Positions 1-24,977 of a stretch of DNA of 24,977 bases are shown here, in pieces (position 1 is the stretch's first letter; every line of letters starts with the position of its first letter). A program made the translations under genes and the position numbers. The stretch comes from a virus: the IMG/VR virus record IMGVR_UViG_3300021957_004192, positions 1 to 24,977 of that record; one strand, written 5' to 3'. The notes under the pieces are model-generated. The model had not been told where the DNA came from. It did no database searches and worked only from the letters and a program-made list of their open reading frames with translations.

Positions 1-210
1 TTCAACACCCTCGTCTTCTAAAAACTCAGGTAAAGTTTCAACTTCAAAGCCTGCGACCATTGAATCTAGTGTTTCTTCGCCATGTGCCGCAAATCTAGCA
101 TTATTTTTAACGAAATCTGATGTTTCGCCTGGATTAGATTCGGGTAAATGAGGCTTGACATCACTCTCACTTTCGTTTATAATGTTCAGTATGTTTCGTA
201 TATCATGCAT
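1..210 (-). CDS. Late phage protein with capsid-targeting-like N terminus (3' end beyond window)
   Basis: The minus strand is open for 70 codons from an ATG at 210 down to the window edge, with no stop. The N terminus reads MHDIRNILNIINESES, a short amphipathic segment ending I-N-E before Ser. This resembles the T4 capsid targeting sequence (MKTYQEFIAE), which the prohead protease cleaves after Glu in an L/I-x-E context. The rest that is visible is acidic and has no recognised domain. A late element, GATAAATA, lies on the same strand at 247-240, about 30 bases before the start, which fits late expression. The gene is divergent from uvsE. I do not recognise the protein. That it is an internal head protein is inferred from the N terminus and the promoter only. 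Confidence 0.6.
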   Translation of the reverse strand, partial: MHDIRNILNIINESESDVKPHLPESNPGETSDFVKNNARFAAHGEETLDSMVAGFEVETLPEFLEDEGVE

Positions 211-239
211 AGGTTTTATTTTCCATCACTTTATAAGAG

Positions 240-247
240 TATTTATC
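240..247 (-). promoter_or_regulatory. T4-type late promoter element (GATAAATA, minus strand)
   Basis: Read on the minus strand, TGATAAATACTC precedes the leftmost minus-strand gene. In T4 the TATAAATA element spans about -13 to -6, so transcription would start near 234, 24 bases before the ATG at 210. No sigma70 -35 box is visible at the right distance. Confidence 0.55.
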
Positions 248-248
248 A

Positions 249-1271
249 ATGTTTACAGATAATAATATTAAACGCATCGGTTTCGCCTGCAAATGGTCTG
301 AAGTCAATGACAAGCAACAAGTAGTTTCTACAGAGGGACTCAACACAGGTGGCACCACATTGACGTGGTTGCGTAATAACCCTGACAAAGCAGAAGACAA
401 GATGTGGGAAGTCATGGAGCGTAATCTGACTAATACATACAATCTTGTATCTAAAGTTGCCACTCTACCCTTATCATTACGTATGGTACGTCTAACTAGT
501 GATATGATGACTGGTTACACTCACCCGGAGTTTGCATACTTCTACAAACAGGCTGACGTTCGTAATCGTATGGAGCAACTATGTGCGCCTATCGGTGAGG
601 TTGCACGTGCCAACAATGTCAGACTATCGTTTCATCCAGGTCAGTTTACAGTTCTTGCATCAGCAAGTGAAGGCATAGTAAATAATAGTATAACGGAGTT
701 TGAGTATCATGTGGATATGGCAAGGGCAATGGGATACGGCAAGTCCTTTCAGGACTTCAAAATCAACGTACATATCTCAGGACGTAAAGGTCCCCAAGGT
801 ATCATCGATGTCTTACCTAGACTATCACCCGAGGCACGTAACACAATCACAATCGAAAACGATGAGATGTCGTGGGGCCTTGACGCAAGCCTCGAACTCG
901 CCGATCATCTTGCACTCGTATTGGACATACACCATCACTGGGTCAAAGACGGAGAATATATTCTACATACCGATGATCGATGTAAACGTATAATCGACTC
1001 ATGGCGTGGTGTTCGTCCTGTTATTCATTACTCAGTATCACGTGAGGATTATCTTACAGGTCATAACATTGATCATAAGCCTGACTTAAATACTCTGCTA
1101 GAATCAAATCACAAGAAGCAAAAACTCAGGGCTCACTCTGACTTCTACTGGAACAATGCAGTCAATGACTGGGCACTTGATCATTTATCATGGGCTGACA
1201 TGATGTGCGAGTCTAAAGCAAAAAATCTTGCGTCATTCAAATTACATGATAAGTACTTAGAGAGGAACTAA
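249..1271 (+). CDS. uvsE: UV damage endonuclease (UvsE/UvdE family)
   Basis: This 340-residue protein has the UvsE TIM-barrel fold family signature. The enzyme nicks DNA 5' of UV photoproducts in an alternative excision repair pathway and uses metal ions. Visible motifs are IGFACKW near the N terminus, FHPGQF with His129, Glu203 in the ENDE motif, D226-I-H-H-H-W231, and His296-Ser-Asp298 near the C terminus. These fit the His/Glu/Asp metal cluster of the family. The length is close to that of bacterial UvsE. The start at 249 is the first Met and has only a weak upstream AAGAG. The gene ends exactly where the next ATG begins. In a surface-water phage this probably repairs phage DNA in irradiated hosts. 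Confidence 0.93.
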   Translation: MFTDNNIKRIGFACKWSEVNDKQQVVSTEGLNTGGTTLTWLRNNPDKAEDKMWEVMERNLTNTYNLVSKVATLPLSLRMVRLTSDMMTGYTHPEFAYFYKQADVRNRMEQLCAPIGEVARANNVRLSFHPGQFTVLASASEGIVNNSITEFEYHVDMARAMGYGKSFQDFKINVHISGRKGPQGIIDVLPRLSPEARNTITIENDEMSWGLDASLELADHLALVLDIHHHWVKDGEYILHTDDRCKRIIDSWRGVRPVIHYSVSREDYLTGHNIDHKPDLNTLLESNHKKQKLRAHSDFYWNNAVNDWALDHLSWADMMCESKAKNLASFKLHDKYLERN

Positions 1272-1685
1272 ATGTTAGATAAAATTAAAAGCATGTTCGG
1301 TCAGAAAAAACCCGAACCAAAAAAGAAAGCGGCACCTAAACTGAGTGAGAAAGAAAAAGCAACCAGAGCCGGAGAACCTTGGGTATCTATCTTAGACATG
1401 CAACTTGATCCTGAAGATATAAATAATGGTGCATTTGAAATGGATTGGAACGACAAGTTCGTGTTAAATCTAATCAAAGCAGGATACAAAGAAAAAGACG
1501 ATGATAACGATGAAGAAATTGTTGACAGATGGTTTCAACAAGTCTGTCGTAATATCGCATTAGAAGTATATGAACAAGCACAAGCAGACCCGCATAATAG
1601 AAAAGACAAGGATCCAATTACTGGTGCAGATATGAGAGTTGTTACTAGTAAAGATTTGGGTGACGGAAGAACAGAGGTAAGTTAA
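1272..1685 (+). CDS. Conserved phage protein of unknown function
   Basis: This 137-residue protein starts on the base after the uvsE stop, so the two are probably translated together. The first 30 residues are very basic (KKPEPKKKAAPK). A compact core follows with the motif GEPWVSILDMQLDPEDI, an acidic stretch (KDDDNDEE) and a helix beginning IVDRWFQQVCRNIALE. The layout of a Lys/Pro-rich tail followed by GEPWVSxLDxxxDP looks familiar to me from marine T4-like phages, but I know no function. No membrane segment or catalytic motif is visible. Confidence 0.85.
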   Translation: MLDKIKSMFGQKKPEPKKKAAPKLSEKEKATRAGEPWVSILDMQLDPEDINNGAFEMDWNDKFVLNLIKAGYKEKDDDNDEEIVDRWFQQVCRNIALEVYEQAQADPHNRKDKDPITGADMRVVTSKDLGDGRTEVS

Positions 1686-1686
1686 T

Positions 1687-1791
1687 ATGTATGATATAAC
1701 TGAGAAAGGTCAAAAACAATTTAAACGAGTAGAATATCTACTATTAGGATTATATCCAATGATTATTTGGATGTTTTGGATGATTGATTAA
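1687..1791 (+). CDS. Small single-pass membrane protein, 34 residues
   Basis: A 34-codon frame begins with MYDITEKGQKQFKRVEYLL and ends in a hydrophobic segment rich in Leu, Ile, Met and Trp (LLLGLYPMIIWMFWMI). It fills the space between the 137-residue gene (stop at 1683-1685) and YggX, and its stop TAA shares a base with the YggX ATG at 1791. The tight fit on both sides and the good membrane helix support a real gene. The basic N-terminal half followed by a hydrophobic C terminus suggests a protein with its N terminus in the cytoplasm. No clear ribosome binding site is seen. Function is unknown. Confidence 0.6.
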   Translation: MYDITEKGQKQFKRVEYLLLGLYPMIIWMFWMID

Positions 1792-2111
1792 TGGAAACAG
1801 TAGTCTTTTGTAAAAAGTATAATGAAGAATTACCAGCAATGTCGTTCCCACCTTTACCAGGACAAGCCGGTAAAGACTTAATGGAAACTGTGTCGCAAAA
1901 AGCCTTTGATGCATGGAAACTACATCAAACTACTCTTATTAATGAACGCAGATTAGACTTGTCTGTGCAGGAAAACAGAACGTTTCTCATAGAAGAAATG
2001 CACAAATTTTTTGAAAATAAAGAAGTCGCACAAGCCGAAGGTTATGTTGATCCAAACAAAACACTCGACAATGCTGTACAATCGTATCAGCCTCCCCTTA
2101 TAAACGATTAA
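1791..2111 (+). CDS. yggX: YggX-like Fe(II)-trafficking / oxidative damage protection protein
   Basis: The 106-residue product matches YggX along most of its length: an N-terminal VVFCKKY with the conserved Cys7, then PPLPGQAGKDLMETVSQKAF (family pattern P.LPG..G..I...IS..AW), W42 and the block HQTTLINERRLDL, which corresponds to HQTMLINEKKLNM in enterobacterial YggX. The EGYVDP motif closes the domain. YggX is a small cytosolic protein that protects Fe-S clusters and limits Fenton chemistry. It is mainly known from beta- and gammaproteobacteria. It overlaps the preceding small gene by one base. This may be a host-derived gene that maintains iron-sulfur enzymes during infection; that role is inferred. 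Confidence 0.88.
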   Translation: METVVFCKKYNEELPAMSFPPLPGQAGKDLMETVSQKAFDAWKLHQTTLINERRLDLSVQENRTFLIEEMHKFFENKEVAQAEGYVDPNKTLDNAVQSYQPPLIND

Positions 2112-2113
2112 AA

Positions 2114-3511
2114 ATGTACGATGATATTAGAGATACTCTGGACCCCGGGGTAGCAGAACATATATTAGATCACATCAGCAATAACATCGACCAAGGCCTA
2201 TCTAGTTGGGAAATATTTCATGCCTATAGAACAGTAGGCACTGATGATGTGTTTATGATTTCTCCAGGGTTGTGCATGTTACCGAGTGAAATTTATGAAG
2301 GTGAGTGGTGGAATGAGGGAGGCGAATACCATCAAGCAATAGTTAAACTAATAGCAGAATTTATGTGGATGCGGGCTCAACTACAAGGTAAAGACAAATT
2401 TGTTATGCTCATGGATTCTGAAGGGTATACCCAGAGAGATATGAAAATTTGGTCTGACGTTTTTTATGAAATATCAATGTCACACTTAGCAAACTTTGGA
2501 GCGGAAAAACCTCGAAGTTCACATTTCATTATGATTTTTGCTGGAGCCGCACATCATTTAAATTATGAATATGCAAAAAAACATAAAGAAGATTATGAGT
2601 TAATGGAAGGTATGACTATTATTCTTTCTAATAATTTAGAAGAAAATATAGCAACTCACTATCAAGGTCTGGATGATGAGAAGAAAAAAGAAATACAAAA
2701 AATAAACAGTAAACCAAAAATAAAACCATGGAAATTTTTATTTTACAATAATCATCCTAAGTTGAATAGAGTATATTTTGTAGGACAAATTATTCGTAGA
2801 AATCTACACGATCAAGGTTTAATGTCATTAAGATTAGATGAAGGTCAATTTGATAGTATCATTACTTATCATGCAAACCCTGCATCACCGGGTTATACTA
2901 CGATCAATGAAGAATATTTTCCTGAATCAGGAAAATGGATATTTCAAGCATTATTAGACAACAGGCCGATAGTTGAAAATTTAAAGCCTCTAGGGTTTAA
3001 AAATCATTCTGATGTAGACGTGGATCATAAGCACGGTAATGAAGGAAATGAAAAGTTGCATTTTGCTAGTAGTATGCAACATCATGTACAACAATGTTAT
3101 TTTGCTATTATAACAGAAACAAAGTATTTCCATGATAGAAGTGTTATCCGTGACGGCCGCAAAATCGTAACTACTTTGGACACAAATTTTTTAGATAGTA
3201 TTACTTTTACTGAAAAAACATTTAAGTTTCTAATAGCAAAAATTCCATTTATTTTATGTGGTATGCCCAACTCTTTAAAAGTATTACGTGATATGGGATA
3301 TAAAACCTTTTCTCCTTATATAAACGAAGCATACGATTTATTAGAAGATGATGAAAGCAGAGCAATAGCCATTGCTGATGAGATTGAAAGGTTATGCAAT
3401 ATGTCTGATGAATGGTGGGTAGAAACACAAAAAGCACTCATTCCAAGAATGGAACACAACTTCAAAATGGTTAGTTCCATTACCCATAGAAACTATCGAT
3501 TTTATCTATAA
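2114..3511 (+). CDS. Glycosyltransferase-like protein
   Basis: This 465-residue protein has no signal peptide. The C-terminal half resembles a family often found in phages and surface-sugar loci: a motif with LFYNNHPKLNRVYFVGQI (compare the N-RxHR entry motif), a central YFAIITET, then FTEKTFKFLIAKIPFILCG and an LKVLRDMGYKTFSPYI block. The TEKTxK...PF pattern is like the nucleotide-sugar binding region of GT10-type fucosyltransferases. The N-terminal 200 residues are not recognised. By eye the gene is more A-rich than its neighbours, which could mean separate acquisition. It may modify host surface sugars, phage DNA or virion proteins. The enzymatic assignment rests on motif resemblance only. 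Confidence 0.55.
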   Translation: MYDDIRDTLDPGVAEHILDHISNNIDQGLSSWEIFHAYRTVGTDDVFMISPGLCMLPSEIYEGEWWNEGGEYHQAIVKLIAEFMWMRAQLQGKDKFVMLMDSEGYTQRDMKIWSDVFYEISMSHLANFGAEKPRSSHFIMIFAGAAHHLNYEYAKKHKEDYELMEGMTIILSNNLEENIATHYQGLDDEKKKEIQKINSKPKIKPWKFLFYNNHPKLNRVYFVGQIIRRNLHDQGLMSLRLDEGQFDSIITYHANPASPGYTTINEEYFPESGKWIFQALLDNRPIVENLKPLGFKNHSDVDVDHKHGNEGNEKLHFASSMQHHVQQCYFAIITETKYFHDRSVIRDGRKIVTTLDTNFLDSITFTEKTFKFLIAKIPFILCGMPNSLKVLRDMGYKTFSPYINEAYDLLEDDESRAIAIADEIERLCNMSDEWWVETQKALIPRMEHNFKMVSSITHRNYRFYL

Positions 3512-3518
3512 AATTTAA

Positions 3519-3534
3519 TTTACCCTTTTTACCC
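3519..3534 (+). repeat. Two direct copies of TTTACCC upstream of an early promoter
   Basis: TTTACCC occurs at 3519-3525 and 3528-3534, nine bases apart, and the second ends 8 bases before the -35 box at 3543. The same heptamer or its complement lies just upstream of the early promoters at 8938 and 14878. It may be a regulator site. Confidence 0.4.
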
Positions 3535-3542
3535 ATAAAGGC

Positions 3543-3571
3543 TTGCAATATGCGTAGTTATTGCGTATAAT
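3543..3571 (+). promoter_or_regulatory. Early sigma70-type promoter of the RNase H-like gene
   Basis: TTGCAA at 3543-3548 and TATAAT at 3566-3571 are separated by exactly 17 bases. The segment GCGTATAATA also occurs at the 8938 promoter. Transcription should begin near 3578, leaving a leader of about 28 bases. Confidence 0.85.
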
Positions 3572-3586
3572 AGTATCTTATTAAAT

Positions 3587-3594
3587 GATAAATA
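3587..3594 (+). promoter_or_regulatory. Possible late promoter element (GATAAATA)
   Basis: TGATAAATAAG lies 12 bases before the ATG of the exonuclease gene. It would give the gene a second, late start near 3600, in addition to the early promoter. The placement is good, but the predicted leader is only about six bases. Confidence 0.4.
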
Positions 3595-3605
3595 AGAGAC
3601 TTTAA

Positions 3606-4610
3606 ATGAAATACGCCCTCATAGACACAATGAATGCTTTCTTCCGTGCAAAGCATGTTGCATCACGCAATGCAGATACATGGGAAAAGATAGGTATGGC
3701 TCTGCATCTGACTCTAGGGTCGGTCAATCAAGCAGTTCGTAACTATGGCGTTGATCATGTAGTCTTTTGTTTAGAAGGTCGTTCATGGCGTAAAGAGTTT
3801 TATACTCCATACAAAGCCAATCGCAAAGTAAAAGAACAAGACTTGACTGAAGCAGAGATTGAAGAAAGTGAAATGTTCTGGGAGACTTATCAAGCATTGA
3901 CTACATTCTTAATTGAGAAAACTAATGTAACAGTCTTACGTGATCCGAATGCTGAGGCTGATGATTGCATAGCACGTTTTGCCGCACTACACCCTGATGA
4001 TGAACATATCATTATTTCTACTGATACTGACTATTTACAGTTGCTATCAGAGTCTGTTCATATGTACAATGGTGTCAACAAACAGTTGATTACGATTGAC
4101 GGGTACTTTGATGATAGAGGCAGACCAGTCATTGACAAAAAGACTCAGGAGCATAAGACATTAGAAGACCCTCAGTATCTATTGTTTGAGAAGTGTATGC
4201 GTGGTGACACTAGTGATAATGTATTCAGTGCATATCCAGGTGTACGTAAGAAGGGTACTAAGAACAAGACAGGTCTAATAGAAGCATATGCTGATAAAGA
4301 CAAAGGTGGTTTCAACTGGAATAACATCATGTTACAACGTTGGACTGATCACAATGAAATCGAACACAGGGTACGTGATGATTATGAACGTAATCGTACA
4401 TTGATCGATCTTACAGCACAACCATTAGAGTTTAGAAATGCTACTGATGATGTTGTAAAGAACGGTGTTAATAAAGATAATGTTGCACAAGTTGGTGTAC
4501 ACTTTATGAGATTCTGTGGTAAGTATGAACTTAACAGAATCAGTGATCAGGCTGATGTGTATTCTAAATGGTTGAACACACCATATACTGGGAAACTAGC
4601 AAATGGTTAA
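3606..4610 (+). CDS. rnh: T4 RNase H-like 5'-3' exonuclease / flap endonuclease
   Basis: This 334-residue protein belongs to the PIN/FEN family and is close in plan to T4 RNase H (305 residues), which removes RNA primers and flaps from lagging-strand DNA. Visible metal-ligand segments are LIDTMN with Asp7, EADDC at 117-121, STDTDY with Asp140 and Asp142, and GDTSDN at 200-205. The WRKEFYTPYKANRK motif parallels WRRDFAYYYKKNR of the T4 enzyme, and YERNRTLIDL parallels YKENLVLIDF. A helix-3-turn-helix region follows GDTSDN. It sits behind its own early promoter. Together with the DNA ligase at 10291 it provides Okazaki fragment processing. Confidence 0.88.
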   Translation: MKYALIDTMNAFFRAKHVASRNADTWEKIGMALHLTLGSVNQAVRNYGVDHVVFCLEGRSWRKEFYTPYKANRKVKEQDLTEAEIEESEMFWETYQALTTFLIEKTNVTVLRDPNAEADDCIARFAALHPDDEHIIISTDTDYLQLLSESVHMYNGVNKQLITIDGYFDDRGRPVIDKKTQEHKTLEDPQYLLFEKCMRGDTSDNVFSAYPGVRKKGTKNKTGLIEAYADKDKGGFNWNNIMLQRWTDHNEIEHRVRDDYERNRTLIDLTAQPLEFRNATDDVVKNGVNKDNVAQVGVHFMRFCGKYELNRISDQADVYSKWLNTPYTGKLANG

Positions 4611-4653
4611 AACTGAAAACAAAATTTACGTATATGAACTTAACGGAGAAAAA

Positions 4654-5121
4654 ATGATATTAGATGTAGAACTAACAGCAAAGCCTATCAAAGATGATGA
4701 GTTTTGGATTTTAACAGACGGTGAACGTAAAGTAGGTAATGTTTGTGCAAACAACGTAGGAACATTCAACGTAACTTTACAAAATGATGTATTTGAATTT
4801 GAGTCTATCAAAAAGATTCAAAAGAAAACAAATATTAAATTCATAGCACCTAAAGAATCTACTGCTAAAGTAGATACACCTTACCCAGAGTATCCTACTA
4901 CAGCAAGGACATATAACTCTGTGTATGATGTTAAACGAGGTCTTCATGTCTTTACAAAGACTAAGAAATCAAAATGCTTCCATGCCGCAGGGTACTTTGT
5001 AGTTGAACACAACGGTATTGATCAAGTAATATTTTGCCCAAAATATATTTTTATTCAACGATATCCGTATCAAGGACCGTTTAAAACTAGAGAAGAAGCA
5101 AAAAATCTGATAAATATATAA
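4654..5121 (+). CDS. Conserved phage protein of unknown function
   Basis: I chose the ATG at 4654 because GGAG at 4645-4648 stands five bases before it. An in-frame ATG at 4603, overlapping the exonuclease stop, would add 17 residues and cannot be excluded. The product (155 residues from 4654) has a small N-terminal beta-rich unit (AKPIKDDEFWILTDGERKVG). A distinct C-terminal unit has FHAAGYFVVEH, then FCPKYIFIQRYPYQGPFKT. No catalytic residues are obvious. The last codons run into a GATAAATA late element at 5109-5116 that probably serves the next gene. Confidence 0.8.
   Translation: MILDVELTAKPIKDDEFWILTDGERKVGNVCANNVGTFNVTLQNDVFEFESIKKIQKKTNIKFIAPKESTAKVDTPYPEYPTTARTYNSVYDVKRGLHVFTKTKKSKCFHAAGYFVVEHNGIDQVIFCPKYIFIQRYPYQGPFKTREEAKNLINI
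5109..5116 (+). promoter_or_regulatory. Late promoter element overlapping the end of the 4654 gene
   Basis: GATAAATA forms part of the last codons (CTG ATA AAT ATA TAA). The predicted start is near 5122, seven bases before the ATG at 5129, which has no visible Shine-Dalgarno sequence. Confidence 0.45.
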
Positions 5122-5128
5122 GCATATT

Positions 5129-5329
5129 ATGTTACACATAAAAGATTTTGTGAACAAGGTGTCGTTAGGAGAGAGCAAGAAATCAAATACAGTTGTTCTT
5201 TCTATCGATCACGCCAGGGGTTTACGAGACGAACTAGTTATGTTGTTATCAGATTTGCATGATTTAAAAAAGGAAAAAGACAATGAAGAAACAATTGATG
5301 TACAAGTTAAAGGCGGCTCTTTCAAGTGA
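5129..5329 (+). CDS. Small phage protein with possible capsid-targeting-like N terminus
   Basis: This 66-residue protein begins MLHIKDFVNKVSLGES, an amphipathic helix ending L-G-E before Ser, which could be a prohead-protease site. The remainder has a helix (SIDHARGLRDELVMLLSDLH), a charged linker and a C-terminal strand VDVQ-like end (IDVQVKGGSFK). A late element sits directly upstream and no Shine-Dalgarno sequence is visible. The stop TGA overlaps the GTG start of the next gene. I do not know the function. The targeting reading is weaker here than for the proteins at 22915 and 20951. Confidence 0.75.
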   Translation: MLHIKDFVNKVSLGESKKSNTVVLSIDHARGLRDELVMLLSDLHDLKKEKDNEETIDVQVKGGSFK

Positions 5330-5625
5330 GTAGAAGCCAACCACACGTCATCCTGGAATACGTTGATAAAGATACATACAAATGCGATCAGATTATCGAA
5401 GCATCTGGCATTTGGGCAGTATACTACGATGACCAGCCTATCAACCTAAAATCATCACATTACTTAAATGGTGATGCGGCTCCGAAATATAAAAAGACAA
5501 GTTTTTCTAATCCGGGCCATGCAAGAAACTTATGCAGAAAATTAAATGCACAATTTAAAACGGACAAATTTACTGTAGTATTCTTAAACGCCGGACGTAC
5601 AGTATATCCGGATGAAATTTCCTAA
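5326..5625 (+). CDS. Unknown small protein with GTG start
   Basis: The 99-residue frame starts with GTG at 5326, overlapping the previous stop as GTGA, so translation is probably coupled. AAAGGCGG lies about ten bases upstream. The sequence suggests a small alpha/beta domain: an N-terminal strand region (HVILEYVDKDTYKCDQIIEA), GIWAVYYDDQPINLKSSHYL, a helix (GHARNLCRKLNAQF) and a final strand (FTVVFLNAGRTVYPDE). The end overlaps the next gene by 14 bases. No family is recognised. Confidence 0.72.
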   Translation: MSRSQPHVILEYVDKDTYKCDQIIEASGIWAVYYDDQPINLKSSHYLNGDAAPKYKKTSFSNPGHARNLCRKLNAQFKTDKFTVVFLNAGRTVYPDEIS

Positions 5626-6031
5626 AAACAAAGAAAAAATTACTGAAGCCATTCTTAAAGAACTACCCGAAGGTATAGTACCGGCTAGTATGCCCATAGG
5701 CGATATCGTATTTAAAATGTGGCTGACAGGTAGAGGTGGACAAGGCTTACGACTTAGTGATGAAGGACTCAAATTATTTGAGTTAGCAAAACTTACATAC
5801 TATGATTTTGAGTTAGGACTTAATCCCAAGTCAATGCACAAAAAAAGAATCATTGCTCCAGAAGCATTTATACAAGAAATAATTAAAAAGATCGAATGCC
5901 CATATTACCTTGGTGTCCACAAAATAAGAGGTAAAAAGGGAGAACCTTTTATCAGAGTTTACGAACATAAGACAGCAATGATGATCACATTGCATGGTAA
6001 TTTAAGAGAATATTTAGAATCCCAAGTATGA
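5612..6031 (+). CDS. Conserved phage protein of unknown function
   Basis: This 139-residue protein is moderately basic. It contains FKMWLTGRGGQGLRLSDEGL followed by KLFELAKLTYYDFEL, which looks like a helical, possibly winged-helix, segment, then a helix APEAFIQEIIKKIECPYYLG and a beta-rich end (KTAMMITLHGNLREYL). No catalytic pattern is evident. The start at 5612 lies inside the preceding gene (14-base overlap). Its stop TGA is part of the first copy of a 10-base tandem repeat at 6024-6043. Confidence 0.78.
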   Translation: MKFPKNKEKITEAILKELPEGIVPASMPIGDIVFKMWLTGRGGQGLRLSDEGLKLFELAKLTYYDFELGLNPKSMHKKRIIAPEAFIQEIIKKIECPYYLGVHKIRGKKGEPFIRVYEHKTAMMITLHGNLREYLESQV

Positions 6032-6043
6032 CAAAGTATGACA
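6024..6043 (+). repeat. Tandem 10-base direct repeat with a third partial copy
   Basis: AAGTATGACA occurs twice without a gap (6024-6033 and 6034-6043). The core GTATGACA recurs at 6088-6095. Ten-base spacing puts the copies on one face of the helix, as in protein-binding sites. The first copy includes the stop codon of the upstream gene. Confidence 0.5.
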
Positions 6044-6287
6044 CTTTGGAAAGAGGTTAATAAATGAACATGCTCTTTTGTGTTCATGTATGACATTTGT
6101 TCGTACATAAAAGTGTAAGGTCACCACATTTTTATAGACGTTACAAAAAGTAGCAAAAGCAAATATAAGGCATAAATAGTCATTGTAGGAGGGTCCTACA
6201 TAGTAGTATTTTTTACGCATTTCTAAAAACCTTTTTTAGATGAGTAATTAAAACTACGTCCTTTGCAATACACACACGGAGACAACA
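6032..6287. other. Non-coding segment with repeats and hairpins (256 bases)
   Basis: No convincing gene is present. The segment holds the GTATGACA repeats, a CAAAGT/ACTTTG inverted repeat (6032-6048), an ATGAACA/TGTTCAT hairpin (about 6064-6087) and a CATAAATA late element (6171-6178). A perfect 7-bp hairpin TGTAGGA-GGG-TCCTACA follows (6184-6200), then an AT-rich TCTAAAAA/TTTTTAGA palindrome (6222-6240). A nine-codon frame at 6064 is too short to call. The segment could be a regulatory or replication site, or the leader of the small gene at 6288. Confidence 0.5.
6171..6178 (+). promoter_or_regulatory. Late promoter element (CATAAATA) with hairpin at predicted start
   Basis: CATAAATAG is followed at 6184-6200 by the perfect stem TGTAGGA/TCCTACA with a GGG loop. 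With T4 geometry the transcript would begin at about 6184, so the hairpin would form at the extreme 5' end. Confidence 0.45.
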
Positions 6288-6407
6288 TTGAAAAAACTCT
6301 TTAGCATGAAGCAATACTGTCCTAATTGCGAGACTTTTGGTGAAGTAATGTTATTCGTAACAACTACTTGGATCATGGTACACGCAATTGGTCAAATTAG
6401 CATTTAG
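6288..6407 (+). CDS. Small CPNC-motif membrane-like protein, 39 residues
   Basis: A TTG at 6288 preceded by CGGAGA (about five bases away) opens a 39-codon frame. An ATG at 6306 is an alternative start. The product begins MKKLFSMKQYCPNCETFGE, where CPNC looks like half of a zinc ribbon. It ends in a hydrophobic stretch (VMLFVTTTWIMVHAIGQISI) that could cross the membrane. A clear terminator follows at 6445. The Shine-Dalgarno sequence, the Cys pair and the terminator support a real gene. The function is unknown. Confidence 0.55.
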   Translation: MKKLFSMKQYCPNCETFGEVMLFVTTTWIMVHAIGQISI

Positions 6408-6444
6408 TTAATTACAGTTCCTCAGAGAAAACTCAGTAAAACAG

Positions 6445-6476
6445 AAATGCCCATTTCGTAAGATTTGGGCATTTTT
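6445..6476 (+). terminator. Rho-independent terminator
   Basis: A 9-bp perfect stem AAATGCCCA (6445-6453) / TGGGCATTT (6466-6474) with a 12-base loop runs into TTTTT. It closes the transcript of the 6288 gene and insulates it from the promoter that starts four bases further on. Confidence 0.85.
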
Positions 6477-6479
6477 CTA

Positions 6480-6509
6480 TTGACATTGGGTACCGAATTC
6501 GTGTATACT
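6480..6509 (+). promoter_or_regulatory. Early sigma70-type promoter of the lipoprotein-cupin operon
   Basis: TTGACA at 6480-6485 and TATACT at 6504-6509 are 18 bases apart. The sequence TTGACATTGGGTAC is identical to the start of the 8938 promoter. The predicted leader to the ATG at 6542 is about 26 bases. Confidence 0.78.
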
Positions 6510-6541
6510 ATATAAACACTTGACACATATAGGTACACAGA

Positions 6542-8272
6542 ATGACATTTTATCGACATATCACACTCATTCCCTTACTAGCAATTCTCACAGCCTGCGG
6601 TGGCGGTGGTGGGGGCGGTAAAGATGTTGCGGGTGCTATCATTTCAGGTACTGTATCTGGAGGTGGTAACACAGGTGGTAACACTCCTAGCCCTACAGCA
6701 TCAATGGCCGCAGACAAGACTAGTCTTGTATCAGGTGATAGTTTTACATTAACTTGGAATAGTTCAAACGCAGATTCATGTACAGCATCAGGCTCTTGGT
6801 CTGGCACTAAGTCTTTAAGTGGTAGTGAGAACTTCACATTAAATAACTATGGCGATTACACGTACTCTCTGAACTGCTCAGGCGCAACAGCAAGTGTACA
6901 GATAACTGTTAGTGATAACGATAGTGAAGGATCTTGTGTCAATCCTCATAGTGCAAAAATCAAAAAATCATATATGGGTGACTTTGATTTACCCATGCCA
7001 TCAAACTCTTTTGGTCCTGATCATCTTAAAGCAATTGGTTTTAAAGACTATGGTGTAGAATGGATATATGACAACTACAAGGGTAGAGGTGCTAGTTGGA
7101 TATCTGATTGTACTAGAGTAGAATATACTAAGTTGATGTATCGAACAACACTACGTCAGTTAAAAGAAAACGGTGTAGAAACAGCATGGGTATACAACTT
7201 TGGTTATTGGAAAGATCATCAAGCAGAAACATGGGAAATAAATCACAACCGTAAACATATAGCAGATTGGACTATTGAATTTATTGCTGAGACCGCACAA
7301 GAATTAGGTATGACTATGCATTATGCATGGCAGTTTTTAGCATTAGATGACGATAACAATCCATTGTTTCCTTTTGATGGTATGGTTTATGTAGATAAGC
7401 CTCTTTTAAAAAGAATCTTAGACTCACATGAAGAACACATACTATGGGAAGCAGATAGATTAAATCAATTAGGTGTTGGATCTATGTCTGCTGACTGGAG
7501 TGCAATGTGGATTTGTTTTTGTGGACTAGAGGGTGAGTATGATCAATATGAACGTGATGACCTTAGAAGTTATTATGCAGAACGAATGGGTTCAATTATT
7601 TCTCAAGTCCAAGGTAGGTTCGACGGTGAAGTCTATATAGGAGAAGGAGTTGTATGGAATGACTCACGTTTGTTTAACGAAGTTGACGGTGTCATTGGTA
7701 ACTTCCCTAACATTATGGATATCGGTGAGGAAGAAGATGCTACTGTAGAATTTATAGAATATAGGGCTGGTGAATACATTGATAACATGTATCAATCATG
7801 GACATGCAATAATCAACAACCTTGTTGGCAGTATACTACATACGATCTTCCCCCAATTATATGGAATCTGTTTGCTCAAAGTCATAAAATGTTTTTAAGT
7901 AGAGGTTGGGTAGAAGATGGATTCTGTACTCAAGGAACATACAAAGACAGATACTATGACGAGTGTATGCAGTATTATGTACCAACTGATTTTTCAGCAC
8001 AAGCAATCTTTGTTGAAGGTTTACTTAGAGCAATAGATACTCAACCTTGGTTTGAAACAAAAGGGACTACAGCAAGTACCGCATATTGGTTATCAGACAC
8101 ACTGATACCTGATGAAAATCAATATGGCGCAGATTGCGGAAGAGTATTTGGTTCATGTGGAGTTGAAGGCTTCCCAAATATCTCACAATCAGTCAGAGGC
8201 AAGCCAGCAGAAAAAATTATTAAACATTGGTATACAGGTCAATATGAACAATACAATCCGGAGTATGAATAA
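6542..8272 (+). CDS. Outer-membrane lipoprotein with Ig-like and glycoside-hydrolase-like domains
   Basis: The 576-residue protein opens with a lipoprotein signal peptide whose lipobox is LTAC (Cys19), followed by seven Gly. With Gly at +2 it should go to the outer membrane. Residues about 50-125 form an Ig/PKD-like beta domain (VSGDSFTLTWNSSNADSCTA). From about 140 to 560 there is a large aromatic-rich domain with features of a TIM-barrel glycoside hydrolase, for example AIGFKDYGVEWIYDNY, ELGMTMHYAWQF, GVGSMSADWSAMW and VYIGEGVVWNDS. I cannot name the family or its catalytic residues. Cytoplasmic phage enzymes do not need a lipobox, so this one probably acts on the host surface. It overlaps the cupin gene by one base. 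Confidence 0.75.
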   Translation: MTFYRHITLIPLLAILTACGGGGGGGKDVAGAIISGTVSGGGNTGGNTPSPTASMAADKTSLVSGDSFTLTWNSSNADSCTASGSWSGTKSLSGSENFTLNNYGDYTYSLNCSGATASVQITVSDNDSEGSCVNPHSAKIKKSYMGDFDLPMPSNSFGPDHLKAIGFKDYGVEWIYDNYKGRGASWISDCTRVEYTKLMYRTTLRQLKENGVETAWVYNFGYWKDHQAETWEINHNRKHIADWTIEFIAETAQELGMTMHYAWQFLALDDDNNPLFPFDGMVYVDKPLLKRILDSHEEHILWEADRLNQLGVGSMSADWSAMWICFCGLEGEYDQYERDDLRSYYAERMGSIISQVQGRFDGEVYIGEGVVWNDSRLFNEVDGVIGNFPNIMDIGEEEDATVEFIEYRAGEYIDNMYQSWTCNNQQPCWQYTTYDLPPIIWNLFAQSHKMFLSRGWVEDGFCTQGTYKDRYYDECMQYYVPTDFSAQAIFVEGLLRAIDTQPWFETKGTTASTAYWLSDTLIPDENQYGADCGRVFGSCGVEGFPNISQSVRGKPAEKIIKHWYTGQYEQYNPEYE

Positions 8273-8604
8273 TGGACAGAGTTAATATACGGAACGTAGG
8301 TGGAAAAACAATTAAAGACAATGCTCAATATGTATTAAAAGATAATGCATTTGGTAAGAACTTAGTTCTTAGTAGCACAATGCTAAGAGCAAATCAATCA
8401 ACAAACGGTCACACTCATGCAGGACAAGAAGAAGTTTACTTCTTTATAGAAGGGTCCGGTGATATGGAGATTGACGGGGAAAGATTTTCAGTCAGTTCAG
8501 GTGATGTTGTTTGTATCGAAGATGGAGAATTTCATAGAGTCTACAATACAGGACACTATGGATTATATTTTGTATGTGTATTTGACGGTGGGAGGAATCA
8601 CTAA
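8272..8604 (+). CDS. Cupin-domain protein
   Basis: This 110-residue single-domain cupin shows motif 1 as NGHTHAGQEEVYFFIEGSG, with His47, His49 and Glu53 or Glu54 as metal ligands, and motif 2 as GDVVCIEDGEFHRVYN with His88. The family includes isomerases, epimerases and small oxygenases, often acting on sugars. Its ATG shares a base with the stop of the lipoprotein gene, and its stop overlaps the next start. The three genes therefore form one operon, and a sugar-related role would fit the hydrolase-like neighbour. The substrate cannot be told from sequence. Confidence 0.85.
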   Translation: MDRVNIRNVGGKTIKDNAQYVLKDNAFGKNLVLSSTMLRANQSTNGHTHAGQEEVYFFIEGSGDMEIDGERFSVSSGDVVCIEDGEFHRVYNTGHYGLYFVCVFDGGRNH

Positions 8605-8888
8605 TGAGTATATGGAACGAAGGTAGATATGAAGCCAACATTAAATGGTGTGCCCAGTTGTTGTTTAACGGTGGAGTTGAAGAACTAGAAACTTGGCTAG
8701 AGACACTAGATGAGCAAGAAGATAAAGATGATATCGTCTTTATGTTAGCACAGATGGTTAATCACTTGAATGAGTCAGTTAAACCAAAGGTGGAGGGTGC
8801 TGAATATATAGAACCACAGCCAGTTGAGACCCCTACTGTACGTCAAAAACCGTTTTTACGGGTCATTAGAAACGATGATACTGAGTAA
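8604..8888 (+). CDS. Unknown protein, third gene of the lipoprotein-cupin operon
   Basis: The 94-residue product begins MSIWNEGRYEANIKWCAQLL and has an acidic helical N-terminal half (GGVEELETWLETLDEQEDKD), then a hydrophobic helix (DIVFMLAQMVNHL). A Pro/Val-rich linker follows and a basic tail (RQKPFLRVIRNDDTE). Its start overlaps the cupin stop by one base, so the two are probably translated together. No family is recognised. Confidence 0.75.
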   Translation: MSIWNEGRYEANIKWCAQLLFNGGVEELETWLETLDEQEDKDDIVFMLAQMVNHLNESVKPKVEGAEYIEPQPVETPTVRQKPFLRVIRNDDTE

Positions 8889-8937
8889 GTCATTGATATT
8901 ATTGTGGTAAAAAAGTGAAAATAATGGGTAAAAAGGC

Positions 8938-8966
8938 TTGACATTGGGTACAATTTTGCGTATAAT
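8938..8966 (+). promoter_or_regulatory. Early sigma70 consensus promoter
   Basis: Consensus TTGACA (8938-8943) and TATAAT (8961-8966) are 17 bases apart. GGGTAAA at 8926-8932 sits just upstream. Transcription should begin near 8973, which excludes the ATG at 8969 and favours the start at 8999. Confidence 0.92.
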
Positions 8967-8998
8967 ATATGTATATTATGAACAAACAAGGGAACAAT

Positions 8999-9409
8999 AT
9001 GTACTTAATCATCGACAACACTAATCAAGCAATCCACAGAGAGCCTAACAAAAAAAGTTATGCTTCTACTCAGTACAAGACAGTAGGTGCCGCTAAAGCA
9101 GGTATCACTCGTACTGTTAAGTATTATCAAAAGGCTTATGATCAAGTTGCTGAATGTGTAGCAAATGGTCTACCTGAGTATCATGCTAACATGCATAATG
9201 CATACCGTGATGCTACTGAAGCACACTTTAATATGGTGCATAAGCAATTTGCATCATCTTACACGATTGTTGCTGTTGAAGATTATGTTGAACCAATGAT
9301 TACTAAGACTGGCATCTGCCCAGGTACTGGTAAAAAAATCACTGTAACTGAGGGAATCAATACTCCTCACTACATGTCAACTCTTTCAGAATCATACTGG
9401 AGTGCATAA
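8999..9409 (+). CDS. Unknown phage protein
   Basis: I chose the ATG at 8999 because AAGGGA lies six to eight bases upstream and because the -10 box ends at 8966, so the in-frame ATG at 8969 would be outside the transcript. An ATG at 8978 is also possible but has no ribosome binding site. The 136-residue product has a helical central part (YKTVGAAKAGITRTVKYY, then VAECVANGLPEYHANMHNAY) and a C-terminal part with a CPGTGKKITVTEG motif. No domain is recognised. It is the first gene of an early operon. Confidence 0.78.
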   Translation: MYLIIDNTNQAIHREPNKKSYASTQYKTVGAAKAGITRTVKYYQKAYDQVAECVANGLPEYHANMHNAYRDATEAHFNMVHKQFASSYTIVAVEDYVEPMITKTGICPGTGKKITVTEGINTPHYMSTLSESYWSA

Positions 9410-9421
9410 GGAATGAGAACT

Positions 9422-10087
9422 ATGCGTAGGAATCAAATTGAATATTCAGCCAACGATGTTTGGGCGGCTTCTGCTAAAGCATACTTGCTCAACGGCAAGA
9501 CTTATGTGAAGGCACATGAGGGTTCTGACAAAGTAAAATCCAACCGTGACATTATGTTGGAACTTCTGCAAAACAACCTTAAGGGTGTTGATGCCACTAC
9601 CAAGAATCTTGGTGTTCAAGTTCGCCAACATTACAAAGCCTTGACATTTAAAATGTTGCAAGGTGGTTGGATGTCAGATTTTGATAGGTCTGCTATGGCA
9701 TTAGCAGACAAAGACATGATCACCAGTTCAAGTGATTTCGGTATGATCGCAAGTCTTCCAAAAGCATATGACCGTGCTATCGTTAAAAAAGGTCAAGAGG
9801 ACCGAATTGCTGAGGAGACTAAAACTTCTACGGCTATCGGTAAAATCAAAGACAGAGTAAAGTTGGATGTTACTATCCTTAGAACCATTCTGTCACATAG
9901 GTATAATTGCTACTTTATCACTGCTAAGACTAGCACTGGTAACGTGGTGTTTTTTGCCTCTTCTACTTTGCATCCAGCAGTAGACACTGAACTTAGAATT
10001 AAGGGCACAGTCAAAGGTCATCGCACTGACGATGATGGACTAGTGACCACCCAGTTGAATCGTGTTAAAGTAATGGAGGAAAAATGA
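9422..10087 (+). CDS. Unknown early phage protein with possible OB-like C terminus
   Basis: The AAGGA at 9408-9412 touches the ATG at 9413 but stands nine bases before the in-frame ATG at 9422, so I use 9422 (221 residues). The N-terminal two thirds are helical and basic (SNRDIMLELLQNNLKGVDAT, VQVRQHYKALTFKML). The C-terminal third is beta-rich (YNCYFITAKTSTGNVVFFAS, TELRIKGTVKGHRTDDDGL) and could be an OB-type nucleic-acid-binding fold. That is a guess from strand pattern. The stop overlaps the next start as ATGA. Confidence 0.75.
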   Translation: MRRNQIEYSANDVWAASAKAYLLNGKTYVKAHEGSDKVKSNRDIMLELLQNNLKGVDATTKNLGVQVRQHYKALTFKMLQGGWMSDFDRSAMALADKDMITSSSDFGMIASLPKAYDRAIVKKGQEDRIAEETKTSTAIGKIKDRVKLDVTILRTILSHRYNCYFITAKTSTGNVVFFASSTLHPAVDTELRIKGTVKGHRTDDDGLVTTQLNRVKVMEEK

Positions 10088-10242
10088 AAAATCTAGCAAT
10101 AGGCTTTGTCGTAGGATATCTAGTTTGTACATTTATGTACGGCGGAGCAGGCGCTGTTGGAGACGTTGTGAGTGCATCAGTCACGCAACTATCTGTATGG
10201 TGGGACCAAGCAGTTGTGGCTTTTAATCAATCTAGGGGTTGA
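10084..10242 (+). CDS. Small membrane protein, 52 residues
   Basis: The ATG overlaps the preceding stop (ATGA) and AGGA lies just upstream. The product MKNLAIGFVVGYLVCTFMYG... has one strong N-terminal membrane helix, a Gly/Ala-rich turn (GGAGAVGDVV) and an amphipathic tail (QLSVWWDQAVVAFNQSRG). The stop TGA at 10240-10242 lies within the -35 box of the next promoter (TTGACA, 10239-10244). Such small early membrane proteins are often host-takeover or exclusion factors, but nothing in this sequence specifies a role. Confidence 0.7.
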   Translation: MKNLAIGFVVGYLVCTFMYGGAGAVGDVVSASVTQLSVWWDQAVVAFNQSRG

Positions 10243-10267
10243 CATTAAAACTGTTTGGCTGTATAAT
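10239..10267 (+). promoter_or_regulatory. Early sigma70 consensus promoter of the ligase operon
   Basis: TTGACA at 10239-10244 and TATAAT at 10262-10267 are 17 bases apart. The -35 box overlaps the stop of the small membrane protein gene. The predicted start near 10274 gives a short leader holding AGGAGA before the ATG at 10291. Confidence 0.92.
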
Positions 10268-10290
10268 AATAGTATATTTAGGAGACACAT

Positions 10291-11649
10291 ATGAGTGCAA
10301 GTTGGATACACAAACTTAACGAATCAAATTCAAAACTTCATAAGCAAGATGTTTTGACCCAAGCATTAGAGGCTGCCACATTGGGCAGTGAGAATGCAGA
10401 TACGTTCCTTAAACTTGCTGGCATGTGTTACAATCCATATGTTACATTTGGAGTCAGAAAGATTTCTGACAATCAGGAATCAGATAGAGAATATGCTAAT
10501 CCTTGGAATGAGTTTATTGAATTACTAGAACAACTTAAAGAACGTAAGTTGACTGGTAATGATGCCATTGATGCAGTAGCAAAGATGTCTCTACAATTTT
10601 CTAGTGATGAATGGAACAACTTTTGTGCTCCAGTCATTCGTAGAGATTTACGAGCAGGCTTTTCAGTTGCTACAATCAACAAAGTTTGTAAGAAAACTGA
10701 CTACGAAGTACCAGTTTTTAAATGTCAACTTGCTACTAACGGAGATGGCAGACCTGAAATGTCAGGCACTAAGAGACTTGAGCCTAAATTAGATGGCGTT
10801 AGAGTTCTGATGGTAGTATCGTTTGAGCCAGGTATGTATGATCATCCTGAGCCAGTCGCAACATGTTACAGTCGTAACGGAAAAGTCTTTGAGAACTTCA
10901 CACACATTGAAGATCAAGTAACCGCTAATGTAAGAAAAATAATTACTTTGTTAGGCAAAGATATCGGCAATTGCACTAAGGGTTTTGTATTCGATGGTGA
11001 AGTTGTCGGAGCATCATTCAATGAGTTAATGAAACAAGCACGTAGAAAAACTGATGCTAAGGCTGATGATACAGTATTTCATGTATTCGATGTCATGCCA
11101 CTAGCAGACTTTCAACGTGGACATTGTAATGCACAATTCAGAAAACGTATTACTGCAATGAACAACTTAGTTCCTCTTTTTGATGAACTTGCTTCACTAG
11201 AAACTATGTCTCATATCATTGTTGACTTAGACACTGATGAAGGCAAGCAACAAATTAAAACATACTCTAACGATATGGTCAATGCAGGGTTCGAGGGCAT
11301 TATGATCAAAGAGTTAGAGGCACCATATGAGTGCAAACGTAATCTCTTTTGGATGAAATGGAAGCCTACTATTACTGTAGACTTAGAAGTCATTGCTATC
11401 GAAGAGGGTACAGGAAGAAATGAAGGTAGATTGGGTGCATTAGTTTGTCAAGGGACAGACGATGGCAAACTAATTAAAGTAAATGTTGGATCTGGATTCT
11501 CAGACGAACAACGTGACGAGTTCTACTCAGCATCTGATGATGTTATTGGAGAGACTGCTGAAGTATTATGTGATGCAGTATCTCAAAATCAGGACGGCTC
11601 ATACAGTTTAAGATTCCCAAGATTCGTAAGATTTAGGGACGACAAATAA
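10291..11649 (+). CDS. ATP-dependent DNA ligase (T4 gp30-like)
   Basis: The 452-residue protein is an ATP-dependent DNA ligase that seals nicks via an enzyme-AMP intermediate. Motif I is EPKLDGVR with the adenylated Lys166. Other nucleotidyltransferase motifs visible are SRNGKVFENF (III-like), FVFDGEVVG with its acidic residue, GFEGIMIKEL (IV) and MKWKPT (V). The C-terminal OB domain begins about residue 370 (VDLEVIAIEEGTGR). The N-terminal 150 residues are helical, as in T4 gp30 (487 residues). TTTAGGAGA before the start is a good ribosome binding site. It complements the RNase H-like exonuclease at 3606. Confidence 0.93.
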   Translation: MSASWIHKLNESNSKLHKQDVLTQALEAATLGSENADTFLKLAGMCYNPYVTFGVRKISDNQESDREYANPWNEFIELLEQLKERKLTGNDAIDAVAKMSLQFSSDEWNNFCAPVIRRDLRAGFSVATINKVCKKTDYEVPVFKCQLATNGDGRPEMSGTKRLEPKLDGVRVLMVVSFEPGMYDHPEPVATCYSRNGKVFENFTHIEDQVTANVRKIITLLGKDIGNCTKGFVFDGEVVGASFNELMKQARRKTDAKADDTVFHVFDVMPLADFQRGHCNAQFRKRITAMNNLVPLFDELASLETMSHIIVDLDTDEGKQQIKTYSNDMVNAGFEGIMIKELEAPYECKRNLFWMKWKPTITVDLEVIAIEEGTGRNEGRLGALVCQGTDDGKLIKVNVGSGFSDEQRDEFYSASDDVIGETAEVLCDAVSQNQDGSYSLRFPRFVRFRDDK

Positions 11650-12086
11650 TGAATATAGAAATAGGAAAAACTTATCAAGTAAGTAACAAGTACAAAAAAC
11701 GTTATGTTGAGTATGAGTATCTTAAAAACTATGACACTGGTGATATTGTGTCTATAGAAACAGGTTGGAGAAGTGGTAACTGGTTCGTCACTCCTCAAGA
11801 AGAATATGAAGTCGAAATGTTAGTCGAAGCAATGGCTGACGATTTTGCAGATGAGTTGGAGATGAATGATTTCTCTGAAGCAGAAATGATTGACTCATGG
11901 GACGGCTGTTGGGACGATTGGGACTGGTCACGTTTCAAGTCTAAAGAAGGCGAAGAACTAGAAGAATTTATAGAAGAAGTACAAGACGAAGGCGAGTGCT
12001 ATCTTTTAGATAACGGCTTTGATTCTGATGAATGTATCAGTATCTTTCAAGGCCAAATAATAATAGAAGAAAAAGTAGGAGAATAA
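11649..12086 (+). CDS. Highly acidic unknown protein
   Basis: This 145-residue protein overlaps the ligase stop by one base. The first 50 residues are mixed and beta-like (GKTYQVSNKYKKRYVEYEYL). From about residue 55 it becomes strongly acidic, with DDFADELEMNDFSEAEMIDS, WDGCWDDWDWSRF, and EGEELEEFIEEVQDEGE. The density of Asp/Glu mixed with Trp resembles DNA-mimic proteins in composition only. No family is recognised. It is the second gene of the ligase operon and should be made early. Confidence 0.78.
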   Translation: MNIEIGKTYQVSNKYKKRYVEYEYLKNYDTGDIVSIETGWRSGNWFVTPQEEYEVEMLVEAMADDFADELEMNDFSEAEMIDSWDGCWDDWDWSRFKSKEGEELEEFIEEVQDEGECYLLDNGFDSDECISIFQGQIIIEEKVGE

Positions 12087-12087
12087 T

Positions 12088-12258
12088 ATGGCGATAAAGG
12101 ATACGTTTAAAGACGAAGAAGGAACTTTGCATACACTTGCAGATATGCTTCCAGCACAACCAGGTGATGATGACTATGTAGATGTTGACGGTGGTCAATG
12201 TTGCTGTGGTGAATATCAATGTAAAGAAGAATATGCACACTGGAGTTCAGGTCACTAA
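12088..12258 (+). CDS. Small Cys-rich acidic protein, 56 residues
   Basis: AGTAGGAG lies upstream of the ATG at 12088, and the stop TAA shares its last base with the ATG of the next gene at 12258, so the frame is well framed on both sides. The product is acidic (PGDDDYVDVDGG) and carries a cluster QCCCGEYQC with four Cys in seven residues, plus a C-terminal HWSSGH. This suggests a metal-binding knuckle. The function is unknown. Confidence 0.72.
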   Translation: MAIKDTFKDEEGTLHTLADMLPAQPGDDDYVDVDGGQCCCGEYQCKEEYAHWSSGH

Positions 12259-12572
12259 TGGCTAAGGTAATCGTTGCAACGATGTCTGAATGGCATCAAG
12301 TTCAAAGAAAATATGCACTAGAAATTGATCTTGCATATCTCAAAGATATATTTCCAAATAAGTCTGATGAAGAAGTTCAACAGATTTTTGATGATCTTGC
12401 ATCAGGAGACTTACTTGTTGATGACCTAGAAGAAATGGGTTATGAGGAAAATGGTCATGACACGTTTTTCGGAATCGATTGGGACTACCAAGACGATGAT
12501 GATTGGTGGACTATGAGAAAGGGTGGATATGATGTTACCTATGATCAAGAGGTCGTAGAAAAGGATGACTGA
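12258..12572 (+). CDS. Acidic unknown protein
   Basis: The 104-residue product starts on the last base of the previous stop. It has a normal N-terminal part (AKVIVATMSEWHQVQRKYAL), a helical acidic middle (FPNKSDEEVQQIFDDLASGD) and an end rich in Asp and Trp (FGIDWDYQDDDDWWTMRKGG). The Asp/Trp pattern is similar to that of the 11649 protein two genes upstream, so the two may be distant paralogues. No catalytic motif is seen. It overlaps the next gene by eight bases. Confidence 0.75.
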   Translation: MAKVIVATMSEWHQVQRKYALEIDLAYLKDIFPNKSDEEVQQIFDDLASGDLLVDDLEEMGYEENGHDTFFGIDWDYQDDDDWWTMRKGGYDVTYDQEVVEKDD

Positions 12573-12858
12573 TATTAATTATAGCCCTGACAACTGGCCA
12601 GACGCAATTAAAAAATTAAAAATAGATAAATTAGTCGGAGCAAAATACTCATTCCCTGACGGTGACTCTATCCGTGTAGTCGAAGTTAAGTTGAGAGATA
12701 AACTTATCGAAGGTAAAGGAGAAGAAGGTATTGCTCCCTTTATTATGTATGAAATTCAACAAGGGCCCGGCATACCAAGAAGGCTATCTATGTTTTACCA
12801 AGAATTTATTGACACATATGGTCATTTATTCTCAGCAGAATTAGGTAGAGCAGAATAA
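12565..12858 (+). CDS. Unknown protein, last gene of the ligase operon
   Basis: The ATG lies within an eight-base overlap with the preceding gene, where AAAAGG precedes it. The 97-residue product has a helical start (NYSPDNWPDAIKKLKIDKLV), a strand-rich middle (AKYSFPDGDSIRVVEVKLRD) and a conserved-looking segment MYEIQQGPGIPRRLSMFYQE. I recognise no family. It ends about 28 bases before the late element of the next transcription unit. Confidence 0.72.
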   Translation: MTDINYSPDNWPDAIKKLKIDKLVGAKYSFPDGDSIRVVEVKLRDKLIEGKGEEGIAPFIMYEIQQGPGIPRRLSMFYQEFIDTYGHLFSAELGRAE

Positions 12859-12885
12859 CAATACTTAAAACAATGCTAAATCGCA

Positions 12886-12892
12886 CTAAATA
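12886..12892 (+). promoter_or_regulatory. Late promoter element (CTAAATA) of the membrane coiled-coil gene
   Basis: ACTAAATACTATG contains the late core. The predicted start near 12898 lies beyond the ATG at 12895, which supports translation from the ATG at 12925 instead. Confidence 0.55.
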
Positions 12893-12924
12893 CTATGTAC
12901 GATAACGCAGAGGAAACAAATTAT

Positions 12925-14859
12925 ATGAAGACAAGCATCTTTATAGCCTGGTTAACTTTAGTGACAGCACTTACTATCAGTGGTGTTGCCATTTATTATT
13001 CAGTATCAGGTTTAGCCGCTATATTTTCAGCGGCAGTCATACCCATTATTATAATGGGAGGCGTATTAGAGGTAAGCAAACTCGTTACAGCAGTTTGGTT
13101 ACATAGATATTGGGGTATAGCCACATGGTGGTTAAAGACCTATCTAAGCATTGCCGTACTGGTCCTAATGTTGATCACATCAATCGGTATCTTTGGATTT
13201 TTATCTAAAGCACATGATACTGCATCAGGAAACGCAACAGAAGCCATTGCAACTGTACAACGTATTGATGGGCAGATTGCTAGAGAAGAAAACAGAATTG
13301 AAATACTTGAAGACCGTATTGCTGGATTGAACTCTGGTGATGGGTTTGATGTGTCTGGTTCCATTACTCAACAACAAGAGATTATTGCAGGTGCTAGAGG
13401 CGCAGTACAAGCCGATATCGACTACAACCAAACACAAATTACTGCTATCAACGAAAGATTAGATAGAGACTTAGAAGCATTAGAGACTTCTTTAACAGCA
13501 GATATCCAAGTACAAACAGATAAACTTGTACCCTTAGATGAACTTGTAGCAAGTTATAGAGACGAAGAAGACTCTGGATTTATCAATAGAACAGACAACA
13601 GAGGTGAGGCTGAACGGGTCTTACAAGAACAAAAACCTGAACGTGATGCTATTGCTACAGAGATTACTAGACTTAGAGATAGTGCAAGGGACAGAGAATC
13701 AGAGTTGCGTAGAGAAGCCTCAGTCGCAGTTAGAGAAGCACAAGGCAACATCAATGACTATCGTGCCCAGACACAAGACACAGTTGATGCCGCTACAGCA
13801 GAGATCAATCGTTTAAGACAACAAAGTAATTCATCACAAGATGATGACCTTGAGCAGATAGACGAATGGAACCTTACAATTGATGGTATCTATAATACTA
13901 TTGATAGTCTTAGAGACGAGAAGTTTGAATCAGAACAAGCAGTTAGATTAGTTGAGAGTGAAGTAGGACCTATTAGGTATATTGCTGAGTTCTTTACTGG
14001 CACAGAAGATGCTGATGCAGGATTATTAGAAACAGCAGTATCATGGTTGATCATGGTTATCATCTTTGTATTTGACCCACTAGCAGTTCTATTGCTAATC
14101 GCAAGTCAGTACACATTTGAACAACGCAGGAAGGAAAACCCTAGCCTGGAAAAGTTTGAGATTGACGATGGGCCAGAACCTCTACAAGAAAGTGTAATTA
14201 ACGAAGAACTAGAAGAAGCAGTAGAACATTTTGCTAGACCTGAATTAGACTTCACTGCATTAGAAACTAGAATCAAACTGGCTAAAAAAGCAATCAAAGA
14301 TTGGGAAGACAGTCAGCAAGAAATATTTGAAGTAGCAGAAGAAGTAGAACCTGAACCTGAAGTCGAAGAAGTTGAAACAGAATTTAAGGAGTATGAAGGT
14401 AACAAAGTTGAAGAAGAAACTCCTGAACCTGAGGACATAGAAACTACAGGTGTTACTATCGAACAAGTAAAATCAGAGGATGACGAGTCTGATTACATGT
14501 TAGACCCTGAAGGTAGATCAATTCACAAAGATGCATTGAAATCATTACACCCTGAGTTATTCTTACAAACAGACAACAGCAATGCTAGTAGTACTAGTTT
14601 TGGAGAGTCCTTCCCTACAGTAGCAATGAAAGGTGATACGTTTGTTAGAGTAGATCAAATGCCTAATCGTGTTTACAAGTTTGAAGGTAACGCATGGATT
14701 GAAATTCAGAAAGAAGGTACAGACACATACTTATATAACGAAGAATACATTAACCATCTAGTTGAAAAGATTCAAACAGGTGAATATGATGTGGACTTGC
14801 TATCAGATTCTGAACGTCAACAAATTGAGATTTATCTACAGAACGACAAAAAAGGGTAA
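12925..14859 (+). CDS. Large membrane protein with coiled-coil domain
   Basis: I start at 12925 because the late element would begin transcription after the upstream ATG at 12895, and AGAGG precedes 12925 by 11 bases. The 644-residue product has membrane segments in its first 100 residues (SIFIAWLTLVTALTISGVAI, AAIFSAAVIPIIIMGGVLEV, and one ending GIFGFLSKAHDTA). A coiled coil of about 250 residues follows. Another membrane segment comes next (ETAVSWLIMVIIFVFDPLAV), then an acidic Glu-rich cytoplasmic-type tail. The same plan with VFDPLAVLLLIA is, to my knowledge, common in T4-like marine phages, without known function. Confidence 0.82.
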   Translation: MKTSIFIAWLTLVTALTISGVAIYYSVSGLAAIFSAAVIPIIIMGGVLEVSKLVTAVWLHRYWGIATWWLKTYLSIAVLVLMLITSIGIFGFLSKAHDTASGNATEAIATVQRIDGQIAREENRIEILEDRIAGLNSGDGFDVSGSITQQQEIIAGARGAVQADIDYNQTQITAINERLDRDLEALETSLTADIQVQTDKLVPLDELVASYRDEEDSGFINRTDNRGEAERVLQEQKPERDAIATEITRLRDSARDRESELRREASVAVREAQGNINDYRAQTQDTVDAATAEINRLRQQSNSSQDDDLEQIDEWNLTIDGIYNTIDSLRDEKFESEQAVRLVESEVGPIRYIAEFFTGTEDADAGLLETAVSWLIMVIIFVFDPLAVLLLIASQYTFEQRRKENPSLEKFEIDDGPEPLQESVINEELEEAVEHFARPELDFTALETRIKLAKKAIKDWEDSQQEIFEVAEEVEPEPEVEEVETEFKEYEGNKVEEETPEPEDIETTGVTIEQVKSEDDESDYMLDPEGRSIHKDALKSLHPELFLQTDNSNASSTSFGESFPTVAMKGDTFVRVDQMPNRVYKFEGNAWIEIQKEGTDTYLYNEEYINHLVEKIQTGEYDVDLLSDSERQQIEIYLQNDKKG

Positions 14860-14870
14860 ATTCTTTACCC
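14854..14870. repeat. Inverted repeat GGGTAAA-N3-TTTACCC upstream of an early promoter
   Basis: A 7-bp inverted repeat with a three-base spacer overlaps the stop codon of the coiled-coil gene and ends 7 bases before the -35 box at 14878. On the minus strand it is followed by six T, so it could also terminate minus-strand transcription, but no such gene is nearby. It could equally be an operator. Confidence 0.5.
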
Positions 14871-14877
14871 AAACATA

Positions 14878-14906
14878 TTGCATATCACAACAAAATTCAG
14901 TATAAT
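14878..14906 (+). promoter_or_regulatory. Early promoter of the lipoprotein-FlgT-ClpX-bS21 operon
   Basis: TTGCAT at 14878-14883 and TATAAT at 14901-14906 have a 17-base spacer. The four genes that follow (14946-18137) are spaced by -4 to 13 bases and have no clear internal promoter or terminator. Confidence 0.88.
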
Positions 14907-14945
14907 ACTAGTGTTAATTAAATAAAACCCAAGTTAGGAGGGTGT

Positions 14946-15674
14946 ATGAAAAATGTAAACACAGTAATATTGGTCGCGGTTCTAGCGTTGACAACAACAG
15001 GTTGTTCAATGTTTGGAAGTAAAGCAGACCAAGTTGATGTCCCAAAAAGAAACGCTATCAACAACCAAGAATTTAGTACATTCTTTGAAGATGATGGTAT
15101 AAAAGTTAATTGGAAATGCACAGATAGAGATTGGTTTCCTTCAATGGGATTTTCTTGTGAAAAGAAAGAACTAAAATCTATTGAGATCACTGTAACTGAA
15201 CCTACAGGGGGCGGAACTAATATGACAGCAAGTAATGCTCAACGTATTGGTGAAGAAGAAGTAAGAGCAAAACTTGCTACGTTCATTGCTGGCGAAACAG
15301 AAACAGAAACAATAACTAATATTGTTGGTAAAGCAAATGAAATGCAAGATGATTCTTATAGGAATCCAATTGCAGGGACTGGGCAAACAGCAGGTAGTAG
15401 ACCTGACATACCAGCAGTAATTGGAATGCAAAGCAGATCATCAAATGCTCCAATAGATCCTAATACACCTAACATGAATTTTGCAGTAACATCGAATAGT
15501 CATTCGACTGCAAGAGAAGTGCAAACAATGATCAGAACTCAAGCACAGATCATCACACGTGGGTTAGCATTTGAGTATGACAAAGTAGATGATCAACTAC
15601 TACAAGTAACTGGTATCTGGAGCAAAGATACAGCAGAAGATATTCAAACTCAAATCAGTTCATATTTTAATTAA
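14946..15674 (+). CDS. Exported lipoprotein, possibly LPP20/FlgP-like
   Basis: TAGGAGGGTGT before the ATG is a strong ribosome binding site. The 242-residue product has a lipoprotein signal with lipobox TTGC (Cys20) and Ser at +2, which predicts the outer membrane. The mature part contains a segment with Ala/Arg-rich helix and strand pattern (NAQRIGEEEVRAKLATFIAG), a disordered Gly/Pro/Asn-rich middle and a C-terminal block IITRGLAFEYDKVDDQLLQV. The pattern is loosely like LPP20-family lipoproteins, which often pair with FlgT-like proteins. I give the family low confidence. It is the first gene of the operon that ends in clpX and rpsU. Confidence 0.75.
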   Translation: MKNVNTVILVAVLALTTTGCSMFGSKADQVDVPKRNAINNQEFSTFFEDDGIKVNWKCTDRDWFPSMGFSCEKKELKSIEITVTEPTGGGTNMTASNAQRIGEEEVRAKLATFIAGETETETITNIVGKANEMQDDSYRNPIAGTGQTAGSRPDIPAVIGMQSRSSNAPIDPNTPNMNFAVTSNSHSTAREVQTMIRTQAQIITRGLAFEYDKVDDQLLQVTGIWSKDTAEDIQTQISSYFN

Positions 15675-15687
15675 AAGGAGTTTTAAT

Positions 15688-16644
15688 ATGAGAAGCATCC
15701 TTCTCTTACTCCTAACTCTAACGTCTTCCCCAGCAATTGCAATCGTAGTTGATGGGGAAGGTGTCTCTTTAATAGATGCCCAAGATCATGCAAGAAGACA
15801 AGCAATAACACAAATTGTTGGTGCTCTAGTAGACACTGAACGAGTTGTTGTTAATCGCAAACTTGTTGTTAATCAAATACTAACATACAGTGCAGGGTAT
15901 ATTGTTAAAGAAGTGATCTTGGAGCATTACAGCATTCCTCACTATGATACACCAGGCGAGAGACACTTTGTTAAATTAGATGTAGAAGTTAAATCAAGTA
16001 GACTAAAGGACTTTGTTCTTAGTAAGACTGAAGGTACTTTGGACTTTGATGCAAATAACATAAAATTACAAATAGAATCTTACAACAAACAACTAATTGA
16101 TGCTGATACACTAATAGATAACACTCTTAAGTATCACCTTAGTCATGCATATAATATTGATATTATTGATTACAACATTTCTACAGACGCAAGTAGAAAA
16201 GCATACATGACTATAACATATCAACAATCATGGAACCGTGAATTTGTAGATGCTATCGAAGAACTTGCAAAATTAATTGAGGTACCTCAGTTTACTGTCA
16301 GTCACTTAAAATTTAATGACCGTAAATATTATATCAGTGATCATATTCACATGAACAAATTCAGAGATACATTCTCTGGAGAAAAAACTGTAATGACTAT
16401 TAATTCTATGCGTAATGACGTTCTACTAAATAGATGTGTAGAGTTCGATATAAAACAACGTTGGCTTAAGTCATTGTATAGAGTTGTTAATAATGGATTT
16501 TCAGACATTGAATTCGACAAAAACAAAACATTAACTCAACAAGTGAGAATAGAAATTAAATTGGAAGAAATAGCAGTATTCCAAGACAACTCGTTGATAA
16601 ATATAAGGTTAGTACAAACTTGTCCACAATACAAAAGGAAGTAA
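15688..16644 (+). CDS. Periplasmic protein with FlgT N-terminal-like domain
   Basis: The 318-residue protein has a Sec signal peptide (MRSILLLLLTLTSSPAIA) with probable cleavage after AIA. Residues about 20-110 carry a pattern found in the FlgT N-terminal domain and related envelope proteins: VVDGEGVSLIDAQDHARRQA, a helix, ILTYSAGYIVKEVIL and a closing strand FVKLDVEVKSSRL. The remaining 200 residues are alpha/beta and unrecognised, with two Cys. In Vibrio FlgT works with the lipoproteins FlgO and FlgP at the flagellar base. The pairing here with a lipoprotein one gene upstream is suggestive. AAAAGGAG precedes the start. Confidence 0.7.
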   Translation: MRSILLLLLTLTSSPAIAIVVDGEGVSLIDAQDHARRQAITQIVGALVDTERVVVNRKLVVNQILTYSAGYIVKEVILEHYSIPHYDTPGERHFVKLDVEVKSSRLKDFVLSKTEGTLDFDANNIKLQIESYNKQLIDADTLIDNTLKYHLSHAYNIDIIDYNISTDASRKAYMTITYQQSWNREFVDAIEELAKLIEVPQFTVSHLKFNDRKYYISDHIHMNKFRDTFSGEKTVMTINSMRNDVLLNRCVEFDIKQRWLKSLYRVVNNGFSDIEFDKNKTLTQQVRIEIKLEEIAVFQDNSLINIRLVQTCPQYKRK

Positions 16645-16647
16645 TTA

Positions 16648-17850
16648 ATGAGCAATGACAAAAGTACTGACAGTTGTTCCTTTTGTAGTCAAACAAAAGA
16701 ATCTGTGAACAAACTGATCGTTGGAGAAAACGTATCTATTTGTTCTGACTGCGTTTTGTTGTGCCAGAATCTTATAGAAGAGGAATCAGAAACTGCCAGT
16801 CAACCAGATCCTAAGCCCAAAGTCATAGACCCGTATGCCGTTATGAGACATTTGGATAGATGGGTTGTGGGACAAAACTCAGCAAAACAAGTATTATCAA
16901 TTGCTATTTCAAATCATTACAAACGTGTTTACAATCCACCCCCAGTAGGATTAGATATTCATAAAGGCAATGTTCTTTTATTAGGTCCAACTGGTTGTGG
17001 TAAAACATTATTAGCAAAGTCAGTAGCAAAGTATTTAGATGTTCCTTTCATTGTGGCTGATGCTACGACACTCACAGAAGCAGGATATGTAGGTGATGAT
17101 GTAGAAAGCATGTTAAGTGTATTGTTAGCAAAGGCTGGCAATGACGTAGCAAAGGCAGAACGTGGCATCATTTTTATCGATGAAATAGACAAAGTAGCAC
17201 GTAAGAGTGAAAATGTCTCTATAACACGTGACGTGAGCGGAGAGGGCGTCCAACAAGCCCTTCTGAAGATTGTCGAGGGTACAATATGTCGAGTTGCAGA
17301 ACAAGGTAAACGTAAACACCCACAAGAACCTTTGATTGAAATTAACACTAAGAACATATTGTTTATTGCAGGCGGTGCCTTTGATGGATTGCAAGATGTA
17401 ATTAGAAACAGAACAACAGGCACTTCTCTTGGATTTGGGAGTGAACTTAGTACAAAAGATGCTGGATTCCTTACAGATGTTACACCAGATGATCTAATGA
17501 GTTTTGGTATGATACCAGAGTTTATAGGTCGCTTCCCTACAACTATTACTGTAGAAGAACTAACCAAACAAGAACTTATCAAAGTATTAACATCAGTTAA
17601 AAACAATTTTATTGATCAATATACCTACTTGTTTAGTATTGATGAGATTGATTTATCATTCACTGATGATGCTATTGAAGAAATGGTTATTAACTGTATC
17701 AACAGCAAAACTGGTGCACGAGGATTACAAACTGAAATAGAAAGAGTATTGATGCCGCATATGTTCAATGCTGGAAAATATAAAAAGAAAGGTATAACTG
17801 AACTAAATATAGATAAAGAATCAATCATTAACCCTAAAAAAATTGCATGA
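16648..17850 (+). CDS. clpX: ClpX, AAA+ unfoldase of the ClpXP protease
   Basis: The 400-residue protein is a complete ClpX. The N-terminal zinc domain has Cys10, Cys13, Cys32 and Cys35. Walker A is GPTGCGKT at 113-120 and Walker B FIDEID has Asp178 and Glu179. Pore loop 1 is GYVG at 146-149, pore loop 2 includes RKH at 222-224, and sensor 2 is GARG at 356-359. The ClpP-docking loop is LGF at 261-263 (IGF in E. coli), which fits the allowed pattern, so it should bind a ClpP. The length is close to E. coli ClpX (424). AAAAGGAAG precedes the start. It overlaps rpsU as ATGA. ClpP and ClpS are encoded in the same window. Confidence 0.96.
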   Translation: MSNDKSTDSCSFCSQTKESVNKLIVGENVSICSDCVLLCQNLIEEESETASQPDPKPKVIDPYAVMRHLDRWVVGQNSAKQVLSIAISNHYKRVYNPPPVGLDIHKGNVLLLGPTGCGKTLLAKSVAKYLDVPFIVADATTLTEAGYVGDDVESMLSVLLAKAGNDVAKAERGIIFIDEIDKVARKSENVSITRDVSGEGVQQALLKIVEGTICRVAEQGKRKHPQEPLIEINTKNILFIAGGAFDGLQDVIRNRTTGTSLGFGSELSTKDAGFLTDVTPDDLMSFGMIPEFIGRFPTTITVEELTKQELIKVLTSVKNNFIDQYTYLFSIDEIDLSFTDDAIEEMVINCINSKTGARGLQTEIERVLMPHMFNAGKYKKKGITELNIDKESIINPKKIA

Positions 17851-18137
17851 CATATAATAACAATCATAAAAAGAACTTCAACTCGAAAAAGAAACCATTT
17901 GTCAAACAACCGCTGGGCAACAAAGTAATTGTTGTTGACGGCAACTTTGATTTTGCACTCCGAAAATTTAAAAAGAAAGTTCAGAACTCTGGGTTGATGG
18001 ACGATATAAGAAAAAATGAATTCTTTGAGAAGCCAACTAATAAGAGAAAGATTAAAAAAGCAATGGCTGTCAAACGTGAAAAGAAAAGACAGTCACTTCA
18101 AAGACCACCACCTCGCACACCAGGAAATCGCTGGTAG
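17847..18137 (+). CDS. rpsU: Ribosomal protein bS21
   Basis: From residue about 35 the product follows bS21 closely: DGNFDFALRKFKKKVQNSGL, then RKNEFFEKPTNKRKIKKAMA and VKREKKR. The corresponding E. coli segments are [20 protein letters not shown] and [20 protein letters not shown]. At 96 residues it is longer than E. coli bS21 (71) because of a basic Asn/Lys-rich N-terminal extension. bS21 sits near the anti-Shine-Dalgarno end of 16S rRNA and affects initiation. Phage-encoded bS21 is known from marine phages, including pelagiphages. It is translationally coupled to clpX and should be expressed early. It could exchange into host ribosomes to favour phage messages. Confidence 0.93.
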   Translation: MTYNNNHKKNFNSKKKPFVKQPLGNKVIVVDGNFDFALRKFKKKVQNSGLMDDIRKNEFFEKPTNKRKIKKAMAVKREKKRQSLQRPPPRTPGNRW

Positions 18138-18196
18138 TCAATTGTGATAAATTGTAACATTTAGTACTTTTTTCATTTTACACCCCTAATAGTTAA

Positions 18197-18203
18197 GTAA
18201 ATA
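18197..18203 (+). promoter_or_regulatory. Weak late promoter candidate (GTAAATA)
   Basis: AAGTAAATAGAG lies 25 bases before the small lipoprotein gene. It departs from the usual form at the second base of the core. A CCTCGAGG palindrome (18213-18220) lies between it and the ribosome binding site. Confidence 0.3.
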
Positions 18204-18228
18204 GAGTTACAACCTCGAGGGGAAAGAA

Positions 18229-18402
18229 ATGAAAAAATTAATATTGCTAGTAAGTAGTATTATCATAACAGGATGCACTAGTTCAGGATACAATGGTTCG
18301 CATGAGTTCGATTGGATGCCTGCACAAGTAGTTTGGGAAAACAATATTAGAAACTGTAGAAGTGCAGACTACTGCCGAGCAGAAATGTTGTTTGTAAGAT
18401 AA
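18229..18402 (+). CDS. Small lipoprotein, 57 residues
   Basis: A strong ribosome binding site (GAGGGGAAAG) precedes MKKLILLVSSIIITGC, a textbook short lipoprotein signal with lipobox ITGC (Cys16) and Thr at +2. The mature peptide is only 42 residues with two further Cys (NCRSADYC) that could form a disulfide in the periplasm. Small phage lipoproteins can act as receptor-blocking exclusion factors (T5 Llp) or as outer-membrane spanin subunits. Neither is favoured by the sequence: it is not Pro-rich as many Rz1 proteins are, and no inner-membrane partner is adjacent. Confidence 0.75.
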   Translation: MKKLILLVSSIIITGCTSSGYNGSHEFDWMPAQVVWENNIRNCRSADYCRAEMLFVR

Positions 18403-18433
18403 TCTATTAAAAAACTAATTAGTGATTACAAAT

Positions 18434-18441
18434 GATAAATA
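18434..18441 (+). promoter_or_regulatory. Late promoter element (GATAAATA) of hsp20
   Basis: TGATAAATAG stands 85 bases before the hsp20 start. With T4 geometry transcription begins near 18447, at the base of the first leader hairpin. Confidence 0.6.
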
Positions 18442-18444
18442 GAT

Positions 18445-18491
18445 GTGTGAGAAGATAGGTTTCTGATCACACTGGATGCCGAAAGGGTCCA
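18445..18491 (+). promoter_or_regulatory. Structured 5' leader of hsp20: two adjacent hairpins
   Basis: Hairpin 1 pairs GTGTGA (18445-18450) with TCACAC (18467-18472). Hairpin 2 begins on the next base: TGGAT (18473-18477) pairs with GTCCA (18487-18491), with one G-T pair, and two more C-G pairs close a GAAA tetraloop. The absence of a spacer allows coaxial stacking. The ribosome binding site AAAGGAG is 22 bases further on. It may stabilise the message or act as a thermosensor or riboswitch-like leader. I could not match it to a known RNA family. Confidence 0.45.
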
Positions 18492-18526
18492 AACAATTAA
18501 TCTTGCTTTATTAAAGGAGAAACAAT

Positions 18527-18979
18527 ATGACAAGCAATATACCAACCTTCCGTCTAAATCACTTAGACATTCCAAACATTCACAAATTCGGAATCGGCTT
18601 CGATTCTATATTTGAGGATATTCATCGATTAGCATCAGTAACAGGAAAGGATAATTATCCCCCTTACAATGTTATCAAAATTGACGATGATCATTTCTTT
18701 ATTGAACTAGCACTTGCTGGTATCCCTAGAGATGCACTCGATATCGAGGTAGATCAAAATCAACTAACTATTTCTACAGAAAAAGCAGAATCTGATGAAG
18801 AACTAGAATACTTACACAAAGGTATTAGTCAGAGAGGCTTTAGTAGATCATTCACACTTGCCGATCACGTAGTTGTGAAAGGTGCTGATATGATTGATGG
18901 CGTCTTAAAGATTAGCCTAGAACGTCAACTTCCTGAAGAACTAAAACCCAGAAAGATTGACATTTCTTCTGCTAAATAG
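18527..18979 (+). CDS. Small heat shock protein, Hsp20 / IbpA type
   Basis: The 150-residue product is an alpha-crystallin-type holdase. The N-terminal arm (about 40 residues) includes FGIGFDSIFEDIHRL. The core domain spans about 45-140 with YPPYNVIKIDDDHFFIELAL, AGIPRDALDIEVDQNQLTIS, YLHKGISQRGFSRSFTLADH and the conserved A-x-x-x-x-G-V-L motif as ADMIDGVLKISL, followed by the C-terminal tail. Hsp20 genes are common in T4-like marine phages and probably keep virion proteins soluble during assembly. It has a late promoter and a strong ribosome binding site (AAAGGAG). Its stop TAG is part of the next late element. Confidence 0.93.
   Translation: MTSNIPTFRLNHLDIPNIHKFGIGFDSIFEDIHRLASVTGKDNYPPYNVIKIDDDHFFIELALAGIPRDALDIEVDQNQLTISTEKAESDEELEYLHKGISQRGFSRSFTLADHVVVKGADMIDGVLKISLERQLPEELKPRKIDISSAK
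18972..18978 (+). promoter_or_regulatory. Late promoter element (CTAAATA) of clpS, overlapping the hsp20 stop
   Basis: The codons GCT AAA TAG that end hsp20 spell the late core GCTAAATAG. The predicted start is near 18984, 64 bases before the clpS ATG. Confidence 0.5.
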
Positions 18980-18995
18980 TATTATAGTGGTATGT

Positions 18996-19019
18996 TGTGC
19001 GTAGTTTCGGCTACGCACA
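18996..19019 (+). terminator. Strong hairpin between hsp20 and clpS (terminator or leader structure)
   Basis: TGTGCGTAG pairs perfectly with CTACGCACA around a TTTCGG loop. What follows (CTTTCACTC) is a poor T tract, so termination may be partial. If the late element at 18972 is used, the hairpin would instead lie in the 5' leader of clpS. Confidence 0.5.
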
Positions 19020-19047
19020 CTTTCACTCACTTAAGAAAGGAATTAAT

Positions 19048-19362
19048 ATGTCACAAGAATTTGAAACAACAACTGAGCAAAGAATTCAACCTAATCTTGC
19101 TTTACAAGAGCCGCCATTGTATAAAGTAGTTTATCTTAATGATGAAGTAACCACAATGGAGTTTGTTGTAGATTCTTTGTGTGAATTTTTTGATTATAAT
19201 CCAGACACTGCATCTAATATCACCACTGATATTCATTCTAATGGTAGTGCTATCGTGGCAGTCTTGCCATATGAAATCGCAGAACAAAAAGGTATTGAGG
19301 TAACACTTGATGCACGTTCTAAAGGTTTCCCTTTACAAGTCAGAGTAGAAGCAGAGGCTTAA
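19048..19362 (+). CDS. clpS: ClpS, N-degron adaptor for Clp proteases
   Basis: The start at 19048 has AAAGGA eight bases upstream; the longer frame from a GTG at 18997 runs through a hairpin. The 104-residue product has a 22-residue flexible N-terminal extension and then the ClpS core: PPLYKVVYLNDEVTTMEFVV, a helix, IHSNGSAIVAVLPYEIAEQK and a final strand. The N-degron pocket residues of E. coli ClpS (Asn34, Asp35, Met40, His66) are matched by N-D-E, the Met in TTMEF and the His in DIHSNG. ClpS normally hands substrates with N-terminal Leu, Phe, Tyr or Trp to ClpA or ClpC, not ClpX. No clpA is seen here. Confidence 0.94.
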   Translation: MSQEFETTTEQRIQPNLALQEPPLYKVVYLNDEVTTMEFVVDSLCEFFDYNPDTASNITTDIHSNGSAIVAVLPYEIAEQKGIEVTLDARSKGFPLQVRVEAEA

Positions 19363-20090
19363 ACTGAAATAGTTATTCTTTTAGGATAAAACTGACTGTT
19401 GTTCCCTTCTGAAGGATTACTAACTACTTGTAGATCAGTCTTACGTGGTAGAAGCAGAGTTGCATCTACTGGCTTTGTGTAAGATCCATATATCCAATGA
19501 CACACTTTGCCTTCAGTATCTGAATTCAATACTGTGTCTAATGGTATTTGATCTCCAACATATGGAGGAACTTCTCCAAAATAACAATTATCATTCGGCA
19601 CAGCATTAGTGACAAGAACAATCTTTTTAACATCTAAATGTCGTTGGAGTTTGTCGATAGTCTTATGTAAGAAACTCATATCATCTAAACGATATTGATT
19701 ATACTTAAGATCATCTATAGAAATTGATGTTCCCGGCTCATGTGCATTCTCCCAACAGTTTGCACCTACAACTGCTACCCCATCAACAATAATAATGTTA
19801 TGATGTAAAAGAATGACATTAGGGAGTTTTTTTGTTATGTTTTGAATATCAGAGGTTCGCTGATTAATGTTTTGTAACGGACTACTGTCATACTCAAGTA
19901 AACCAGGAGTGTAAAACACTCCTTGATAGAATCTACTTAAATGTGACAGTACATTGACCATCGTTTGAACATCACTGCTTATGTTCCCACTCAGTATGCA
20001 GTATAAACTCGTAGCCTTATCTTCCCAATTGAAATTATCATTGGGTTCTAAGTTTAAATCGCTGATTATATCGAACCCGATATCGAGCAT
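19359..20090 (-). CDS. Metallophosphoesterase-like protein without metal ligands
   Basis: The 243-residue protein follows the calcineurin-like phosphoesterase plan, but each metal-binding motif is changed. DxH becomes ISDLNLE, GD becomes LSGNIS, and GNHE becomes YTPGLLEYD. The TH motif becomes LVTNAVPND, and GHTH becomes WIYGSYTK. The glycine-rich VAVVGANCW strand is kept. This suggests a folded but catalytically inactive protein with a structural or binding role. I recall similar proteins in T4-like cyanophages. It follows the Lys-rich membrane protein gene on the minus strand after six bases and should share its late promoter. Its stop overlaps the clpS stop tail to tail (TTAA). Confidence 0.72.
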   Translation of the reverse strand: MLDIGFDIISDLNLEPNDNFNWEDKATSLYCILSGNISSDVQTMVNVLSHLSRFYQGVFYTPGLLEYDSSPLQNINQRTSDIQNITKKLPNVILLHHNIIIVDGVAVVGANCWENAHEPGTSISIDDLKYNQYRLDDMSFLHKTIDKLQRHLDVKKIVLVTNAVPNDNCYFGEVPPYVGDQIPLDTVLNSDTEGKVCHWIYGSYTKPVDATLLLPRKTDLQVVSNPSEGNNSQFYPKRITISV

Positions 20091-20096
20091 AAAAGT

Positions 20097-20339
20097 TTAC
20101 TTCTTGGCTGTGGTAGTTTTTTTAGCAGTCTTTTTAGGTGCTGTTTTCTTAGCAACCGTTTTCTTAGGTGCCGCTTTTTTCTTAGGTGCAGGTTTTTTCT
20201 TTGCAACTTTTAAAGCAGGAGGTGTTCTTGGTGCTGATGGTTTCCCATGCCCACCTGATGCGGGTTTACTTTCGTCTTTCTTAATGAAACCGAAATAAAC
20301 AACTGCTACAGCAACTACTGCTATAATAATATATTCCAT
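20097..20339 (-). CDS. Small membrane-anchored protein with histone H1-like tail
   Basis: I chose the ATG at 20339 because GGAG stands seven bases upstream of it; the ATG at 20351 contains that GGAG. The 80-residue product has an N-terminal membrane helix (MEYIIIAVVAVAVVYFGF), a short Gly/Pro linker, and about 35 residues made mostly of Lys, Ala, Pro and Thr (KKKPAPKKKAAPKKTVAKK and similar). The tail resembles histone H1 C-terminal tails and would bind DNA, RNA or acidic lipids. A perfect late element precedes it. The low-complexity tail could allow slippage-driven length change. Confidence 0.75.
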   Translation of the reverse strand: MEYIIIAVVAVAVVYFGFIKKDESKPASGGHGKPSAPRTPPALKVAKKKPAPKKKAAPKKTVAKKTAPKKTAKKTTTAKK

Positions 20340-20369
20340 TTGTATCTCCATTGATTTATAATACTCTAG

Positions 20370-20377
20370 TATTTATA
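20370..20377 (-). promoter_or_regulatory. Perfect T4-type late promoter (TATAAATA, minus strand)
   Basis: On the minus strand TATAAATACT is the exact T4 late consensus. Transcription would begin near 20364, leaving a 25-base leader with GGAG before the ATG at 20339. It is divergent from the plus-strand element at 20407. Confidence 0.7.
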
Positions 20378-20406
20378 TAAAATAATAGTGGTCTGTATTT
20401 TCTTCA

Positions 20407-20413
20407 CTAAATA
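20407..20413 (+). promoter_or_regulatory. Late promoter element (CTAAATA) overlapped by a palindrome
   Basis: ACTAAATACC precedes the SprT-like gene. The perfect inverted repeat ATACCTTT-AAC-AAAGGTAT (20411-20429) shares the last three bases of the element and spans the predicted start near 20419, as an operator would. Confidence 0.55.
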
Positions 20414-20435
20414 CCTTTAACAAAGGTATCATAGC

Positions 20436-20939
20436 ATGAATAGATCAAAGGCTGAACGACTGCTAAAGCATTGGCTTAGTGAAGAATTACCTTCAATCTC
20501 TAAACAAAAGAAACAGCCATTTAGACCAACAATCCCAGAAATAAAAGAAGCATGGAAAGTACTTAACGTTCTATGTTTCAATAGTGAATTAAAAATGCCA
20601 GAATTCAGTTTACACTCTCGTAAATGGTGGTGGGCAATGTGTGTAAGCAACTCTGGAAGACCTATCAAATACAAAACAAAATCCAATTGTGAAATATGGT
20701 TAAGTGATAAATGGTTTTGCAGACAATGGTTTGTCGATACACTCGCACATGAAATGGCACATCAATATCAATGGGACATTGACGGAGTTAAACGTGTTAA
20801 GAAAGGTTGGGATCCTATCATGTCTCATGGTCCTACATTTTTTAAACATAGAGAAAAAATGAAATCATATGGACTTTATTTAAAAATTGCACACAAAAAT
20901 GACAAGTGGTTTCAATATCAATGTCTTAAAAAATGCTGA
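20436..20939 (+). CDS. SprT-like zinc metalloprotease
   Basis: The 167-residue product carries HEMAH at 105-109 (Glu as catalytic base, two His as zinc ligands) and a third likely ligand His131 in MSHGPTFF, the arrangement of SprT/Spartan-type proteases. The helix before it (WFVDTLAHEMAH) and the upstream LCFNSELKMPEF segment also match the family. No C-terminal zinc ribbon is obvious. Spartan digests proteins crosslinked to DNA. In a phage it could clear DNA or process proteins during packaging; this is inferred. The stop TGA overlaps the next late element. It has a late promoter with a palindrome. Confidence 0.85.
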   Translation: MNRSKAERLLKHWLSEELPSISKQKKQPFRPTIPEIKEAWKVLNVLCFNSELKMPEFSLHSRKWWWAMCVSNSGRPIKYKTKSNCEIWLSDKWFCRQWFVDTLAHEMAHQYQWDIDGVKRVKKGWDPIMSHGPTFFKHREKMKSYGLYLKIAHKNDKWFQYQCLKKC

Positions 20940-20945
20940 TAAATA
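20938..20945 (+). promoter_or_regulatory. Late promoter element (GATAAATA) with predicted start on the ATG
   Basis: TGATAAATAG includes the stop codon of the SprT-like gene. With T4 geometry the first transcribed base is about 20951, exactly the A of the next ATG, which implies a leaderless or nearly leaderless message. Confidence 0.55.
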
Positions 20946-20950
20946 GTATT

Positions 20951-22498
20951 ATGAATACGGATATTAGAAACACTTTAAACTTATTAGAATCTATACAGAT
21001 CGATGAATCTTCTCGTGGGTTATTGTATAGAGAAGTAGGCGATGCTTTCTTTAAAGGCGCAGATAGAAACAATCCTGAAGAAGAAATTCAATTCAAATCG
21101 GCTGAATATTTCCCAAGTATGCCAGGCGCATATGAAAGTGCAGAGGAGATGGAAGAAGCAGTTGCAAACCTCCCATATCCAAACATTAACTGGGTAAACG
21201 TTCCTAGAGCATCCAGAGCATTTGCAATTATTACATTTGACGTTACAGGCTCAAAAGACCCAATGTATTTTGGTAAATATTTTGCTGAGATTAAAGGCGA
21301 CATGGCTGGTAAATGGAATAACAAGATTGATGGCACATGGTTACTTAACAAAACAACAAGTCTCAAGGGAAGTTATTATAACTTAAAACCTGCTGATTTA
21401 TATCCACCAAATAGTACATTCAAAAAACCTTCAGATTTATACGCAACCCTTGCCCAAGATGCAAACAACAATGCGGCTGTTCCTAGAATTTTACCAGGAA
21501 TGAAAGAATTATTAGATGGCGCTTTGCCTACGTTTGACGATGTAGGACAAATGACTACTGCTATCAGAGATGATTTAGGCGAGTCTATTGGTCCTATTGC
21601 TCTTGTTCAAGGCATGATTACATCTGATGGTGCAGAGGCGGCTCGTAAAGACATTCTTGGAGATGATGGAACATATGAAGGCGCACACATTAACTTTCCA
21701 GCCGCAAAAAACAATGGGCTAGTTGACAGTTACTTATACATAGGTAAAGAGATAGAAATTGGCGTTTCTAGTAAAGGGGAGAAGGGTGCTAGTGCAAGTG
21801 TTAAGAACATCGCAGATGGTATTAAAGCCGCTAGAGAAAAAGGCTTAGACGATCTACTTGAAAAATATGCTGATCAAGTTGTTATTATTGAAGATATTGG
21901 AAGCATATCATCTATCGAGTTTCCATTAAAGTATGGACTTGAACAAGGCATTATCGATGAAAGCACAGCATATGCAATCAAAGACTTAATTAAGTCTGGT
22001 GCTGTCGAAACAGATAATCCTGGAGTATTAACACTACAAGCAGATATTAGAGCAAAACTTGATAACCCAAGATACAATGCTGGTTATCATGCGTTATCAG
22101 CACTTGCTAAAAGAGTATCAGCAAACATAAATTCTGATCCAGAGTTTGGTGAGGCATGTTTGAAATTCTTAAACACATCTCCTATTATACAATTACATTT
22201 GAATGGTAAGAGCAGTGATGATAATTATACTGTGACTGGATTTACTAGTAAATATCCACCAGACTTTAAAGGTACAGTTGGATTAGATGCGACTAAAGTT
22301 TATTCAGCAACAGGCACAAACGGACGTGTAAGTTTTAGTTACAGTGGTAGCAAAGAAGGTGTTCAAGCACCTGATGCTACTAAAAGAGAACTAAGAACTA
22401 AAGCGAAGGACCTTACGAGAGGCAGTAACAAAGACGTTACTGATATATTTAAGAAACAACAAGCACCAACAACTACTGTTGGTAGAGAAAAAAGATAA
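20951..22498 (+). CDS. Putative packaged (injected) protein with capsid-targeting-like N terminus
   Basis: I start at 20951 because the late element would exclude the in-frame ATG at 20933. The 515-residue product begins MNTDIRNTLNLLESIQIDES, with two possible L/I-x-E cleavage points before Ser, like the minus-strand protein at 210. The centre has SYLYIGKEIEIGVSSKGEKG, a pattern loosely like the E-x-x-x-K core of restriction-endonuclease folds. The rest is alpha/beta without a recognised family and ends in a basic disordered tail. It is the first gene of a late operon with a thermonuclease and a GNAT protein. Packaging and nuclease activity are both inferences. Confidence 0.65.
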   Translation: MNTDIRNTLNLLESIQIDESSRGLLYREVGDAFFKGADRNNPEEEIQFKSAEYFPSMPGAYESAEEMEEAVANLPYPNINWVNVPRASRAFAIITFDVTGSKDPMYFGKYFAEIKGDMAGKWNNKIDGTWLLNKTTSLKGSYYNLKPADLYPPNSTFKKPSDLYATLAQDANNNAAVPRILPGMKELLDGALPTFDDVGQMTTAIRDDLGESIGPIALVQGMITSDGAEAARKDILGDDGTYEGAHINFPAAKNNGLVDSYLYIGKEIEIGVSSKGEKGASASVKNIADGIKAAREKGLDDLLEKYADQVVIIEDIGSISSIEFPLKYGLEQGIIDESTAYAIKDLIKSGAVETDNPGVLTLQADIRAKLDNPRYNAGYHALSALAKRVSANINSDPEFGEACLKFLNTSPIIQLHLNGKSSDDNYTVTGFTSKYPPDFKGTVGLDATKVYSATGTNGRVSFSYSGSKEGVQAPDATKRELRTKAKDLTRGSNKDVTDIFKKQQAPTTTVGREKR

Positions 22499-22911
22499 TG
22501 GCTAAGAAGAAGAAATCAAAAACACCAATCAACGTACAGAATAAACAAGTAGAACCTTTTGTCTACCAGGCTACATTAGTTAAAGTAGTGGACGGAGACA
22601 CAATTGACGTAACACTAGACTTAGGATTTAATGTCTTGTTACACAATCAAAGAGTTAGACTTGCTGGAATCGATACACCAGAAAGCAGAACTAGAAACTT
22701 AGAGGAAAAGAAATTAGGTCTAGCCGCTAAAGAAAGACTTAAAGAGATATTAGCAGAACACAAGTTTAAGATACAATCATTAGGTAAAGGTAAGTACGGT
22801 AGAATCTTAGGTATCCCTCACACAGATGATGGACAAAATATTTGTAACATGTTAATAGAAGAAGGACACGCCAGAGAATACGACGGCGGCAAGAAGACTT
22901 CTTGGACTTAA
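22498..22911 (+). CDS. Staphylococcal-nuclease-like (thermonuclease) protein
   Basis: The 137-residue product is a compact SNase-fold nuclease. After a very basic start (AKKKKSKTP) it shows VVDGDTIDVTLDLGF with the Ca-binding Asp, RVRLAGIDTPESRTR with the catalytic Arg, Glu residues in NLEEKKLG that can supply the general base, and GKYGRILGI with the second Arg. NMLIEEGHAREYDGG ends the domain. No signal peptide is present, so it should act in the cytoplasm or inside the virion. It overlaps the upstream gene by one base and ends three bases before the GNAT gene. A role in host DNA breakdown is plausible. Confidence 0.9.
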   Translation: MAKKKKSKTPINVQNKQVEPFVYQATLVKVVDGDTIDVTLDLGFNVLLHNQRVRLAGIDTPESRTRNLEEKKLGLAAKERLKEILAEHKFKIQSLGKGKYGRILGIPHTDDGQNICNMLIEEGHAREYDGGKKTSWT

Positions 22912-22914
22912 ACA

Positions 22915-23613
22915 ATGAGAGCATCTGAGTTTTTGATCGAAGCACCGATAATGAGACCAGCAGGCTCATACGATCCAAATCCTAATGATGCTTATCATAC
23001 TGCTACTACCAATACTACCCCCAAATATGATGTAGATTATGAAAAAGATTACGGACCAGGTGAAAGTTTAGGCCGTATACCTAACATACAATCTCAGACA
23101 GAAGTAATACAGATGCCTGATGGAGATTTATATTTGTTTTATGTTAAAGTTTTACCACCAAAACCAGAACCAACAAAGTTTAAAAAGGCTATGGCTTGGA
23201 TTTTGCAAAATCCAAAAGCAAATCAAACTGGTCCTACTAAAGAATCAAATGTATTAGGATTTTTAAAATTAAAGCCTTATGAAGACGGATACAGAGTTGC
23301 TGGTGTAAGTATGGATCCAAGCATACAAGGACAAGGTAAAGCAATTAAATTGTATTTGGCGTTTACTGCTTGGAAAGGTATCCCTATATATTCCGATTAC
23401 ACACAAACACCGAGTGCTAAAAGAATGTGGCAAAGTATTGTAGGTCGTTATCCCAACCGAGTTGTTGCATATGATCAACAAAGTAAAAAAGAAATACCGT
23501 TAGATGACATAGATGACATGTACCAAGACGAGCCTGAAGGCTTTAGTGATTTACACCCAAGAGATGCACAGAAAGTTTTAAGTAGTTCTATATTATTTAA
23601 GTTGTTGCCATAA
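22915..23613 (+). CDS. GNAT-type acetyltransferase with capsid-targeting N terminus
   Basis: The N terminus MRASEFLIEA aligns closely with the T4 capsid targeting sequence MKTYQEFIAEA, with L-I-E before Ala as an ideal prohead-protease site. After a Pro/Asn-rich linker, residues about 70-200 form a GNAT domain: LGFLKLKPYEDGYRVAGVSM, then the acetyl-CoA loop DPSIQGQGKAIKLYLAF, and SDYTQTPSAKRMWQSIVGRY. The 232-residue protein is thus probably cleaved, packaged and injected to acetylate a host target early in infection, by analogy with T4 Alt. It is third in a late operon. The targeting assignment is the strongest of the four in this window. Confidence 0.75.
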   Translation: MRASEFLIEAPIMRPAGSYDPNPNDAYHTATTNTTPKYDVDYEKDYGPGESLGRIPNIQSQTEVIQMPDGDLYLFYVKVLPPKPEPTKFKKAMAWILQNPKANQTGPTKESNVLGFLKLKPYEDGYRVAGVSMDPSIQGQGKAIKLYLAFTAWKGIPIYSDYTQTPSAKRMWQSIVGRYPNRVVAYDQQSKKEIPLDDIDDMYQDEPEGFSDLHPRDAQKVLSSSILFKLLP

Positions 23614-23618
23614 AGCAA

Positions 23619-23625
23619 TTAAATA
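23619..23625 (+). promoter_or_regulatory. Late promoter element (TTAAATA)
   Basis: ATTAAATACTTGC is followed after five bases by the ATG at 23631, where T4 geometry also places the transcript start. No Shine-Dalgarno sequence is present. Confidence 0.45.
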
Positions 23626-23630
23626 CTTGC

Positions 23631-24524
23631 ATGTACAAAAAGATGCATGTAACATATTCTGGCGAAGACGATCTCACATTAACTTATAACATTAATGAAA
23701 CATCTATTGCTCAACGCTGGGCTACACTCTTAGATGAAGCAATTCAACAGTACACAATAGACGATCCTAAGAGATTGTACGGCTTTGATACGTTAGACAT
23801 AGAACGACAAAAGGCAGTTGATGCTATCAATCATTGTGTAGATGTCATCAATGAGTACAGTCCGGGCTTTGTAGAACGCAGAATGACGCCTGAATTGATA
23901 CAAGATGATCTTAACTATCTACATCATATCTTTGAAGTCTATCACGGAATGCTTAATGAGCCGCATGAGTTCTTCGTAGAAGCACCCAAAGAAGTACGAC
24001 AAGCATTAGGTCAATTAAACTTAGAAGTGCATAGATGCGAATCTATGGCAGAAGGAACAGTAAGAAAAATGTTACCTGGACATTTTGTTACATACTATGA
24101 TCAACCTAGAGGTCCAGGCATTAGAACATTAGAAGATACAGACTATGAACATTTTACTGAATTTGTTGAATTTGGAACTGTATACTTATTATATGTAGAG
24201 ATAGGAAAGACTCTACAAGATATGGCATTAGATGATGATGACCATATAGGAGATGAGGCATACAAACCATTTCGACATTACGCAAGTGATTTTATTATCA
24301 GATATTGGGGAATGACTGTTGAAAGTATTAATAAATATCATAGAATGTATAAAGAACACTATGATGAGAACAAAGAATTTTATGATAGTAGATACAATTA
24401 CAGTCATATATACAATAGACCAGGAAACATACCGTTAGCAAAGTTGCAAACACATTTGTCTCCTATAGAAGTAGTGACTGAAATACAGAAAAGACAATTT
24501 GTAAGTTCGGTCAAATTAACATAA
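23631..24524 (+). CDS. Conserved phage protein of unknown function
   Basis: The 297-residue product starts at 23631, or at the in-frame ATG at 23643 if transcription begins at the first ATG. It has a beta-rich N terminus (MHVTYSGEDDLTLTYNINET) and is then largely helical and acidic with many aromatic residues: FERQ-like helix LDIERQKAVDAINHCVDVIN, LNYLHHIFEVYHGML, FVEFGTVYLLYVEIGKTLQD and YKPFRHYASDFIIRYWGMT. No catalytic motif is obvious. The pattern looks like a conserved structural-module protein of T4-like marine phages, but I cannot name it. Confidence 0.78.
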   Translation: MYKKMHVTYSGEDDLTLTYNINETSIAQRWATLLDEAIQQYTIDDPKRLYGFDTLDIERQKAVDAINHCVDVINEYSPGFVERRMTPELIQDDLNYLHHIFEVYHGMLNEPHEFFVEAPKEVRQALGQLNLEVHRCESMAEGTVRKMLPGHFVTYYDQPRGPGIRTLEDTDYEHFTEFVEFGTVYLLYVEIGKTLQDMALDDDDHIGDEAYKPFRHYASDFIIRYWGMTVESINKYHRMYKEHYDENKEFYDSRYNYSHIYNRPGNIPLAKLQTHLSPIEVVTEIQKRQFVSSVKLT

Positions 24525-24533
24525 CCAAAAGTG

Positions 24534-24562
24534 TTGCATATAATAGATATTACCTGTATAAT
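24534..24562 (+). promoter_or_regulatory. Early sigma70-type promoter of clpP
   Basis: TTGCAT at 24534-24539 and TATAAT at 24557-24562 are separated by 17 bases. The leader is about 29 bases and carries AGAGGAAA before the ATG. Confidence 0.9.
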
Positions 24563-24597
24563 GCATACTTTAAGAAACATAATTTAGAGGAAATTTT

Positions 24598-24977
24598 ATG
24601 GCACTAGTACCAATGGTTTTAGAACAAACAAGTCGTGGTGAACGTAGTTACGACATTTATAGTAGATTGCTACGTGATCGTGTGATCTTACTAGAAGGTG
24701 AAGTACATGATACTATGGCTAATCTAATCGTAGCACAGTTGCTATACCTAGAAAGTGAGAACAGTGAAGCAGACATTTCTCTTTACATCAACTCGCCAGG
24801 TGGTAGTGTAACAGCAGGTATGGCTATCTATGATACTATGCAATTTATCAAGCCAGACATCAATACGATTGTTATGGGACAAGCCGCATCAATGGGCAGT
24901 CTGTTAGCACAAGCCGGTACTGCTGGTAAACGTAAAATGCTTCCACGTGCTAGACACATGATTCATCAGCCTTCAGG
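24598..24977 (+). CDS. clpP: ClpP protease subunit (3' end beyond window)
   Basis: The first 126 codons are a clear Clp[21 protein letters not shown] with the N-terminal loop, [33 protein letters not shown] forming the oxyanion-hole region, the nucleophile Ser98 in MGQAASMGS and His123 in MIHQPSG. The catalytic Asp would lie past the window. The mature-type N terminus begins almost at once, so little or no propeptide is present. With ClpX carrying an intact docking loop and ClpS nearby, the phage can in principle build its own ClpXP. It has its own early promoter, separate from clpX. Confidence 0.96.

Follow-up and report, generated by a model that had tools for sequence, protein, structure and literature searches.

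Phage proteins that are injected into the host cell are hard to spot, being mutually unrelated and with few of known function. A gene at positions 22915-23613 of a 24,977-nucleotide stretch of viral DNA (IMG/VR record IMGVR_UViG_3300021957_004192; hereafter the window) raises the question of whether such proteins bear a common address. Its product, P0001, begins with MRASEFLIEAPIMRPAGS. An earlier note, made from the sequence alone, had read this start as nearly the capsid targeting sequence (CTS) of phage T4, with an L-I-E cleavage site before Ala, joined by a disordered linker to a GNAT domain.

The P0001 gene and its surroundings

The reading frame 22915-23613 (+) is open throughout, and the gene follows that of an SNase-family nuclease after a gap of 3 bp, in a run that looks operon-like. 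The features of the run, and the grounds on which they were assigned, are listed below.

20951-22498 (+): 515/521-aa protein with a probable second-type leader; two genes upstream of P0001 (8 homologs)
20951-21007 (+): second-type leader MNTDIRNTLNLLESIQIDE (homolog comparison)
22498-22911 (+): SNase-family nuclease, between both leader genes, own leader absent (Pfam)
22915-23613 (+): P0001, leader-tagged GNAT-like protein of 232 aa (open ORF; family match; model)
22915-22941 (+): N-terminal leader MRASEFLIE, residues 1-9 (motif statistics; T4 comparison)
between bases 22941 and 22942 (+): predicted gp21-type cut after E9 (motif statistics; T4 comparison)
22942-23094 (+): linker, residues 10-60, mostly low-confidence (AlphaFold pLDDT)
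23095-23454 (+): GNAT-like domain, residues 61-180 (family match; model; weak fold matches to NAT_SF/GNAT)
23326-23343 (+): QGQGKA, GNAT motif A (acetyl-CoA pyrophosphate loop), residues 138-143 (sequence; family alignment)
23631-24524 (+): 297-aa protein, next in the same run

PADLOC, applied to the neighbourhood, returned an SNase match for the neighbouring gene and nothing else. The T4-type head genes gp21 and gp23 are absent within the 25-kb window, which is a fragment. A phage-encoded Clp set occupies window positions 16648-24977:

16648-17850: ClpX
17847-18137: bS21-like protein
18527-18979: HSP20
18997-19362: ClpS
from 24598: ClpP, running past the window end

The same set is present in the cultured phage PA5oct, with which the window has ClpX-bS21-HSP20-ClpS-ClpP and, besides these, an RNaseH block in common.

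The leader is a motif of amino acids that ends at a cleavage-type site

Concerning the leader, the likeness to T4 was borne out. T4 ipII and ipIII (NC_000866) begin with MKTYQEFIAEA, which shares with P0001 the form M-[R/K]-x-x-(x)-E-F-[I/L]-x-E followed by A; ipI begins with MKTFKEFTSTTTPVSTITEA and has its site further on (MKTFKEFTSTTTPVSTITE/A, the slash marking the boundary here and below). T4 leaders are removed by gp21 (PMC5694885), and in IPIII the first 10 residues are enough for incorporation, with residues 8 and 10 controlling processing (PMC9026906). The proposed L-I-E site before Ala also held, as MRASEFLIE/A, with conservation ending at E9. The site itself ends at residue 9, and the mature N terminus would therefore be A10; the peptide APIMRPAGS begins at residue 10, not at residue 11, where the earlier note had placed it.

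A degenerate DNA pattern for MRAxEF[IL]xE gave at least 120 matches in IMG/VR against 1 for a codon-scrambled control, and a search of 22 large records found the tag 57 times and the reversed pattern 0 times. The first scan had selected on ATG, and occurrences other than these seeds were therefore counted apart. In the fetched DNA of related phages, RA.[ED]F[ILVMF].E occurred 36 times outside the seeds, every time at a start codon (32 ATG, 3 GTG and 1 TTG) and never internally. Several synonymous codons are used at A3, E5, F6, I7 and E9, which indicates that selection acts on the protein; a reading of the leader as a translation signal was ruled out by these freely varying codons. A tblastn search with the N-terminal 25 residues gave chance matches only.

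The boundary of the motif was examined in 91 cluster representatives. Information, partly set by the search pattern at positions 1-3, 5-7 and 9, came close to 4 bits for residues 5, 6 and 9 and was less at 4 and 8, and it fell from ~4.2 bits at position 9 to ~0.5 at position 10 and beyond. Among 83 non-seed MRAxEF starts, for which E9 was not required by the selection, 53 had E9. Starts that lacked E9 had [ILVMF]xE at residues 8-24 in 13 of 27 cases, compared to 4-6 in control windows; the difference is suggestive, and sites so displaced resemble that of T4 ipI. We also considered that LxE sites might merely be common near N termini. This was rejected, as tagged proteins with E9 had further sites at residues 8-24 in 33 of 264 cases, compared to 39-57 in control windows. 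Judged by these sequence statistics, the leader is a motif of amino acids that is portable, restricted to start codons and closed by an LxE-type site.

The leader is carried by many unrelated proteins

The earlier note had proposed looking for the same motif at other N termini of the genome. Within the window the strict tag was found on the P0001 gene only, whereas in related phages it is present on many proteins. We counted 285 distinct tagged proteins, falling into at least 33 groups that share no detectable similarity beyond the leader. When 75 representatives were compared with Pfam and PHROGs, GNAT was found in 10, T7-0.7-like kinase in 8, GH19 in 5 and Kinase-PolyVal in 3, along with single cases of an ADP-ribosyltransferase (ADPrib_exo_Tox), an amidoligase, an M48 peptidase and a tail lysozyme. 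Peptidoglycan hydrolases are among the tagged proteins, and the tag alone therefore does not imply host takeover. The leader is a family-wide address tag and is not peculiar to P0001, and this is the larger finding.

Leaders are exchanged within protein families. DUF6267 proteins begin with MRAFEFLTE in some phages and with the alternative MRLLELLE(A) in others, and in the cyanophages P-TIM40 and S-H9-1 they have no leader and start with MAKNTHLEH. A cytidyltransferase of P-TIM40 (AJK27651, L336 4177-5250) begins with MRFLDFIKEA followed by a basic stretch, both of which are absent from the P-HM2 and S-H9-1 counterparts; on this comparison of sequences the leader is a natural gain or loss.

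Most frequent among the tagged proteins is a family of ~125 aa (YRFGVAIAGAKG / YDRTYELNRVMMA), often encoded in tandem pairs (for example L094 2163-2540 (-), L002-L121), for which no Pfam, PHROG or cultured homolog was found. Some tagged proteins are multidomain: L269 2935-4761 joins a GNAT to a polyvalent/T7-0.7-like kinase, and L225 3654-5660 a GNAT to a GH19 chitinase/endolysin.

The GNAT-like domain of P0001

The assignment of a GNAT domain stood as a family match, and a remote one. P0001 alone had no match in Pfam; against PHROGs it matched phrog_3307 (E=0.001), and in single-sequence phmmer searches it matched a phage GNAT family down to E=1e-4, the members of which match Pfam Acetyltransf_1/_7. 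QGQGKA agrees with GNAT motif A (Q/R-x-x-G-x-G/A), which family members have as [QR]Gx[GN]xA, and P0001 also keeps the region of motif B, QT...W. Searches with full-length P0001 in IMG/VR and cultured phages found no close relatives, and a family profile was built instead. The profile, made from P0001 and two relatives from tagged loci, found 14 GNAT-like ORFs, of which 9 had the strict tag and 4 near variants. Two tag-blind scans with GNAT domains from which the leader had been removed returned 160 loci. The strict leader was present on 49 of the 109 distinct untruncated GNATs, and many of the others bear variants such as MRSQEFIRE, MRINEIITE and MKISEI. Cultured homologs of the tagged GNATs and of the 126-aa proteins were not found.

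An AlphaFold model from an 8-sequence alignment was poor and was replaced by one from 65 sequences. In the latter, residues 112-180 had a pLDDT of ~90 and a GNAT-like order of strands and helices, and much of residues 1-60 was of low confidence. For the linker, which the note had called disordered, pLDDT was below 50 at residues 1-28, 34-42 and 52-56; the model is compatible with disorder in these segments. Fold searches with the model gave weak matches to NAT_SF and GNAT proteins, none at E<0.001.

A second leader type

The 521-aa protein encoded upstream of the nuclease had no match in PDB sequences, Pfam or PHROG. A block EIGxSSKGEKGAxASVKNIADG is invariant in its family, and in 8 of 8 homologs the leader, though its length varies, closes with [LI]xE and is followed at once by a conserved [SA]RGLLYR block (SRGLLYR). 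The presence of this ending in all 8 homologs suggests that a second head-targeted protein is encoded in the run of P0001. The protein may be packaged and is possibly nuclease-like. A second type of leader, of a form such as MR[DN][LI]IxL[LI]E, coexists with MRAxEF[IL]xE. One of its carriers is an Fe/Mn superoxide dismutase-like phage protein (L039 7895-8446 (-)), which begins with MRDIITLLE. The PA5oct homolog of this dismutase (172979-173527, 37% identity) is positive in ESI-MS/MS, and dismutases of the L039/PA5oct type are possibly packaged in the virion.

Carrier phages and their head machinery

The phages that carry the tag are uncultivated T4-like jumbo phages with gp20-gp21-gp22-gp23, in a cassette ordered gp20, small core proteins, gp21, gp22 and gp23. 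Their gp23 precursors have LxE before the mature part (...QLLAE/SSAGTT, ...YLKE/NASAG and ...YLRE/NASSG). The gp21 family PF03420 was detected in 7 of 7 tagged records of >=190 kb in a first set and in 9 of 10 in a second. It was not detected in G062 (262 kb, tagged), and in G052 (236 kb), which has the 521-aa gene, neither the strict tag nor gp21 was detected. The 521-aa protein of the window is 60-66% identical, and its UvdE 54-56% identical, to those of loci including one in G053, a tagged, gp21-bearing record of 320 kb; a ClpP match is common to the window and the same set of loci. These shared genes place the phage of the window close to the tag carriers.

Three records (G057, G058 and G059, with loci L299, L298 and L267) lack the strict tag, and at least L267 and L298 have MRINEIITE on the same GNAT. 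Of the three, G059 has gp21, which went undetected in G057 and G058; it may be that leader and protease vary together.

Leader-like starts in the cultured phage PA5oct

PA5oct and its relatives (Arenbergviridae) resemble the tag carriers in their T4-like gp20-gp23 cassette, their Clp/bS21/HSP20 block and the leader-like starts of virion proteins. They differ in that the leader is a variant, MK[IL]xx[DE][IF]...E, and in that a GNAT of the P0001 family was not found in PA5oct. Leader-like starts occur in 7 annotated PA5oct CDSs, and 5 of the 7 are labelled 'structural protein' by ESI-MS/MS, compared to ~94 of 442 (~21%) overall, a mark that also falls on enzymes such as DNA ligase, perhaps contaminants. 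The starts of the five are MKINDIITE, MKLFEVFTLYE, MKIKDILVE, MRLNEINLIE and MKILEFNLTE. The enrichment (hypergeometric p ~0.006) is indicative, the pattern having been picked after some of the MS-positive proteins were known.

Proposed delivery of P0001 and alternative explanations

Taking these results together, P0001 is quite probably a virion-delivered acetyltransferase, with a CTS-type leader, a gp21 cut and an injected GNAT. In the proposed sequence of events, MRASEFLIE would carry P0001 into the core of the assembling prohead, as the CTS does in T4. A gp21-type (S77) protease would cut after E9, leaving a mature protein that starts with APIMRPAGS. The freed enzyme would remain beside the DNA in the head and be ejected into the cell at infection. 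There, before phage gene expression begins, the predicted GNAT would most likely acetylate a host protein (RNA polymerase, the ribosome or a defence factor). Packaging of leader-tagged proteins as a class is well supported on comparative grounds; for P0001 itself, we infer packaging, cleavage, injection, catalysis and target.

The leader may be genuine and the domain do something else, acting as a small-molecule acetyltransferase or as an anti-defence binding decoy like T4 IPI. The P0001 domain is very divergent, and the T4 internal proteins are restriction inhibitors rather than enzymes. Against this, P0001 retains the acetyl-CoA loop QGQGKA and the motif B region, and members of its family match Pfam GNAT models; we consider such a function possible and rather unlikely. 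It is improbable that P0001 is targeted to the head and cut there, yet acts within the head or in assembly, by acetylating core or capsid or in DNA packing, without being injected. The gp67/gp68 core proteins of tag-carrying phages do have related leaders, and some T4 core proteins are degraded and not injected (PMC5694885), but the T4 cargoes with a CTS, IPI-III and Alt, are injected, and GNATs, kinases and ADP-ribosyltransferases are host-directed classes in phages.

Portability and restriction to starts, taken alone, leave the destination of the proteins undefined, and the motif could in principle be a signal for localisation or stability unrelated to the head, such as an address to a phage compartment or a degron. 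The closeness of the leader to that of T4 ipII/ipIII, the LxE boundary at E9, the LxE in gp23, the occurrence of gp21 in nearly all large tagged records and the structural annotation of leader-like PA5oct proteins all speak against a signal of this kind, and we hold it to be very improbable. That one N terminus resembles a CTS by coincidence would accord with the single strict tag in the 25-kb window, but is contradicted by all the specificity and portability tests; there is hardly any likelihood of it.

Comparison with known delivery systems

Virion delivery of P0001, the reading we prefer, would place it in a variant of the T4 CTS system. As in IPI, IPII, IPIII and the leader of Alt, the N-terminal leader has 9-10 residues, with a basic residue 2 and E-F-[I/L]-x-E before the scissile bond; a small residue follows the cut, the cargo is diverse, and the head genes of related tagged phages are T4-like, including the S77 protease. 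Unlike in T4, the leader is one residue shorter and R2-A3 are fixed, it heads scores of proteins, mostly enzymes and unrelated to one another, in uncultivated T4-like jumbo phages, and a second leader type coexists with it. The new element is the shared address tag, one leader for a large effector repertoire. No description of MRAxEF[IL]xE was found in the literature searched, most subscription papers and preprints lying outside it.

Packaging and injection have been predicted for GNATs inside polyvalent proteins (Iyer et al. 2017, PMC5512222). The tagged proteins resemble polyvalent proteins in their GNAT, ART, kinase and peptidase classes, some of them fused (L269, L225). Polyvalent proteins combine at least two disparate domains; P0001 has one recognisable domain, a GNAT, and some of its tagged relatives have more than one. 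In contrast to that study (PMC5512222), the packaging address itself is identified here. Jumbo-phage GNATs have also been proposed to work like phiKMV Rac (PMC7824862), a phage host-takeover enzyme of the GNAT family; Rac, which we liken to P0001 by description and not by sequence, is an early product synthesised inside the infected host, and a packaging leader is unreported for it (PMC7552054).

It seems reasonably likely that uncultivated T4-like jumbo phages of a large group load dozens of unrelated enzymes into the head, among them acetyltransferases, kinases and ADP-ribosyltransferases, by means of an interchangeable MRAxEF[IL]xE leader and a second type, with a delivered repertoire that can be read from sequence alone. 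Should the leader prove to be a packaging address, candidate injected effectors of uncultured giant phages could be listed by searching for it, and virion proteomics on one isolate could test which proteins enter with the DNA. P0001, if delivered as proposed, would clearly exemplify acetylation by an enzyme brought in with the virion, a counterpart of the ADP-ribosylation by T4 Alt.
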